This document shows, one piece after another, positions 1-64,000 of a DNA stretch of 64,000 bases; the stretch's first letter is position 1, and every line of letters starts with the position of its first letter. The position numbers and the translations under genes were made by a program. Below the pieces are notes generated by a model. It did no database searches. It was given only the letters and a program-made list of their open reading frames with translations, and was not told the DNA's origin. The stretch comes from Pelagibacteraceae bacterium (GTDB lineage Bacteria; Pseudomonadota; Alphaproteobacteria; Pelagibacterales; Pelagibacteraceae), in contig JALEGD010000001.1 in assembly GCA_022763425.1 (NCBI GenBank), positions 696,572 to 760,571 on the forward strand, given 5' to 3'.

Positions 1-2
1 TT

Positions 3-173
3 GTAATACACACTGAGTGGGATGAGTTTAGATCGTTAAATTTTAAAAAAGCTAAATCTAAAAAGATTAAAATTTTTGACATGAGGAATTTATATCAGCC
101 AGATAGTTTTTCAAATAAAAAAATTACCTATTATTCAATCGGCAGACCTGTGAATGAAAAAAAAGCTCGATAA
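3..173 (+). CDS. ugd: UDP-glucose 6-dehydrogenase, C-terminal end (partial)
   Basis: The last 56 codons of a gene that begins before the window. The reading frame starting at base 3 contains a TEWDEFR stretch, an FDMRN-LYQP stretch and a terminal YYSIGRP motif, which is how the C-terminal NAD-binding domain of UDP-glucose/UDP-mannuronate dehydrogenases ends. The family oxidises UDP-glucose to UDP-glucuronate for surface polysaccharide synthesis. The stop codon lies inside the start of clpS, so the two unrelated genes overlap by 20 bases. The call rests on short motifs only, because the Rossmann domain and catalytic Cys are outside the window. Confidence 0.75.
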   Translation, partial: VIHTEWDEFRSLNFKKAKSKKIKIFDMRNLYQPDSFSNKKITYYSIGRPVNEKKAR

Positions 174-456
174 ACTTAGTCAACTTGAATTTAAAGAACA
201 AACCAAGAAACCTAAATTTTTCAAATTAATTCTTCTAAACGATGATTTTACAACAATGGATTTTGTTGTTAAGATTTTAGTAATGTTTTTAAATAAATCA
301 AATCATGAAGCAAATTTTTTAATGCTTAAAATTCACAATGAAGGATCTGCAATTTGCGGTGTTTTCCCTAAAGATGTTGCGGTTACGATTCAAAACAAGA
401 TTCATAACTTTTCAAAAATAAATAAACAACCTTTGAAATGCATTGTTAAAGAATAA
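154..456 (+). CDS. clpS: ATP-dependent Clp protease adaptor ClpS
   Basis: A 100-residue ClpS. The family hands substrates with destabilising N-terminal residues (N-end rule) to the ClpA unfoldase. The core starts at FKLILLNDDFTTMDFVV (about residues 23-39); the NDD-T-DFV block forms the N-degron pocket and the site that docks on the ClpA N-domain. The conserved hydrophobic and His positions that follow match the family (NKSNHEA, then an HNEGSAICG-like strand). The gene begins inside the end of ugd, and its stop overlaps the ATG of clpA by one base, so ClpS and its partner are translationally coupled. Length is normal. Confidence 0.93.
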   Translation: MKKKLDKLSQLEFKEQTKKPKFFKLILLNDDFTTMDFVVKILVMFLNKSNHEANFLMLKIHNEGSAICGVFPKDVAVTIQNKIHNFSKINKQPLKCIVKE

Positions 457-2747
457 TGGCAACTTTTACAAAATCTTTAGAAAAATCAATTTCAAATGCA
501 TTTGCCTTAGCTACTGAAAAAAATCATCAGTATGTAACATTGGAGCATCTTTTGTTTTCATTAATGGATGAAGAAGATGCTCAAAATGTAATGAAAGCTT
601 GCAGCGTTGATATAGGTTTATTAAGAGAAAATTTGGAACATTATATTGATCATGAATTAGATAATATAGTTAACTCTGAAAAAATTTCAGATCCTCAACC
701 CACCGCTGGTTTTCAAAGAGTTATTCAAAGATCGATAGTACACGTTCAATCTTCAGGTAAATCTGAAGTAACAGGAGCAAATATTTTAGTTTCGTTATTT
801 GCTGAAAGAGAAAGTCACGCAACTTATTTTTTACAAGAGCAAGAAGTTACCAGATATGATGTCGTTAATTTTATATCTCATGGAATTACCAAAATAGAGA
901 ATTTTTCATACACGGAAAATTTAGAGACAGATCAAAAAATTGGACAAAAGCCAAATGAACGAACTGCACTAGATAATTTTTGCGTAAATTTAAATCTAAA
1001 GGCTTCAGCCAATAAAATTGATACTTTGATCGGTAGAGATGATGAAGTGAGTCGTATGGCTCAAATCTTATGCAGAAGAACCAAGAATAACCCATTATTA
1101 GTTGGCGATCCTGGTGTTGGAAAAACAGCAATCGTTGAAGGTTTAGCTAAAAGAATTTTTAATAAAAATGTTCCAGAACCTTTGAAAGATTCTGTGATAT
1201 TTTCACTTGATCTTGGATCATTACTAGCAGGAACGAGATATAGGGGTGATTTTGAAGAGCGCCTAAAAACAATTATTAATGAAATTGAAAAAAATGATAA
1301 TTACATTCTTTTTATAGACGAGATTCATACGCTTGTGGGAGCTGGTACAACAACCGGTAACTCAATGGATGCAGCAAATATGCTTAAGCCAGCTTTACAA
1401 TCTGGAAAAATTAAATGTATTGGCTCAACTACTTTTACAGAATATCGGTCAAATTTTGAAAAAGATAGAGCTCTGCAAAGAAGATTTCAAAAAATTGATG
1501 TTTCTGAACCAACTATTGATGAAGCTTATAAAATTATGTTTGGTTTAAGGGATAAATATGAGGAATATCACAAAGTAAAATACAGTGATGAAGCTATTAA
1601 AGCTTCTGTTGATTTATCAGCTAAATATATTGGAAACAAAAGACTTCCCGATAAATCAATTGATATTTTAGATGAACTGGGCGCGTTTGAAAATTTAAAA
1701 GAAAACAAAGATAGAAAAGAAATTTTAGACGAGAGTGATGTGGAGCAAGTTGTTGCCAAAATAACAAAAATACCAGAAAAAAGTATTACCGCTAACGATA
1801 GGTATTATCTTAAAGATTTAGATAAAAATTTAAAAAGGTTAATATATGGACAAGATCATGCAGTTGATGCACTTTGTTCATCAATTAAACTATCTAGATC
1901 TGGCTTAAGAAATCCAGAAAAAACTATAGGGAATTATTTATTTAATGGTCCAACAGGTGTTGGCAAAACAGAATTGGCAAAACAATTATCGAAAACCTTA
2001 GGGGTCGAACTTGTTAGATTTGATATGTCTGAATTTAGTGAGAAGCATACCATTTCTAAATTAATAGGCTCACCTCCTGGTTATGTTGGCTTTGATCAAG
2101 GCGGGCAACTTTCAGAGTCTATAGAAAAAAATCCATATTGTGTACTTTTGATTGATGAAATTGAAAAGGCACATCCTGATATTTTTAATATTCTTTTGCA
2201 AATTATGGATTACGGAAAATTAAAAGATCAAAATGGAAAAAATGTTGATTTTAGAAATGTTATATTAATTTTAACTAGTAATATTGGTGCCGCAGAGTTA
2301 GAAAAAGATCAAATTGGTTTTTCAACTAAAAAAAATGATGAAATCGATCAACAGACAATAAATAAAGTTTTTAGTCCTGAATTTAGAAATAGATTGGACT
2401 CAATAATTAGTTTTAACAGACTTGATAAATCTATAATTAAGCAAATTGTCAGCAAATTTATTCTTGAGCTCGAGACTCAATTAAATGCTAGAGATGTTGT
2501 GATTGAACTATCTAACACTGCAAATGATTTAATATGTGAAAAAGGCTATTCACAAACAATGGGCGCGCGACCAATATCGAGGTATATAGATGAGCATATT
2601 AAAAAAACTTTAGCTGATGAAATTATACATGGAAAATTAGTAGATGGAGGACATGTTAAAGTTGATGTTAAAGATGAAAAAATTATTTTTAATTATAAAA
2701 AATTCTCAAAATCTGAAAAGCCAGAAAAAGTTCTAGGTAAAAATTAA
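456..2747 (+). CDS. clpA: ATP-dependent Clp protease ATP-binding subunit ClpA
   Basis: A 763-residue AAA+ unfoldase that feeds unfolded proteins into ClpP. It has a Clp N-domain (residues 1-140), a first AAA domain with Walker A GDPGVGKT at about 217-224 and an FIDEIHTLVGAG Walker B, and a second AAA domain with GPTGVGKTE near 498 and LLIDEIEKAH. No long coiled-coil middle domain separates the two ATPase domains, which fits ClpA and argues against ClpB or ClpC. A QIGF segment near residue 618 corresponds to the IGF/L loop that docks on ClpP. The adjoining clpS supports the call. It ends convergently with ridA, overlapping it by four bases. Confidence 0.95.
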   Translation: MATFTKSLEKSISNAFALATEKNHQYVTLEHLLFSLMDEEDAQNVMKACSVDIGLLRENLEHYIDHELDNIVNSEKISDPQPTAGFQRVIQRSIVHVQSSGKSEVTGANILVSLFAERESHATYFLQEQEVTRYDVVNFISHGITKIENFSYTENLETDQKIGQKPNERTALDNFCVNLNLKASANKIDTLIGRDDEVSRMAQILCRRTKNNPLLVGDPGVGKTAIVEGLAKRIFNKNVPEPLKDSVIFSLDLGSLLAGTRYRGDFEERLKTIINEIEKNDNYILFIDEIHTLVGAGTTTGNSMDAANMLKPALQSGKIKCIGSTTFTEYRSNFEKDRALQRRFQKIDVSEPTIDEAYKIMFGLRDKYEEYHKVKYSDEAIKASVDLSAKYIGNKRLPDKSIDILDELGAFENLKENKDRKEILDESDVEQVVAKITKIPEKSITANDRYYLKDLDKNLKRLIYGQDHAVDALCSSIKLSRSGLRNPEKTIGNYLFNGPTGVGKTELAKQLSKTLGVELVRFDMSEFSEKHTISKLIGSPPGYVGFDQGGQLSESIEKNPYCVLLIDEIEKAHPDIFNILLQIMDYGKLKDQNGKNVDFRNVILILTSNIGAAELEKDQIGFSTKKNDEIDQQTINKVFSPEFRNRLDSIISFNRLDKSIIKQIVSKFILELETQLNARDVVIELSNTANDLICEKGYSQTMGARPISRYIDEHIKKTLADEIIHGKLVDGGHVKVDVKDEKIIFNYKKFSKSEKPEKVLGKN

Positions 2748-3199
2748 ACTTCAAATATAGTTTCTAACTCAATTGCTGCATCCAAGGGTAGGGTATTTGC
2801 ACCAATTACAGCTCTTGCATGTTTACCTTTATCTCCAAAAATGTTTACTATTAAATCAGATGCAATATTTAAAAGTTTTGCATGTTCTTTAAATTCAGCA
2901 GAACAATTATAGTAGCCTGTAATTTTAACACACCTTTTTACTAGATTTAAATCATTGGTTGCTTTTTTTAATTGTCCCAAAGCATTGAGAATGGCTATTC
3001 TAGTTGCTTGTTCACCTTCTTCGATTGTTAAATCTTTACTAATTTTTCCCTTAATTATACTTCCGTCTGGAAGTATAGGTAACTGTCCAGAGATAAAAAT
3101 TAAATTATTTGATTTTATAAAAGCTGAATAATTCCCAACAGGGTCAGGAGGATTTGGTATTTCGATATTTAGATTATTAAGTTTATCCTCAATAGACAT
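2744..3199 (-). CDS. RidA (YjgF/YER057c/UK114) family protein
   Basis: A 151-residue member of the Rid family. RidA itself hydrolyses the reactive 2-aminoacrylate and other enamine/imine intermediates released by PLP enzymes. Visible family features are the NLIFISGQLPILPDG segment near residue 30, a central helix, and a C-terminal GKHARAVIGANTLPLDAAIELE block containing the conserved Arg. The protein is longer than the classical RidA of about 128 residues and looks like the alphaproteobacterial subgroup often annotated only as RidA family, so the exact substrate is uncertain. It is the last gene of the minus-strand operon, its ATG overlapping the topA stop by one base. Confidence 0.85.
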   Translation of the reverse strand: MSIEDKLNNLNIEIPNPPDPVGNYSAFIKSNNLIFISGQLPILPDGSIIKGKISKDLTIEEGEQATRIAILNALGQLKKATNDLNLVKRCVKITGYYNCSAEFKEHAKLLNIASDLIVNIFGDKGKHARAVIGANTLPLDAAIELETIFEV

Positions 3200-5754
3200 T
3201 ATTTTTTCTTTTTAGTCTTCTTTGTTTTTTTTAGGGTTTTACCTTTTTTTTGAGCGTCATACTCTAAACGTTTATCAATATAAACTAATGCCTCTTCCAT
3301 GGTAATATCATTTGGATCTTTATCATCAGGTATGGTTGCATTTATTGTTTTGTATTTAATATACGGACCAAATTGACCTTTCATTACTTTTACTGGTTTT
3401 TTATCTTCGGGATGTTCACCGAGGTTTTTAATTTCGTTTGAAGACCTTCTTCCTGGTTTTGCTTCAGCAATTAAAGTAATTGCTTTATTGATTCCAATTG
3501 AAAAAATATCTTCAGGAGATTCTAAAGTAGCCGATTTGTTGGCGCACTTTACGTAAGGACCAAACCTTCCGTTATTTAAAGTAATATCCTCATTATTTTC
3601 AGGATACTTTCCTAAAACTTTTGGCAATCCTGATAAAAATTTTGCTTTTTCAATATCAACATCATTAGGCGATATTCCTTTTGGAATTGAAAAATTTTTC
3701 ATTTCTTTTTCATCATTGCCAACTTGAAGGTATGGCCCAAATCTACCTTTTTTAAGCATAATTTTCTTGCCTTCATCAGTTTCTCCAATTTCCTTTGGCT
3801 CTGACATAAAATCTTCTTGAGCAGCTTTTATTCTTGATAAAGGTCTTGTAAATTTACATTCAGGATAGTTAGAACATCCAATAAAAGCACCAAATCGTCC
3901 AACTTTTAAACTTAACTCGCCACCGCACTGGCATTTTCTTAAAACTTTTCCTTCTCCATCTTTATCAAAAATTATATCTGCTAAACTTTCATTCAGCATA
4001 TCAAGAATAGTTCTTGTTCTTAACTCTTTGACTTCATTTACATTTGAATTAAACTTTTCCCAAAATTGACTTAAGACATCGATCCATTTGATTTTACCAG
4101 ATGTTATTTCATCTAAGCTATCTTCTAAATTTGCGGTAAAGTTATAATCAACATATCTATTAAATAATTTATCTAAAAAAGCTGTGATTAATTTTCCTCG
4201 GTCTGTTGGGGTAAATTTTTTATTAATTAATTCTACATAATTTCTAGTTGATAAAACTGAAATAATACTTGCATAGGTTGATGGTCTGCCAATTCCTAGC
4301 TCTTCAAGTTTTTTAACTAAACTTGCCTCAGAATATCTTGGAGGAGGATTTGTAAAATGTTGTTCATCTATAATTTTATCTAATTTTAGCTCATCACCTT
4401 CATTAACATTAGGTAAAATACTTTCATCATCATCATTATCGTCTTTTTTTTCATCTTCTTCTTTTGTTTCTTGATAAAGTTTTAAAAAACCATCAAATTT
4501 TTGAATGGAACCATTTGCTCTAAATCCTATAGTTTTGTCACTATTATAAATATCAACTGAAGTTCTCTCAAACTCAGCAGATTGCATTTGAGATGATACA
4601 GTTCTATTCCAAATCAGTTCGTATAACCTCATTTGATCTCTATCTAATATTGATTTTAAGGATGCTGGGTCTCTGTTAATATCAGTTGGTCTAATTGCTT
4701 CGTGGGCCTCTTGTGCATTTTTTGCTTTTTTCCCACTGTAGTTCCTCGCTTGTTCTGGTAAATATTCTTTTCCAATTTTATTTTCAATAAAAGTTCTGCA
4801 AGTCTGTAGCGCTTCATTGGATATTTGTGTTCCATCAGTTCTCATATAAGTAATTAGTCCAACTGTTTCTTCATCAATTTCAAATCCTTGATATAATCTT
4901 TGAGCCACTTGCATTGTTCTTGAAGCTCCAAAGCCTAACTTTTTAGAAGCTTCTTGCTGCATTGTTGAAGTCGTAAAGGGTGCGTATGGATTTCTTTTAT
5001 ATGGTTTTTTTTCTATTTGAGTGATTTTAAAATTGTGTTTTTTTATTTCTTCTACTGCTGATTTAGTTTGTTCTTCATTTTTAAAGAAAAATTTATTTGT
5101 TTTTTCTGATTTAAATAAGGTAATTTTTGAATTTAAGTCTTTATTTTCTTTATTTTTAAATAAAGATTGAATACTCCAATATTCTTCTGGTTTAAAAAGT
5201 TCTATTTCATTCTCTCTTTGAACAATTAATTTTAAGGCAACAGATTGCACTCTACCTGCAGATTTAGATCCAGGTAGTTTTGTCCAAAGTATTGGCGATA
5301 TATTAAAGCCAACCAAGTAATCCAAAGCTCTTCTTGCCATATAAGCGTCAACTAGCTCAGTATTAATTGATCTAGGATTATCTATTCCATTTTTTACTGC
5401 TTTTTTTGTGATTTCATTAAATACAACTCTTTCAACTTGTTTGTCTTTTAATAATTTTTTATCATCAAGAATATTTTTAACATGCCAAGCTATTGCTTCA
5501 CCTTCTCGATCGGGGTCAGTTGCAAGGATAATTTTTTTAGCATCTTTAGCCGCATCATAAATTTCTTTTAAAGGCTTTTTAGAACCAGGATCAATTTCCC
5601 AAGTCATATTAAAATTATTTTCAGTATCAACCGATCCATTTTTTGAAGGCAAATCTCTTACATGACCATAACTTGCTAACACGATATAATCTTCACCAAG
5701 ATATTTGTTAATCGTCTTTGCTTTTGCAGGACTTTCCACAATTACTAAATTCAT
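3199..5754 (-). CDS. topA: DNA topoisomerase I
   Basis: Type IA topoisomerase that relaxes negative supercoils. I place the start at the Met before NLVIVESPAKAKTI (851 residues); an ATG six codons upstream (5772) is also open but less likely. The Toprim domain contains DPDREGEAIAWH near residue 85, and the active-site Tyr is in GLITYMRTDGT near 303. A single Cys4 finger (CQCGG...C..YPEC, about residues 595-620) is followed by three repeats of the GRFGPY/GQFGPY type and a Lys-rich tail of KKTKKTKKKK character. E. coli TopA has more fingers; the finger-plus-repeat arrangement is usual in Alphaproteobacteria. A dprA gene often precedes topA in this order but is absent here. Confidence 0.95.
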   Translation of the reverse strand: MNLVIVESPAKAKTINKYLGEDYIVLASYGHVRDLPSKNGSVDTENNFNMTWEIDPGSKKPLKEIYDAAKDAKKIILATDPDREGEAIAWHVKNILDDKKLLKDKQVERVVFNEITKKAVKNGIDNPRSINTELVDAYMARRALDYLVGFNISPILWTKLPGSKSAGRVQSVALKLIVQRENEIELFKPEEYWSIQSLFKNKENKDLNSKITLFKSEKTNKFFFKNEEQTKSAVEEIKKHNFKITQIEKKPYKRNPYAPFTTSTMQQEASKKLGFGASRTMQVAQRLYQGFEIDEETVGLITYMRTDGTQISNEALQTCRTFIENKIGKEYLPEQARNYSGKKAKNAQEAHEAIRPTDINRDPASLKSILDRDQMRLYELIWNRTVSSQMQSAEFERTSVDIYNSDKTIGFRANGSIQKFDGFLKLYQETKEEDEKKDDNDDDESILPNVNEGDELKLDKIIDEQHFTNPPPRYSEASLVKKLEELGIGRPSTYASIISVLSTRNYVELINKKFTPTDRGKLITAFLDKLFNRYVDYNFTANLEDSLDEITSGKIKWIDVLSQFWEKFNSNVNEVKELRTRTILDMLNESLADIIFDKDGEGKVLRKCQCGGELSLKVGRFGAFIGCSNYPECKFTRPLSRIKAAQEDFMSEPKEIGETDEGKKIMLKKGRFGPYLQVGNDEKEMKNFSIPKGISPNDVDIEKAKFLSGLPKVLGKYPENNEDITLNNGRFGPYVKCANKSATLESPEDIFSIGINKAITLIAEAKPGRRSSNEIKNLGEHPEDKKPVKVMKGQFGPYIKYKTINATIPDDKDPNDITMEEALVYIDKRLEYDAQKKGKTLKKTKKTKKKK

Positions 5755-5825
5755 AGCAAAATCTAGTCTCAAATATTTTAATAATTGTCAATTTAATGTT
5801 GTTTGAAAGCAATAAAATGGTGCTT

Positions 5826-6404
5826 TTATTTAGTTTTTATTTTACTTTCGTCGCCAGAAATAATTCTCTTGATGTTATCTCTGTGGGTGTAGATACTAAA
5901 AACTGTAAAGAAAAACATTAGTAAAGTTAAATTAAAATCATAAAAAACAAATGTTATAACTAGAGTAACAATAAAAGCTATGATTGCTGACAATGAAGAT
6001 ATTTTAAAAATTTTGGCAATCACTCCCCATGTAATTAAAAAAACTAATCCTAAAATGTAATTTGTTATTAATATTCCACCAATAAAAGTTGCTACACCTT
6101 TTCCACCTTTAAACTTTAGCCAAACAGGAAAAATATGACCAAGGTATACAATTAAAAAAGATAAAAGACTGTACTCACTAAAAAATTTATTTGTAATTAA
6201 TACTGCAATACTGCCTTTTGCAATATCTGATAACAAAGTATATGCCGCAACCTGCTTATTGCCCGTTCTAAGAACATTAGTTGCACCAATATTTCCTGAT
6301 CCTATATTTCTAACATCACCTAATCCTGCAATTTTTGCATAAATTAATCCAAAGGGAATGCTGCCCAGTAAATACGAATATAAAATAACTAAAGTTATAT
6401 TCAT
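5826..6404 (-). CDS. plsY: Glycerol-3-phosphate acyltransferase PlsY
   Basis: A 192-residue integral membrane protein that transfers the acyl group of acyl-phosphate to glycerol-3-phosphate, the first committed step of phospholipid synthesis. The hydrophobic N-terminus is followed by the GSGNIGATNVLR motif (about residues 36-47) and the KFKGGKGVAT motif (about 97-106), both signatures of PlsY active sites. About five membrane segments are visible. The partner enzyme PlsX, which makes acyl-phosphate, is encoded at 47.9 kb. The ATG overlaps the pyrC stop, so it is co-translated with the pyrimidine genes. Confidence 0.95.
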   Translation of the reverse strand: MNITLVILYSYLLGSIPFGLIYAKIAGLGDVRNIGSGNIGATNVLRTGNKQVAAYTLLSDIAKGSIAVLITNKFFSEYSLLSFLIVYLGHIFPVWLKFKGGKGVATFIGGILITNYILGLVFLITWGVIAKIFKISSLSAIIAFIVTLVITFVFYDFNLTLLMFFFTVFSIYTHRDNIKRIISGDESKIKTK

Positions 6405-7687
6405 TATAGTTCAAAGACTAGCTTTCCATTGAGGAAAGTCTTCTCAACCTTGCCTTGTAGTTTTTTATCTTCAATTGCAGTATTTTTTGATTTTGATTGC
6501 ATTTGATCTCTTTTTACTACCCAAGGTTTTTCAAGATCTATAACCGCTATATCAGCGGGCATTCCTTTTTCTAATGAACCGGCATTGATCCCAAAAATTT
6601 TTGCAGGATTTTCAGTAATTGCTTTAACTATAGTTTTAAGTTCGAGATTCCCGTTATGATACTGCTCCAAGGCTAGAGATAAAAATGTTTCTATTCCAGA
6701 CGAGCCTGTAGCACACTTTTGAAAAGTTAATCTTTTAGACTCTTCATCTTCTGGCTTGTGGTCAGACACAATAATATCAATTGTTCTATTTTTAACACCT
6801 TTGATTAAATCAAGTCTATCTTGCTCAGTTCTTAAAGGTGGTGATAATTTTAAAAAAGTTCTAAATTCACCAATATCATTTTCATTAAGTGACAAATGAT
6901 TAATAGAAACACCAGTTGTAAAATCTATATTTTTTGATTTCCACTCATTTATAATTTCTAATGATTTTCCTGATGATAGTAGAGCAATATGATATTTAGA
7001 TTTATACTGACTAAGTAATCTTAAATCTCTCTCAATTACGACATGCTCAGCGTAATCAGGAATACCTTTTAAACCTAGTTTAGTTGCAATTAGCCCTTCA
7101 TTAATTACACCATTTTTGGATAATTCGTTATCCTGAGGCATTTGAACAATTAAAGCATTTTGGTTTTTTGCATAATTAAAAATCTTGTCCATTACATTGT
7201 TGCTTTGAACACACTTAATACCGTCAGTAAAACCTACGGCCCCACTAAGTTTTAATAATCCAAACTCGGTAATTTCATTTCCATCTAAGTTTTTTGTTAG
7301 AGAAGCTAAAGAATGAATTTTGATTAAAGATTTATCTCGAGCTCTTCTTTTAATAAAATCAAATGTAGACACATCATCAATAACGGGGTCAGTATTTGGC
7401 ATAGTAACAACAGAGGTTACACCGCCAGAAATAGCTGCTTGGCTTAAGGTTCTATAATTTTCTTTATACTCAAAACCTGGTTCTCCAGCAAAAACTCTAC
7501 CATCGATTACACCGGGTATTGCAATTTTATTTGTACAGTCGTAAATTTTTATATCACCAACATTATTTTTAGTAACTTCTTTTCCAATAGCCTCAACAAA
7601 ACCTTTTTCATCTATTAATATTCCACCAACTTCATCTATATCATTCTTCGTATCAATTATTCTTGCATTGATAATTGCTGATTTCAT
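6404..7687 (-). CDS. pyrC: Dihydroorotase-like protein PyrC, probably a non-catalytic (PyrX-type) homologue
   Basis: A 427-residue amidohydrolase-family protein of the pyrimidine pathway. I start it at the ATG that overlaps the pyrB stop (ATGA) rather than at the in-frame ATG ten codons upstream, which would lie inside pyrB. The family landmark D-x-HxH-x-REPG is replaced by [11 protein letters not shown] (about residues 61-71), so both N-terminal metal-binding His are missing. The later [10 protein letters not shown] and SDHKPEDE blocks are recognisable. From memory, alphaproteobacterial pyrB neighbours commonly show this RVF-GEPG form, resembling inactive PyrX subunits that support aspartate transcarbamoylase. 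Either a second true dihydroorotase exists elsewhere or this one uses an unusual metal site. Confidence 0.85.
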
Positions 7688-8637
7688 ATTTGGTTCTCCA
7701 TAAGAATTTTTAAACATGCCATTCTAACCGCAACACCCATTTCAACTTGCTGAACAATAATACTTCTATTAATGTCATCAGCTAATGACGCGTCAATTTC
7801 TATCCCTCTATTCATAGGACCTGGATGCATAATCAATGCATCTTCTTTGGCGTGCTTAATTTTTTTATAATCCAGGGCAAAAAATTCATAATATTCTCTT
7901 GTAGATGGGATATAAGATCCATCCATTCGTTCTAGCTGCATCCTTAACATCATAATAATATCTACATCTTTAAGCCCATCTTCCATGTTGGTGTAAACTT
8001 TCACACCGAACTGATGAATTTCCTTTGGCATTAAAGTACTGGGAGCAATAACCCTTACTTCTGCGCCCATCATTGTTAATAGATATATGTTAGACCTTGC
8101 AACACGTGAGTGCATAATGTCTCCACAAATTGCTATTTTCAATCCTTCAATTTTTCCAATTTTCATTTTGATTGTCATTGCATCTAGAAGAGCTTGAGTA
8201 GGGTGCTCTCTCCAACCATCACCAGCGTTAATTACTGCACAATTTACTTTTCTTGATAATAAATTTGCCGCTCCAGAGTCTCCGTGTCTTATGACCAAAA
8301 TATCTGGATGCATTGCATTTAAAGTCATTGCTGTATCTATAAGTGTTTCACCTTTTTTAATTGCAGAGTTTGAAACGTTCATGTTCATGACATCTGCACC
8401 AAGTCTTTTCCCCGCAAGCTCAAAAGATGAAAGAGTTCTTGTAGAACTTTCAAAAAATAAATTAATTTGAGTTTTTCCTTTTAATAAGCTTAATTTCTTA
8501 TTTTCTTTTCTATTTAGCTCAACAAAGGATTGGCTTTCGTTTAGTATATGAACAATTTCTGGAATAGATAAATCTTGAATACCTAAAAGGTGCTTCTTTT
8601 CATATTTAACAGCTTGTTTAGTTTTGAATAAAGCCAT
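7684..8637 (-). CDS. pyrB: Aspartate carbamoyltransferase catalytic subunit
   Basis: A 317-residue transcarbamoylase joining carbamoyl phosphate and aspartate, the first committed step of pyrimidine synthesis. The carbamoyl-phosphate loop FFESSTRT (about residues 59-66), the HPTQALLDA block (about 144-152) and the C-terminal [12 protein letters not shown] block (about 266-277) are all intact. It sits in the order ruvX-pyrB-pyrC-plsY, with the pyrC start overlapping its stop. No pyrI regulatory gene is next to it, which is normal outside enterobacteria. Confidence 0.96.
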
Positions 8638-8677
8638 TAAAACCAGTCCTATAGGCTTATTTCATTAATTAGGCAAG

Positions 8678-9148
8678 CTATTTATTAAGAAAGTCAAGAT
8701 AACCTTGAAGGATAAAAGCCGCCGCATGTTGATCTAGATTTTTTGATTTTTTAGAAGAGTTAATGTCTAAATCACCCATTAGATTAAACGCTCCTTCACT
8801 TGATAATCGTTCATCCCATAAAGTTATAGGTAATTTCGTATTTTTTGAAATATTTTGTGCAAAGTCTCTTGCTGATTGCGATCTTGGTCCTGGGGTTCCG
8901 TCCATATTAATTGGATTACCAATTACTATCCCTTTGATTTCGTATTCTCTAATTATATTATTTAGTTCTTCTAAAAACTGTTTAAATTTTTTCATTACAA
9001 TAATTTTAAAAGGCGTTGCTATTTTTTGATTAGGATCACTAACTGATAATCCTATGTTTTTTTTTCCAGGGTCTATTCCGAGTATTCTAGAATTTTTTCC
9101 AACTTTAATAAGAAAGTCTTTATTATCGCAAAGGTTGATAGTTTCCAT
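8678..9148 (-). CDS. ruvX: YqgF/RuvX family nuclease (pre-16S rRNA processing, putative Holliday junction resolvase)
   Basis: A 156-residue RNase H-like protein. GIDPGKKNIGLSVSD (residues 24-38) is the first acidic motif, GNPINMDGTPGPRSQ is the central YqgF motif, and LWDERLSS holds the second acidic position. The family is linked to 5'-end maturation of 16S rRNA and has been proposed as a Holliday junction resolvase. It is the first gene of the minus-strand operon, and only 37 bases separate it from the divergent gatC, so both promoters must lie in or next to that gap. A downstream start nearer the first motif cannot be excluded. Confidence 0.9.
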   Translation of the reverse strand: METINLCDNKDFLIKVGKNSRILGIDPGKKNIGLSVSDPNQKIATPFKIIVMKKFKQFLEELNNIIREYEIKGIVIGNPINMDGTPGPRSQSARDFAQNISKNTKLPITLWDERLSSEGAFNLMGDLDINSSKKSKNLDQHAAAFILQGYLDFLNK

Positions 9149-9185
9149 TAAAGTGTTATTTTACCGCAAATTTTATCAAAGTCTA

Positions 9186-9473
9186 ATGACAATTACCAAA
9201 GATACAGTAAAGAAAATTTCTAAACTTTCCAGGATTGCCTCAAACGAAAAGTTTGAAGAAAATATGATTAAAGATTTAAATGCAATATTAAAATTCGTTG
9301 ACCAACTTAATGAAGTAAAAATTGAAAATATAGAACCGCTTGCTTCGACTGTCGAACAAGAATTAATCAAAAGAGATGACGAAGTAAAAAAAATGAATGA
9401 AAAGAAAGATATTCTTATTAATTCTCCAGAAGAAAATGAAGATTTTTATGTTGTTCCAAAGGTTATTGAGTAA
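9186..9473 (+). CDS. gatC: Asp-tRNA(Asn)/Glu-tRNA(Gln) amidotransferase subunit C
   Basis: A 95-residue GatC, the small subunit that holds GatA and GatB together. The pattern [17 protein letters not shown] followed by an acidic-amphipathic helix, [15 protein letters not shown] and IEPLAS is typical. The open frame extends 44 codons further upstream, but that part lies antisense to ruvX and lacks the family pattern, so the ATG at 9186 is chosen. Its stop overlaps the ATG of gatA by one base. The gatCAB set converts misacylated Glu-tRNA(Gln) (and Asp-tRNA(Asn)) to Gln-tRNA (and Asn-tRNA). Confidence 0.93.
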
Positions 9474-10933
9474 TGACTGAAATTTACCAACTTACACTTT
9501 ATGATTTAGTAGAAAAAATAAAATCAAAAGAAATTTCTTGCGAGGAAGCTACAAAATCATATGTCGATAGAGCTAAAAAATCACAAAAACTTAATTGTTT
9601 TATTGAAGAAACATTTGATCAAGCTTTAAATAAGGCAAAAAATCAGTCAAACAAAATAGATACTAGTAAAAAATTATTTGGCGCACCATTTGCAGTAAAA
9701 GATTTATTTTGCACCAAGGGTATTCAAACAACAGCTTCTAGTAAGATGCTTGAAGGATTTAAACCAGAATACGAGTCAACTGTTACTTCTAAACTATGGG
9801 ATGAGGGAGCTAATCTTTTGGGCAAATTAAATTGTGATGAGTATGCGATGGGCTCATCAAACGAGACTAGTTATTTTGGAAATGTAATTAACCCATACAG
9901 AAATGATAAGGATTTAGTACCTGGGGGATCATCAGGAGGATCAGCGTCTGCGGTTGCAGCCCATCTTACATCGGCTACTGTTGGGACAGATACGGGTGGA
10001 TCAATTAGACAACCAGCGTCATTTACTGGAACTGTTGGTTTAAAACCAACTTATGGAAGATGTTCGAGATGGGGAATAGTTGCTTTTGCCTCTTCATTGG
10101 ATCAAGCAGGACCAATGACAAAAGATGTTAGAGACGCTTCTTTATTAATGGAAGTTATTTCAGGACATGACAACAAAGATTCAACGTCTGCACAAATAGA
10201 GCAAGAAGCTTTTAGTCAAAAGTTAACTAAAGATATTAAGGGTTTAAAAATTGGAATACCAAAAGAATATAAAATCGACGGTATGTCAAAAGAAATAATA
10301 GATCTTTGGGATAAAGGGATTGAGCTAGTAAAATCTTTAGGATGTGAAATTAAAGAAATATCACTTCCACATACAAAGTATGCTCTTCCAGCTTATTATA
10401 TAATTGCTCCAGCAGAAGCTTCTTCTAATTTGGCGAGATACGATGGGGTAAGATATGGTTTTAGAGCTGAAGGTAAAGATTTAATAGAAATGTATGAAAA
10501 CACTCGATCTTTGGGATTTGGTGATGAGGTTAAAAGAAGAATTTTAATTGGCACTTATGTTTTATCGTCAGGTTATTATGATGCCTATTATTTAAAAGCT
10601 CAAAAAGTTAGAAGGTTAATTAAAAATGACTTTGATGAAGCCTTTAAAAGTGTAGATACTATTCTAACACCTACAACACCATCAGCAGCATTCGCGATTG
10701 GTGAGAATGTTGATGATCCAATTTCTATGTATTTAAATGATGTGCTTACTGTGCCTGTAAATCTTGCGGGATTACCAGCCATATCTATCCCTGCTGGATA
10801 TGATCAAAACAATCTTCCTTTAGGCTTGCAATTGATTGGTAAATCTTTTGATGAGCAAACAGTTCTAAATAATGCATATGCAATTGAACAGTCGATTAAT
10901 TTTAAACCAAATTTCAAAGATTGGTGGATGTAA
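9473..10933 (+). CDS. gatA: Glutamyl-tRNA(Gln) amidotransferase subunit A
   Basis: A 486-residue amidase-signature enzyme that releases ammonia from glutamine for the transamidation reaction. The Ser-cisSer-Lys triad is visible: Lys in [10 protein letters not shown] (about residue 79), the Gly/Ser-rich [14 protein letters not shown] loop, and the nucleophile region [13 protein letters not shown] (about residues 172-184). Length is normal. The gene is joined to gatC by a one-base overlap and to gatB by a TAATG overlap, so the three subunits are translated as a coupled set. Confidence 0.96.
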
Positions 10934-12399
10934 TGTCAGAAAAAGAATTTGATTATTATTTAAAAGGCGAAAAAGGTGAGTATGAGGTTGTAATTGGCTT
11001 AGAGGTACATGCGCAAGTTTTGTCAGATGCTAAATTATTTTCCCCGTCTGCCACAAAATTTGGCTCAGAACCAAATTCTCAAGTAAGTTTGGTCGATGCT
11101 GCGATGCCTGGAATGTTACCTGTTATAAATAAATTTTGCGTAGAACAAGCTGTAAAAACAGGTTTAGGTTTAAATGCAAAGATAAATACCTTTTCTAAAT
11201 TTGATAGAAAAAACTATTTTTACGCAGATCTTCCACAAGGGTATCAAATTTCGCAATTTAAACATCCAATAGTAGGTGAAGGAAAAGTGATATTAGATAT
11301 GCCTTACGGTACAAAAGAGATTGGAATTGAAAGATTGCACCTTGAGCAGGATGCAGGAAAAAGCATACACGATCAAGATCCAAAAAATTCTTTTGTAGAT
11401 TTAAATCGATCTGGAATAGCATTAATGGAAATCGTAAGTAAACCTGACCTAAGATCACCGAATGAAGTTGGAGAATACATAAAAAAATTAAGATCAATTA
11501 TGAGATATTTAAATACCTGTGATGGTAATATGGAACAAGGTTCATTGAGAGCTGATGTAAATGTTTCTGTGAGAAAAAAAGGATCAAAAGAATTTGGAAC
11601 ACGTTGTGAAATTAAAAATGTTAACTCAATTAAATTTATGCAGCAAGCCATTAACTATGAGGCCAGAAGACAAATTGAATTAATTGAAGATGGTAATGAA
11701 GTTGATCAAGAAACGAGACTTTTTGATACAAAAAAACAAGAAACTAGATCCATGCGTAGCAAAGAAGACGCTCATGATTACAGATATTTTCCGGATCCGG
11801 ATTTATTACCATTAAGATTGGAAGATTCTTATATCGAAGACTTAAAAAAAGGTTTGCCAGAATTGCCAGATCATAAAAAACAAAGATTGATATCAGAGTT
11901 TAAACTTTCAAATTATGAAGCAAGTGTAATTATATCTGATCAAGCAGTTTCTACATATTATGAAGAGGTAGCTAAAAATTCAGATTATAAACTTGCTGCA
12001 ACGTGGTTAATGGGTGAATTGTTTGCAACTTTAAACAAAGAGGGCAAAGATATTACCGAAAGTCCAGTGAGTGCGGTTAATTTAGCTAAGATGATTAACT
12101 TAATTAAAGACGGAACAATTTCTGGAAAAATTGCCAAAACAGTTTTTGAAGAAATGATTAAAAACGATGGAGATCCATCAAAAATTGTTGAGGACAAAGG
12201 ATTAAAACAAACTTCTGATCCAAAAGAAATTGAAAACATCGTTGATAAAGTTTTAGAAACAAATCAAGATAAAGTAGAACAATACAAGTCGGGCAAAGAT
12301 AAACTTTTTGGTTTTTTTGTTGGTCAAGTTATGAAGGAAATGAAGGGAAAAGGAAACCCTCAGATGATCAACGATATTTTAAAAAATAAATTAAAATAA
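10933..12399 (+). CDS. gatB: Aspartyl/glutamyl-tRNA(Asn/Gln) amidotransferase subunit B
   Basis: A 488-residue GatB, which phosphorylates and amidates the misacylated tRNA. The start is the ATG overlapping the gatA stop (TAATG); a TTG four codons upstream is not needed. Conserved blocks are [12 protein letters not shown] (about residue 15), [26 protein letters not shown] and DVNVSVR. The C-terminal tRNA-binding GatB/YqeY-like domain is present ([11 protein letters not shown], then [18 protein letters not shown]). It is followed six bases later by the methyltransferase gene. Confidence 0.96.
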
Positions 12400-12404
12400 T
12401 AAAA

Positions 12405-13055
12405 ATGTCTGGAAATTTTCTACTCAATGAAAAACTTGAGAAATATATTTATGAAAATGGAGTTAACGAAACAAATATAGAAAAAGAACTTAGAGAATAT
12501 AATAACAAAGAACACTCCAAATCAGCTCATTTGCAAATATCACCTGAGCAATCTGAGTTTCTTAAATTAATAATTAATATTGGTGGTTATAAAAACATAT
12601 TAGAAATAGGCACTTATCTTGGTTATAGCGCTCTATCGATGGCACTGGTCACTAAAGGTAGAGTAACCACAATTGATAAGGATGAAAAAACCAATGAAAT
12701 TGCACTTAAATTTTGGAAAAAAGCAGGAGTTGATCATAAAATTAAGTTAATAGCTGGTTTGGCATCGGAAGAGTTAGATAAATTAAACGAAAAATATGAT
12801 TTTATTTTTGTTGATGCCGATAAAACAAATAATGCTGAATATTATGAAAAATGCAAAAATCTTTTGAGTGAAGGAGGCGTTATGGCCTTTGATAACGTGC
12901 TTTGGAAAGGCAAGGTGTCAGAAGACACAAATGATCCAAAGGTAGAAAAAATAAAAGCATTTAACAGTTATGTTAAACGTGATAATTATTTTGAAATTTC
13001 ATTAATTTCCATAGGCGATGGAATAATGTTATGCAAAAAGAAAAATTCGATATAG
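12405..13055 (+). CDS. O-methyltransferase, class I SAM-dependent (caffeoyl-CoA OMT-like)
   Basis: A 216-residue SAM-dependent methyltransferase of the Methyltransf_3 family, the catechol/caffeoyl-CoA type. The SAM loop is LEIGTYLGYSALSMA (about residues 66-80). The FVDADKTNNAEYYE block carries metal- and SAM-binding acids, and DNVLWKGKVSE completes the metal site. The natural substrate is not evident from the neighbours; bacterial homologues act on catechols or tRNA wobble uridines (TrmR-like), and the next gene (trhO) also acts on tRNA U34. That link is an inference. It overlaps trhO by 25 bases. Confidence 0.85.
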   Translation: MSGNFLLNEKLEKYIYENGVNETNIEKELREYNNKEHSKSAHLQISPEQSEFLKLIINIGGYKNILEIGTYLGYSALSMALVTKGRVTTIDKDEKTNEIALKFWKKAGVDHKIKLIAGLASEELDKLNEKYDFIFVDADKTNNAEYYEKCKNLLSEGGVMAFDNVLWKGKVSEDTNDPKVEKIKAFNSYVKRDNYFEISLISIGDGIMLCKKKNSI

Positions 13056-13915
13056 TTAGTTTTTACAAATTCTGTCCTATTTTAGTTAATGAGGATTTAA
13101 GAGTTAAATTTAAAAAAAATTTAATTGATTGTTCTTTAAAAGGAACCATAATTCTCTCACCCGAAGGAATTAATGGAACAATTTCTGGTTTATCAGGTTT
13201 TTTTTCAAGTTTTGAAAGTTTCGTCAAAACAACTTTAAAAATTGATAAATTTGATATTACAAATTCTTCATCATCAAATTTTATTCCTTTCAATAAACCC
13301 AAGGTTAAAATTAAAAAAGAAGTTGTCCCAATAGAAATAAAAACAAAAGTAAGAGATGGAAAACACTTAACACCTAGGGAATGGGATGAATTTATTATCA
13401 AAGATGATGTAATGCTTGTTGATGTACGCAAGCCATTCGAATATGAGCTTGGCACTTTTAAAGGTGCAATTAATCCTCAGGTAAATAGTTTTAGAGAATT
13501 TAAAGAATATTTTTCAAAAGATTTTGTTAAAAAAAATAATAAAAAGCTTGCAATATTTTGCACAGGAGGAATTAGATGTGAAAAGGCTGCTGACCATTTG
13601 AAAACAATTGGAATGGAGAATGTATATCAGCTTGAAGGTGGTATTTTAAATTATTTAGATAATACAGATGAAGAAAAATCAAACTGGAACGGAGAGTGTT
13701 ATGTTTTTGATCAACGTGTATCTGTTAAACATGGATCAAAACCTGGAACATACTCTATGTGTCATGGATGTAGACTTCCAATTAGCCTAAATGATAAAAA
13801 GTCAAAAAAATATATTGAGGGTATCACTTGTCCAAAATGCCATGATAAATTAACAGTTGATCAGAAAAAAAGATTTGCAATGAGACAATTTAATATTAAA
13901 CATAATAACAAATGA
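13031..13915 (+). CDS. trhO: tRNA uridine(34) hydroxylase, rhodanese family
   Basis: A 294-residue YceA/TrhO protein, which hydroxylates tRNA U34 using oxygen on the way to 5-(carboxy)methoxyuridine. It has the N-terminal UPF0176 domain (SPEGINGTISG near residue 40), then a rhodanese domain with the active-site loop FCTGGIRCEKA (about residues 176-186). The C-terminal Cys-rich section has MCHGC and TCPKCH pairs. The ATG lies inside the previous gene, and its stop overlaps the peroxiredoxin start (ATGA). Length and motifs are standard for the family. Confidence 0.9.
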   Translation: MQKEKFDIVSFYKFCPILVNEDLRVKFKKNLIDCSLKGTIILSPEGINGTISGLSGFFSSFESFVKTTLKIDKFDITNSSSSNFIPFNKPKVKIKKEVVPIEIKTKVRDGKHLTPREWDEFIIKDDVMLVDVRKPFEYELGTFKGAINPQVNSFREFKEYFSKDFVKKNNKKLAIFCTGGIRCEKAADHLKTIGMENVYQLEGGILNYLDNTDEEKSNWNGECYVFDQRVSVKHGSKPGTYSMCHGCRLPISLNDKKSKKYIEGITCPKCHDKLTVDQKKRFAMRQFNIKHNNK

Positions 13916-14391
13916 CACAAAAAATACCAAATTCAAGAATTGTAATCAGAGAAGATGGCAAGTTTATAGAAAAAGATATTTATGAATATTTTGTGGGAAA
14001 AAAAATTGTAGCTTTTGCTTTACCTGGCGCGTTTACTCCAACTTGTTCTAATTACCATGTTCCTGCTTATGAAGAAGAATATGATAATATAACAGCTTTA
14101 GGTGTTGATGAAATTTATTGCATAAGTATGAACGATCCTTTTGTTATTGAAAAATGGAAGGAAATTTCTGGAGCAAAAAAGATTAAATTTATTCCTGATG
14201 GAAATGGCGTTTTTACTAACGATATGAAAATGATTTCAGATCGAAGTGCTTCAGGTATGGGGCCGCGTTCCTTTAGGTACTCAATGTATGTTGAAGATGG
14301 GAATATAATAAAGTTATTTAAAGACGAAGATGGAAAATTTGATGTAAGCGATCCAAAAACAATGATAAATTTTCTTAAAGAAAATAAATAG
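13912..14391 (+). CDS. Peroxiredoxin (Prx5/AhpE-like, redoxin family)
   Basis: A 159-residue thiol peroxidase of the Prx5 type, which reduces H2O2 and organic hydroperoxides. The peroxidatic Cys is in the signature ALPGAFTPTCSNYHVP (about residues 37-52), and the GPRSFRYSMYVEDG strand matches the Prx5 fold. Only one obvious catalytic Cys is present, so it probably uses glutathione or a glutaredoxin-like reductant; that is inference. It overlaps trhO by four bases and the following gene by one. Confidence 0.9.
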   Translation: MTQKIPNSRIVIREDGKFIEKDIYEYFVGKKIVAFALPGAFTPTCSNYHVPAYEEEYDNITALGVDEIYCISMNDPFVIEKWKEISGAKKIKFIPDGNGVFTNDMKMISDRSASGMGPRSFRYSMYVEDGNIIKLFKDEDGKFDVSDPKTMINFLKENK

Positions 14392-14693
14392 TGGTAACAC
14401 GAAAATCTTTTACTAGACCAGTAACAAAAACATCTAACCCTCAACCAAAAAATAAAAAATCTAAAGATTGGATTATTTGGGCTGCATGGGCAGATAGGGT
14501 AACTTTTGAAGATATAAAAAGAGAAACAGGCAAAACAGAGTCTGAGGTGATTAAAATCATGAGATCTGCATTAAAACCATCATCCTTTAGGCTTTGGAGG
14601 AAAAGAGTTCATACTAAATCTATTAAAAACCTCAAAAAATTTAGAGAAGATAGAAAGAAACTAAGAGATAAATCTTACAAAAACTACCTGTAG
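14391..14693 (+). CDS. Small conserved protein of unknown function (TIGR03643-like)
   Basis: A 100-residue basic protein starting at a GTG that overlaps the previous stop by one base. The central block reads DWIIWAAWADRVTFEDI, then TGKTESEVIKIMRS and SSFRLWRKRVH. This is the pattern of the uncharacterised TIGR03643 family, which is widespread in marine proteobacteria. The middle looks like a helix-turn-helix, so nucleic-acid binding is possible but not shown. It is the last gene of the gatC-to-peroxiredoxin run; a hairpin followed by Ts lies across its stop codon. Confidence 0.75.
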   Translation: MVTRKSFTRPVTKTSNPQPKNKKSKDWIIWAAWADRVTFEDIKRETGKTESEVIKIMRSALKPSSFRLWRKRVHTKSIKNLKKFREDRKKLRDKSYKNYL

Positions 14694-14705
14694 TTGTACT
14701 TTTTT
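14676..14705 (+). terminator. Putative intrinsic terminator overlapping the 3' end of the preceding gene
   Basis: Bases TACAA and CTA on the left pair with TAGTTGTA on the right around a CCTG loop, with a three-A bulge in the left arm. Six Ts follow at 14700-14705. The TAG stop codon of the upstream gene is part of the right arm. The stem is short and bulged, so confidence is moderate. It would separate the gat operon transcript from the iron permease promoter just downstream. Confidence 0.45.
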
Positions 14706-14733
14706 AGCGAATCTGCTACATGTTGACCTGTAA

Positions 14734-14750
14734 TTAAGAATAATTCTTAA
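14734..14750. promoter_or_regulatory. Palindromic iron-box-like operator 1
   Basis: A 17-base perfect palindrome with one central base, TTAAGAATAATTCTTAA. It shares the GAAT-n-ATTC core with the second palindrome 28 bases downstream (centre to centre). Such elements are typical of Fur/Irr-type iron regulators. Its position upstream of the -35 hexamer of an iron permease gene supports an iron-responsive role. Confidence 0.55.
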
Positions 14751-14755
14751 CAGTG

Positions 14756-14784
14756 TTGACATTGAGAATCATTCTCATTATTAC
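14756..14784 (+). promoter_or_regulatory. Predicted sigma-70 promoter of the iron permease gene
   Basis: A consensus TTGACA at 14756-14761 is followed, after a 17-base spacer, by TATTAC at 14779-14784 (four of six bases match TATAAT). The spacer is almost entirely occupied by the Fur-like palindrome at 14763-14777. A regulator bound there would block RNA polymerase directly. The start codon is 36 bases beyond the -10 hexamer. Confidence 0.6.
14763..14777. promoter_or_regulatory. Fur-box-like operator 2 inside the promoter spacer
   Basis: TGAGAATCATTCTCA is a perfect 15-base palindrome around one central base and closely matches the classical Fur box core (GAGAATCATTCTC type). It sits exactly between the -35 and -10 hexamers of the FTR1 gene, the usual position for iron-dependent repression. 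Which regulator binds it (Fur, Irr or another family member) cannot be told from the site alone. Confidence 0.7.
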
Positions 14785-14820
14785 GTTAAAAAATTAAAAC
14801 AAAGAGATTAAAAAAATTAA

Positions 14821-15468
14821 ATGACTGAATTTACCACACCTTTTATGAGTTCATTCTTCATAATCCTAAGAGAGGGATTTGAAGCTATGTTAATTGCAAT
14901 GCTAGTGTTTATGTTCTTAGATAAAATGAATGCTAGACACCAAAGACCAGCTGTCTTTTGGGGAATGGGTGCAGGAGTTTTGGTATCTTTATTATTGGCA
15001 GTAGGCTTTAGAAAAATTCACGGCATGACAGGCGCTCATGAAGAAATTTTTGAAGGTTGTGTTATGTTGATTGCCTCAGGAATGTTAGCTTATTGCGCAC
15101 TATTTTGTCATAATGCAAAAGAACATGTTGAGGGCAAAGTAGATAAAGCAATAGATTCAGGAAAAACTTGGTTATTGTCTTTTACGGTATTCTTAGCAAT
15201 TGTTAGAGAAGGTTTTGAAGTAGTATTATTCTATGCAGCTTTATTTGCAACGGGAGTTCAAAGTGTTAACGCAGTTGTGTTTGGTGCTGTGATTGGATTG
15301 GCTGCGCTAGTTGCGTCTTACTATGGTTTAAGTCGTTTAACAAAAATCATTCCAATCGGGATGTTCTTTAGAGCTTCAGCAGTATTTTTACTAATTATGT
15401 CTGTATACTTTGGTTATGAAGGTGTGCACGAATTAGTTGAAGGTCTTGAAGATCTTAAAGTTTTATAA
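14821..15468 (+). CDS. FTR1/EfeU-type high-affinity iron permease
   Basis: A 215-residue membrane protein with about six to seven hydrophobic segments. It carries two REGFE motifs, RIILREGFE-like at residues 17-21 and IVREGFEVVLF at residues 129-133. These paired REGxE motifs are the iron-translocating signature of the FTR1/EfeU family, which imports ferric/ferrous iron through the inner membrane. The EfeO and EfeB partners of the E. coli system are absent, and katG follows instead. The paired iron boxes and the Fur-like site in the promoter support iron-regulated expression. It is somewhat shorter than E. coli EfeU (about 276). Confidence 0.88.
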   Translation: MTEFTTPFMSSFFIILREGFEAMLIAMLVFMFLDKMNARHQRPAVFWGMGAGVLVSLLLAVGFRKIHGMTGAHEEIFEGCVMLIASGMLAYCALFCHNAKEHVEGKVDKAIDSGKTWLLSFTVFLAIVREGFEVVLFYAALFATGVQSVNAVVFGAVIGLAALVASYYGLSRLTKIIPIGMFFRASAVFLLIMSVYFGYEGVHELVEGLEDLKVL

Positions 15469-15493
15469 AAATTTAACTTTAAATTTACTTAAT

Positions 15494-15499
15494 TATAAT
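15494..15499 (+). promoter_or_regulatory. Possible -10 box for katG
   Basis: A perfect TATAAT hexamer lies 53 bases before the katG ATG, but the corresponding -35 region (TTTAAC, 16 bases upstream) is weak and the whole gap is A/T only, so chance occurrence is likely. If real, the leader would be about 45 bases long. katG could equally be read through from the iron permease promoter. Confidence 0.3.
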
Positions 15500-15522
15500 T
15501 AAATAAATTTTAATTATTTTTT
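15495..15522 (+). terminator. Possible AT-only hairpin with T run between the permease gene and katG
   Basis: ATAATTAAA (15495-15503) pairs with TTTAATTAT (15509-15517) around a five-base loop, and five Ts follow. The nine pairs are all A-T, so the hairpin is weak. It could act as a partial terminator or attenuator after the FTR1 gene, or be a by-product of base composition. It overlaps the candidate katG -10 box, so the two readings compete. Confidence 0.3.
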
Positions 15523-15537
15523 AAGAATTTATTTTAA

Positions 15538-17730
<2,193 letters not shown>

Positions 17731-17743
17731 AAAAAATTAAACT

Positions 17744-17780
17744 TAACCCCGTGTTTTAAGTAATGCGGGGTTATTTTTTT
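17744..17780 (+). terminator. Intrinsic terminator after katG, shared with the end of hemA
   Basis: TAACCCCG (17744-17751) pairs with CGGGGTTA (17766-17773) around a 14-base loop, and seven Ts follow at 17774-17780. It is one of very few G/C-rich hairpins in the window. The right arm contains the TAA stop codon of hemA read on the other strand, and a run of As lies upstream of the left arm, so the same hairpin could also end the convergent hemA transcript. Confidence 0.8.
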
Positions 17781-19042
17781 GCTTGAAGATTTGTTGAAAC
17801 AAGCTGTTCATGTTTAGGCATGAACTTTATCCAAGCTTGCGTTATTGCATTAACAAACTTTTTAATGTCTTCTTTGGAGTGACTTGGAGTAGGAGTAATT
17901 CTTATTCTTTCAGTTCCTTTTGGCACTGTTGGAAAATTAATTGGTTGCACATAAACTTGATGTTCCTCTAATAAATAATCACTTATTTTTCTACAAAGTT
18001 TACTTTCACCAATAATTACTGGGATGATATGAGATCCAGAGTCTAAAAATGGTATTCCAGCTTTTTCGAGTTCAGATTTAACCAATTTCACGTTTTCAAA
18101 AAATTTTGATCTAATTTCAGGATTATCTTGAACAGTTTCAACGCTTTTTAATGTCCCCGCTGCAACTGCTGGACACATGGATGTAGTAAAAATAAATCCT
18201 TTAGAAAAACTTCTTACAAAATCAATAATAGAGTTTGATGAAGCAATATAACCACCGGCTAGACCAAAAGCTTTTGCTAAAGTTCCATTAATAATATCTA
18301 TTTGATCTGCTACACCTTCTTGTTCTGCAATACCTGCTGCATTCTCACCGTATAGTCCAACCGCATGTACCTCATCTAAATAAATTAAAGCTCCATGCTC
18401 ATGAGCAACTTCAACAATTTCTTTTAATGGGGCAAAGTCTGCTTCCATTGAATACACAGACTCCAATACGATCATTTTGGGCCTGTTAAAAGGAATCCCT
18501 TTTAGAACAGCCTTTAAATGTTCTACATCATTATGTTTATAAATTACCTTTTCTCTTTTACTTGCTCTAATACCTTCAATTAACGAGGCGTGGTTTAATT
18601 CATCGCTTAGTACCAAACAGTTATCAATTGCTGATAATATGGAGGTTAGAGCAGAGTCATTTGCACTATAACCAGAGTTAAAAGCAAGGGCTCTTTCTTT
18701 GCCGTGTAATTTTGCAATTTTTTCTTCTAATTCTACATGAAATCGAGTTGTGCCAGATATATTTCTTGTACCACCTGATCCAGCACCTAATTGATCTACT
18801 GCATTTTTCATTGCAGACATCACTTCGGTGTTTTGACTCATGCTTAAATAATCATTTGAACACCAAACATCAATTTCTTTAGTTTTTCCATCTTTATGGT
18901 GTAGGGCTTTAGGATATTGGCCTGCTTTTCTCTCAATCTCATTGAAGTATCTATAATGACCTTCGTTTTTTATTTCCTGTAATTTTTGATCAAATATTGA
19001 ATTGTATGATGATTTCCAATTATGAGCTTTGTTGCCTGACAT
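17771..19042 (-). CDS. hemA: 5-aminolevulinate synthase
   Basis: A 423-residue PLP enzyme that condenses glycine and succinyl-CoA to 5-aminolevulinate, the C4 route to tetrapyrroles found in Alphaproteobacteria. Blocks visible are WCSNDYLSMSQN (about residues 61-72), GSGGTRNISGT (about 92-102), AFNSGYSAND, YLDEVHAVGLYG (Asp of the PLP site), and GTLAKAFGLAGGYI with the Schiff-base Lys (about residue 255). The long basic start is normal. It is divergent from hemC across 86 bases and convergent with katG over a shared terminator. Confidence 0.95.
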   Translation of the reverse strand: MSGNKAHNWKSSYNSIFDQKLQEIKNEGHYRYFNEIERKAGQYPKALHHKDGKTKEIDVWCSNDYLSMSQNTEVMSAMKNAVDQLGAGSGGTRNISGTTRFHVELEEKIAKLHGKERALAFNSGYSANDSALTSILSAIDNCLVLSDELNHASLIEGIRASKREKVIYKHNDVEHLKAVLKGIPFNRPKMIVLESVYSMEADFAPLKEIVEVAHEHGALIYLDEVHAVGLYGENAAGIAEQEGVADQIDIINGTLAKAFGLAGGYIASSNSIIDFVRSFSKGFIFTTSMCPAVAAGTLKSVETVQDNPEIRSKFFENVKLVKSELEKAGIPFLDSGSHIIPVIIGESKLCRKISDYLLEEHQVYVQPINFPTVPKGTERIRITPTPSHSKEDIKKFVNAITQAWIKFMPKHEQLVSTNLQAKK

Positions 19043-19049
19043 AAATAGG

Positions 19050-19055
19050 TTTATA
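19050..19055 (-). promoter_or_regulatory. Predicted -10 box of hemA
   Basis: Read on the minus strand, TATAAA lies seven bases before the hemA ATG. With the usual distance from -10 box to start site, transcription would begin at or next to the A of the ATG, giving a leaderless message. No good -35 hexamer is visible, so the call is tentative. Confidence 0.4.
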
Positions 19056-19116
19056 GCTATTAGATTATCTATTAAAATATCTAAATAGACGCACTTATCA
19101 TATCATTTAAGAACAG

Positions 19117-19122
19117 TATAAT
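19117..19122 (+). promoter_or_regulatory. Predicted -10 box of hemC
   Basis: A perfect TATAAT ends six bases before the hemC ATG. A weak CTTATC lies 17 bases upstream as a possible -35. Transcription would start about at the start codon, so the hemCBEHFJ message may be leaderless. It mirrors the arrangement on the hemA side of the same 86-base gap. Confidence 0.5.
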
Positions 19123-19128
19123 TAAACA

Positions 19129-20607
19129 ATGTCTTTATCTTTAATAATAGGATCCAGAGCTAGTTTTTTAGCCAAAATACAAACTTTTATCGTAAAACAA
19201 GAATTAAAGAAAAAAATTAAAAGTATTAAAATTACAACCAAATATCATTCAACTAAAGGTGACAAGAATCAAGGACACGCACCGTGGAAAAATTTAGGAT
19301 ATGGAATTTTTACAACATCATTAACCAAGGGGCTTATAAATAAACATTTTAATTGTGTCGTTCATTCCTACAAGGATTTACCAATTTTAAAGTCAAAGAC
19401 AGATTATATCACAATCACAAGAGATGACCCCAGAGATCTTCTTTTAATTAAAAAAAAATCCATAAATAAAAAAAACTTAATTATTGGAACGTCATCACCA
19501 AGAAGAAAATCATCTGTTAGAGATCTAAAAGATTTAATAGGAGTTAAAAATATCAAAACAAAAACTATACGAGGAAATGTAACTACTCGATTATTAAAAG
19601 TAACATTAAAAAATCAATATGATGCAGTGTTTATGGCAAAAGCTGCAATTGATAGAATTTTTAAATATGGGAACAAAGTAGATAAAGTAGAAACAAAAAA
19701 ATTTATAAATCTTTTTAAAAAATTTAAACCATTTATTCTGCCTTTATCAATTTTCCCTACAGCTGCTAGCCAAGGGGCAATAGCAATTGAATATTTAAAA
19801 AATGATAAAAAAACAAAATCTATTTTAAATAAAATTAACTGCAAAAAAACACAGTCTATTTGCAATCAAGAAAGAAGTCTTTTGAAAAAATATGGTGGAG
19901 GCTGTGGTCTTGATATTGGTATTACCATAGAGGAAATAAAAAATAATAATTTCTTATTTAGCAAAGGAGTTGACGCCAGGAATAATAAAGAATTTCATAT
20001 CAATAAAATTTTAAATAAAAAAAGTATAAAGAAAACAAAATCTATATTTCCTCAAAATATCAAAGATTATCAAATGTTTTCAAGAATTGAGTTAAAACTT
20101 CCTAAAATAAAAAACTCAACAATCATTTTAACAAGACCAGATTTTTCAATTAAAGATTTAAATAATAAAAATTTTTTTATTACGAGTGGAATACAAACTT
20201 GGAAAAGAGTTACTAAAGAAAATAAAATCGCACAGTGTAGCTTTGATGGTTTGGGAGAAGATTATCGCCTCCCGGAAATTTATTATCGAAATTATAAAAA
20301 TATTAAAAAAATTACCTATAAAAAGAGCATGTCAATTTATAAGACTAAGCAAATTAATGGTTACGAGCTTATTCCTCAAATCAATTCTAAAACCATAAAT
20401 AATCTATTTAATGCAAAAGTATTTTATTGGATGAGCTATTCAGCATTTAAATTAGCGAAAGCTATTAGACCAGATATTACAAAATATCAGCATTGCAGTG
20501 GTCCTGGCTCAACATTTGAGCAATTAAAAAAAGAAATTCCTAAAAAAAGATTAAAACTATTTTTTAATTATAAAGATTTTAAAGAGAGTGTATATCAAGC
20601 CAGATGA
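19129..20607 (+). CDS. hemC: Hydroxymethylbilane synthase HemC with a C-terminal HemD-like extension
   Basis: A 492-residue protein; HemC alone is about 310. Residues 1-310 are porphobilinogen deaminase: catalytic Asp region TRDDPRD (97-103), SSPRRKS (122-128), IRGNVTTRL (147-155), TAASQGAIAIEY (211-222), and Cys259 in YGGGCGLDIG, which anchors the dipyrromethane cofactor. Residues 330-492 form a second domain that begins with TIILTRP, like the N-terminus of uroporphyrinogen-III synthase, and later shows YWMSYSAFKLA and SGPGSTFEQLKKE, like the HemD second half. No separate hemD is in this otherwise complete cluster, so a divergent HemC-HemD fusion is likely but unproven. It overlaps hemB by four bases. 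Confidence 0.85.
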   Translation: MSLSLIIGSRASFLAKIQTFIVKQELKKKIKSIKITTKYHSTKGDKNQGHAPWKNLGYGIFTTSLTKGLINKHFNCVVHSYKDLPILKSKTDYITITRDDPRDLLLIKKKSINKKNLIIGTSSPRRKSSVRDLKDLIGVKNIKTKTIRGNVTTRLLKVTLKNQYDAVFMAKAAIDRIFKYGNKVDKVETKKFINLFKKFKPFILPLSIFPTAASQGAIAIEYLKNDKKTKSILNKINCKKTQSICNQERSLLKKYGGGCGLDIGITIEEIKNNNFLFSKGVDARNNKEFHINKILNKKSIKKTKSIFPQNIKDYQMFSRIELKLPKIKNSTIILTRPDFSIKDLNNKNFFITSGIQTWKRVTKENKIAQCSFDGLGEDYRLPEIYYRNYKNIKKITYKKSMSIYKTKQINGYELIPQINSKTINNLFNAKVFYWMSYSAFKLAKAIRPDITKYQHCSGPGSTFEQLKKEIPKKRLKLFFNYKDFKESVYQAR

Positions 20608-21512
20608 AAAATTTTATTAATTCTAATAAGCTTAAAGCAAGCAATTTAATACAACCTATATTTATTGAAGAGGGTTTGAAATCGAAAAAAGTTATCAAAG
20701 GTTTGGGGGTCAATTGCAGCCATACAATTCAGAGCGCAAAAAAAACTATTTCATCTGACATTAAAAAAGGTGTTAAAAATTTTATTTTTTTTATTGTTCC
20801 AAAGACTAAGCAAAAAAAACCAGAAGATTTTAATTTTCATTACCAATCATTATCTCAAATAAAAAAAACATTTGGTAAACGAATAGTTATGATTGTTGAT
20901 ACATGTTTGTGTTCAGTTACAACTGATGGACATTGTGGCATTACTCATAAAAATAAAATAAACTTAAAAGAAACTCATAAATCTCTTGGAATTGCAGCTG
21001 ATACTTTTGTTCAAGCAGGAGCTGACATCATAGCCCCTAGTGATATGATGAAGGGTACAACAAGATATTTAAGATCATTATTCAAAAAGAAAAAATTTAA
21101 AACTCCAATTATGAGTTATTCATCAAAATTTTTTAGTAGTTTTTATGGTCCTTTTAGAAATGCTGCAAAATCTTCTCCAAAAAAATTTGATCGATCTTCT
21201 TATCAATTACCAATTCACGATCGCAAAAAAGCAATACAGAGTTCTTTAACGAATGCAAAGCAAGGAGCCTCTTTCTTAATGGTAAAACCCGGTATTACAT
21301 CTATTGATTTGATCAGAGAAATTAAAAATAAAACCAAATTACCTACAGGGGCGTATCAAGTAAGTGGTGAATATGCTTCTTTACAATATTTAGCAAAAAA
21401 CAAACTTGGTGATTTTAGTAAACTGTATAAAGAGAGTTTATTAGCTATTCATAGAGCTGGTGCTGATTTTATTATAACTTATGGAGCTAGAGACATTGCC
21501 AAAGATCTATAA
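20604..21512 (+). CDS. hemB: Delta-aminolevulinic acid dehydratase (porphobilinogen synthase)
   Basis: A 302-residue enzyme joining two 5-aminolevulinate molecules. The two active-site lysines are Lys175 in SYSSKFFSSFYGPFR and Lys228 in FLMVKPG. The metal loop reads DTCLCSVTTDGHC with Cys101, Cys103 and Cys111, which is the zinc-binding version; many Alphaproteobacteria carry the Asp-containing magnesium version. The usual DMMDGR is DMMKGT here (147-152). The protein is shorter at the N-terminus than the usual 325-335, so the octamer-forming arm is reduced. It starts inside the hemC stop and overlaps hemE by up to 32 bases. Confidence 0.93.
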   Translation: MKNFINSNKLKASNLIQPIFIEEGLKSKKVIKGLGVNCSHTIQSAKKTISSDIKKGVKNFIFFIVPKTKQKKPEDFNFHYQSLSQIKKTFGKRIVMIVDTCLCSVTTDGHCGITHKNKINLKETHKSLGIAADTFVQAGADIIAPSDMMKGTTRYLRSLFKKKKFKTPIMSYSSKFFSSFYGPFRNAAKSSPKKFDRSSYQLPIHDRKKAIQSSLTNAKQGASFLMVKPGITSIDLIREIKNKTKLPTGAYQVSGEYASLQYLAKNKLGDFSKLYKESLLAIHRAGADFIITYGARDIAKDL

Positions 21513-22494
21513 TCAAAAATTTTATAATGCATTACATCGCATTGAACAGAAAGTTCCTCCTATTTGGTTGATGAGGCAAGCAGGTCGTTATCATTCGCAT
21601 TATCAAAATTTAAAAACCAAACATACTTTTGAAGAATTATGTAAGGTACCAGAACTTATTTGCGAGACAACCATGGGTCCGATTCAAGATTTTGATTTTG
21701 ATGCAGCAATTCTCTTTAGTGATATTTTGTTTCCATTAGATTATCTTGGGATGGGCTTGGCTTTTAATCCAGGACCAGAGTTTGCTAATCCTTTAACTGA
21801 ACAAATCCTCAATAATGAAAAAAAACAAAGTTTTTCTGATTACATTAAATTTCAAATAGATGGTTTGACTTTAATCAGAGATACTTTGCCTGATAATAAG
21901 TCCTTAATCGGTTTTGTGGGTGCTCCATATACTTTATTTAAATTTGCACAAAGACATCCTCAATCAAACTCAAATTTATTAAATGATTTTTTACCTGTTA
22001 TAGAAAAAATTCTCGAAGAGAATATTGATTTACAATTTGGTATAGATTTAGACATATTAATGATTTTTGATACTGAAGCTCAACATTTAAATCTTAATGA
22101 ATTTAATAAGTACGTAAAACCATTTATTGAGAAAATTGCACATAAGTATTCTGGAAAAATTGGATATTTTACAAAAGATATTGATGATGAAAAGTATGAA
22201 AGTCTAAAGACGATAAAAGATTTAAGATTAACTGTTGTAGGTTCTAACCAAGATATTTTTTCTAAATTATCAAATACAGATCTATCTCTTCAAGGTAATT
22301 TTCCCAACAGATACCTTGCTATTGAAGATATTGACGAATTTAAAAAGCATTTAGATAATTTTATCAAATATATAAAAGATCAAGATCTAGCCAAAAGAGT
22401 AGGCTGGATTTGCAGTTTAGATCATGGTGTTTTAAAAACTACACCAGAACATAATGTTAAACTATTTATAGATAAAATTAGAACAGAATTATAA
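21481..22494 (+). CDS. hemE: Uroporphyrinogen decarboxylase
   Basis: A 337-residue enzyme that removes four carboxyl groups from uroporphyrinogen III. The signature PPIWLMRQAGRYHSHYQ (about residues 26-42) and the catalytic Asp region FSDILFPLDYLGM (about 80-92) are clear. The ATG at 21481 overlaps hemB by 32 bases; a TTG at 21496 would also keep the whole domain and reduce the overlap, so the start is uncertain by five codons. The stop overlaps the hemH ATG by one base. Confidence 0.94.
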   Translation: MELETLPKIYNQKFYNALHRIEQKVPPIWLMRQAGRYHSHYQNLKTKHTFEELCKVPELICETTMGPIQDFDFDAAILFSDILFPLDYLGMGLAFNPGPEFANPLTEQILNNEKKQSFSDYIKFQIDGLTLIRDTLPDNKSLIGFVGAPYTLFKFAQRHPQSNSNLLNDFLPVIEKILEENIDLQFGIDLDILMIFDTEAQHLNLNEFNKYVKPFIEKIAHKYSGKIGYFTKDIDDEKYESLKTIKDLRLTVVGSNQDIFSKLSNTDLSLQGNFPNRYLAIEDIDEFKKHLDNFIKYIKDQDLAKRVGWICSLDHGVLKTTPEHNVKLFIDKIRTEL

Positions 22495-23516
22495 TGGCAA
22501 AATTTATTGGAAATCCTGATTTTAAACACGGTACTAAATTGAAAATTGGTATTTTATTATCTAACCTTGGAACACCTGATAAACCTCAACGCAAAGAATT
22601 GAGAGTTTATCTAAAAGAATTTTTATCTGATCCCAGGGTAATTGAAACGCCAAAGTTAATTTGGCAAATAATATTAAATGGTATTATCTTGAATACCAGA
22701 CCTCAAAAATCTGCAAAAAATTATCAAAAAGTTTGGACAGATGAAGGTTCTCCACTCTTAGTGATTTTAAATAAACAAAAAAAACTTGCGCAAGATTTAT
22801 TAAAAAAAGAAAACCTAGAGTTAGAGTTTGCCATAGGTATGCGATATGGAAATCCTAGCATAGAAAAAGGCTTAGAAGAATTAAGAAAAAAACATTGTAA
22901 TAAAATTATCATATTACCGATGTATCCACATTACTGTGCAGCTACTACTGGTTCAACTTTTGATGCCGTATCAAATACAATGCAAAAATGGAGATGGGTA
23001 CCGTCATTGAGGTTTATATCAACTTATCACGATCACCCCAATTACATAAAGGCATTAGCAAATAGTATTCAAAAGCATTGGGATGAAAATGGCAAACCAG
23101 ATAAAATTTTATTCAGTTACCATGGTATTCCAAAGAAGTATTTTACTAAAGGCGACCCGTATCACTGTCTTTGCAGTAAAACGACAAGATTGGTAAGAGA
23201 AGAAATGGGTCTATCTGAAGAATTTGCCATGACAACTTTTCAATCTCGTTTTGGACCTGAAGAATGGCTGCAACCTTACACTGATAAGACAGTGGAAAAA
23301 TTAGCCAAAGATAAAGTAGAACACCTTCAAATTATTGCACCAGGATTTTCTGCAGATTGTTTGGAAACTATTGAAGAACTAGATGGAGAAAATAGAGAAA
23401 TTTTTGAAGAATATGGTGGAAAAAAGTTTAGCTATATTCCTTGTTTAAATGATCGGCCTGATCACATAAACCTTATTGGAGCCTTAATTAAAAATGAACT
23501 CCAAGGTTGGGTATGA
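22494..23516 (+). CDS. hemH: Ferrochelatase
   Basis: A 340-residue enzyme that inserts ferrous iron into protoporphyrin IX, the last step to heme. Conserved elements are LLSNLGTPDKP (about residues 21-31), YLKEFLSDPRVIE, the catalytic His in FSYHGIPKKY (about residue 204), and the Glu in GFSADCLETIEELD. Two Cys in YHCLCSKTT lie where some bacterial ferrochelatases carry conserved cysteines. The next ATG (hemF) overlaps its stop. The iron permease 8 kb upstream is a possible source of its metal. Confidence 0.95.
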   Translation: MAKFIGNPDFKHGTKLKIGILLSNLGTPDKPQRKELRVYLKEFLSDPRVIETPKLIWQIILNGIILNTRPQKSAKNYQKVWTDEGSPLLVILNKQKKLAQDLLKKENLELEFAIGMRYGNPSIEKGLEELRKKHCNKIIILPMYPHYCAATTGSTFDAVSNTMQKWRWVPSLRFISTYHDHPNYIKALANSIQKHWDENGKPDKILFSYHGIPKKYFTKGDPYHCLCSKTTRLVREEMGLSEEFAMTTFQSRFGPEEWLQPYTDKTVEKLAKDKVEHLQIIAPGFSADCLETIEELDGENREIFEEYGGKKFSYIPCLNDRPDHINLIGALIKNELQGWV

Positions 23517-24328
23517 GCAAAAATATAGAAGACAAAAAAAAATTAACCTCGAATTGGTTTCAAGATTTACAAAATCAAATGATTAGTTCATTTGAATCTC
23601 TAGATACAAAAAAATTTGAAAAAAAAACATGGGATAGACCAGGTGGAGGTGGTGGCACTATGGCTGTTATGAAAGGCGAAGTGTTTGAAAAAGTTGGAGT
23701 TAATATTTCTGTTGTACATGGCAAGTTTAGTGAAGAATTTAGAAAAAAAATACCTGGAACTGAAAACAGCGCAAATTTTTGGGCTGCTGGGATTTCAATA
23801 GTTGCGCATATGAAAAATCCAAAAATAGCTGCAGCTCATTTTAATACCAGGTTTATTGCAACTGAAAAATCTTGGTTTGGGGGAGGCTGCGATTTGACAC
23901 CTGCTTTACCAGAAAATGAGGAAACAAGATCTTTTCATTCTGGTTTAGAAAATTTGTGTAAAAAAAACTCATATGATTATCCAAAATGGAAAAAAGAATG
24001 TGATGAATATTTTTATTTAAAGCACAGAAAAGAACCAAGAGGAGTAGGTGGCATTTTCTTTGATTATTTAAATGAAGATAATTTTGAAAACGAATTTGAT
24101 TTTATTAAGAATTTAGGAGTTTATTTTAAAAATTTTGTTCACGATAATGCTGAAAGAAAAAAAGATTTGCCTTATACTGAAGAGGATATGAAAAAATTAA
24201 TGCACAAAAGATCCAGATATGTTGAATTCAATTTATTGTATGACAGGGGCACTTTATTTGGCTTAAAAACAGATGGAAATGTTGAGGCTATTTTAATGTC
24301 AATGCCTCCAAAAGCGGAGTGGAATTGA
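23513..24328 (+). CDS. hemF: Oxygen-dependent coproporphyrinogen III oxidase
   Basis: A 271-residue HemF, started at the ATG overlapping the hemH stop. It converts coproporphyrinogen III to protoporphyrinogen IX using oxygen. Recognisable blocks are WDRPGGGGGTMAV (about residues 41-53), NPKIAAAHFNTR, WFGGGCDLTPALP (about 121-133), EPRGVGGIFFDYLN (about 174-187) and the C-terminal RSRYVEFNLLYDRGT...MSMPP. The oxygen-independent HemN is not in this cluster, which fits an obligate aerobe. Confidence 0.96.
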   Translation: MSKNIEDKKKLTSNWFQDLQNQMISSFESLDTKKFEKKTWDRPGGGGGTMAVMKGEVFEKVGVNISVVHGKFSEEFRKKIPGTENSANFWAAGISIVAHMKNPKIAAAHFNTRFIATEKSWFGGGCDLTPALPENEETRSFHSGLENLCKKNSYDYPKWKKECDEYFYLKHRKEPRGVGGIFFDYLNEDNFENEFDFIKNLGVYFKNFVHDNAERKKDLPYTEEDMKKLMHKRSRYVEFNLLYDRGTLFGLKTDGNVEAILMSMPPKAEWN

Positions 24329-24744
24329 TGTACGAGTGGATTAAAGTTTTGCATATTATTTCTTTTGTAGCTTGGTTTGCAGGGCTTTTTTATTTACCAA
24401 GACTTTATGTTTATCATGCAGAAAATGTAGATCACGATCATACAAGAAAAACTTTAGAAACAATGGAATATAAATTGCTTAAATTTATCATGAACCCAGC
24501 GATGATTGCGACTTGGATTTTTGGAGTTGGATTAATCCATTATGTTGGTTCAGAGGGGTGGTTGCATGCTAAAATTACCTTAGTTGTAATTTTGTCTGCA
24601 TTTCATATGTATTTAGGAGTTATTAGAAAGAAATTAATCAACGAACCATCAAAATATTCTTCTAAATATTTTCGATATATTAATGAAGTTCCAACTGTAC
24701 TTTTAATTTTAATTGTAATTCTAGTAGTAGTTAAACCTTTTTAA
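24328..24744 (+). CDS. hemJ: Protoporphyrinogen oxidase HemJ
   Basis: A 138-residue membrane protein of the UPF0093/HemJ family, which oxidises protoporphyrinogen IX to protoporphyrin IX. Features are WIKVLHIISFVAWFAGLFYLPRL-type first helix with a conserved His and Arg, MEYKLLKFIMNPAM in the middle, and NEVPTVLLILIVILVV at the end; four membrane segments are expected. The ATG overlaps the hemF stop (TGATG). It completes the hemCBEHFJ operon, so every step from aminolevulinate is present if HemC also supplies HemD function. Confidence 0.94.
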   Translation: MYEWIKVLHIISFVAWFAGLFYLPRLYVYHAENVDHDHTRKTLETMEYKLLKFIMNPAMIATWIFGVGLIHYVGSEGWLHAKITLVVILSAFHMYLGVIRKKLINEPSKYSSKYFRYINEVPTVLLILIVILVVVKPF

Positions 24745-24781
24745 TTGAAAAAAATATTATAAAAGATTAGAAAACATTCAA

Positions 24782-24873
24782 GGACAGGTGGGTGAGTGGT
24801 TGAAACCAGCTGGTTGCTAACTAGCCTTACGAGTAACATCGTAACGAGGGTTCGAATCCCTCCCTGTCCGCCA
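24782..24873 (+). tRNA. tRNA-Ser(GCU)
   Basis: The acceptor arms GGACAGG (24782-24788) and CCTGTCC (24863-24869) pair fully, followed by discriminator G and an encoded CCA. The anticodon loop TTGCTAA is closed by GCTGG/CTAGC, putting GCT at 24816-24818. A long variable arm (CGAGTAACATCG region) is typical of serine tRNA. The T arm contains GGTTCGAATCC. Confidence 0.95.
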
Positions 24874-24878
24874 CAAAT

Positions 24879-25613
24879 ATGAAAAAAGATATCTCGATTG
24901 GAAAAACGTTAGCTAACTCTTTTCAATTTTTAATTACAAATTTTGACAAAAGATTAAAAGAAGGCTTGCCTGCAGTGATTTTCATTACTATAGCCTTTAA
25001 TATATTAAATTATTTAATCTCTAATGAGATTGCTACTAATTTTACTATTTTATTTTTCTTTATTTTTACAATGATAATTTCAAGTGCAATAGGTGTCTGT
25101 GTTCATGAAGAAATTTTAAATAAGTCTAAGATAGTATTTTTAAAAGAATTTTTATCACCAAGGAGTATTAAGTATTTTTTTAATTTTTTAGCCTTAACAA
25201 TTATAGCTTTATCACCGTTATTAATACATTTTGTGTTGAAAAATATTTTAACTATTAAAAGTGAACATGCCTCTGGTCTGCTAATATTATGGATTTTTAC
25301 GACTATTTTATCTTTAAAATTAATATTTATTTTGCCGAAATTAGCTCTTGGTATTAATTTTAAGTATGATTTTAAAGAATTAAATTCAATTGGTTCAAAA
25401 TTATTTTTGTTATTAACTATTGTAACAATAATTTTTTTAGTACCTTCAATGATTTACTTGACGCTACAACTATCATTTATGACAAGCTACAAAGACCTAT
25501 ACCAAATTATCAAACCTTTGTTTGATGTAGGATCTTTTTACATATCTTATTTAAATTATATTACTATTTTCGCGGTAATTTCTTACGCCTTTAAAGATTA
25601 TTTTTCAAAATAG
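24879..25613 (+). CDS. Multi-pass membrane protein of unknown function
   Basis: A 244-residue protein not recognised. It begins five bases after tRNA-Ser. Six hydrophobic segments can be read at about residues 30-46, 52-72, 95-117, 128-150, 175-197 and 220-238, with short charged loops between. The N-terminal 30 residues (ISIGKTLANSFQFLITN) are polar and resemble the entry to glycerophosphodiester/stress-type membrane domains, but not enough to assign. No catalytic motif is visible. It ends convergently with the lytic transglycosylase gene, overlapping it by nine bases. Base use is like the neighbours. Confidence 0.7.
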   Translation: MKKDISIGKTLANSFQFLITNFDKRLKEGLPAVIFITIAFNILNYLISNEIATNFTILFFFIFTMIISSAIGVCVHEEILNKSKIVFLKEFLSPRSIKYFFNFLALTIIALSPLLIHFVLKNILTIKSEHASGLLILWIFTTILSLKLIFILPKLALGINFKYDFKELNSIGSKLFLLLTIVTIIFLVPSMIYLTLQLSFMTSYKDLYQIIKPLFDVGSFYISYLNYITIFAVISYAFKDYFSK

Positions 25614-27893
25614 AATTTTTTCAATATCGTTAGTTACTGTTTTTTTATTAATTACGTATTTGTAAACTTGAATATTCTCTATGACTCTTTGTACATAGTT
25701 TCTTGTTTCTGAGAAGGGTATCAATTCAATCCAATCTATTGGGCTAATTTTTCCTTTTCTTGGATCACCAAATCTTTGTATCCATCTTTTTACTCTATGC
25801 GGACCAGCATTGTATGCTGCAAATGCCATATACAAAGCCCCATCTAAATTTGATGTTAAATTAGAAATATAAAATGATCCAATTTGTAAATTAAAATATT
25901 CATCTTCAATAAGTTTAGATCTTGAGTAGCTCAAACCTGCTTGCTTAGCCACCAATCTTCCCGTTGCAGGCATAATTTGCATTAATCCTTTTGCACCAAC
26001 CCAGCTATTAGCTCTTCCATCAAATTCACTTTCTTGTCTGATAAGTGCTAAAATTATTGATTGATCCAGTATATTTTTTTTTGCAACAACTTTGGGTGTT
26101 TCGATAATGGGGTAATTTAACTCTAAAAGATTTTTGTTTTCATAAGATGCTTGTTTTGCGATTTGAATAGCAAAGTCTAATCTATTTATTTCTTGTGACA
26201 ACAAACCAGCATAAATTTGCTCTTTGATAGTTTTTTCCTCAGAACCAAGATGTCGTATAATATCTTTAGCTTTTTGAGTCTCATCTAGTTCATCTAGAAG
26301 GACCACAGCTTTTGGAAGCTCTTGTTTTAAAAATTTATTAAATTCATCTTTTGAAAATGTGAAATTGTTTTTTACTTTAAATTTTTCTTTTTCAATTTTT
26401 GCTGCCGCTAGTTGTCCATAAAATGATGTATTAAATTTAGATGCTGATGCGTACCATTGTTTTGCTTTTTGATTTTCTCCAAGTTTTTCATAAGCTTCTC
26501 CCAACCAGTAGGCTCCTCTAGATTTGCTTATTGGATAGTTAACGCCATCATGCATTATTTTAAAATGTTCGACCGCAGCTTTGGGGTTATTTAAAAATCT
26601 TAGAGCTAACCAACCCGCATGCCACTCTGCTTCTGCTAGTAAGCTACTTTCTAAAACTCCATGATTAATTAATAAATCATAAGCTTCTTGATATTTTTTT
26701 TTATCTATATGTCTTCTGGCTATAATAAATTTTTCCTTAAACCACAGATCAGGCTTGACCAAACGTTTTGGGTCATTGGGTAGAGAGTTAATGATTTCTA
26801 ATGCACTGTTATATCTTCCTCTTTTCCTTCTCCATTTCGCTCTGTCATATTGTAGACCAATATTATTTTTAAATTGAGGTGGTACTTTTGCAATTGCACT
26901 ATCAACACCATACGATCTTGTCATTAGCGCAAATCTTGCAAAATAAAGTTCTTTATATCCTGGTGGTAAATATCTTAATGTTCTTCTTAATTCATAAAAA
27001 TCTTGTTCCCAAGCTAAATATTCAGCTCTAATAATGTAATCATTTTTAGTTAATAAATTCTTAAATTTTTTATTAAGATACCTGTGGTCGTCTCTGCTTA
27101 AATTTGCATCTTTAAAACCCTCAGCTATTAGTTGATGAGCTTTATTTGTTTCTCCTTGTATTAAGAAAGCTTCACCTAATTTAATTTTTCCAAAACCACT
27201 TAAGGGTTCTTGGTTACTAAAAAATTTTATTACTTCTTTGGCTTTAGTTTCTTTGAAGTTAATTTTATGTTCTGCCAAATATCTTAATCTATTAATTCTT
27301 GGCCAATTAGGATTGTTTTTTATAAAATCAGAATAATCCTGAAATGTTGCGCGATTAATTGGTTCTTTTAAATACATCCAATTTACCAATTTTCTTAAAA
27401 GTGGATCTTTTGATTTTGAAACTTGTTTTTGTGCCGAGTTCCATCTTTTTCTTTTAATTTGAGCAAATGTCTTTTGGGCAATTAAAAAGTCTTTCTGAGA
27501 TAGAATTTTAGAATCTTTTTTGTTTACGCCTAGATCATCAGGTTTTTTTAAAGGTAAGATATTATTAGTTACATTGAAGTTTTCTTCTTTATCTTTTTTG
27601 ACTTCTTTAATTTTTTTTATTTTAGGAGCTGGTTTTTTATCAGTTTTTTTTGAAATTGTTTTTTCTATCTTTTTGGGAACAATTTTTTTTGGTGTTACTT
27701 TTTTATCAAAAATATTTTTAACTTCATTTTTGTTTTTTATTTCTTTTAATTCACTATTAATTTTTGAAGTATTAGTTTTAAACTCATTAGGTTTTGGTTC
27801 AGGTTTAATTAATCTAGCAAATGAATTATCGTGATTAAAAAAAAATATCGTTAAGCAAAGTACTATTTTTAGTATAGTTTTTTTCTTAATCAT
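25605..27893 (-). CDS. slt: Soluble lytic murein transglycosylase
   Basis: A 762-residue periplasmic enzyme cleaving the glycan strands of peptidoglycan. It has a hydrophobic signal sequence (residues 8-24), then a Lys/Pro-rich low-complexity linker to about residue 135, a long alpha-helical repeat region of the Slt70 superhelix type, and a C-terminal SLT domain. The catalytic Glu is in LALIRQESEFDGRA (about residues 620-633); GAKGLMQIMPATG and AFAAYNAGPHRV are the other family motifs. The linker is richer in lysine than in E. coli Slt70. It is divergent from dapA with 38 bases between start codons. Confidence 0.92.
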   Translation of the reverse strand: MIKKKTILKIVLCLTIFFFNHDNSFARLIKPEPKPNEFKTNTSKINSELKEIKNKNEVKNIFDKKVTPKKIVPKKIEKTISKKTDKKPAPKIKKIKEVKKDKEENFNVTNNILPLKKPDDLGVNKKDSKILSQKDFLIAQKTFAQIKRKRWNSAQKQVSKSKDPLLRKLVNWMYLKEPINRATFQDYSDFIKNNPNWPRINRLRYLAEHKINFKETKAKEVIKFFSNQEPLSGFGKIKLGEAFLIQGETNKAHQLIAEGFKDANLSRDDHRYLNKKFKNLLTKNDYIIRAEYLAWEQDFYELRRTLRYLPPGYKELYFARFALMTRSYGVDSAIAKVPPQFKNNIGLQYDRAKWRRKRGRYNSALEIINSLPNDPKRLVKPDLWFKEKFIIARRHIDKKKYQEAYDLLINHGVLESSLLAEAEWHAGWLALRFLNNPKAAVEHFKIMHDGVNYPISKSRGAYWLGEAYEKLGENQKAKQWYASASKFNTSFYGQLAAAKIEKEKFKVKNNFTFSKDEFNKFLKQELPKAVVLLDELDETQKAKDIIRHLGSEEKTIKEQIYAGLLSQEINRLDFAIQIAKQASYENKNLLELNYPIIETPKVVAKKNILDQSIILALIRQESEFDGRANSWVGAKGLMQIMPATGRLVAKQAGLSYSRSKLIEDEYFNLQIGSFYISNLTSNLDGALYMAFAAYNAGPHRVKRWIQRFGDPRKGKISPIDWIELIPFSETRNYVQRVIENIQVYKYVINKKTVTNDIEKILF

Positions 27894-27931
27894 GTAATAA
27901 ACCTATATATAAATTCTTGTATTTTATAACT

Positions 27932-28804
27932 ATGTTTAAAGGATCTATAACAGCTTTAGTTACCCCATTTAAAGGTGAAAATTTGGACATAAATGCTTTT
28001 GAAAAGTTTATAGAGTTCCAAATTTCCAATGGCACAAACGGTATTGTCCCTTGCGGTACAACTGGTGAGTCGCCAACTATAAATAATGATGAGCACAAAA
28101 AATTAATTGAAACTGCTGTCAAAACCTCAAATGGAAGAATACCTGTAATCGCAGGCACAGGTTCAAATTCTACTGAAGAGGCTGTGGAGATGACGAAATT
28201 TGCTGAACAGGCAAAAGCTGATGCAGCACTTATAGTTACACCTTACTACAACAAACCTACACAAGAGGGTTTGTATCAACATTATAAAAAAATTAATGAT
28301 AGCTGTGGTATTCCAATAATTATTTATAATATTCCCGGAAGGTCTGTAGTTGATATGAGCGTTGATACAATGGCTCGGCTTTATGAGTTAAAAAATATTA
28401 TTGGTGTGAAAGATGCAACAGGTGATTTAAATAGAGTTTCTCAACAAAAAAATAAAATGGGTGATGATTTTATTATGCTTTCTGGAAACGATGAAAATAC
28501 ACTTGAATTTAATAAACTTGGCGGCGTCGGATGCATTTCTGTATCGGCAAATGTAGCTCCAAAAATGTGTTCAGATTTTCACAAATTATGTAATGCAGGT
28601 AATTTTGATGAAGCAAAAACTTTATTTGAAAAATTATTACCTATGCATGATGTAATGTTTATTGAAAGCAATCCTGTTCCAGCAAAATATAGCTTAAGTT
28701 TAATGGGAATGATGTCCGAAGATGTTAGATTACCTCTTGTGACTGCTGAAAATTCTTCGAAAGAAAAAATTAAAGCAGTTTTAAAAAAACTAGCTTTAAT
28801 TTAA
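27932..28804 (+). CDS. dapA: 4-hydroxy-tetrahydrodipicolinate synthase
   Basis: A 290-residue enzyme condensing pyruvate and aspartate semialdehyde on the way to lysine and meso-diaminopimelate. Start chosen at the ATG before [13 protein letters not shown]; an ATG five codons upstream would add residues unlike the family. The Schiff-base Lys is in [10 protein letters not shown] (about residue 161), the Tyr in [11 protein letters not shown] (about 133), and GTTGESPTI (about 44-52) and [11 protein letters not shown] match. Stop and smpB start overlap by one base (TAATG). Confidence 0.96.
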
Positions 28805-29274
28805 TGATTAAAAAAAATGTATCTAGCAACGTCGTTGCTCAGAATCGTAAAGCAAGTTTTAATTATTTTTTTGAAGATACCTTAGAAGCAGGTATCGAAT
28901 TATTAGGCTCAGAAGTAAAGTCATTAAGAGCAGGCAAAGGAAGTATTGCTGACTCTTATGCTCTTGATAGTGAAGGTGAGGTTTATTTACATAATACATA
29001 TATACCCGAATACAAACAAAGCAGTTATAACAACCATGATCCGAGAAGATTGAGAAAACTTTTATTAAAAAAAAAAGAAATTAATAAAATAATTGGAAAA
29101 ATTAATAGAGATGGTTTTACAGTTGTTCCAACAAAAATATATTTTAATTCAAAAGGTATTGCAAAAGTTAACATTGCAATTGCAAAAGGTAAAAAATTGC
29201 ATGATAAAAGACAGACAAAAAAACAAAGAGATTGGAATAGAGAAAAATCAAGAGTTTTTCGTAAATCAAGTTAA
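28804..29274 (+). CDS. smpB: SsrA-binding protein
   Basis: A 156-residue SmpB, the tmRNA partner in rescue of stalled ribosomes. [32 protein letters not shown] (split blocks at residues 14-45), [18 protein letters not shown] and [11 protein letters not shown] are diagnostic, and the C-terminal tail is basic ([20 protein letters not shown]). The tmRNA gene is not in this window. The dapA-smpB order is common in Alphaproteobacteria. Confidence 0.96.
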
Positions 29275-29768
29275 TGAAAATTTTAGCTTTTGGATCAAAC
29301 TTGCCTTTCAAAGAGAATTCTCCCAAAAGGAATATTGAGACAGCTTATGAAATGCTTCAAGAGTATAAAATTAAAATTTTAAAAAGGTCTCATCTCTATC
29401 AAACCGAAGCTTACCCAAACAAATCTGATCCGTTATTTTGCAATTCTGCAGTATCAATAGAAACAAGACTTCAGCCTAGAGAGTTGTTAAAAGTTATATT
29501 AGAGATTGAAAAAAAACTTGGAAGAGAGAGAAGCAAAAAAAATAGCCCAAGAACATTGGATATTGATATTATTTGTTATGACGATTTAATTATTGATGAA
29601 AAAAATTTAAAAATCCCACATCCTCATGTGCATCAAAGACCTTTTGTTTTTTTACCAATTAATGATTTGGATAATTTATGGATACATCCTGTTTATTTGA
29701 AAACTATTAAAGAAATTATTAAAGAATTTGATAACGAAGCGTTAAATTCAGTTAAAAAAATTATATAA
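29274..29768 (+). CDS. folK: 2-amino-4-hydroxy-6-hydroxymethyldihydropteridine pyrophosphokinase
   Basis: A 164-residue HPPK that pyrophosphorylates 6-hydroxymethyl-dihydropterin in folate synthesis. LAFGSNLPFKENSPKRNI at the N-terminus, the ATP/Mg motif GRERSKKNSPRTLDIDII (about residues 83-100), and HPHVHQRPFVFLPI (about 118-131) are conserved. No other folate gene is nearby. Its ATG overlaps the smpB stop by one base. In many relatives rpoZ follows before relA; it is missing here. Confidence 0.95.
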   Translation: MKILAFGSNLPFKENSPKRNIETAYEMLQEYKIKILKRSHLYQTEAYPNKSDPLFCNSAVSIETRLQPRELLKVILEIEKKLGRERSKKNSPRTLDIDIICYDDLIIDEKNLKIPHPHVHQRPFVFLPINDLDNLWIHPVYLKTIKEIIKEFDNEALNSVKKII

Positions 29769-29770
29769 AT

Positions 29771-29779
29771 TGATATAAT
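29771..29779 (+). promoter_or_regulatory. Predicted extended -10 promoter of the RelA/SpoT homologue gene
   Basis: TGATATAAT is a full extended -10 element (TG, one base, TATAAT). Its last base lies six bases before the ATG at 29786, so the transcript would start at or near the start codon. The -35 position is weak (GTTAAA), which extended -10 promoters tolerate. Same geometry as the hemC site. Confidence 0.5.
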
Positions 29780-29785
29780 TTTAAT

Positions 29786-31486
29786 ATGCCAGATGAAATG
29801 CAGTTAATAGAAAAGATAAAATCTTATAATCATTATGTTGATGAAAAGATGATTAAAAATGCTTATCAATATGCGGCGGAATTACACAAGACTCAGAAAA
29901 GACACTCTGGTGATCCGTATATAAGTCATCCTTTGGCAGTTGCTAATATTTTAGCAGAGTTAAAACTTGATGGCCCAACCATTACAACAGCCTTATTACA
30001 TGATACGATTGAAGATACAAAAGCAACATATGAAGAAGTAAAAACAAATTTTGGTGAAGAGATAGCCAATTTAGTTGAAGGTGTAACCAAAATTTCAAAA
30101 CTTGAAGTTGAGAAAAAAAACTTAACTGCAGGAGAAAATTTTAGAAAACTAATATTAGCAACTTCAAAAGATATTAGAGTCTTGCTAGTTAAACTTGCTG
30201 ACAGATTGCACAATATAAGAACAATAAATTCAATTGTAAAACAAGATAAAAGAGAGAGAATTGCAAGAGAAACAATGGAAATTTATGCGCCACTTGCGGA
30301 AAGAATGGGTATGCACAAAGTCAGAGATGAACTTGAGGATAGGTCGTTTGCTGTATTGAATGATGAGGCAAGATTATTAATTGTAAATAGAATAAAAGAA
30401 ATTTCACCAAGTCGAACAAAAATATTTAATGATGTTTTAAAAGAATTAGAAAATATTTTAAACGAAAATGGCATTGATGCAGAAGTAGTTGGTAGAGAAA
30501 AGACACCTTTTTCCATTTGGAGAAAAGTAAACGAAAAAAGAATTTCACTTGAACAAATTACTGATTTAATTGGTTTTAGGATTATTACGAAAAATATTTC
30601 TAATTGTTATAAATGTTTAGGAGTATTTCATAGTAAGTGGAGCGCTGTTCCAGGAAGATTTAAAGATTATATTTCTACGCCAAAGTCAAATAGGTACCAG
30701 TCAATTCACACAACTATTATTGGACCAAAAAAACAAAGAGTTGAAATTCAAATACGTACTCAACAAATGAATGATTATGCAGAAAGAGGTGTTGCCGCTC
30801 ATTGGCTTTATAAAAAAAATGAGAATATTGATAAAAAAAATAGTTACGAATATTCGTGGTTAAGTGATCTTGTTGAATTTTTAGAGTCGGGTGAAAACCC
30901 AGAGCATTATTACGAATATACAAAATTACAATTATATGCCGACCAAGTTTTCTGCTTTACGCCTAATGGCGCTGTTATAAGATTGCCTAAAAAAGCCACA
31001 CCCATAGACTTTGCGTATGCTGTTCATACTGATTTGGGAGATACTTGCACCGGCTGCAAAATAAATGGAAAACCTTCACCGTTGCAGACTCAATTAAGGA
31101 ATGGTGATTTGGTAGAAATATTAAGTTCTACAAAAAAATCTCCTTCTTACCATTGGTTGTCATACGCAAAAACTGGTAAAGCAAGAAGTTCAATAAGAAG
31201 GTACTGGCATGATAAGCTTCCTGTTCAAAATGAAAGTCGAATTCACAAGTCTAGTATTTGGGTATTATTGAGTCATAAGGCGGGAACTTTGGGTGAAATT
31301 TGTACTTTAATAGGAAAACATAAATGTAATATATTTAATGTTGAATTAGTGGATAAAAAAGAGGATTTTTTAAGTTTTATTTTTGATATCGAAATAAAAA
31401 ATTTAAAAGATTTTACAAATTTAATATCTGAATTAAAAGTCAGATCAATTAATTTCAAAATAATTAGACATAGAAAATCAAACTAA
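29786..31486 (+). CDS. RelA/SpoT homologue ((p)ppGpp synthetase/hydrolase), shortened
   Basis: A 566-residue RSH enzyme that makes and degrades (p)ppGpp in response to starvation. The HD hydrolase domain is intact (HSGDPYISHP near residue 40, LLHDTIEDT near 70). The synthetase domain follows (REKTPFSIWRKV, then RFKDYISTPKSNRYQSIHT near 300), and the TGS domain (DQVFCFTPNGAVIRLPKKATPIDFAYAVH, about 385-413, in split form). Family members are about 700-750 residues; here the sequence passes from the end of TGS (about 465) to a C-terminal ACT-like domain (about 485-560) with almost nothing between. The helical and zinc-finger/RIS domains that contact the ribosome therefore seem to be missing. 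pyrE begins at its stop. Confidence 0.92.
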   Translation: MPDEMQLIEKIKSYNHYVDEKMIKNAYQYAAELHKTQKRHSGDPYISHPLAVANILAELKLDGPTITTALLHDTIEDTKATYEEVKTNFGEEIANLVEGVTKISKLEVEKKNLTAGENFRKLILATSKDIRVLLVKLADRLHNIRTINSIVKQDKRERIARETMEIYAPLAERMGMHKVRDELEDRSFAVLNDEARLLIVNRIKEISPSRTKIFNDVLKELENILNENGIDAEVVGREKTPFSIWRKVNEKRISLEQITDLIGFRIITKNISNCYKCLGVFHSKWSAVPGRFKDYISTPKSNRYQSIHTTIIGPKKQRVEIQIRTQQMNDYAERGVAAHWLYKKNENIDKKNSYEYSWLSDLVEFLESGENPEHYYEYTKLQLYADQVFCFTPNGAVIRLPKKATPIDFAYAVHTDLGDTCTGCKINGKPSPLQTQLRNGDLVEILSSTKKSPSYHWLSYAKTGKARSSIRRYWHDKLPVQNESRIHKSSIWVLLSHKAGTLGEICTLIGKHKCNIFNVELVDKKEDFLSFIFDIEIKNLKDFTNLISELKVRSINFKIIRHRKSN

Positions 31487-32061
31487 TGTTAACAGAAGAT
31501 CAGACTATAGAGATTTTAAAAAAAACAAATTCATTATTAGAGGGTCATTTTATTTTATCCTCAGGTTTAAGAAGTGAAAAATATTTACAATGCGCTCAAT
31601 TAATGATGCACGCGGATTTAGCAGAAAAAATATGTCACTCATTAGCAGAAAAAATTAAAAATGAAAAAATTTCATTTGATATTATTGCATCACCAGCAAT
31701 AGGAGGCATACTTGTAGGGTATCAAGTTTCTAAATTTTTAAATGTACCAAATATATTTGTAGAAAGAGTGGATAATCTATTTAATTTAAGAAGAGGTTTT
31801 GAATGCAATGGTAAAAAAGTACTTATTTTAGAAGATGTTATTACCACGGGAAAATCAAGTTTGGAGTGCGCAAGTTGTTTAGAAAATCTAGGCGCAAATA
31901 TTGCTGGATATGCTTGTATAGTTGATCGTTCAGGCGGTAAATCAAATATTAATAAAATTATTTCACAGATAAGTTTTGATTTTCCAACTTATTCTGAAAA
32001 TAATTTACCTGATCACTTAAAAAATATTGAAGCTACCAAACCTGGCAGTAGAAAAATTTAA
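31486..32061 (+). CDS. pyrE: Orotate phosphoribosyltransferase
   Basis: A 191-residue enzyme attaching phosphoribose to orotate, the fifth step of UMP synthesis. The N-terminal GHFILSSGLRSEKYLQC block binds orotate, and the PRPP loop is VLILEDVITTGKSS (about residues 109-122), with the catalytic loop just before it. It starts at the stop of the RSH gene and is followed four bases later by pdxJ. The other pyrimidine genes seen are pyrB and pyrC at 6.4-8.6 kb. Confidence 0.95.
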   Translation: MLTEDQTIEILKKTNSLLEGHFILSSGLRSEKYLQCAQLMMHADLAEKICHSLAEKIKNEKISFDIIASPAIGGILVGYQVSKFLNVPNIFVERVDNLFNLRRGFECNGKKVLILEDVITTGKSSLECASCLENLGANIAGYACIVDRSGGKSNINKIISQISFDFPTYSENNLPDHLKNIEATKPGSRKI

Positions 32062-32065
32062 TAAA

Positions 32066-32788
32066 ATGAAAACGAGATTAGGTGTCAATATCGATCATGT
32101 AGCAACTTTGAGAAACGCAAGAGGTGAAGGCCACCCAGATATTGCAAAAGCAGCCAATGAAGTCATTAAAAATGGAGCAGACCTAATTACTATTCATGTC
32201 AGAGAAGATCAAAGACATATTAAAAAAAGTGATGCAATTTTTTTAAAAAAAAAAATTAAAAAACCAATCAATTTAGAAATGGCACCAACAATTGAAATGT
32301 TAAATTTTGCTTTAAAACTAAAGCCTAAATATGTTTGTATTGTTCCAGAAAAAAGAAAAGAGATTACTACAGAAGGCGGTTTAAATTTAAACCAAAGAAA
32401 TTTAAAAAAGATTATCAATAAACTTAAGAGCAAAGGTATCGAAGTATCATTGTTTATAAATCCAAAAACTAATGATGTAAAACGTTCATTCAACTTAGGA
32501 TCAAATGCCATTGAAATACACACAGGCTCTTTTGCGTCAGCTTTCAAAAATAGAAATAAAAATAAAATAAAAACAGAATTTGATAAAATTAAAAACTGTC
32601 AAGTTGCATGCAACAAAACAACCATGAAATTTAATGTTGGCCATGGCCTAACGTATGAATCAGCTACTTATTTAAAAAAATTAAATAATATAAACGAATT
32701 TAATATTGGGCATTTTATTGTTGGTGAAAGTTTATTTGTTGGTTTTTCAAAAGTAGTAAAAAAATTCAAGAGAATATTGAAAAACTAA
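32066..32788 (+). CDS. pdxJ: Pyridoxine 5'-phosphate synthase
   Basis: A 240-residue TIM-barrel enzyme making pyridoxine phosphate from deoxyxylulose phosphate and aminoacetone phosphate. The start is the ATG before KTRLGVNIDHVATLRNARG; an upstream ATG in the pyrE reading region would add 13 unrelated residues. DLITIHVREDQRHI, NLEMAPTIEM, PEKRKEITTEGGL and the C-terminal NIGHFIVGESLF are conserved. Its presence implies the deoxyxylulose phosphate-dependent B6 route. The stop overlaps the acpS ATG. Confidence 0.96.
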   Translation: MKTRLGVNIDHVATLRNARGEGHPDIAKAANEVIKNGADLITIHVREDQRHIKKSDAIFLKKKIKKPINLEMAPTIEMLNFALKLKPKYVCIVPEKRKEITTEGGLNLNQRNLKKIINKLKSKGIEVSLFINPKTNDVKRSFNLGSNAIEIHTGSFASAFKNRNKNKIKTEFDKIKNCQVACNKTTMKFNVGHGLTYESATYLKKLNNINEFNIGHFIVGESLFVGFSKVVKKFKRILKN

Positions 32789-33168
32789 TGTCCATACTTG
32801 GTTTGGGTACTGACATTGTAAATATAAAAAGAATAGAGAAAATTTTAAAAAAAAATAAAAAAAATTTTATTGATAAAATTCTTCATTCAAAAGAAAAAAA
32901 GGGAAAAAAAATTACCGCAGAATATTTATCTAAGAAATTTAGTGCTAAAGAAGCTTTTTCGAAAGCCCTAGGAACAGGTATTGGCAAAGTAATTCAATTT
33001 AATGAAATTATTATTATTAATAAATCAAATGGAAAACCCACTATTCAAATTGAAAAAAAAGCAGAAAAACGAGTCTTAAAAAAATTAAAAGTAAATAAAG
33101 CTAAATATTTTATATCTATCTCGGACGATTATCCTTTTGCTTTGGCTACAGTTATTATATCGAAATAG
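32788..33168 (+). CDS. acpS: Holo-[acyl-carrier-protein] synthase
   Basis: A 126-residue phosphopantetheinyl transferase that activates ACP. LGLGTDIVNIKRIEKIL holds the metal-binding Asp, and LSKKFSAKEAFSKALGTGIG (about residues 48-67) holds the Glu and Lys of the active site; the C-terminal FISISDDYPFALATVI strand fits. Position between pdxJ and lepB is the standard alphaproteobacterial order. Confidence 0.95.
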   Translation: MSILGLGTDIVNIKRIEKILKKNKKNFIDKILHSKEKKGKKITAEYLSKKFSAKEAFSKALGTGIGKVIQFNEIIIINKSNGKPTIQIEKKAEKRVLKKLKVNKAKYFISISDDYPFALATVIISK

Positions 33169-33174
33169 CTAATC

Positions 33175-33900
33175 ATGAAAAAAAAAATTATTGAAAACGC
33201 TAAAACTTTAATTATCGCACTTATTTTAGCAATAATAATTAGATCTCTTTTAATACAACCCTTTTTTATTCCATCATCTTCAATGGAAAATACATTGTTA
33301 ATTGGAGATCGTTTGTTTGTAACAAAATATTCTTATGGTTACAGCAGGCATTCATTTCCTTTTAGTTTAAAACTTTTACCAAAAAGAATTTTATATAGTG
33401 AGCCAGACAGAGGGGATGTAATAGTTTTTAAAACACCTGCAGACAATAGAACTGACTATATAAAAAGATTAATAGGCAAGCCTGGTGATGTAGTCCAGTT
33501 TATCAAAGGAGATCTTTATTTAAATCAAACTAAAGTTAAGAAAGAATTTATTAGAAAAGATACTGTTTTTTGTGGCCAGGAAAAAATAAATGTAAATATA
33601 TATAGAGAAAAAATTAATAAAAATAGCGAGTATGAAATTGCGTATTTTATTAATGATTCAATGACAGACACTGACACTTATAAAATACCAAAGGACCACT
33701 ATTTCTTTTTGGGCGATAATAGAGATTGCTCAAAAGATAGTAGATTTTTAATGAGTGTTGGTTACGTTAAAAAAGAAAATTTAGTCGGCAAGGCTAGATT
33801 CTTATTTTTTTCAAATGATGGAAGTATTGGAAATTTTTTTACATTTTGGAAATGGCATCAATCAATTCGTTTTGAAAGAATTTTAAAAAAAATAATTTAA
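33175..33900 (+). CDS. lepB: Signal peptidase I
   Basis: A 241-residue inner-membrane protease that removes signal peptides. One membrane anchor (about residues 9-28) precedes the catalytic Ser in IPSSSMENTLLIGD (about residue 38). The Lys general base is in RTDYIKRLIGKPGD (about residue 98), and GDNRDCSKDSR is the third conserved box. It belongs to the acpS-lepB-rnc-era-recO-parC run. Confidence 0.95.
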   Translation: MKKKIIENAKTLIIALILAIIIRSLLIQPFFIPSSSMENTLLIGDRLFVTKYSYGYSRHSFPFSLKLLPKRILYSEPDRGDVIVFKTPADNRTDYIKRLIGKPGDVVQFIKGDLYLNQTKVKKEFIRKDTVFCGQEKINVNIYREKINKNSEYEIAYFINDSMTDTDTYKIPKDHYFFLGDNRDCSKDSRFLMSVGYVKKENLVGKARFLFFSNDGSIGNFFTFWKWHQSIRFERILKKII

Positions 33901-34580
33901 TGAAAAAATCTGAAATTTCTCAAGTAGAAAAGATTTTAGAAATAAAATTTAATAATAAACATCTTATTGAACAAGCTTTTACGCATAAAAGTAAATCGGT
34001 TAATATTAATTATAATAACGAAAGACTAGAATTTTTAGGCGATAGAGTTCTTGGTCTTGTAATTGCAAGTTATTTAAATGATAATTATCCAAATGATTCA
34101 GAGGGTGTTCTTGATAAAAAACTTGCTTCATTAGTAAATAAAGAAACATGCTCCAAAGTCATTTCTTCTTTAAAAATTGATCAATTTTTAAGTTTAAGCA
34201 AAGCTCAAAAACAAAATAAAGCTGGTAATAAAAAAATTTTAGGAGATTTGTGCGAGTCAATTATTGGAGCTGTTTTTATGGATAAAGGATTTGAGCAAAC
34301 TAAAAAATTTATTTTAAAAATTTGGAGGGAAAACTTGAAAAATACAACCCAAGTAGTTATTGATCCCAAGACTAAGCTACAAGAATATTCTCTTAAACTT
34401 TATAAAAAACTACCTGTTTATAAGTATATATCTAATTCAGGCCCTTCTCATAAACCTAATTTCAAAGTTTCTGTTTCAATAGAACAATCCAAAAGTTTTT
34501 CTGGATCTGGAACATCTAAGAAAAATGCGGAGACTAGTGCCGCAAAAAAACTGATTGAACATCTAAATATCAAACAATGA
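33900..34580 (+). CDS. rnc: Ribonuclease III
   Basis: A 226-residue double-strand RNA endonuclease processing rRNA and mRNAs. The catalytic motif NNERLEFLGDRVLGLV (about residues 39-54) and the second acidic site DLCESIIGAVFMDKG (about 117-131) are intact. The C-terminal dsRNA-binding domain (DPKTKLQEYSLK to KKNAETSAAKKLIEHL) is complete. The stop overlaps the era ATG by four bases. Confidence 0.96.
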   Translation: MKKSEISQVEKILEIKFNNKHLIEQAFTHKSKSVNINYNNERLEFLGDRVLGLVIASYLNDNYPNDSEGVLDKKLASLVNKETCSKVISSLKIDQFLSLSKAQKQNKAGNKKILGDLCESIIGAVFMDKGFEQTKKFILKIWRENLKNTTQVVIDPKTKLQEYSLKLYKKLPVYKYISNSGPSHKPNFKVSVSIEQSKSFSGSGTSKKNAETSAAKKLIEHLNIKQ

Positions 34581-35386
34581 AGACATCTTATATTGCTTTA
34601 TCTGGTCCCACAAATTCAGGCAAATCTACCTTATTAAATTGTTTCGCTAATAAAAAAGTATCAATAGTTTCAAAAAAAATACAAACAACAAACTTCAATA
34701 TTGAGTTTTCTATTAATTATAAAAACACTCAAATGATTTTTATTGATACACCAGGTTTTTACAAAGATAACATTAATGATAATTACCTCAGAGATGCCAT
34801 GCAAGGATTGGAAAGGGCAGATATTGTAATTTTTATATTAGATATAAATAACAAATTTAGACACCTTGATAAAATAAAAAACAATTTAGATAAAATTAAA
34901 AATAAAATTTTAGTTTTTAATAAAATTGACAAAATAGATAATGAAGAAATATTAGAAAAAATTAAAACTATAGATTTTATTAATAAATTTGATGATATTT
35001 TTTACATATCTGCATTAAAAAAAAAGAATACTGAAAAAATACTCAATTTTATTGAAAAAAATACCTCAAAAGAGTCATTAAAATTTTCTAAAAGAATTTC
35101 AAAAGAAAAATTTTTTTCTGAGATTACAAGAGAGGCTTTATTGTTTTATATTCATAAAGAAATTCCATACAAATCCTTGATTGTTACAGATAGCATTAAG
35201 AAAGGAAGGTATTTTACAGTGAATCAAACTATAATCGTAAAAACCGATGCTCATAAAAAAATTGTATTAGGTAAAAATGGTCAAATGATAAAAAATATTG
35301 GTATTTATTCAAGATCACAACTTGAAAAAATTTTGAAAAAAAAAGTAAATCTTTTTTTAAAAGTTAAATTATCAAAGATTAAATAA
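34577..35386 (+). CDS. era: GTPase Era
   Basis: A 269-residue GTPase needed for 16S rRNA and 30S maturation. G1 is GPTNSGKST (residues 10-18), G3 is IDTPGFY (about 56-62) and G4 is NKID (about 114-117). The C-terminal KH domain has KIVLGKNGQMIKNIGIYSR (about residues 233-251). It is about 30 residues shorter than E. coli Era (301), mainly through tighter loops; both domains are present. Confidence 0.95.
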   Translation: MKTSYIALSGPTNSGKSTLLNCFANKKVSIVSKKIQTTNFNIEFSINYKNTQMIFIDTPGFYKDNINDNYLRDAMQGLERADIVIFILDINNKFRHLDKIKNNLDKIKNKILVFNKIDKIDNEEILEKIKTIDFINKFDDIFYISALKKKNTEKILNFIEKNTSKESLKFSKRISKEKFFSEITREALLFYIHKEIPYKSLIVTDSIKKGRYFTVNQTIIVKTDAHKKIVLGKNGQMIKNIGIYSRSQLEKILKKKVNLFLKVKLSKIK

Positions 35387-35388
35387 TA

Positions 35389-36015
35389 ATGAGATGGAGT
35401 GATATTGGTTATTTGCTATCAGTATCTGCAAATAAAGAAAATTCGTCATTGGCTAAAGTTTTTTCTAGAGAACATGGCTGTGTTACCGGTGTTGTTTATG
35501 GAAGTTCTTCTAAAAAGAAAAAACCAGATTTGCAAATAGGAAATAAAGTAAGAATAAATTATAATTCAAAAAATGAGGATGCATTAGGTTATTTTTCTTT
35601 TGAATTAATAGAAAATATATCCATAAAATATTTTAATGATTTTAATAAATTAAATTTATTAATTATTTCAATTGAAGTGATTTCAAAAATTATGCCAGAA
35701 AATCAAAAGCATATTATATGTTTTGATGAGTTTGATGAGTTTATTAAATCTTTAGATGGAGATAGTTTAAAATCATATTTGATTTGGGAATTTAATTTTT
35801 TAAAAAATATAGGTTATGGAATTGATACAAGCGAAGAGGGATTTGATCCGGTAATTAAAAATATTTTAAATGGTAATAGTCCAGACTTTACAATTGAAGA
35901 TCTAAAATCAATTTTTAATTTAAATAGTGAAACAATAACTAATAGATTAGTTGATGTAATTAATATATCTAACTTTAATAATAGATCAAAAATTCTTACT
36001 TATTTAAATGAATAA
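35389..36015 (+). CDS. recO: DNA repair protein RecO, short form
   Basis: A 208-residue RecO, which loads RecA through RecFOR and anneals strands. The N-terminal OB-fold is recognisable (SDIGYLLSVSANKENSSLAKVFSREHGCVTGVVYGSSSKKK in split blocks, residues 4-43). The helical C-terminal part follows. Usual length is 235-250; the Cys-containing insertion present in many alphaproteobacterial homologues (CAVTG...YVSPKTG region) seems missing. Gene order between era and parC supports the call more strongly than sequence alone. Confidence 0.85.
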   Translation: MRWSDIGYLLSVSANKENSSLAKVFSREHGCVTGVVYGSSSKKKKPDLQIGNKVRINYNSKNEDALGYFSFELIENISIKYFNDFNKLNLLIISIEVISKIMPENQKHIICFDEFDEFIKSLDGDSLKSYLIWEFNFLKNIGYGIDTSEEGFDPVIKNILNGNSPDFTIEDLKSIFNLNSETITNRLVDVINISNFNNRSKILTYLNE

Positions 36016-38245
36016 AAATATTGTCAAAGATGAACTCCATAACCAATTTGCTAAAAAATATTTAGCTTATGCTTTATCCACAATAACCCAGCGTGCCTTA
36101 CCAGATGTAAGAGATGGATTAAAACCGGTTCATAGAAGGTTAATATATGCAATGTATTTGCTAAATTTAAGTCCCAAGTCACAATTCAAAAAATCTGCAA
36201 GAGTAGTGGGTGATGTTATTGGTAAATTCCATCCTCATGGAGATCAATCTGTTTACGATGCATTAGTTAGATTAGCTCAGGATTTTTCCACTCACTATCC
36301 GTTAGTTAATGGCCAAGGTAATTTTGGAAATATTGATGGAGATAATGCAGCAGCCATGAGGTACACAGAAACTAAATTAACAAAAACAGCTGAATATTTA
36401 CTTGCAGATATTGAAGAAGATACAGTTAATTTTAAAAAAACTTATGATGGAGAATTGGATGAACCTGAAATATTACCATCACAGTTTCCAAATATTTTAG
36501 CTAATGGTTCATCTGGTATTGCAGTTGGTATGGCAACTTCAATTCCACCTCACAATGCCCAAGAAGTTTGCGATGCTTTAATTTACTTAAATGATCATCC
36601 AAATGCTACAATTAGAGATCTATTAAAATTTATTAAAGGTCCAGACTTCCCAACTGCAGGTATACTAAATGAAGATAAAAAAGAAATTTTTAAAGCTTAT
36701 AATACTGGTCGTGGATTTTTTGAGATAAAATCAAATTATAAAGTAGAGGATCTTGGAAGAGGTTTGTATCAAATTGTTGTTACAGAAATACCATTCTCAG
36801 TAAATAAATCAAAATTAATAGAAAAATTGGCTGGAATTATAATTAATAAAAAAAACAAATTATTAGATCATGTCTCAGATGAGTCTGATGAAAAAATAAG
36901 AATTGTTCTTAGACCAAAAAATAGAAATGTTGATCCAGAAGATCTTATGAATTCACTTTTTGAACAAACTGAACTTAAAAATAAAATTTTTCTAAATATG
37001 AATGTTTTAAATGAAAAGAATGAACCAAAAGTGATGAATCTAAAAGATGTTTTAAAATCACTATTAAAGCATAGATATTTAATTTTAAATAAAAAAATTA
37101 ATTTTCAACTTAATAAAATTAAAAGAAGACTAGAAATTTTAAAAGGGTTTATAATTGTATATAAAAATCTTAATCAGATTATTAAAATCATTAGAAATGC
37201 CAAAGAACCAAAAAAAGAATTAATTAAAATATATAAATTTACTTTAGTTCAAGTAGAAGCGATTTTAGAAATGAGATTAAGGAATTTAAAAAAAATTGAA
37301 GAATTAGATATAAAAAAAGAGTTCAAAGATTTAGAGATTGAAAAAAAAAGATTAACTAAAATTTTAAATTCAAAATCATTACAAAGAAAAGAAATTAATA
37401 AAGAATATTATGAAATTATAAATGAATTTGGTGACACTTCTATTTTTGGACCCAGAAAATCTAAATTAGAAAAGTTCTCTAAAATTTCACAAGATGAATT
37501 AGAAACTAAGCTTGAAGTAGTAGAAAACATCAATGTCTCTTTAATAAGCAATCAGTTTTTAAAAGCGAAAAAAGGTCACTTGAAAGTTATTGATGAAAAA
37601 TTAAAAAATGAAGCAAATATTATTGTTAATTGCAAAACATCAGATGTTTTATGTTTGCTTTCAAATTTTGGTAAATCTTATTCATTGGATTGTTCGATTT
37701 TAAAGTTTGGTTCAGTAAAGGGAGTTTCGGTATCATCATATTTAAAACTTAAGGAAAATGAAAACATAGTTGATATTTTTATTTATAATGAGAATAGCAA
37801 AATTATTCTTGCCTCAAAAAATGGCAATGGTTTTTTGATCAAATCTAATGATTTAATTAGCAATAAAAAATCTGGAAAGAAAATATTTAACATAAAAAAA
37901 AATGACTCATTATTTGGCTCTGTTTTAGTTGATGAAATTAAAGATAAATTTTTAATAATGTTTTTAAACGAAAATATTAAAATTAAGTTATTGATATTAA
38001 ATTTAAATGAAATACCCTATTTGCAAAAGGGGTCAGGTGTAATGCTTTTTAAATCTAAAGGTTTTCAATTACATAGTTTTTGCGCAGCGGATAAAAATTT
38101 TTCTATCTTTGATAATAATGAAAAAAAAATTAATATAAAAAATATAAATTCTTATTTGTCTAAAAGAGGAAAATCTGGAAAAAAAATTAACCTAGATAAC
38201 AATTTAAAGTTGCTACGAGGTTTTAAAAATAATTTTATATTTTAA
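36008..38245 (+). CDS. parC: DNA topoisomerase IV subunit A
   Basis: A 745-residue type IIA topoisomerase subunit that decatenates daughter chromosomes. The N-terminal region has RALPDVRDGLKPVHRRLIYAM in split form, GKFHPHGDQSVYDALVR (quinolone-region motif) and the catalytic Tyr in AAAMRYTETKLTK (about residue 122). A coiled-coil core follows (about 350-480), with a degenerate beta-propeller C-terminus (about 500-745). Length, context after recO, and the lack of a GyrA-box-like insert favour ParC over GyrA. Confidence 0.92.
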   Translation: MNKNIVKDELHNQFAKKYLAYALSTITQRALPDVRDGLKPVHRRLIYAMYLLNLSPKSQFKKSARVVGDVIGKFHPHGDQSVYDALVRLAQDFSTHYPLVNGQGNFGNIDGDNAAAMRYTETKLTKTAEYLLADIEEDTVNFKKTYDGELDEPEILPSQFPNILANGSSGIAVGMATSIPPHNAQEVCDALIYLNDHPNATIRDLLKFIKGPDFPTAGILNEDKKEIFKAYNTGRGFFEIKSNYKVEDLGRGLYQIVVTEIPFSVNKSKLIEKLAGIIINKKNKLLDHVSDESDEKIRIVLRPKNRNVDPEDLMNSLFEQTELKNKIFLNMNVLNEKNEPKVMNLKDVLKSLLKHRYLILNKKINFQLNKIKRRLEILKGFIIVYKNLNQIIKIIRNAKEPKKELIKIYKFTLVQVEAILEMRLRNLKKIEELDIKKEFKDLEIEKKRLTKILNSKSLQRKEINKEYYEIINEFGDTSIFGPRKSKLEKFSKISQDELETKLEVVENINVSLISNQFLKAKKGHLKVIDEKLKNEANIIVNCKTSDVLCLLSNFGKSYSLDCSILKFGSVKGVSVSSYLKLKENENIVDIFIYNENSKIILASKNGNGFLIKSNDLISNKKSGKKIFNIKKNDSLFGSVLVDEIKDKFLIMFLNENIKIKLLILNLNEIPYLQKGSGVMLFKSKGFQLHSFCAADKNFSIFDNNEKKINIKNINSYLSKRGKSGKKINLDNNLKLLRGFKNNFIF

Positions 38246-38457
38246 TGATAACAGAATCTAGAAAAAGAAGTTTGTTTAAGACAATTTCATGGAGAGTTTT
38301 AGCATCAATAGATACATTTTTAATTTCTTGGTTAATTAGTGGAAAAATTTCAATTGGTATCTCTATTGCTACTTTGGAAGTTGTTACAAAGCTTATCATT
38401 TATTACTTTCACGAACGTGCGTGGGATAAAATTAAATGGGGTAAGTATGATAAATAA
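38245..38457 (+). CDS. Small membrane protein, DUF2061 family
   Basis: A 70-residue protein with two hydrophobic stretches (about residues 17-30 and 35-50) between RSLFKTISWRVLASIDTF and YFHERAWDKIKWG. This is the DUF2061 pattern, often found near sulfur assimilation or membrane genes; its role is unknown. The ATG overlaps the parC stop, and its last ten bases are shared with the start of the next gene. Confidence 0.8.
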   Translation: MITESRKRSLFKTISWRVLASIDTFLISWLISGKISIGISIATLEVVTKLIIYYFHERAWDKIKWGKYDK

Positions 38458-38890
38458 ATTTAAATCTGCTTTATCAAAATATCCTAGCGGCATAGCATGC
38501 GTCTTTACAAAAAATATAAAAAATAATTATAATGCGATTATAATAAACTCATTCTCTTCAGTTTCTTTAAAGCCTTTAATGGTATTGTGGAGTTTGGATA
38601 TAAAATCTAGTAAATTTATTTTTTTCAAAAAATCTAGAAAACAAATAATAGTTTTATTAAGCAATAAACAAAAAAAATTAGTTAGAGAAATAGCTTATAA
38701 AAAAAATGATGTTTCCCAGTCAGAATTTAAAGGTATTGTAAAAAAATCTATTTTCTCATTAACATGTGACAAATTTAAAGATATTAAAGCAGGAGACCAT
38801 TTTACTATATTTTTAAAAGTAAAAAAAATTATAATAAATTCTTCTTCCAAACCGTTGTTATATTATCAAAAAAAGGTTTTATCTATTTAG
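38447..38890 (+). CDS. Flavin reductase-like, FMN-binding split-barrel protein
   Basis: A 147-residue protein. The start is the ATG before INKFKSALSKYPSG; longer open-frame upstream overlaps the DUF2061 gene and lacks family pattern. ALSKYPSGIACVFTK, AIIINSFSSVSLKPLMVLWSLD and a late GDHFTIFLKVKKI match flavin reductase domains (HpaC-like), but several usual residues are changed and the protein is shorter than the typical 160-170. Flavin reduction or binding is likely; the partner oxygenase is not nearby. Confidence 0.75.
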   Translation: MINKFKSALSKYPSGIACVFTKNIKNNYNAIIINSFSSVSLKPLMVLWSLDIKSSKFIFFKKSRKQIIVLLSNKQKKLVREIAYKKNDVSQSEFKGIVKKSIFSLTCDKFKDIKAGDHFTIFLKVKKIIINSSSKPLLYYQKKVLSI

Positions 38891-38961
38891 TTGTTAATAA
38901 GTTAAAGTTATTATTTTCAATTTATTGAGCTTTATTTTTTTTAATATAAATATTAATTATC

Positions 38962-39405
38962 TTGAAAAAAAAAATTATTAATCAAATTTTAATATCCTCT
39001 GATCATGCTGGTTATGATTTAAAAAATTATATAATCCATCATTTAGAAAAAAAAAAATTTAAAGTAATTGATCTTGGTCCATTTAATGTAAATTCGGTTG
39101 ATTATCCTGATTTCGCAAAAAAATTATCAAAAAAAATAACTGATAAAAAATATGGTATATTGATTTGCGGTTCAGGTATTGGAATGTCAATTATGGCGAA
39201 TCGATATAAAAAAATAAGAGCATCCTTAGTTTTTAATTTAACAACTGCAAAATTAGCTAGAGAGCATAATAATGCCAATGTTTTAGTATTAGGTTCAAGG
39301 GTGACAAAACGAAAAAATGCTTTAAATATTGTGGATATTTTTTTTAAAACAAAATTTTTAAAAGGTAGACACTTAAGAAGGGTGAAAAAATTTAAAAATG
39401 TCTAA
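38962..39405 (+). CDS. rpiB: Ribose-5-phosphate isomerase B
   Basis: A 147-residue isomerase interconverting ribose-5-P and ribulose-5-[18 protein letters not shown] (residues 13-29), [10 protein letters not shown] and the Cys-containing [21 protein letters not shown] (split; about residues 70-88) are conserved. The start is a TTG, since no ATG fits; the start position is therefore less certain. It heads the rpiB-glyA-nrdR-rib-nusB run seen in Alphaproteobacteria and overlaps glyA by eight bases. Confidence 0.93.
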
Positions 39406-40684
39406 AGAACTAAAAACAGAGTCAGATTTTTTTTTAAAGTCATTAAAGGATAGTGATTCTGAAATTTACTCATCTATTGAAGAAGAATTAGATCGTCAAA
39501 AAAATCATTTAGAATTAATAGCTTCAGAAAATATTGCTTCCAAAGCTGTTATTGAAGCCCAGGGATCAGTATTAACAAACAAATATGCAGAGGGGTATCC
39601 GGGCAAAAGATATTATGGTGGATGTGAATTTGTAGACAAATCTGAAAATCTAGCAATTGAAAGAGTAACTAAATTATTTGATGTTAAATATGCTAATGTT
39701 CAACCACACTCTGGTGCTCAGGCAAATGGAGCTGTTTTTTTAGCCTTATTAAAACCAGGTGATACAATTTTAGGTATGGGCATAGATCAGGGTGGTCACC
39801 TTACTCACGGCGCACCCCCAGCACAATCAGGTAAATGGTTTAATGCAATCGCGTATGGCGTTGATAAAAAAACAGGCTTATTAGATTATGATCAAGTTGA
39901 AAAGTTAGCTATTGAAAATAATCCAAAATTAATTATTGCAGGTGGCAGTGCCTATTCAAGAATTATTGATTTTAAAAAATTTAGAGAAATTGCTGATAAA
40001 GTTGGTGCATATTTACTAGTAGACATGGCACACTTTTCTGGACTTGTTGCTGGAAAAGCTTATCCAAACCCATGTGATCATGCACATGTTGTTACATCAA
40101 CAACGCACAAAGTTTTGAGAGGTCCAAGAGGAGGAATAATTTTGACAAATGACGAAGACCTTTCAAAAAAATTTAATTCTGCAGTTTTTCCCGGTTTACA
40201 AGGTGGACCACTAATGCATGTCGTAGCAGCAAAAGCAGTTTGTTTTAAAGAGGCTTTAGAGGATGATTTCAAAATTTATGCAAAAAATGTAATTGAAAAC
40301 GCTAAAATTTTATCTGAAACCTTAAAAAATCTTGGATATGAAATATTTTCAGGAGGTACAGATACACATCTTGTGCTTATTGATCTTAGACCATTAGGTT
40401 TGACAGGTAAAGAAGCTGAAAGATCTTTAGTTAATGCAAATTTAACATGTAACAAAAATGGTATTCCATTTGATGAAGCGAAGCCTTGGATCACTTCAGG
40501 TATTAGACTTGGTACACCAGCATGCACAACCAGAGGATTTGGATTGGCTGAATTCAAACAAGTTGCTGAGTTAGTTGATGAAGTTTTAAAAGGCTTAAAA
40601 GATAACAAAAATGATAATTCAAAGGCAGAATTATCTGTTAGAAAAAAAGTAATTGAGCTTTGTAAGAAGTTCCCAATTTACTAA
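39398..40684 (+). CDS. glyA: Serine hydroxymethyltransferase
   Basis: A 428-residue PLP enzyme interconverting serine and glycine and making 5,10-methylene-THF. [14 protein letters not shown] (about residues 33-46), [20 protein letters not shown], and the Schiff-base Lys in [16 protein letters not shown] (about residue 239) are all present. Glycine made here can feed the 5-aminolevulinate synthase at 17.8 kb. I looked for a glycine riboswitch before it and found none; it begins inside rpiB. Confidence 0.97.
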
Positions 40685-40687
40685 ATT

Positions 40688-41149
40688 ATGCTTTGTCCAT
40701 TTTGCAAAGAAAAAGATACCTCAGTTATAGATTCTCGATCAACTGAAGACGGGACAGCAATACGAAGAAGGAGATTGTGTGGATGTGGTAAGCAAAGATT
40801 TACAACATTTGAACGAGTTCAATTTAGAGAACTAACTGTTATAAAAAAAAACGGAAGGAAATCACCCTTTGATAGAGAAAAACTTACTAAATCTGTCATG
40901 ACAGCTTTGAGAAAAAGACCTATCGATAATGACACAATAGAAAAATTTGTATCCAAAATTTATCGTAATTTAGAAGATCTTGGACAAAATGAAATTATGT
41001 CTTCGACGATAGGAAAATTTGTGATGGATGGATTAAGAGAACTAGATCACGTAGGGTATGTAAGGTTTGCATCTGTCTATACTGATTTTAAAGAAGCAAA
41101 AGATTTTGAGCAATTTGTAGACAATATTAATGCCCAAGTTAAAAAATAA
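40688..41149 (+). CDS. nrdR: Transcriptional repressor NrdR
   Basis: A 153-residue repressor of ribonucleotide reductase genes that senses ATP/dATP. It has an N-terminal zinc ribbon (Cys3, Cys6) with DSRSTEDGTAIRRRR, then RFTTFERVQF, and an ATP-cone (IKKNGRKSPFDREKL, residues 55-69). The second Cys pair is C-G-C (Cys31, Cys33) where the family normally has C-x-x-C, a small departure that could affect metal binding. It is followed by the riboflavin genes, overlapping ribD by 20 bases. Confidence 0.93.
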   Translation: MLCPFCKEKDTSVIDSRSTEDGTAIRRRRLCGCGKQRFTTFERVQFRELTVIKKNGRKSPFDREKLTKSVMTALRKRPIDNDTIEKFVSKIYRNLEDLGQNEIMSSTIGKFVMDGLRELDHVGYVRFASVYTDFKEAKDFEQFVDNINAQVKK

Positions 41150-42203
41150 TTTACCAAAAAAATATTTAATTAATTTAGCTAATAAACTTTCAGAAATTAA
41201 TCAATTTGAAACATTTCCAAATCCATGTGTTGGTGCTGTAGGCATTGATAAATATAATCATATACATTTGGGTGTTACAGGAAAATATGGATCACCTCAT
41301 GCAGAATATATTTTATTAAAAAACAAAAAAACAAATTTTATAAATGAATTGTATACTTCTTTAGAACCTTGCTGCCACATAGGCAAAAACCCTTCCTGTT
41401 CTCACTTAATAATTAAAAAAAAAGTAAAAAAAATTTTTTCATCATCTATAGATTTAGATGAGAGGGTAAAAGGAAAAACAAATAGATTATTAAAAAAAAA
41501 AAATATTTCTTTAAAGTATGCTAAGCAACCTTCAAAATCTTCTGTTCTTCATAATTATTGTTCTTTAAATCAAAAACCTTATGTAGTAGCAAAAATAGCA
41601 TCTAGTAATGATTTTTATAGCAAGCATAAATCAAAAAGATTATTTACAAGTATATCAGCTTTAAAGTTTGCTCATTTATTAAGATATCAATCTGACTCTA
41701 TACTGGTTGGAAAAAATACAATCAATCACGATAATCCAAGTTTAAATTGTAGATTAAATGGTATCGAAAAAAAAATTGCAATTTTTATAATAAATAAAAA
41801 TCTTTTTTTTAATAAAAAAATCTTTTCAAATAATAATTTAAAAGGTGCTTATGTTTTTCACTCTGAGAAAAATAAAACGAAAATTAAAAAAGTGGGTAAA
41901 TTTTTTAAACTTATTTATTTTGACTTAAATCAGCCAACTAACGATTTACTTAAAATTATATATCAACTTGGATATAAAAAACTTCTAATTGAAGGTGGAG
42001 CTACTACATTAAATTATTTCTTCAAAAGTAAATGTATTAATGAATTATACCATGTGAAAAATAAGCTTAATTTTAATAAAAATGGCCTTCTAAACATAAA
42101 AAAAATTATAAAAAATAATAAATTACCTTTAAATCAAGTATTAAACCTAGAACAAGATTTGATTTTGAATTACAAATCCAAATATGTTCACTGGAATTAT
42201 TGA
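41130..42203 (+). CDS. ribD: Bifunctional riboflavin deaminase/reductase RibD
   Basis: A 357-residue protein catalysing the deamination and reduction steps after GTP opening. The zinc deaminase part has FPNPCVGAVG (about residues 29-38), SPHAEYILL (HAE, about 53-61) and SLEPCCHIGKNPSC (PCxxxGxxPxC, about 80-93). The reductase part (about 150-357) is divergent but keeps RYQSDSILVGKNTINHDNPSLNCR and LLIEGGATTLNYF. The ATG lies within nrdR, and it overlaps ribE by 20 bases. Confidence 0.92.
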   Translation: MPKLKNNLPKKYLINLANKLSEINQFETFPNPCVGAVGIDKYNHIHLGVTGKYGSPHAEYILLKNKKTNFINELYTSLEPCCHIGKNPSCSHLIIKKKVKKIFSSSIDLDERVKGKTNRLLKKKNISLKYAKQPSKSSVLHNYCSLNQKPYVVAKIASSNDFYSKHKSKRLFTSISALKFAHLLRYQSDSILVGKNTINHDNPSLNCRLNGIEKKIAIFIINKNLFFNKKIFSNNNLKGAYVFHSEKNKTKIKKVGKFFKLIYFDLNQPTNDLLKIIYQLGYKKLLIEGGATTLNYFFKSKCINELYHVKNKLNFNKNGLLNIKKIIKNNKLPLNQVLNLEQDLILNYKSKYVHWNY

Positions 42204-42780
42204 AAGTACTGCAAATTTAAAAAAAATATCAAAGAATAAAAATAATTTTTCTTATATATTTGATTGCAGGTTACCGGTAAAAAAAAAAGATATTGGCACT
42301 TCAATCTCAATTAATGGTGTTTGTTTAACTTTAGTAAAGTTTAGTAAAAAAAAAAGAAATAATGATTTATATTTTGACATTTCCCCAGAAACCTTAAAAA
42401 TTACAAATCTTATTAAAAGCAAAATAGGCGATTTGTTTAATATTGAAAAATCATTAAAATTTGGTGATGAAATTGCCGGTCACTTTGTTCAAGGGCATGT
42501 TGATGATATTGGAAAAATTAAATCTTTTACAAAACTAAAAAACTCTTGGCAAATTTGGATACAAGTTAAATCTAAATTTAAAAAATTTTTAATTACAAAA
42601 GGATCTATTTCAGTGAATGGTATTTCATTAACAATTAATAATATAAAAAATAATATGTTTAGAGTAGATATAATCCCTCATACATTTAACAAAACAAATT
42701 TAAATAGATTAAAAAAAAACAGTACAGTGAATATTGAGTATGATTTGTTAATTAAATTTTTGAAACAAAATGTTAAATAA
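42184..42780 (+). CDS. ribE: Riboflavin synthase
   Basis: A 198-residue enzyme dismutating 6,7-dimethyl-8-ribityllumazine to riboflavin. The invariant N-terminus MFTGIIE is present, and two similar beta-barrel halves each contain a SINGVCLTL / SVNGISLTI strand (about residues 39-47 and 140-148). GHFVQGHVDDIG joins the halves. The start overlaps ribD by 20 bases and the end overlaps ribB by 11, so translation of the operon is tightly coupled. Confidence 0.95.
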   Translation: MFTGIIESTANLKKISKNKNNFSYIFDCRLPVKKKDIGTSISINGVCLTLVKFSKKKRNNDLYFDISPETLKITNLIKSKIGDLFNIEKSLKFGDEIAGHFVQGHVDDIGKIKSFTKLKNSWQIWIQVKSKFKKFLITKGSISVNGISLTINNIKNNMFRVDIIPHTFNKTNLNRLKKNSTVNIEYDLLIKFLKQNVK

Positions 42781-43849
42781 ATTCACATCAATAGATAAAT
42801 TACTTAAAGCTGCCAAAAGGGGTGAGGTTTTTATCTTGGTTGATGATGAAAGAAGAGAAAATGAAGGGGACCTTGTTTTTTTAGGAGAAAAATGTACGCC
42901 AAAAAAAATTAATTTTATGGCGAAGCATGGGAGAGGTTTGATATGTTTGGCATTAGACAAGAAGCAATCATCTAAACTTGGTTTAAAATTAATGCCAAGT
43001 TCAAATTTTTCTCGTTTTAGCACTGCATTTACAGTAAGTATCGAGGCAAGAAGAGGTGTTACAACAGGAATATCTGCTTTCGATAGATCAAAGACAATCT
43101 TAACTGCAATTAAAAAAAATGCTTCTAAAAAAGATATTGTTACACCGGGTCATATTTTTCCTTTAGTTTCAAAAGAAGGTGGCGTTTTGATTAGAGCTGG
43201 TCACACAGAAGCATCAGTTGATATTGCCAAATTAACTAAAAAAAACCCTTCTGCGGTTATTTGTGAAATTATGAATGAAGATGGGACAATGGCAAAAAGA
43301 GATCAGCTATTTAAATTTGCAAAAAAACATAAATTAAAAATTTCTAAGATTGAAGATTTGATAGAATATCGTTTTAAAAAAGAAAATTTTTTAAAATTAA
43401 AATCTAAAAAAACATTTAAATTTAAAAAAAATATTTTAGAAAAACAAATTTTTCAAAACTCAATAGATAAAAATAAACATCTAGTTTTTTCAAAAATTAC
43501 CAATAAAACAAACTGCAAAGTTAGAGTTTTATCAATAAAAGACAAATTATCACAAAACATTTTAAATAATAAAGATGTAAGAAATTCTCTTACTTATTTA
43601 AATAAATCAAATAATTTTTCATTAATTATAATTCAAAGTTCAGTAATGAAAGAGGATAAAAACTTTATTAATTTTTCTGGTAATAAAAGAGAATTTGAAG
43701 CTAATTTGATAAGAAATTATGGTGTTGGAGCTCAAATAATAAAAAAATTAGGTTTAAATGATATAATATTGGTAACCAAATCAAAAAAAAGAATAGTTGG
43801 ATTAGATGGATTTGGTATTAAGATTAAAAAACAAGAGATTTTTAAATGA
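42770..43849 (+). CDS. ribB: 3,4-dihydroxy-2-butanone-4-phosphate synthase with degenerate RibA-like tail
   Basis: A 359-residue protein. Residues 1-205 are the RibB domain: VDDERRENEGDL (about 25-36), RGLICLAL, GVTTGISAFDRSKT and RAGHTEASVDIA all match. Residues 210-359 align in position with GTP cyclohydrolase II (RibA) but lack its zinc cysteines and the GDVFGS-CDCG stretch; only the closing FEANLIRNYGVGAQIIKKLGL resembles RibA. This is the RibBX arrangement known in proteobacteria, so true RibA activity must come from another locus. It overlaps ribH by four bases. Confidence 0.9.
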   Translation: MLNKFTSIDKLLKAAKRGEVFILVDDERRENEGDLVFLGEKCTPKKINFMAKHGRGLICLALDKKQSSKLGLKLMPSSNFSRFSTAFTVSIEARRGVTTGISAFDRSKTILTAIKKNASKKDIVTPGHIFPLVSKEGGVLIRAGHTEASVDIAKLTKKNPSAVICEIMNEDGTMAKRDQLFKFAKKHKLKISKIEDLIEYRFKKENFLKLKSKKTFKFKKNILEKQIFQNSIDKNKHLVFSKITNKTNCKVRVLSIKDKLSQNILNNKDVRNSLTYLNKSNNFSLIIIQSSVMKEDKNFINFSGNKREFEANLIRNYGVGAQIIKKLGLNDIILVTKSKKRIVGLDGFGIKIKKQEIFK

Positions 43850-44256
43850 AAAAATGCTTAGTCGTATATTCTGATTATTATAAATCTATAAGTAAAAATC
43901 TTTTAAAAGGCTGCGTATCAATTTTAAAAAAAAATAAAATTAAACATGATATTTATCTTGTTGATGGATCTTATGAAATTCCACAATTAATCAATATAAA
44001 AATTAAAACAAAAAAATATAATTCTGCAATTGCATTAGGCTGTATAATAAAAGGCAAAACTCCTCATTTTGACTTTATATCTAAAGCAATTACAGGTGCG
44101 ATCATGCAATTGTCTATAAAATATAATTTACCTATATCAAATGGCGTTTTAACTTGTAACAACCAGGCACAAGCAAAAATAAGATCTTCTGGAAAAAAAA
44201 ATAAGGGTATTGAGGCAGCGAATGCACTTATTTCAGTTTTAAAAAATTTAAAGTAA
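43846..44256 (+). CDS. ribH: 6,7-dimethyl-8-ribityllumazine synthase
   Basis: A 136-residue lumazine synthase joining the products of RibD and RibB. VDGSYEIPQL (about residues 39-48) and LGCIIKGKTPHFDFIS (about 64-79) form the active site with the conserved His. NGVLTCNNQAQA takes the place of the usual GVLT-dn-QA motif. It is shorter than the usual 150-160, mostly at the N-terminus. It is followed at the stop by nusB. Confidence 0.93.
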   Translation: MKKCLVVYSDYYKSISKNLLKGCVSILKKNKIKHDIYLVDGSYEIPQLINIKIKTKKYNSAIALGCIIKGKTPHFDFISKAITGAIMQLSIKYNLPISNGVLTCNNQAQAKIRSSGKKNKGIEAANALISVLKNLK

Positions 44257-44639
44257 TGAAATCTGGAACGCGAACTAAACTAGTTCAAAAAATCTATGAG
44301 AAAACAAAAAATCCAGATGGGGTTATTGATTTTGGAAAAGATCCTTACATCAGGCATATAAAAAAAGTATTTAAAGGATATTTTGAACAAGAAGGTCAAC
44401 TTAATGAAATTTTAAGCAGATCTCTTTCTGCAGAAATTAAGCAAAAAAATTTAGATAGCTTGTTAAATATAATATTAAAAACTTCGATTTATGAGCTAAA
44501 GTTTTGTGAGAAAATTCCATTTAAAGTTGTTATTAATCAATATTTGGATGTAACAGCCCAATTTTATGGGAATGACCAAAAAAGGCTTGTAAATGGCGTT
44601 CTCGATAGCGTGGCAAAATCGTTAAATTCATCTAATTAA
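44256..44639 (+). CDS. nusB: Transcription antitermination protein NusB
   Basis: A 127-residue all-helical protein that binds boxA RNA with NusE during rRNA transcription. The pattern GTRTKLVQKIYEKTKNPD at the N-terminus and IPFKVVINQYLDVTAQFYGNDQKRLVNGVLDSVAK (split) at the C-terminus match the family. Gene order ribH-nusB is the usual alphaproteobacterial arrangement. The middle is divergent. Confidence 0.93.
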   Translation: MKSGTRTKLVQKIYEKTKNPDGVIDFGKDPYIRHIKKVFKGYFEQEGQLNEILSRSLSAEIKQKNLDSLLNIILKTSIYELKFCEKIPFKVVINQYLDVTAQFYGNDQKRLVNGVLDSVAKSLNSSN

Positions 44640-44692
44640 GTTGATTTATATTGCAATTTTTGGCAATTAGCCTGTTTTTAACAAGGATATAT

Positions 44693-44698
44693 AAAGGA
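44693..44698 (+). promoter_or_regulatory. Shine-Dalgarno before hppA
   Basis: AAAGGA lies eight bases before the hppA ATG. hppA has its own 67-base leader gap after nusB, one of the longer gaps in the window, so an independent promoter is likely, but I could not pick out convincing -35 and -10 hexamers. Confidence 0.5.
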
Positions 44699-44706
44699 AA
44701 TAATAA

Positions 44707-46812
44707 ATGAACCCAACAGAAACAATTATTTTAGACTATGTTGTTCTATGTGGTATCGCGGCTGTTGCTTATGGTTGGATCACTAGTCAACAAATTTTAA
44801 ATGCAAGTGCAGGAAACAATACTATGCAAGAAATTGCAGGTGCTATTCAAGAAGGTGCACAGGCGTATTTAAACAGACAATACAAAACAATTGCAATCGT
44901 AGGAGCCGCTGTACTAGTTCTTGTTGCGATACTATTTAGTCCATTGGTAGCTTTAGGTTATCTAATTGGTGCAGCCTTGTCTGGTGTTGCAGGTTATGTT
45001 GGAATGATTATTTCTGTAAGAGCCAATGTTAGAACAGCTGAAGCTAGTAGAAGTGGTTTGGCAAAAGGTTTAGATATTGCTTTTAAATCTGGAGCAGTAA
45101 CTGGAATGTTAGTTGCTGGTTTAGCGTTATTAGCTATTACAGTTTATTATAAATTATTAGTTTCTATAAATTCATCTGAAAGAGAAATTATTGATGCATT
45201 AGTCGCTCTTGGGTTCGGAGCTTCACTAATATCAATTTTTGCAAGATTAGGTGGTGGTATTTTTACTAAAGGTGCTGATGTTGGAGCGGATTTAGTTGGA
45301 AAAGTTGAAGCGGGAATTCCAGAAGATGATCCAAGAAATCCAGCAGTTATAGCTGATAACGTTGGTGATAACGTTGGTGATTGCGCAGGAATGGCCGCGG
45401 ATTTATTTGAAACATATGCTGTTACTATTGTTGCTACAATGGTTCTAGCATCAATTTTCTTTACAGGAAATTCTAGTATGATGGTTTATCCTTTAGCTAT
45501 CGGTGGAATTTGTATCTTAACCTCTATCATTGGTACTTTTTTTGTTAGATTGGGAAAAAGTAAAAATGTAATGGGAGCTTTGTATAAAGGTTTCGTTGCT
45601 ACAGCTGTTTTATCTTTGATAGCTATGTATCCAGTAACAGATAATATTATTGGATTAGAAAATACTCTCAAAGTTGGAAGCCTATCTTTCCAAGGTATTG
45701 ATTTATTTTATTGTGCTGTAATTGGGTTAATTATTACTGGTTTAATAATTTGGGTTACTGAATACTACACTGGTACTGATTATAGACCGGTAAAATCTGT
45801 TGCCCAATCTTCAACAACTGGTCATGGTACAAACGTAATTCAAGGTTTAGCTATTTCAATGGAAGCTACAGCGTTACCGGCATTAATTATTGTTGTTGGC
45901 ATCATTTCTACTTATTCGTTGGCTGGTTTATTTGGTATTGCAATTGCTGTTACTAGTATGCTTGCATTAACTGGAATGGTTGTTGCTCTAGATGCATATG
46001 GACCTGTAACTGACAATGCCGGAGGTATTGCTGAAATGTCTAAATTGCCATCAAGTGTTAGAAAAACTACAGATGCTTTAGATGCCGTAGGAAATACTAC
46101 AAAAGCTGTAACAAAAGGTTACGCAATTGGTTCAGCTGGTTTAGGAGCATTAGTTTTATTTGCTGCTTATACTGAAGATATTAAATACTTTTCTGCTCAA
46201 GCAGACTCAGCATTAAGCGGTATCAAAGTAAGTTTTGATTTATCAAACCCTTATGTTGTTGTTGGATTATTAATTGGTGGTTTATTGCCATATCTTTTTG
46301 GTTCAATGGGAATGCAAGCTGTTGGTAGAGCAGGCGGTGCTGTTGTAAATGAAGTCAGAAGACAGTTTAAAAAAATGCCTGGTATCATGAAAAGAAAACA
46401 AAAACCTGATTATGCTAGAGCTGTTGACTTGTTAACACAAGCAGCGATTAAAGAGATGATTATTCCTTCTCTTCTCCCTGTGTTATCGCCAATAGCTGTA
46501 TATTTAATTGTATTAGGTATTGCAGATCAATCATCTGCATTATCAGCTTTAGGGGCAATGTTATTAGGTGTAATTGTAACAGGATTATTTGTTGCTATTT
46601 CTATGACAGCAGGTGGTGGCGCATGGGACAATGCTAAAAAATATATCGAAGATGGTAAATTTGGAGGCAAAGGTTCAGAAGCACACAAGGCTGCAGTAAC
46701 AGGTGACACTGTAGGTGACCCATACAAAGACACTGCGGGTCCTGCTGTTAATCCAATGATTAAAATTACAAATATTGTTGCTCTATTGCTTTTAGCAATA
46801 ATTGCTCACTAG
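44707..46812 (+). CDS. hppA: Membrane-bound proton-pumping pyrophosphatase
   Basis: A 701-residue polytopic pump that uses pyrophosphate hydrolysis to move protons. The substrate motif is [13 protein letters not shown] (about residues 194-206), followed by [19 protein letters not shown] with its Asp cluster. A second Asp site is [14 protein letters not shown] near the C-terminus. The GNTTKA segment (about residues 461-466) carries Lys, the mark of potassium-independent proton pumps; potassium-dependent enzymes have Ala there. Sixteen or so membrane helices are expected. Codons are more G/C-rich than neighbours, consistent with high expression. Confidence 0.96.
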
Positions 46813-46817
46813 TAATT

Positions 46818-47270
46818 TTATTTATATTTTTTACGCGCATTCTCCATTCTCTTTCGTGTTGAGCTTAAGAGGTTTTTGGAGAATGTGTCTTTTACACCTA
46901 GAGATTTTGTCTTATCTTTAGCAAATTTAATGTTTTTCATGTTTGTTAAATCATAAAATTCTATTTTGTTAACTAAACCATATTTATCAAAATATATTTC
47001 AGTATAATCGTTGATATATATATCTCTTTTTCCATATTTTGTTTTTGTTTCTCTGACTTCAAAATATGTCCATCTATTTTCTTCTTCATTTTTTATTGGA
47101 ACTGGACCCAATATTTTTGAAATATCGTTTTTATTAGTACTATTGATTTTTATTAGCTTAATTTTGTTTTTTAAATTAGATACACCATGAACATTATCAA
47201 TTTTGTTTAATGTACAAGAGGCAAAAAATAATGTTAAAGAAACAACACAAAATCTTTTTAATATGGACAT
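46818..47270 (-). CDS. BamE-like outer membrane assembly lipoprotein
   Basis: A 150-residue lipoprotein (start at 47270; an ATG at 47285 adds five residues). The signal sequence ends in LTLFFASC, a lipobox with Cys near residue 18, so it is lipidated and sent to the outer membrane. The mature part has the BamE/SmpA-OmlA pattern: short repeat INSTNKNDISKILGPVPI, then strands RWTYFEVRETKT and YTEIYFDKYGLVNKIEFYDL. BamE helps the BamA complex insert beta-barrels. Its start codon overlaps, head to head, that of the cytochrome bc1 chaperone gene. Confidence 0.82.
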   Translation of the reverse strand: MSILKRFCVVSLTLFFASCTLNKIDNVHGVSNLKNKIKLIKINSTNKNDISKILGPVPIKNEEENRWTYFEVRETKTKYGKRDIYINDYTEIYFDKYGLVNKIEFYDLTNMKNIKFAKDKTKSLGVKDTFSKNLLSSTRKRMENARKKYK

Positions 47271-47691
47271 AGAAAATCTATACAATAAAACTTTAACAGA
47301 TTCCAGAAATCCTGATATATTTAAAAATCATATTTTAGATGATTTAAATAACAAAGTTCTGATATTTCTGATTTTTTTATCAAAAATTTTTAATAATATT
47401 TCACAAAATGATGAAAATTATCAAAAACTATTTGATTATATATTTAATAGAATTGAAATTGATTTAAGAGAATTGGGCTATGGAGACATGTCTGTAAATA
47501 AAAAGATGAAAATAATAGTAACCAAATTTTACTCTATATTAATAGATTTTAAAAACTACTCTGAACAAAGCAATAGCGATAAGATTGAGAAACTTTCAAA
47601 ATACTTTTCTAAAATTGAAAAAAAAGATGATTTTATTAAGATTTTAAATACATATTTTGCTATTGATAATGCAAAATATAATGATAATTAA
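47263..47691 (+). CDS. Ubiquinol-cytochrome c chaperone (CBP3-like)
   Basis: A 142-residue protein with the CBP3/UbiqCytC-chaperone pattern: FDYIFNRIEIDLRELGYGDMSVNKKMKIIVTKFYSIL (split) corresponds to the family's LRE-GVGD--V-K-MK---FYGR core. In mitochondria Cbp3 assists cytochrome b assembly in complex III. The ATG at 47263 is chosen because it fits the domain; an upstream ATG would add 20 residues antisense to bamE. In relatives a DUF177 gene comes next; here rpmF follows after 14 bases. Confidence 0.82.
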   Translation: MDIENLYNKTLTDSRNPDIFKNHILDDLNNKVLIFLIFLSKIFNNISQNDENYQKLFDYIFNRIEIDLRELGYGDMSVNKKMKIIVTKFYSILIDFKNYSEQSNSDKIEKLSKYFSKIEKKDDFIKILNTYFAIDNAKYNDN

Positions 47692-47705
47692 GCCCTGGAT
47701 TTATT

Positions 47706-47885
47706 ATGGCAGTACCTAAACGAAAACTATCAGTAGCTAGAAGAGGTAAACGAAGATCTCATCTTGCTGTTGACTTTAAGAATGTAGTTGAAGATAAAAA
47801 AAGTGGAGAATTTAGACTTTCGCATCACGTAGATAAGACTACAGGAATGTATAACGGCAAACAAATTTTTAAGCCTAAAAATTAA
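47706..47885 (+). CDS. rpmF: 50S ribosomal protein L32
   Basis: A 59-residue ribosomal protein. The N-terminus MAVPKRKLSVARRGKRRSH is diagnostic for L32 of the non-zinc type (no Cys pairs), and the C-terminal SHHVDKTTGMYNGKQIF fits. It sits in the usual rpmF-plsX pair; the plsX ATG is six bases downstream. Confidence 0.96.
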   Translation: MAVPKRKLSVARRGKRRSHLAVDFKNVVEDKKSGEFRLSHHVDKTTGMYNGKQIFKPKN

Positions 47886-47891
47886 TTTAAA

Positions 47892-48923
47892 ATGACAAAA
47901 CAATTCAACATTGCAGTCGATGCAATGGGTGGGGACAATGCACCAGAAAAAGCTTTAGCTGGTGTTGATCTTTTTTTTAAAGAAAACAAAAAACATAATG
48001 TTAATTTTAATTTATATGGAAATGAATCCGATATTAAAAAAATAATTAACAAATATAAAAATATTAATAAAAATAATTCAAAAATTATTCATGCGCCAGA
48101 TAAAGTGCCGGGTAATGTTTCTGTAAGAGATGCTATTAAGCTTGGTAAAAAAACAAGTATGTGGATGTCAATTGAATCGGTTAAAAATGGAGAAAGCGAT
48201 ATTGTGGTATCCTCAGGAAATACCGGTGCATTGTTAGTAATCTCTAAGTTAATCTTAAAAATGATTGAAGGTTTAGATAAACCAGCACTTGCAGGTATTT
48301 GGCCAAATTTCAAAAATTATAGCATTGTTTTAGATTTGGGAGCGAATGTAGAATGCTCAGATAAAAATCTTGTTGAGTTTTCTATTATGGGTTCTGAATT
48401 GTATAAAGCTATTTACAACAAAGATGATATTGTTGCTGGTTTATTGAACATAGGTTCAGAAGAAATTAAAGGAAATGAGCAAATTAAAAATGCACACATT
48501 GAATTAGAAAAGAATAAAAATTTAAATTTTAATTACAGGGGCTACGTAGAGGGTAACGAGATTAAAAATGGAGACGTCCATGTTATAGTAACAGACGGTT
48601 TTACTGGTAATGTTGCATTAAAAACAGCAGAAGGAACTGCAAACTTTATAACAACAGAAATAAAACAATCATTTTCAAAATCATTTTTTTCAAAAGTTGG
48701 ATATATTTTTAGTTACTTTGCATTTAAAGAAATTAAAAAAAAATTAGATCCCAGAAGATACAATGGGGCTATTTTTTTAGGTTTAAATGCTCCAGTTATT
48801 AAAAGTCACGGTGGTGCCGATGCATACGCTTTTTACAATTCTCTTGATTTGTCATTTAGAATTTTAAATGGTAATCTTATTAATAAAATTAAAAACAATT
48901 TTATTAATAATAATGTCAAATAA
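47892..48923 (+). CDS. plsX: Phosphate acyltransferase PlsX
   Basis: A 343-residue enzyme making acyl-phosphate from acyl-ACP for PlsY (gene at 5.8 kb). NIAVDAMGGDNAPEKAL (about residues 6-22) is the signature; VVSSGNTGALL, GANVECSDKNLVEFSIMG and VIVTDGFTGNVALKTAEG are further conserved blocks. The usual downstream partner fabH is missing: the 3' end overlaps ihfA by 11 bases. Confidence 0.96.
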   Translation: MTKQFNIAVDAMGGDNAPEKALAGVDLFFKENKKHNVNFNLYGNESDIKKIINKYKNINKNNSKIIHAPDKVPGNVSVRDAIKLGKKTSMWMSIESVKNGESDIVVSSGNTGALLVISKLILKMIEGLDKPALAGIWPNFKNYSIVLDLGANVECSDKNLVEFSIMGSELYKAIYNKDDIVAGLLNIGSEEIKGNEQIKNAHIELEKNKNLNFNYRGYVEGNEIKNGDVHVIVTDGFTGNVALKTAEGTANFITTEIKQSFSKSFFSKVGYIFSYFAFKEIKKKLDPRRYNGAIFLGLNAPVIKSHGGADAYAFYNSLDLSFRILNGNLINKIKNNFINNNVK

Positions 48924-49200
48924 TGTCACTCGACAAGATCTTTACGATTTAACCCACAAAGAATTAGGAATTTCTAAAAATGAATGCATCAAATTTGTTG
49001 ATCTAGTCTTTGAAAGTATCCTTAAAAATTTTGAAGAAGGCAATAAAGTAAAAGTTTCATTATTTGGTTCTTTTGATATTAAAGATAAAAAAGCTCGCAT
49101 AGGAAGAAATCCAAAAACAAAAGAGGAGAAAGAAATTTCCTCTCGTAGAGTTGTAACATTCAAACCATCTAAATTTTTATCGAAAAAAATTAATAAATAA
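48913..49200 (+). CDS. ihfA: Integration host factor subunit alpha
   Basis: A 95-residue HU/IHF-family DNA-bending protein. The start is the ATG before SNNVTRQDLYDLTHKELG, inside the last codons of plsX. The arm shows RIGRNPKTKEEKEISSRRVVTFKPS (split) with the Pro that intercalates DNA, and FGSFDIKDKKAR precedes it. The pairing with merR downstream is the alphaproteobacterial ihfA context, supporting alpha rather than beta or HU. Confidence 0.92.
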   Translation: MSNNVTRQDLYDLTHKELGISKNECIKFVDLVFESILKNFEEGNKVKVSLFGSFDIKDKKARIGRNPKTKEEKEISSRRVVTFKPSKFLSKKINK

Positions 49201-49559
49201 TGAAATCAAAAGGTGCATTTAAAACTATTGGAGAAGTGTGTGAAATTGTAGGTTTAATAGACCCTGAAACAGGTAAAAAAAAAACACATGTATTAAGATT
49301 TTGGGAAAAACATTTTAAAGAAATTAAGCCTTCTTTAATTTACAAAGGTAGAAGATATTATTCAGAAAAAAACATTGATTATGTTAAAAAAATTAAAAAA
49401 CTTCTTAAAGAGGAAGGTTATACAATAAAAGGTTCAAAGAAAGCCCTTCTTAATAAAAATATCCCAGTTGACACTTATTCTGATGATAATATAAGCACAG
49501 ACAAATTAATAAATTTAAAAAATAAAATTAAAGAGTTAAAAAAATATTTAAATGGCTAA
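49200..49559 (+). CDS. MerR-family transcriptional regulator
   Basis: A 119-residue regulator with an N-terminal winged helix: FKTIGEVCEIVGL, then HVLRFWEKHFKEIKPS and RRYYSEKNIDYVKKIKKLLKEEGYTIKG (split). The spacing is that of the short MerR protein found next to ihfA in Alphaproteobacteria. No effector-binding Cys cluster is visible; the C-terminus is a short coiled-coil for dimerisation. Target unknown. It starts at the ihfA stop. Confidence 0.88.
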   Translation: MKSKGAFKTIGEVCEIVGLIDPETGKKKTHVLRFWEKHFKEIKPSLIYKGRRYYSEKNIDYVKKIKKLLKEEGYTIKGSKKALLNKNIPVDTYSDDNISTDKLINLKNKIKELKKYLNG

Positions 49560-49743
49560 AAAAAGTTCATTAAAAGTTAGACTGGTTCCAGAAGAAAAGC
49601 CAGATAGCAAGTATTATTATTATGCTAAAAAACCAACCGCAGGTGAAAAAGCAAAAGAAAAGTTAAAAATGAAAAAATATAATCCTGCTACTCGTAAACA
49701 CGAATGGTTTGTGGAAAAAAAATTACCACCACATAGCAAATAA
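49552..49743 (+). CDS. rpmG: 50S ribosomal protein L33
   Basis: A 63-residue basic protein. The start AKKSSLKVRLVP and the end KKYNPATRKHEWFVEKKL match L33 of the Cys-free type. The middle is enlarged and Tyr-rich (SKYYYYAKKPTAGEKAKEKLK) relative to the usual 55 residues. It overlaps the regulator gene by eight bases and faces the chorismate mutase gene convergently. Confidence 0.85.
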   Translation: MAKKSSLKVRLVPEEKPDSKYYYYAKKPTAGEKAKEKLKMKKYNPATRKHEWFVEKKLPPHSK

Positions 49744-49749
49744 CAAATA

Positions 49750-50046
49750 TTATTTATATTTCTTTCTTTCTAGCTGAATAAAAGAGTTAATCATTGTTAG
49801 CCAAATCTTTTTAATAATAAAGCTTTCAATATTTAATTTTTTTCCATTTGATATTCTAACTTTTATCATGCTTGCAATTCTTTTTGGATCAACAATTTTA
49901 TTTTTAGGTTTGTACTTAATGACTTGCAAAACTTGCTTACGTCTTTTTGATAACAACTTCAGTATTTGAAAATCTAATTTATCTATATTTTCTCTAATTT
50001 TCTCTAATTTTTTTTCAGGTGACAATTTGATCGTTTTTTTTTTCAT
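49750..50046 (-). CDS. Chorismate mutase (AroQ type)
   Basis: A 98-residue all-helical protein with the AroQ fold pattern: IRENIDKLDFQILKLLSKRRKQVLQV, then VIKYKPKNKIVDPKRIASMIKVR, and a third helix. The Arg and Lys positions that bind chorismate (R near residue 18, R in SKRR, K in KYKPK) can be picked out. It converts chorismate to prephenate for Phe/Tyr. It is free-standing rather than fused to prephenate dehydratase, and somewhat divergent. Confidence 0.8.
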   Translation of the reverse strand: MKKKTIKLSPEKKLEKIRENIDKLDFQILKLLSKRRKQVLQVIKYKPKNKIVDPKRIASMIKVRISNGKKLNIESFIIKKIWLTMINSFIQLERKKYK

Positions 50047-50068
50047 TAAGAAAAATATACATAAATAA

Positions 50069-51115
50069 ATGCTAAAAATACAACAAAATTACGATAAGAT
50101 ATTTATTTGGTTATTTGCAACAAGTATTTTGCTTGTTGTGTTAATTTGGGTTGGTGGTTTAACAAGATTAACCGGTTCAGGGTTATCTATTACTGAATGG
50201 GAAGTTTTTAGTGGAATTCTACCACCTTTAACAAATCACAAATGGATTGAATACTTTGAATTATATAAAAAAATTCCAGAGTATCAAAAAATTAACTTTG
50301 GCATGTCAATTGATGAATTTAAAGTAATTTTTTGGTGGGAGTATATACATCGTATATTAGCTAGAATTCTTGTTTTAACATTCTGTATTCCTTTGCTATA
50401 TTTTGTTTTTAAAAAACAAATACATGGAAATAAATCTACATTTTTATTTTTTGTTTTAGCTTTGTTTTTAACTCAAGGTTTCATGGGTTGGTATATGGTT
50501 AAGAGTGGACTTGTTTCCGAAACCGATGTAAGTCATTTTAGGTTGGCTGCACATTTGTCTCTTGCAATAATAATTTATGGTATGATTTTTTGGGCATTGC
50601 TTAATAATAAAAAATTAAATTTCAAAATTAAGTTAAATAAATCGACATTTTTAATAATTGTTATGATTTTGCTAATTTTATTACAAATAATTTGGGGAGC
50701 TTTTACATCGGGTTTGAATGCAGGGTTGCTTTACCAAACGTGGCCCCTAATGAACGAAAACTTTATTGCTGATGATATTATGATGACAAAAATTTTAACA
50801 CCTTCAATATTAAATAATCCTTCATATGTTCAGTTAGCCCATAGATTTTTGGCATATTTCATAATTTTTTATTCTATTGTAATTTATTTTGCTCATTTCA
50901 AAAAATCTAATTTAAAATTACCGTTTAAATATATTTTTTTGGCATTGGCGTTACAGGTAATTCTTGGAATATTAACCCTTATTAGTGGTCTAAATATTTA
51001 TCTGGCAAGCTTCCATCAAATGGGATCAATTTTACTGATTTCTTCTTCTATTTATGGGCTTTTTTACGCCAATCATAACCAAAACTTAATTGACACTTCG
51101 GTTTATAAACAGTAA
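50069..51115 (+). CDS. ctaA: Heme A synthase
   Basis: A 348-residue membrane enzyme of the COX15/CtaA family that oxidises heme O to heme A for cytochrome oxidase. About eight membrane helices are visible. Heme-ligand His are in EYIHRILARI (about residue 93), SHFRLAAHLSLA (about 155-166), LAHRFLAYFI (about 263) and FHQMGSI (about 324). RLTGSGLSITEWEVFSG is the family start motif. It is a consumer of the heme made by the 17.8-24.7 kb cluster. Confidence 0.95.
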   Translation: MLKIQQNYDKIFIWLFATSILLVVLIWVGGLTRLTGSGLSITEWEVFSGILPPLTNHKWIEYFELYKKIPEYQKINFGMSIDEFKVIFWWEYIHRILARILVLTFCIPLLYFVFKKQIHGNKSTFLFFVLALFLTQGFMGWYMVKSGLVSETDVSHFRLAAHLSLAIIIYGMIFWALLNNKKLNFKIKLNKSTFLIIVMILLILLQIIWGAFTSGLNAGLLYQTWPLMNENFIADDIMMTKILTPSILNNPSYVQLAHRFLAYFIIFYSIVIYFAHFKKSNLKLPFKYIFLALALQVILGILTLISGLNIYLASFHQMGSILLISSSIYGLFYANHNQNLIDTSVYKQ

Positions 51116-51130
51116 TTAGCAGCCTTCAAC

Positions 51131-51592
51131 ATGACTGATTTTATTAAAAAAAGCGAATTAGAAAACAAATGGTTTCACATTGATGCAACTAATGTAGTTG
51201 TAGGAAGACTTGCTGCGGAAATTTCAAAAATTCTAAGAGGAAAAAATAAAGCTACCTTTACACCAAATATGGATAATGGTGATTTTGTTGTGGTAACAAA
51301 TGTTGAAAAGATTAAATTTACCGGAAGCAAATATACCGACAAAAAATACTATAAACATACTGGTTGGCCAGGAGGAATAAAAGAAAGAACTCCTGTAAAT
51401 TTTGTAGAAAAAAACAAACCTGAGGAAATTTTAAGATTAGCAGTAAAAAGAATGTTACCTGGTGGCCCCCTTTCAAAAAAACAATTAACTAAATTAAAAA
51501 TTTACGCATCGGAGAAACATCCTCATGAAGCTCAGCAAATACAAAATATTGATTTTGGAAAATTGAATAAAAAAAATATTAGAAGTAATTAA
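51131..51592 (+). CDS. rplM: 50S ribosomal protein L13
   Basis: A 153-residue L13. [26 protein letters not shown] (split), [28 protein letters not shown] and [21 protein letters not shown] are all diagnostic. It is paired with rpsI three bases downstream, as in nearly all bacteria. Confidence 0.97.
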
Positions 51593-51594
51593 AT

Positions 51595-52008
51595 ATGAGC
51601 ACAGAAGTAATTAAAATCACAAAAGATGCAATTTATGCAACAGGAAAAAGAAAAGATGCTGTAGCTAGAGTGTGGATGTTAAAAGGAACTGGTAAAATTT
51701 TTGTTAATGGTAAAGTTTTTTCACAGTATTTTAAAAGACCTGTTCACCAACTGGCTATTGAAAAACCACTTACTATCACGAAATCAAAAGATATTTATGA
51801 CATTGTAGCTACAGTAAAAGGTGGTGGAATGAGTGGTCAGGCAGGAGCTGTAACACATGGTATTTCAAAAGCTTTAGTAGTGACATCACCAGATACAAGA
51901 AAAATTGTTAAAAAAAATAAAATGCTAACCAGAGATTCTCGAACGGTTGAGCGTAAAAAGCCTGGACAAAGAAAAGCAAGACGTAAGTTCCAGTTTTCTA
52001 AAAGATAA
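51595..52008 (+). CDS. rpsI: 30S ribosomal protein S9
   Basis: A 137-residue S9. [27 protein letters not shown] (split), [19 protein letters not shown] and the C-terminal [17 protein letters not shown], whose end reaches the ribosomal P site, are conserved. The stop codon lies in the loop of an intrinsic terminator hairpin. Confidence 0.97.
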
Positions 52009-52025
52009 TACTCTTTTAGTTTTTT
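51998..52025 (+). terminator. Intrinsic terminator spanning the rpsI stop codon
   Basis: CTAAAAGA (51998-52005) pairs perfectly with TCTTTTAG (52012-52019) around a six-base loop, and six Ts follow (52020-52025). The TAA stop codon of rpsI is the first three bases of the loop, so the terminator uses the last coding bases of the gene. The stem is eight pairs with two G-C. Confidence 0.75.
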
Positions 52026-52062
52026 ATTGTTTTAAATTCAAACACATTTAAGTTTAAAAAAT

Positions 52063-53076
52063 ATGAGCGAGAAATTAAATATTGCAATTGCAGGCGCAAC
52101 AGGGTTTGTTGGTTTAGAGATTATTAAAAAAATTTATAACCATCCGAATGTAAATATAAAATATCTTTTTGTTAAAAATAGCATTGAAGAAGATATTTAC
52201 AAAGAATTACCAAAAAATATTAAAAACTTACCTGATCTAAGAAAAATTGATATTAAATTAATAAACGAGTGTGATGTTTTTTTTTCAGCCTTACCGCATG
52301 CCGAGTTGCATAAAATAGCAAAAAATATTTCAAGTCATGTTGTGGTTACAGATCTATCAGCTGATTTTAGAATACCAGATATATCTGTTTACGAAAAATG
52401 GTATAAAATTAAACATGAGAGCCCTGACTTGCAGAAAAATGCAGTTTACGGTCTATCTGAAGTTTTTAGAGATCAAATAAAATCTAAAAACTTAATAGCG
52501 TGTCCTGGTTGTTACCCAACATCTGTTCTGTTGCCACTTTACCCATTAGTTAAAAACAATTTAATTGAAACTGATAATATTATTGTTGATAGCAAATCAG
52601 GTTACTCAGGTGCAGGAAAAAAGATTTATAACAATGACCAGTATCCAAATCTAGATGATAATATTGCAATTTATGGAGTAGGACAGCATAGACATATGCC
52701 TGAAATTGATCATTATTTATCTGTTTTTTCTAATAAAAAAATTGAAATATCGTTTACACCTCATTTAATACCTACTTTTAGAGGTATGCTTTCTACCATT
52801 TATATTAAATCACAACATAATTTAGATGAGCTGTATAAGGCAATTGTTAAACAATACGATAGTGAACCTTTTATTGAAGTATTTAAATCTGTAATGATTA
52901 ATACCGATAAGGTAGTTAATACAAATAAAACATTAATCTCAATCCACAAGAGTAATATAGAAAACTCATTTATTATTTCCTGTAGTATTGATAATTTGTT
53001 AAAAGGTGCTGCCGGGCAAGCAATTCAAAATCTAAATATCAGGTTTGGATTTGATGAAAAACTGGGGTTAATTTAA
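52063..53076 (+). CDS. argC: N-acetyl-gamma-glutamyl-phosphate reductase
   Basis: A 337-residue enzyme of arginine synthesis. NIAIAGATGFVGLEI at the start is the NADPH-binding Rossmann motif. The catalytic Cys is in LIACPGCYPTSVLLPL (about residues 145-160), and FTPHLIPTFRGMLSTIY is the other conserved block. It is the type 1 (longer) form. Its promoter must lie in the 40 bases after the rpsI terminator. It joins hom by a one-base overlap. Confidence 0.95.
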   Translation: MSEKLNIAIAGATGFVGLEIIKKIYNHPNVNIKYLFVKNSIEEDIYKELPKNIKNLPDLRKIDIKLINECDVFFSALPHAELHKIAKNISSHVVVTDLSADFRIPDISVYEKWYKIKHESPDLQKNAVYGLSEVFRDQIKSKNLIACPGCYPTSVLLPLYPLVKNNLIETDNIIVDSKSGYSGAGKKIYNNDQYPNLDDNIAIYGVGQHRHMPEIDHYLSVFSNKKIEISFTPHLIPTFRGMLSTIYIKSQHNLDELYKAIVKQYDSEPFIEVFKSVMINTDKVVNTNKTLISIHKSNIENSFIISCSIDNLLKGAAGQAIQNLNIRFGFDEKLGLI

Positions 53077-54371
53077 TGAAAGTTTTTAATATAGGTATTA
53101 TTGGTCTTGGTAATATTGGTTTAGAAGTTTACAAAAATATTAAAAAAAACTCCTCTGATATCCAAAAGAAAACAGGCTTTAAATTAAATGTTATTAAAGT
53201 TTCAGCTAAAAATATAAATAAAAAAAGAGGTATTTCCTTCTCAAAAAGTGTTCTACAAAAAAACCCTTTTGAAATAACAAAAGATCCAAAAATTGATATC
53301 ATTGTTGAACTTGTTGGTGGAGCTGATGGTGTAGCTAAAAGAATTGTTTTTGATGCATTAAAAAACAAGAAACATGTTGTAACAGCAAACAAGGCATTAA
53401 TTGCAAAACATGGAGATGCCTTATCTGTTTTGTCCGAAAAGTATGAGGTTAATTTATTGTTTGAAGCAGCAGTTGGTGGTGGAATTCCTATAATCAGGTC
53501 AATTAAACAAGGTTTAATCGCAAACAAACTACACCATATCTATGGTATTCTAAATGGCACAACAAACTACATTTTAACAGAAATGGAGCAAAGAGGGGAA
53601 AATTTCTCAAATGTTCTTAAAGATGCTCAGCGATTGGGCTATGCCGAAAGTAATCCAACAGCTGATGTTGATGGTCATGATGCTGCAGATAAAATATCAA
53701 TTTTAAGCTCAATAGGTTTTGGTACAAAAATTATTAATAAAGGTTTTTTAGTCGAAGGTATTAGAAATATTGAGATAGATGATATTAAATTTGCAAAAGA
53801 ACTTGGGTATAAAATTAAATTACTAGCTATTGCGGAAAAAGTAAAAAATAAAATTAAACAAAGAGTACATCCTTGTTTGATCCCATTCAATTTAGATGTT
53901 GCCAACATTGATGATGTTACAAATGCAATTGTAGTAGATGGTCAACCAATCGGAAGAACAATATATGAAGGACCTGGAGCAGGAAAAGGTCCTACATCAT
54001 CAGCTGTGATATCAGACATAACATCTATTATGCTTGGCAATGATGAATTTTCTTTTGGTTTGTCACCTTCATCTAAAAAAAGAATAAACTTATTTAATTT
54101 TAGTGACCATCAATCTAAATATTATATTCGTTTTTTTACAAAAGATGTTCCTGGTGTTTTGGCAAAAATAACATCAAGTTTAGCAAAAAATAAAATTAGT
54201 ATTTCAAATTTATTACAAGAACCTTCGTCAAAAGGTAATGCAAATATAATGTTGATTACTCATAATTCAAAAGAATTAAATATCCAAAAAGTTTTAAAAT
54301 TTTTATCAAAGCAAAAAAAATTCTTTAAAAAAATTGTAATGATTAGAGTAAGAGATTTTAAAAAATTATAA
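53076..54371 (+). CDS. hom: Homoserine dehydrogenase
   Basis: A 431-residue enzyme reducing aspartate semialdehyde to homoserine for threonine and methionine. NIGIIGLGNIGLEVY (residues 5-19) binds NAD(P). VVTANKALIAKHG, AAVGGGIPIIRS, GILNGTTNYILTEM (about residues 157-170) and ADVDGHDAADK are the active-site blocks. The C-terminal ACT domain (about 350-430) allows feedback by threonine. In relatives hom-glpX-recJ is a stable order, repeated here. Confidence 0.95.
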   Translation: MKVFNIGIIGLGNIGLEVYKNIKKNSSDIQKKTGFKLNVIKVSAKNINKKRGISFSKSVLQKNPFEITKDPKIDIIVELVGGADGVAKRIVFDALKNKKHVVTANKALIAKHGDALSVLSEKYEVNLLFEAAVGGGIPIIRSIKQGLIANKLHHIYGILNGTTNYILTEMEQRGENFSNVLKDAQRLGYAESNPTADVDGHDAADKISILSSIGFGTKIINKGFLVEGIRNIEIDDIKFAKELGYKIKLLAIAEKVKNKIKQRVHPCLIPFNLDVANIDDVTNAIVVDGQPIGRTIYEGPGAGKGPTSSAVISDITSIMLGNDEFSFGLSPSSKKRINLFNFSDHQSKYYIRFFTKDVPGVLAKITSSLAKNKISISNLLQEPSSKGNANIMLITHNSKELNIQKVLKFLSKQKKFFKKIVMIRVRDFKKL

Positions 54372-55312
54372 TGCTAGATCCAAAACTTTTAGATCAAATT
54401 ATAGATGTAGCCGCTAAAGCTGCTTACAAATCTTCGTTATTAAAAGGCAAAGGTGATAAAAATGCTGCAGATCAAGCAGCAGTTGATGCAATGCGAACTG
54501 AACTTAATAATATGAATATTTATGGCAAAGTTGTTATTGGTGAAGGTGAGATGGATGAAGCGCCAATGCTATATATTGGCGAGATATTGGGAAAAACTAA
54601 AGAGCCAAAAATAGATATTGCGGTTGATCCGTTAGATGGAACTAAACTTGCAGCTAACAACCAACCAAATGCAATATCAGTTATTTCAATATCTGAAGAA
54701 GGTCAATTGTTACAAGCGCCAGATACATATATGGATAAAATTTCTGTAGGACCAAATTTACCAGATAACATTGTTGATCTTGATGAAGATATAAAAAAAA
54801 ATATTGAAAATCTTGCCAAAGCTAAAAATAAAAACGTAAAAGATATCTGCATCTGCATGCTGGATAGAGATAGGCATAAACATTTCATTGATGGAGCAAA
54901 ATCATTAGGATCAAAATTAAAACTTATTTCTGATGGTGATGTTGCTGGATCAATTTTCTCAGCACTTAAAAATTCAGAAGTAGATATGTATGTAGGTATT
55001 GGGGGTGCACCAGAAGGCGTTTTGGCTGCATCTGCTATCAAATGCCTTGGCGGACAATTTCAGGCTAGATTGAAAATCGAAGATGATGATGAAGTTAGTA
55101 GAGCAAAAAAACTTGGTATTACTGATTTTAAAAAAAAATATTTTCTTAATGATATAGTGAAAGGTGACGTTATATTTTGTTCAAGTGGTATTACAGACGG
55201 AGAACTAGTATCTGGTATAAAAATTGATGGTAACAAATACCATTCAGAAACATTTGCACTCCATTATTCGCAAAAATTTTTTAAAAAAGTAAAAAAAGCT
55301 TACGACATATGA
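54371..55312 (+). CDS. glpX: Fructose-1,6-bisphosphatase, class II
   Basis: A 313-residue GlpX-type phosphatase for gluconeogenesis. AAKAAYKSSLLKGKGDKNAADQAAVDAMR (split) at the start, VVIGEGEMDEAPMLYIGE (about residues 55-72), AVDPLDGTKLAANN (about 86-99) and GGAPEGVLAASAIK are signature motifs. It starts at the hom stop and overlaps recJ by four bases. With no glycolytic genes nearby, the metabolic direction cannot be judged from this window. Confidence 0.96.
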   Translation: MLDPKLLDQIIDVAAKAAYKSSLLKGKGDKNAADQAAVDAMRTELNNMNIYGKVVIGEGEMDEAPMLYIGEILGKTKEPKIDIAVDPLDGTKLAANNQPNAISVISISEEGQLLQAPDTYMDKISVGPNLPDNIVDLDEDIKKNIENLAKAKNKNVKDICICMLDRDRHKHFIDGAKSLGSKLKLISDGDVAGSIFSALKNSEVDMYVGIGGAPEGVLAASAIKCLGGQFQARLKIEDDDEVSRAKKLGITDFKKKYFLNDIVKGDVIFCSSGITDGELVSGIKIDGNKYHSETFALHYSQKFFKKVKKAYDI

Positions 55313-57051
55313 GTAATCACTCTGTCCAAGGAAAAGAGTGGGTATTAAAAGATTTTGATAAAAATTTAGCTGAATATATTTCAAAAGAACACGATCTAGA
55401 TTTTCTTACTTCAAGATTATTAGCTAATAGAAATATCCATCAAAAGAATATTGAAAATTTTTTAAATCCAAAAATAAAAAATTTCTTACCTAACCCTTAT
55501 AATTTTAAGGATATGGGCAAAGGTCTAGAAACAATATCGAGACATATTAAAAATAAAAATAAAATATGTATTTTTGGTGATTACGATGTTGATGGGGCAA
55601 CTTCGAGTGGAATAATGTCTAAGTATCTTGAGCAATTAAATATAGATCATTTTGTTTTTATTCCAGATAGACAAAAAGATGGTTACGGTCCATCTGTTAA
55701 AACATTTACAAACATTATTAATAAAAACGTAAACTTAATAATCGCACTTGATTGCGGCACAACTTCTTTTGAAGCAATTGAATATGCAAGATCAAAAAAT
55801 ATTGATGTTGTTGTAATAGATCATCATAAATCTCAGGAAACATTCCCGGCTGCAAACGCAATTATTAACCCAAATAGAATTGATGAAACTGGTGATTATT
55901 ATTATTTGTGTGCAGCCGGGGTGTTATTTATTTTTTTAGTAGGTTTAAATAAAATTTTAAGAGAAAATTATTATTTCAATAAGGCTAAGGTTCAAGAGCC
56001 AAACCTTTTGGATTTGCTTGATTTAGTAATGATGGGAACAGTTTGTGATGTTGTTCCCTTGATGGATCTTAATAGAGCTTTTGTTTACCAGGGATTAAAA
56101 GTTGCATCTAAAAGAAATAATCTAGGTCTTAAAACATTGGTAGATTATTCAAAAATTAAAAAAAAACTGTCTACTTACGAAGTTGGTTATGTTCTTGGTC
56201 CAAAAATAAATGCAGGTGGTAGAATAGGTAAATCAGAACTTGGTTATAACCTTTTAACAACAAATAATGCTGAAACTGCCTATTTGATTTCAAGTGAACT
56301 TGAAAGTTTAAATCTTAAAAGAAAAGATATAGAGAAAAAAATAGTTGAGGAAGCAATAACTATAGCAGAAAAATACAATGATGAACCAATAGTTTTTTTA
56401 AGTAAAAATGACTGGCACGAAGGTTTAATTGGTATTGTAGCTAGCCGATTAAAAGATCATTTTAATAAACCTAGTTTTATAATTTCTCAAAAGGGAGAGG
56501 ACTGCAAAGGTTCAGCAAGATCTATTTTTGGCTTTGATGTGGGTATTGCAATTACTAAATGCAAACAATTAGATATAATTACAAAAGGTGGCGGCCATCC
56601 AATGGCTGGTGGATTTAGTTTAAAATCAGATAAAATTCAAATATTTAAGAATGAGCTCATTAAACTTTTTTTAAAATTAAAAAAAAATAAAGATAACAAC
56701 ATTATTGAAATTGATAGTTATCTAGAAAGCTCAGCGATTAATGATGAATTAATTGAAAAATTAAATCATTTAGAGCCGTATGGTTCAGGAAATAGAGAGC
56801 CTATATTTGGCTTTGAAAAATTTAAAGTAAGCAAAGTAATAGAAACTAATAATAATCATGTAAAAGTTGTATTAAATAAAGGAAATTTTTATATCGATGC
56901 AATATCATTTAATTCAAAGAATAAAGATTTAGGAAATTATCTTATGAATTTTAAGAAAGAATTTAATTTAGTAGCAAAAATTAAATTAAATGAATGGAAT
57001 GGAAAATCAAAAATAGAGCTAATTATTGATGATATTCAATTAATTAACTAA
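55309..57051 (+). CDS. recJ: Single-stranded-DNA-specific exonuclease RecJ
   Basis: A 580-residue 5'-to-3' exonuclease for recombination and repair. DHH-family metal motifs are visible: IFGDYDVDGATSSGIM (about residues 86-101), LDCGTTSFEA, VVIDHHKSQ (about 160-168) and VCDVVPLMD. The DHHA1 part has KGSARSIFGFDVG and GGGHPMAGGFSL (about 430-441), and an OB-fold domain closes the protein (SGNREPIFGFE). It ends before tRNA-Glu. Confidence 0.95.
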   Translation: MSNHSVQGKEWVLKDFDKNLAEYISKEHDLDFLTSRLLANRNIHQKNIENFLNPKIKNFLPNPYNFKDMGKGLETISRHIKNKNKICIFGDYDVDGATSSGIMSKYLEQLNIDHFVFIPDRQKDGYGPSVKTFTNIINKNVNLIIALDCGTTSFEAIEYARSKNIDVVVIDHHKSQETFPAANAIINPNRIDETGDYYYLCAAGVLFIFLVGLNKILRENYYFNKAKVQEPNLLDLLDLVMMGTVCDVVPLMDLNRAFVYQGLKVASKRNNLGLKTLVDYSKIKKKLSTYEVGYVLGPKINAGGRIGKSELGYNLLTTNNAETAYLISSELESLNLKRKDIEKKIVEEAITIAEKYNDEPIVFLSKNDWHEGLIGIVASRLKDHFNKPSFIISQKGEDCKGSARSIFGFDVGIAITKCKQLDIITKGGGHPMAGGFSLKSDKIQIFKNELIKLFLKLKKNKDNNIIEIDSYLESSAINDELIEKLNHLEPYGSGNREPIFGFEKFKVSKVIETNNNHVKVVLNKGNFYIDAISFNSKNKDLGNYLMNFKKEFNLVAKIKLNEWNGKSKIELIIDDIQLIN

Positions 57052-57098
57052 ATTTTTTTATTGATTATAGGTTAATAATAAATAAAAACACTCGTTCA

Positions 57099-57173
57099 GG
57101 TCCCTTCGTCTATCGGTTAGGACACATGGTTTTCATCCATGAAAGAGGGGTTCGATTCCCCTAGGGACCGCCA
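57099..57173 (+). tRNA. tRNA-Glu(UUC)
   Basis: Acceptor arms GGTCCCT (57099-57105) and AGGGACC (57163-57169) pair fully, followed by G and an encoded CCA. The anticodon loop TTTTCAT is closed by CATGG/CCATG, giving anticodon TTC at 57132-57134. The T arm contains GGGGTTCGATTCCCC. The gpx stop codon on the other strand begins four bases after the CCA. Confidence 0.96.
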
Positions 57174-57176
57174 CCA

Positions 57177-57704
57177 TTACATTGTTTTTTCAATTGCAGC
57201 TTTGAACTTTTTACTTTCAGGTTTTGTAAATGAGCTAAATGTATCTTCAACTTGACCATCTTTATTGATTAGAATTTTATAAAAATTCCACTTTGGTTTA
57301 CTTCCATGGGTTTGATTTACCCATTGATAGAAAGGATGTGCATTTTTACCTTTGACTTTTGTTATATCTGTCATTGGAAAATTAATACCAAAATTTACTT
57401 CACAGAATTTTTTCACTTCTTCCTTTGAGTTTAGCTCTTGATTAAAATCATTTGATGATACGCCAATGACTACTACATTTTTTTCTTTATATTCGTCCCA
57501 TATCAATTGAAGACCTTCATATTGATTTGTAAATCCACATCTGCTCGCAACATTTGTAATAACGAGCGTCTTACCCTTGTAGTCTGAAAGGTTTAGTTTA
57601 CCACCATCAATACTGTTGAAACTGAAATCATAGGCTGTTTTCATGGATGAATAGGATACAGTATTAAATATAAGAAATATAATTAAATAATTAAATAGTC
57701 GCAT
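57177..57704 (-). CDS. Glutathione peroxidase family protein, probably exported
   Basis: A 175-residue thiol peroxidase. A hydrophobic N-terminus (residues 3-19, ending VSYSS) looks like a cleavable signal, which most bacterial Gpx lack, so a periplasmic location is likely. The catalytic Cys is in ITNVASRCGFTNQYEGLQ (about residue 56), FPMTDITKVKGKNAHPFYQW is the second motif, and the Trp of KWNFYKILINKDG completes the triad. It overlaps nhaA by 14 bases. Confidence 0.9.
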   Translation of the reverse strand: MRLFNYLIIFLIFNTVSYSSMKTAYDFSFNSIDGGKLNLSDYKGKTLVITNVASRCGFTNQYEGLQLIWDEYKEKNVVVIGVSSNDFNQELNSKEEVKKFCEVNFGINFPMTDITKVKGKNAHPFYQWVNQTHGSKPKWNFYKILINKDGQVEDTFSSFTKPESKKFKAAIEKTM

Positions 57705-58878
57705 TTTTGATCTTTGTGCAAGATATCAGCATTGCATACCCAAGTAATGTAGAGAATAATGAACCCAGTAAAACACCAATCTTTACACCATCAATCACAT
57801 CTGAATTTGGAAATGCAAGATTTCCAACAAATAAACTCATTGTGAAACCTATACCAGTTAGAACTCCAACTGCATAAAAACTGATCCAACTTGCTCCATG
57901 AGGTTTTTCAGCATAACCTAATTTTATTGCACCGTAAGAAAATGCAAATACGCCTAATTGTTTTCCTACAAATAACCCAAGAAGTATTCCTAAAGGCACA
58001 GGTTCAAATAATTGGTTTATTGACATTCCATCAAAATTTACACCAGCATTTGCGAAAGCAAAAATTGGCATGATTAGAAAAGAAACATATGGAGCTAAAG
58101 TGTGCTCTAAATGTTTTAACATTGAGCTGTGATGAGACTTATCTGATTTGTGCGGTATTGCTATGGCCAGTAAAACACCAGCAATTGTTGCGTGCACACC
58201 GGATTTATAAGTAAAGAACCACATAAACAATCCTATAAAAAGATAAACTGACAAATATTTTACATTTGTTTTGTTCATAATCATAAGGATTGCAAAACAT
58301 GAAAACATTAAACCAAGAAAAGTAATATTTAATTCGGTAGTGTAAAAAAGAGCAATAATTATTACTGCACCCATATCATCGATGATTGCCAAAGCTACCA
58401 AGAATACTTTTAATGATAGCGGAACCCTAGAACCTAATAATGAAAGAACACCAATTGAAAACGCGATATCTGTGGCAGATGGAATTGCCCAACCTTTGAT
58501 TGTGTAAGGATCCTGATAGTTAAAAGCTACATAAATTAAAGCTGGAACTAACATACCACCAACTGCGCCTAATATTGGTAGTGCAGCCTGAGCTGGTCTG
58601 GATAATTCACCTTCTACAAATTCTCTTTTGATCTCTAAACCAACTAATAGAAAAAAAATCGCCATTAAAGCATCATTAATCCAATGGTGTACTGACATTT
58701 TAAGAACAAAATCACCAAAACCTAGGCCATAATAAGTTTTTAATGCTTTAAAATAGCTATCGCTTAAAGGTGAATTACTCACTAACAATGCAATTATAGT
58801 CATGACAAGAAGTGTCACACCCGCTGATGTTTCGTGCTTAAAATACCACCTAAAAAATGAAGAGATTTTTGTAATCAC
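57691..58878 (-). CDS. nhaA: Na+/H+ antiporter NhaA
   Basis: A 395-residue membrane antiporter exporting Na+ for H+. WINDALMAIFFLLVGLEIKREF (split; about residues 66-87) and ATDIAFSIGVLSLLG (about 135-149) are signature stretches; the paired Asp of the ion site are in ALAIIDDMGAVIIIALFY (about 166-167). About eleven to twelve helices. It could use the proton gradient built by the pyrophosphatase at 44.7 kb. The downstream gpx start lies inside its last codons. Confidence 0.96.
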   Translation of the reverse strand: MITKISSFFRWYFKHETSAGVTLLVMTIIALLVSNSPLSDSYFKALKTYYGLGFGDFVLKMSVHHWINDALMAIFFLLVGLEIKREFVEGELSRPAQAALPILGAVGGMLVPALIYVAFNYQDPYTIKGWAIPSATDIAFSIGVLSLLGSRVPLSLKVFLVALAIIDDMGAVIIIALFYTTELNITFLGLMFSCFAILMIMNKTNVKYLSVYLFIGLFMWFFTYKSGVHATIAGVLLAIAIPHKSDKSHHSSMLKHLEHTLAPYVSFLIMPIFAFANAGVNFDGMSINQLFEPVPLGILLGLFVGKQLGVFAFSYGAIKLGYAEKPHGASWISFYAVGVLTGIGFTMSLFVGNLAFPNSDVIDGVKIGVLLGSLFSTLLGYAMLISCTKIKNATI

Positions 58879-58963
58879 GTCGTATTTATTATCATTTTGA
58901 AATTAAAAATGAAATTCTTAATTCTTTAAAAGATAAATAAAATATGTATATAACAGTCATAAT

Positions 58964-59040
<77 letters not shown>

Positions 59041-59052
59041 TTAAATAAAAAT

Positions 59053-59334
59053 ATGAAAAAAGCAAAAATTTATATTCCTTCAAAGTCTGCAATGCAATCT
59101 GGAAAAGGCAAGTCGAATAAATGGTTATTAGAGTTTAATAAAAGCAAGACTGAAAATGACCATCTTATGAATTGGGTATCATCGAATGACACACAATCTC
59201 AAGTGAAATTATTTTTTTCAAGTAAAGATGAGGCAATAGCCTATGCAAAAAAAAATAATATTGATTTTGAAGTTATTGAACCAAAAAAAAATAAATTAAT
59301 TATTAAATCTTACGCAGATAATTTTCTATCGTAA
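59053..59334 (+). CDS. NDUFS4-like accessory subunit of NADH dehydrogenase (ETC complex I family)
   Basis: A 93-residue protein of the ETC complex I conserved-region family, homologous to mitochondrial NDUFS4 (18 kDa). AKIYIPSKSAMQSGKGKSNKWLLEF (split), NDHLMNWVSSNDTQSQVKLFFSSKDEAIAYAKKNNI (split) follow the alphaproteobacterial pattern closely. It would sit on the peripheral arm of complex I. The start is the ATG 12 bases after tRNA-Pro; an in-frame extension through the tRNA is not real. Confidence 0.9.
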   Translation: MKKAKIYIPSKSAMQSGKGKSNKWLLEFNKSKTENDHLMNWVSSNDTQSQVKLFFSSKDEAIAYAKKNNIDFEVIEPKKNKLIIKSYADNFLS

Positions 59335-59337
59335 TAA

Positions 59338-60312
59338 ATGCTAAGAAGTTTCTTTTTAAATAAAAAATGGCTTCTTTGGTCTTGGGGTGGAGGATTATTT
59401 TTAATATTGTCTTTGTTAATTCAAGTTACAATTACAGTTAAAATTAATGAATGGTACAAAGGTTTTTACGATATTTTACAAAAACCTACTGAAAACGATA
59501 TTTCTGTATTCTGGGATAAAATTTTTGAATTTGTTTATTTGGCAATGCCATATGTAATTTTGGCAACTTTTACAGCATATTTCACAAGACTGTACGCGTT
59601 TAGATGGAGGGAGGCGATGACTTTTGACTACATTCCTTATTGGACCTCTGGAAGAGTAAAAGTAGAAGGATCAGCTCAAAGAATACAAGAAGATACTATG
59701 AGATTTGCAAAAATTGTAGAAAGTCTTGGATTGCAAATTGTTAGAGCTATTATGACTTTGATTGCATTTACACCTATATTATGGGGCTTATCTGAAAAAG
59801 TTGAAATTGATTTTTTAAAAAATATTCCAGGATCTTTAGTATGGATTGCTTTTGCTACAAGTTTAGGAAGTTTATTAATCAGTTGGTTTGTTGGAATAAA
59901 ATTGCCAGGCTTAGAATACAACAATCAAAAAGTTGAAGCAAAATTTAGAAAAGAATTAGTATACGGTGAGGACGACAGAGATAACTATGCTAAACCCGAC
60001 ACTGTATTTCAATTATTTACTGGAATTAAATTTAATTATCATCGTTTATTTTTGCATTACGGTTACTTCGATATATGGATTAATATTTATGATCAATTTA
60101 TGGTAATTGTTCCTTATCTTGTTATGGCTCCAGGATTGTTTACAGGTGCAATTACACTTGGTTTTGTAATTCAAGTATCAAATGCTTTTTCAAGAGTTCA
60201 TAGCAGTTTTTCATTATTTACTCAGAATTGGACAACAATTACAGAGTTAAGGTCGATTTATAAAAGATTAAATGAATTTGAAACTGCTATCGGATATAAA
60301 AAAATAGCTTAA
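59338..60312 (+). CDS. SbmA/BacA-like peptide transporter
   Basis: A 324-residue membrane protein. The pattern VKINEWYKGFYDILQK, LYAFRWREAMTFDYIPYW, GSAQRIQEDTMRFAKIVE and FVIQVSNAFSRVHSSFSLF is that of SbmA/BacA, proton-driven importers of peptides and related compounds that resemble the membrane half of ABC exporters but have no ATPase domain. Typical members have about 400 residues, so the N-terminal part is trimmed. About six to seven helices are visible. It ends convergently with recG, overlapping it by four bases. Confidence 0.88.
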   Translation: MLRSFFLNKKWLLWSWGGGLFLILSLLIQVTITVKINEWYKGFYDILQKPTENDISVFWDKIFEFVYLAMPYVILATFTAYFTRLYAFRWREAMTFDYIPYWTSGRVKVEGSAQRIQEDTMRFAKIVESLGLQIVRAIMTLIAFTPILWGLSEKVEIDFLKNIPGSLVWIAFATSLGSLLISWFVGIKLPGLEYNNQKVEAKFRKELVYGEDDRDNYAKPDTVFQLFTGIKFNYHRLFLHYGYFDIWINIYDQFMVIVPYLVMAPGLFTGAITLGFVIQVSNAFSRVHSSFSLFTQNWTTITELRSIYKRLNEFETAIGYKKIA

Positions 60313-62360
60313 CCAGTATCAATAATATTTAAAACTTTGTCTTTTTTAAATATTTTAAGCAAAATTTTAAATTTGGCATATGACTCTTCATCTAATTTTT
60401 CTATTTCATCCTTAGCCAAGTCAAATAAATGAGAGTGATATAATGGATCTGCTATAGTAAAATCTTTTTCTCCACTTTGTTTATAACCAATTATATCACC
60501 AAATCCTCTTAGTTTTAAATCCTCCTCCGATATAAAGAATCCATCGCATGAATCTTTCATAATTTTTAATCTCTTCTTCCCAGTTTCCGAGATAGATGAT
60601 GAATAAACTAATAAACAATAAGCTTTTGATCCGGATCTACCAACTCTTCCTCTTAATTGGTGCAATTGAGCCAAACCGAACCTTTCTGCGTTTTCTATTA
60701 CAATAGTATTTGCATTTGGATTATCTATTCCAACCTCAATAACTGTAGTAGAAATAATACATTTAACATTTCCATCTATAAACTTTTCCATAATTTGATC
60801 TTTTTCATTTTTTGAAAGTGAACCGTGTATCAATCCAATATCACAGGAAATCTTATCTTTTAAAAAATCATATCTTTTGATTGCAGCAGTTAATTTTAAT
60901 TTTTCGCTTTCTTCTATCAATGGACAAACCCAATAAATCTGATCACCTTCATTTATTTTTTTATTTACAAAATCAATGATCTCATCAAGTTTATTTAGAG
61001 GCTTGGTAAGTGTTTCAATATTATTATTTGAAAAAGGTTTGTTCTTTATTGTTGAAATATTCATATCCCCGTAATTTGTTAAAATTAATGTTCTTGGAAT
61101 TGGTGTTGCGGTCATCAAAATGACATCCGTATTATCAGATCCTTTTTGAGATAAATTTATTCTTTGTTTGACACCAAATTTATGTTGTTCATCAATAACT
61201 ACCAAACCCAAATTAAAAAACTCTATTTTTTCTTGAAATAAAGAGTGGGTACCAATGATAATATTTATTTCATTGTTTTTTAATTTTTCTCTTACATTTT
61301 TTTGATCTTTAATCTTTGTTTTCCCTGACAATAGCTCAATTTTGATATCTTGATTTTTAAATATTTTTTTAAAAAATTTGTAATGTTGTATAGCTAAAAT
61401 TTCAGTAGGCACCATAATAGCTGATTGATAATTTGATAAATAATTTAAATACGACGATATTAATGCAAGTACAGTTTTTCCAGATCCAACATCACCTTGT
61501 AGAACACGCATCATTTTTTTGTTAGATTTCATGTCTTCAATAATTTCATCTAAACATTTGTTTTGATCGTCTGTTAATTGAAATGGTAATAATTTTTTAA
61601 TTTTATTAATTTGATCCATTGAAATTTTTTTTGGTATCTTTTTAATTTTTTTTAACCTTTTTTTTATTTCATTAAAAATCAAAAGATTGCTGTATATTTC
61701 GTCAAAAGCTAAACGTTCATAATAAGGGGAATTTTTATTTACATCTTCGTTGAAGACAGGATTGTGAATTCTTTTTAAACTTTCTGGCCAAGATAACCAT
61801 TTCATTTTATTTAAAAAATTTAGGTCATGCCATTCATCAATTCTAGATAAATTGTTAGCTTCCTCACTGTAAATTTTTTGTAAAGTTTTGTCGGATACAC
61901 CTGAAATAGAAGGGTATTTTGACATAATTTTTTTTATATCAGCGCCTTTATCAGTTGAGCGTATATAATCTGGATTAGTAATTTGGTATTTGTTTTTATA
62001 AAATGTAACCTTTCCACTTATTACGACTTCTTCATTCAAAGGTAGAATTTGTTTAATATAATTTTCTCTTGAATTAAAAAAAACCAAATCAATTTTACTA
62101 AATTCATCAATGCATGAAACTCTACTAGGTAAATTTTTTATTCTTGGAAAATTATATTTAATTGGTGTTGCAAATATTGTTGATATTTTTCCTATTTCCA
62201 GTTGATCTAGTTTTGGACAAAATCTTCTATCTATTGTTCCAGTAGGAAGGTTGAGCAAAAGATCAACTTTATTAAAAATATTTTTTTCTTCCAGTTTCTT
62301 CTGTATTTTTGGACCTATGCCTTTTATCTTCAGTACAGGATCAAATAAGCTATTTTTCAT
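60309..62360 (-). CDS. recG: ATP-dependent DNA helicase RecG
   Basis: A 683-residue helicase that regresses stalled forks and Holliday junctions. An N-terminal wedge/OB domain (about residues 1-230) is followed by Walker A LQGDVGSGKTVLAL (about 288-301), the DEQH box LVVIDEQHKFGVKQR (about 386-400), TATPIPRTL and a C-terminal QLRGRVGRSGSKAYCLL motif. It is divergent from sdhE across a 35-base gap. Confidence 0.96.
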   Translation of the reverse strand: MKNSLFDPVLKIKGIGPKIQKKLEEKNIFNKVDLLLNLPTGTIDRRFCPKLDQLEIGKISTIFATPIKYNFPRIKNLPSRVSCIDEFSKIDLVFFNSRENYIKQILPLNEEVVISGKVTFYKNKYQITNPDYIRSTDKGADIKKIMSKYPSISGVSDKTLQKIYSEEANNLSRIDEWHDLNFLNKMKWLSWPESLKRIHNPVFNEDVNKNSPYYERLAFDEIYSNLLIFNEIKKRLKKIKKIPKKISMDQINKIKKLLPFQLTDDQNKCLDEIIEDMKSNKKMMRVLQGDVGSGKTVLALISSYLNYLSNYQSAIMVPTEILAIQHYKFFKKIFKNQDIKIELLSGKTKIKDQKNVREKLKNNEINIIIGTHSLFQEKIEFFNLGLVVIDEQHKFGVKQRINLSQKGSDNTDVILMTATPIPRTLILTNYGDMNISTIKNKPFSNNNIETLTKPLNKLDEIIDFVNKKINEGDQIYWVCPLIEESEKLKLTAAIKRYDFLKDKISCDIGLIHGSLSKNEKDQIMEKFIDGNVKCIISTTVIEVGIDNPNANTIVIENAERFGLAQLHQLRGRVGRSGSKAYCLLVYSSSISETGKKRLKIMKDSCDGFFISEEDLKLRGFGDIIGYKQSGEKDFTIADPLYHSHLFDLAKDEIEKLDEESYAKFKILLKIFKKDKVLNIIDTG

Positions 62361-62395
62361 TGAATATATTATTTATTTTTATATTTATTTTAATT

Positions 62396-62653
62396 GTGAG
62401 CAATACAGACTTTGTAAAAAAATTAATGTTTAGATCATCGCACAGGGGAACCAAGGAAATGGATTTGGTTCTTGGTGGCTTTTTTAAAAATAACCATTCA
62501 AGTTTATTACCTACTGATTTGGATGAATTTGAGAGATTGTTAGAATTTAGTGACAAAGCTCTCACTGATTATTTTGTAATGAATATTTCTAACCGGCAAA
62601 TTGAAGACATTGGAATAACAAAAAAAATAAAGAGTTACTTGCAAAGACAATAA
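62396..62653 (+). CDS. sdhE: Succinate dehydrogenase assembly factor SdhE
   Basis: An 85-residue protein of the SdhE/Sdh5 family, which aids covalent flavin attachment to SdhA. The diagnostic block is LMFRSSHRGTKEMDLVLGGF (about residues 10-29), followed by LDEFERLLEFSDKALTDYF. The start is taken as the GTG at 62396; an ATG at 62426 is too close to the conserved block. Relatives place mfd after it; here yajC comes 42 bases later. Confidence 0.9.
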   Translation: MSNTDFVKKLMFRSSHRGTKEMDLVLGGFFKNNHSSLLPTDLDEFERLLEFSDKALTDYFVMNISNRQIEDIGITKKIKSYLQRQ

Positions 62654-62695
62654 TTATAGGTTGAATTATTTGTTCATTAGTTTAAATACTTCGCC

Positions 62696-62980
62696 ATGGA
62701 TGGAAAAACATTAGGTCAATTTATACCTCTAATACTAATATTCGTTATTTTTTATTTCTTATTAATAAGACCTCAACAAAAGAGAATAAAAGAACATAAA
62801 GCAATGGTCGAAGCACTTACTCGAGGTGATAATGTTGTTACATCTGGAGGCATTGTTGGTAAAATTATTCGAGTTATTGATAATGAAAAAGCAGAAGTTG
62901 AAATAGCTGATAATGTAAATGTTCAGGTAATAAAATCTACCATCACTCAAGTTTTGAGTAAGACCGAGCCAAAAAATTAA
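62696..62980 (+). CDS. yajC: Sec translocase accessory subunit YajC
   Basis: A 94-residue single-span membrane protein of the SecDF-YajC complex. The helix QFIPLILIFVIFYFLLIRPQQKR (split; about residues 8-29) ends in the family motif RPQQKR, followed by GDNVVTSGGIVGKI. The start codon ATG is 62696. secD begins six bases after its stop. Confidence 0.96.
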   Translation: MDGKTLGQFIPLILIFVIFYFLLIRPQQKRIKEHKAMVEALTRGDNVVTSGGIVGKIIRVIDNEKAEVEIADNVNVQVIKSTITQVLSKTEPKN

Positions 62981-62986
62981 TTAAGT

Positions 62987-64000
62987 GTGTTACATTTTTC
63001 TCGATTAAAAATCTTTTTTATTTCGTTAACAATTTTAATAGGTTTATTTTTTTTTATACCAAATTTATTAAATACACCTTCAAAAGTATTTCCAGAAAAA
63101 AAAGTCGTATTAGGTTTAGATCTTCAAGGAGGATCTTATTTGTTACTAGAGGTAGATTCTAAGCCGCTATTTCAGGAAAAAATTGATACAAAAGCTTTTG
63201 ATATTAGAAAAAAAATTAGATCAGAAAGAATAAATTATAAAAACTTTAAAATTAATAACTCCCAAACAATTTCTTTTCAGATAAATCTTGAAAACAAAAA
63301 TAAAATTGAAAAATTATTAAATGATAAAGATATTAATTCCAGAGTAGACGAAACAAATAAAGAGCTGCAATTCGTTATTAATGACAATATTATAAATATA
63401 AATTTTAGCTTGGCTTATCTTCAAAGAATTAAAAAAAATGCAATGGAACAATCTTTAGAAATTATCAGATCTAGAATTGATGAGCTAGGTACAAGAGAAC
63501 CAACAATTATTGCACAAGGTGATGAAAGAATCTTAATTGAATTACCGGGAATAAAAAATCCAAAAAGAATAAAAGAAATTATTGGAACTACAGCTAAATT
63601 AAGTTTCAAATTTTTAGCAAATAATGACGCCAATAGTAATAGCTTTGATATTTTGGATTCTAAAAGTAAGTTAGAAAAATTTAATGTTGAAAAAAAATTG
63701 GTACTTTCTGGAGAGCATTTAACAGATGCTCAACCAGGTTTTGATAATATAAACAATAGCTCTGTCGTAAATTTTAAATTGGATAATTTTGGCGCCAAAA
63801 AATTTGCTTATGCAACTAAAAATAACATAGGTAGAAGATTGGCAATTGTAATTGACAATCAAGTGGTTAGCGCACCCGTAATTAGAGATGCAATAACAGC
63901 TGGCAGTGGCCAAATATCAGGTGGTTTTAGTGTAGAGGAGGCTAATAATTTAGCAATTGTTCTAAGGTCAGGCGCACTACCTGCACCAATGTCTATCATT
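62987..64000 (+). CDS. secD: Protein translocase subunit SecD (partial, 5' part)
   Basis: A 338-codon open frame running off the window, started at a GTG six bases after yajC. An N-terminal membrane helix (about residues 8-26) is followed by VVLGLDLQGGSYLLLEV, the SecD signature. A large periplasmic domain with EIIRSRIDELGTREPTI and LIELPGIKNPKRIKEIIG (P1 domain) follows, then GQISGGFSVEEANNLAIVLRSGALPAP, where the first of the pore helices begins. SecD uses the proton motive force to pull proteins outward. Only a GTG or another alternative codon fits the start. Confidence 0.94.
   Translation, partial: MLHFSRLKIFFISLTILIGLFFFIPNLLNTPSKVFPEKKVVLGLDLQGGSYLLLEVDSKPLFQEKIDTKAFDIRKKIRSERINYKNFKINNSQTISFQINLENKNKIEKLLNDKDINSRVDETNKELQFVINDNIININFSLAYLQRIKKNAMEQSLEIIRSRIDELGTREPTIIAQGDERILIELPGIKNPKRIKEIIGTTAKLSFKFLANNDANSNSFDILDSKSKLEKFNVEKKLVLSGEHLTDAQPGFDNINNSSVVNFKLDNFGAKKFAYATKNNIGRRLAIVIDNQVVSAPVIRDAITAGSGQISGGFSVEEANNLAIVLRSGALPAPMSII

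Follow-up and report, generated by a model that had tools for sequence, protein, structure and literature searches.

What controls the FTR1-type iron permease gene of this pelagibacterial genome, and why does its promoter carry two palindromes? The window, meaning the whole 64,000-nucleotide stretch analyzed here, spans positions 696,572 to 760,571 of a genome that consists of one 1.21-Mb contig rated 100% complete. Both palindromes can be read directly from it, as the preliminary description of this DNA had reported. They share a core, their centers lie 28 bp apart, and 12 bp separate them. The upstream and weaker one, box 1 (14734 to 14750, center 14742), is a perfect 8-1-8 palindrome, TTAAGAATAATTCTTAA, and box 2 (14763 to 14777, center 14770) is a perfect 7-1-7 palindrome, TGAGAATCATTCTCA; neither is assigned a strand. 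On the forward strand a -35 hexamer TTGACA (14756 to 14761) and a -10 hexamer TATTAC (14779 to 14784), also read from the sequence, enclose a 17-bp spacer. Box 2 takes up nearly the whole of it, which bears out its earlier placement between the two hexamers, and the FTR1 start codon lies at 14821. This TTGACA-17-TATTAC promoter was not listed by our promoter scan because the scan rule requires the sixth base of the -10 element to be T, and here it is C. TTGAC also stands ahead of the second box in the FTR1 promoters of genera g5, g7, and g12 and of strain HIMB114 (SAR11 genera are denoted by g and a number; the window belongs to g1).

We conclude with high confidence, from sequence comparison, that the two palindromes make up a single operator of tandem 7-1-7 Fur boxes in the main iron-uptake slot of this lineage, through which Fur would repress FTR1. 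A metal-loaded Fur dimer on box 2, in the -35/-10 spacer, would keep RNA polymerase off the promoter, and a second dimer on box 1 would add occupancy; when iron falls, Fur would release the promoter and FTR1 would be made, possibly together with katG by read-through. The slot itself holds sfuCBA in most SAR11 relatives and FTR1 in the lineage of the window. A Fur-type 7-1-7 inverted repeat does overlap the promoter, placed as if to block RNA polymerase, and the repression by an iron-type regulator that had been predicted from the layout is supported to that extent.

The gene itself (14821 to 15468, forward strand) encodes a predicted 215-aa permease of the FTR1/EfeU family, with 91 bits to PF03239 (cut-off, 25.3) and both REGFE motifs, which are invariant in 18 aligned relatives; it falls below the cut-offs of the NCBIfam models TIGR00145 and EfeU. 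It resembles the permease of EfeUOB in its family and its two REGFE motifs but differs in having no adjacent EfeO or EfeB. On its left, all on the forward strand, lie a peroxiredoxin-type gene (13912 to 14391, PF08534) and a DUF2805 gene (14391 to 14693, PF10985), and on its right lies the catalase-peroxidase gene katG (15553 to 17730, over cut-off for TIGR00198 and NF011635), separated from FTR1 by 84 bp in which a scan found no terminator-like site. Adjoining katG, positions 17771 to 21512 hold genes that by eye appear to be for heme synthesis (one ALA synthase-like and two more), although for the ALA synthase-like gene Pfam gave just an aminotransferase family. SAR11 FTR1s form one clade in our tree (100/100). 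The copy in HIMB114, a close relative that we take to belong to SAR11 subgroup IIIa, is 97% identical to that of the window, and the nearest FTR1s outside SAR11 are at most 36% identical, with one exception at 65%. This exceptional SAR11-like FTR1 lies on a contig labeled Bdellovibrionales (L111), which also carries two Fur boxes 27 bp apart and has been either misbinned or transferred.

A search for the motifs elsewhere in the genome, suggested in the preliminary description, gave a divided result: the bare core GAATNATTC occurs three times in the 64-kb window against 2.8 expected, which is the chance level, whereas the full 15-mer TGAGAATNATTCTCA has a single exact match in the 1.21-Mb genome, box 2 itself. 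The looser pattern TGANAATNATTNTCA likewise has one match. We also scored sites with a matrix trained on 21 distinct boxes from sfuC promoters, excluding g6 and g1, the genus of the window. We had selected these boxes with a Fur-type consensus of our own (matches at 13 or 14 of 14 positions), and that of L199 (g8) has the same sequence as box 2; the matrix is therefore independent only at the level of genus. TGAGAATCATTCTCA is the matrix consensus, and the top two sites in the 64-kb window are box 2 (22.9 bits) and box 1 (10.1 bits), the latter with a small lead over the third site (9.4 bits). That a matrix trained on sfuC picks both palindromes argues for the Fur operator. In the 150 bp upstream of FTR1, neither the best score nor the sum of the best two was reached in any shuffle (0/2000 each, in a test that assumes promoters without shared ancestry), and a chance origin of the pair was rejected on these shuffles even though the bare core is at chance level. 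Further support for box 1 comes from sfuC in g1, which is preceded by a TAAGAATNATTCTTA box in two genomes (L195, L197) and by a variant of it in a third (L198), and from a similar box in the HIMB114 FTR1 promoter. Five sites of the TGAGAATNATTCTCA type with two mismatches occur elsewhere in the genome, namely, box 1, three inside reading frames, and one that is intergenic; three-mismatch sites number at least 144 on each strand, versus 90 for the reversed pattern. The intergenic site, TGAGAATAATTATTA (L003, 1501 to 1515), lies some 93 bp upstream of a cytochrome-c-like gene.

The regulators of this complete genome, an inventory of which had also been proposed, include Fur, whereas Irr and Rrf2 (RirA) were not found. 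Two proteins exceeded the cut-off in a PF01475 profile search of the genome: Fur, with 144 aa (L021, 1486 to 1920, minus strand), and a Zur-like protein of 121 aa. A third, weak match is an Lrp-type protein. Fur scores 130.4 bits to PF01475; among NCBIfam models it fits PRK09462, a Fur model, best, though under that model's cut-off (95.8 of 146), and its PDB relatives are 5fd5/5fd6 and 4ray, the closest entries being named ferric uptake regulation protein. The same PF01475 search found no Irr, and PF02082 found no Rrf2 protein (RirA, IscR) in the genome at an E value of 0.1, so that we class the promoter neither with Irr (ICE) promoters nor with the RirA iron-rhodo box; Irr on box 1 and RirA or IscR were both rejected on these searches.

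The alternative that fares best keeps the same protein and changes its metal: as a manganese-sensing Mur, it would make FTR1 answer to manganese and not to iron. Its best PDB relatives, 5fd5/5fd6, presumably come from a rhizobium whose Fur serves as a manganese regulator; sequence leaves the metal undecided, and because Fur- and Mur-type proteins are indistinguishable here, the metal could be manganese. The classic Mur site, however, differs from the boxes before FTR1 and sfuC. Those boxes precede iron importers, and the accessible text of PMC2864753 describes Pelagibacter ubique sfuC as strongly induced by iron limitation (16-fold in mRNA, 27-fold in protein), which makes manganese control improbable.

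The preliminary description had suggested that two different proteins might act, one site being more A/T-rich and possibly suited to Irr; on this reading Irr would occupy box 1 and Fur box 2. Box 1 may resemble an Irr-type inverted repeat. Irr-range proteins also occur in other SAR11 genera, where score range alone served to sort the PF01475 matches into Fur, Irr, or Zur; of four proteins compared with NCBIfam (L021, L022, L076, L097), the best matches were Fur, Zur, Fur, and IrrA, respectively, each below cut-off. Yet Irr-range matches are absent from the window's own genome, from all eight g1 genomes examined, and from all six examined in g12, while Fur-range matches are present in 7/8 (the exception being G022, 84% complete) and 6/6, respectively. 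HIMB114, a complete genome of the window's genus, keeps both boxes with only a Fur-range and a Zur-range match. In g5, where three of four FTR1-carrying genomes do have an Irr-range match, the upstream site in those three is TGATAATNATTATCA, a textbook Fur box. Since a complete genome with only Fur and the Zur-like protein over cut-off yielded no Irr or Rrf2, the two-regulator idea fails, and we give it almost no credence.

We return to the Fur operator and its distribution. FTR1 is present in 21 of 397 family genomes; with one locus set aside (L026, 47 bp upstream only), 20 promoters were compared, 12 from six genera (g1, g3, g4, g5, g7, g12) and 8 from g6. Random occurrence of the palindromes, or their lack of conservation before FTR1 in relatives, had been named at the outset as what could overturn the proposal; the Fur reading withstood this test in those six genera, where all 12 promoters have at least one Fur box and 11 have a non-overlapping pair; in the remaining one (L033, g3) a second box was not found. 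Box spacing is 28 bp at eight loci (g1, g5, g12), 22 bp at two (g7), and 16 bp at one (g4). The best-site score was reached by none of 2000 shuffles in 11 promoters and by two in the other (L034). In g6 (Fonsibacter), by contrast, boxes occur in 0/8 FTR1 promoters, with shuffle-like matrix scores (116 to 755 of 2000), and a box is likewise missing from L202, the one sfuC promoter of g6 that was examined. The 13 g6 genomes contain no Fur-range match, and 6 contain a Zur-range match; G005, a one-contig g6 genome at 99% completeness, has the Zur-range match only. Boxes are thus kept where Fur is present and lost where Fur is lost, and both halves of this pattern, together with the Fur of the window's own genome, argue for the Fur operator. 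Two genomes (G046, 66% complete; G386, 59%) carry FTR1 with boxes yet gave no FUR-family match, probably owing to incompleteness. Binding by the Zur-like protein, the sole other FUR-family protein over cut-off in the genome, is scarcely credible, given that a Zur-range protein persists in six of the 13 g6 genomes and boxes in none of the eight g6 FTR1 promoters, and that the genes downstream of boxes are iron importers. In Fonsibacter-type g6 (L037 to L044, L221, and other loci), an MbfA-type iron exporter gene lies just downstream of FTR1 (that of L037 is over cut-off for NF045676), so that importer and exporter adjoin without Fur or Fur boxes, the usual switch.

The same kind of operator usually precedes the SfuABC/FbpABC-type ferric ABC transporter, whose binding protein is encoded by sfuC. 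Among 38 sfuC loci (the 8 best of the search plus 30 chosen genomes, including one piece at a contig end), a box is present in 37 and a non-overlapping pair in 30. Control of sfuC by Fur would fit the published iron-limitation response (PMC2864753, accessible text), and the two observations together favor the Fur operator at FTR1.

FTR1 and sfuC were not found together. Across the 397 family genomes, sfuC was found in 297, in none of the 21 with FTR1 (list checked by eye), and 79 genomes have neither. The probability of no overlap under random draws is about 5e-14, or 4e-7 for near-complete genomes only (7 with FTR1 and 120 with sfuC, of 140), both values being too small because of shared ancestry. 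A close sfuB permease was found in 9/9 sfuC controls (E, 1e-176 or lower) and in 0/21 FTR1 genomes. Distant permeases from the sfuB search (22 to 24% identity) occur in 4 of the 21, including HIMB114; in the window's own genome this search gave no permease at an E value of 1e-5, nor was there any match to SBP_bac_6 or SBP_bac_8, to both of which sfuC belongs by its own matches. The idea of a second ferric ABC system in FTR1 genomes was considered and rejected: in the one case read, the HIMB114 permease (at about 1.229 Mb) and its binding protein are best matched by 2-aminoethylphosphonate models, below cut-off. Such a distant permease may lie behind published listings of Fe3+ ABC systems throughout IIIa.

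The two importers also share an address. In seven genera FTR1 and sfuCBA adjoin the same neighbor genes, on both sides in six (21 regions compared), and in each of these genera the slot of FTR1 is also that of the transporter type of P. ubique (PMC2864753, accessible text). In g1 the order is peroxiredoxin-DUF2805-slot-katG for both importers, and this occupation of one site by sfuCBA or FTR1 within the window's own genus again favors the Fur operator. To the right of sfuCBA in g1, three genomes have katG, which in G047 is a fragment of 73 aa. The peroxiredoxin-DUF2805 order recurs in g8, where DUF2805 likewise lies to the left of sfuC. In g12 (G012 versus G040) the same left genes and katG enclose the slot; in g3 and g7 it lies between LysR-bactofilin and a sodium:solute symporter; and in g5 (G184 versus G052) and g6 (G005 versus G084) the genes on either side are the same, with the iron exporter gene mbfA on the right in g6. 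In g4 (G335 versus G003) the left side is common, and on the right several further genes lie in between. Departures from these patterns are two g12 genomes with other left neighbors (G023, G032) and G004, taken as HIMB058, which matches on the left side only.

Across the genera there are five different slot neighborhoods, all of them found with both cargoes, so that parsimony would call for at least five exchanges of FTR1 and sfuCBA, a count that rests on the distinct neighborhoods because the FTR1 tree leaves the order of genera unresolved. From frequency, we infer that the direction was from sfuCBA to FTR1. We hold as evenly balanced the full proposal that single-gene FTR1 repeatedly replaced three-gene SfuCBA in place, in five neighborhoods and seven genera, within a Fur-controlled slot of exchangeable cargo, leaving FTR1 as the only dedicated iron importer that our searches recognized in the genome.

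Alignment of the two alleles hints at where they may have been joined, with a clear breakpoint at box 1 only in g3. There they are alike through box 1 inclusive and diverge just after it: over the next 10 bases, identity is 0.80 among sfuC alleles and 0.50 between alleles. A similar pattern appears in g7, from one within pair and two between pairs; in g4 the pattern is indistinct, the corresponding values being 0.77 and 0.77 over 10 bases and 0.81 versus 0.61 over 30. In the g1 alignment the alleles have in common the box nearest DUF2805, and only the FTR1 allele has the spacer box. The g5 alleles resemble each other at both boxes, and in g6 the similarity stops some 80 bp short of the start codon. 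It is possible that the operator itself served as the recombination joint, with the left-flank box kept and the promoter-spacer box arriving with the new gene.

Fur boxes before SAR11 FTR1 are already known. In its accessible text, PMC4771312 (Hogle 2016) describes 15-bp 7-1-7 inverted repeats before SAR11 Fe3+ ABC genes and FTR1 permeases; it places FTR1 in HIMB058 and HIMB114, attributes the lack of an Fe3+ ABC system in HIMB058 to possible incompleteness, counts HIMB114 among the genomes that have one, and makes no mention of a tandem layout in the promoter spacer or of a shared slot. Elsewhere, as far as the accessible texts go, PMC10030771 (Lanclos 2023) states that listed genomes "also" contain efeU, PMC12636525 (a 2025 habitat study) reports afuAB in all Pelagibacteraceae and ftr1 in one genus alone, and PMC13271415 and PMC6018831 contain nothing on FTR1. 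We found no published description of one slot with FTR1 and sfuCBA as exclusive cargoes in the accessible passages of the literature searched. The operator is ordinary, and the proposed repeated in-place exchange, which may be new, is the interesting part.

Few marine bacteria are as abundant as SAR11, for which sfuC was put forward as an iron-stress marker (PMC2864753, accessible text); lineages with FTR1 in the sfuC slot would escape it, and they probably rely on a different chemistry for iron import. Should the exchange prove real and repeated, it would offer a clear example of one whole transporter being replaced by another while the regulatory address is kept, as well as paired strains within one genus for comparing the merits of each importer.

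Several further observations concern the slot and its boxes. The sfuC match of genome G026 ends at 1,181,971, the start of the sfuC-adjoining intergenic region in a table of PMC2704228, as far as that source was accessible, and G026 is probably HTCC1062. In its sfuC promoter (L180), some 60 bp ahead of the gene, lies the Fur-type box TGATAATCATTCGCA, a member of our training set; this contrasts with PMC3090418 (2011), in whose accessible text no classic Fur boxes are reported in HTCC1062. In g1 a conserved leader of about 100 bp, with no Rfam match, lies between the boxes and sfuC (L211, L212, L213) and is lacking from the FTR1 allele. To the right of the g3/g7 slot, a stretch that by eye resembles a thiamine riboswitch had no Rfam match at the gathering threshold in two g3 regions. 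The g5 slot borders a tRNA gene on its right (L206, 12208 to 12281; L207, 7868 to 7941), and in a one-contig g4 genome the sfuB match (G003:C1:475533-477143) was reported to contain one internal TAA. Single boxes of the Fur type also occur in other SAR11 genera, both before apparent hemB genes (L047, L055, L058, L062) and in the gap that separates an Rrf2-like regulator from a hydrolase-like gene (L045, L071), all of these genes being named by eye.
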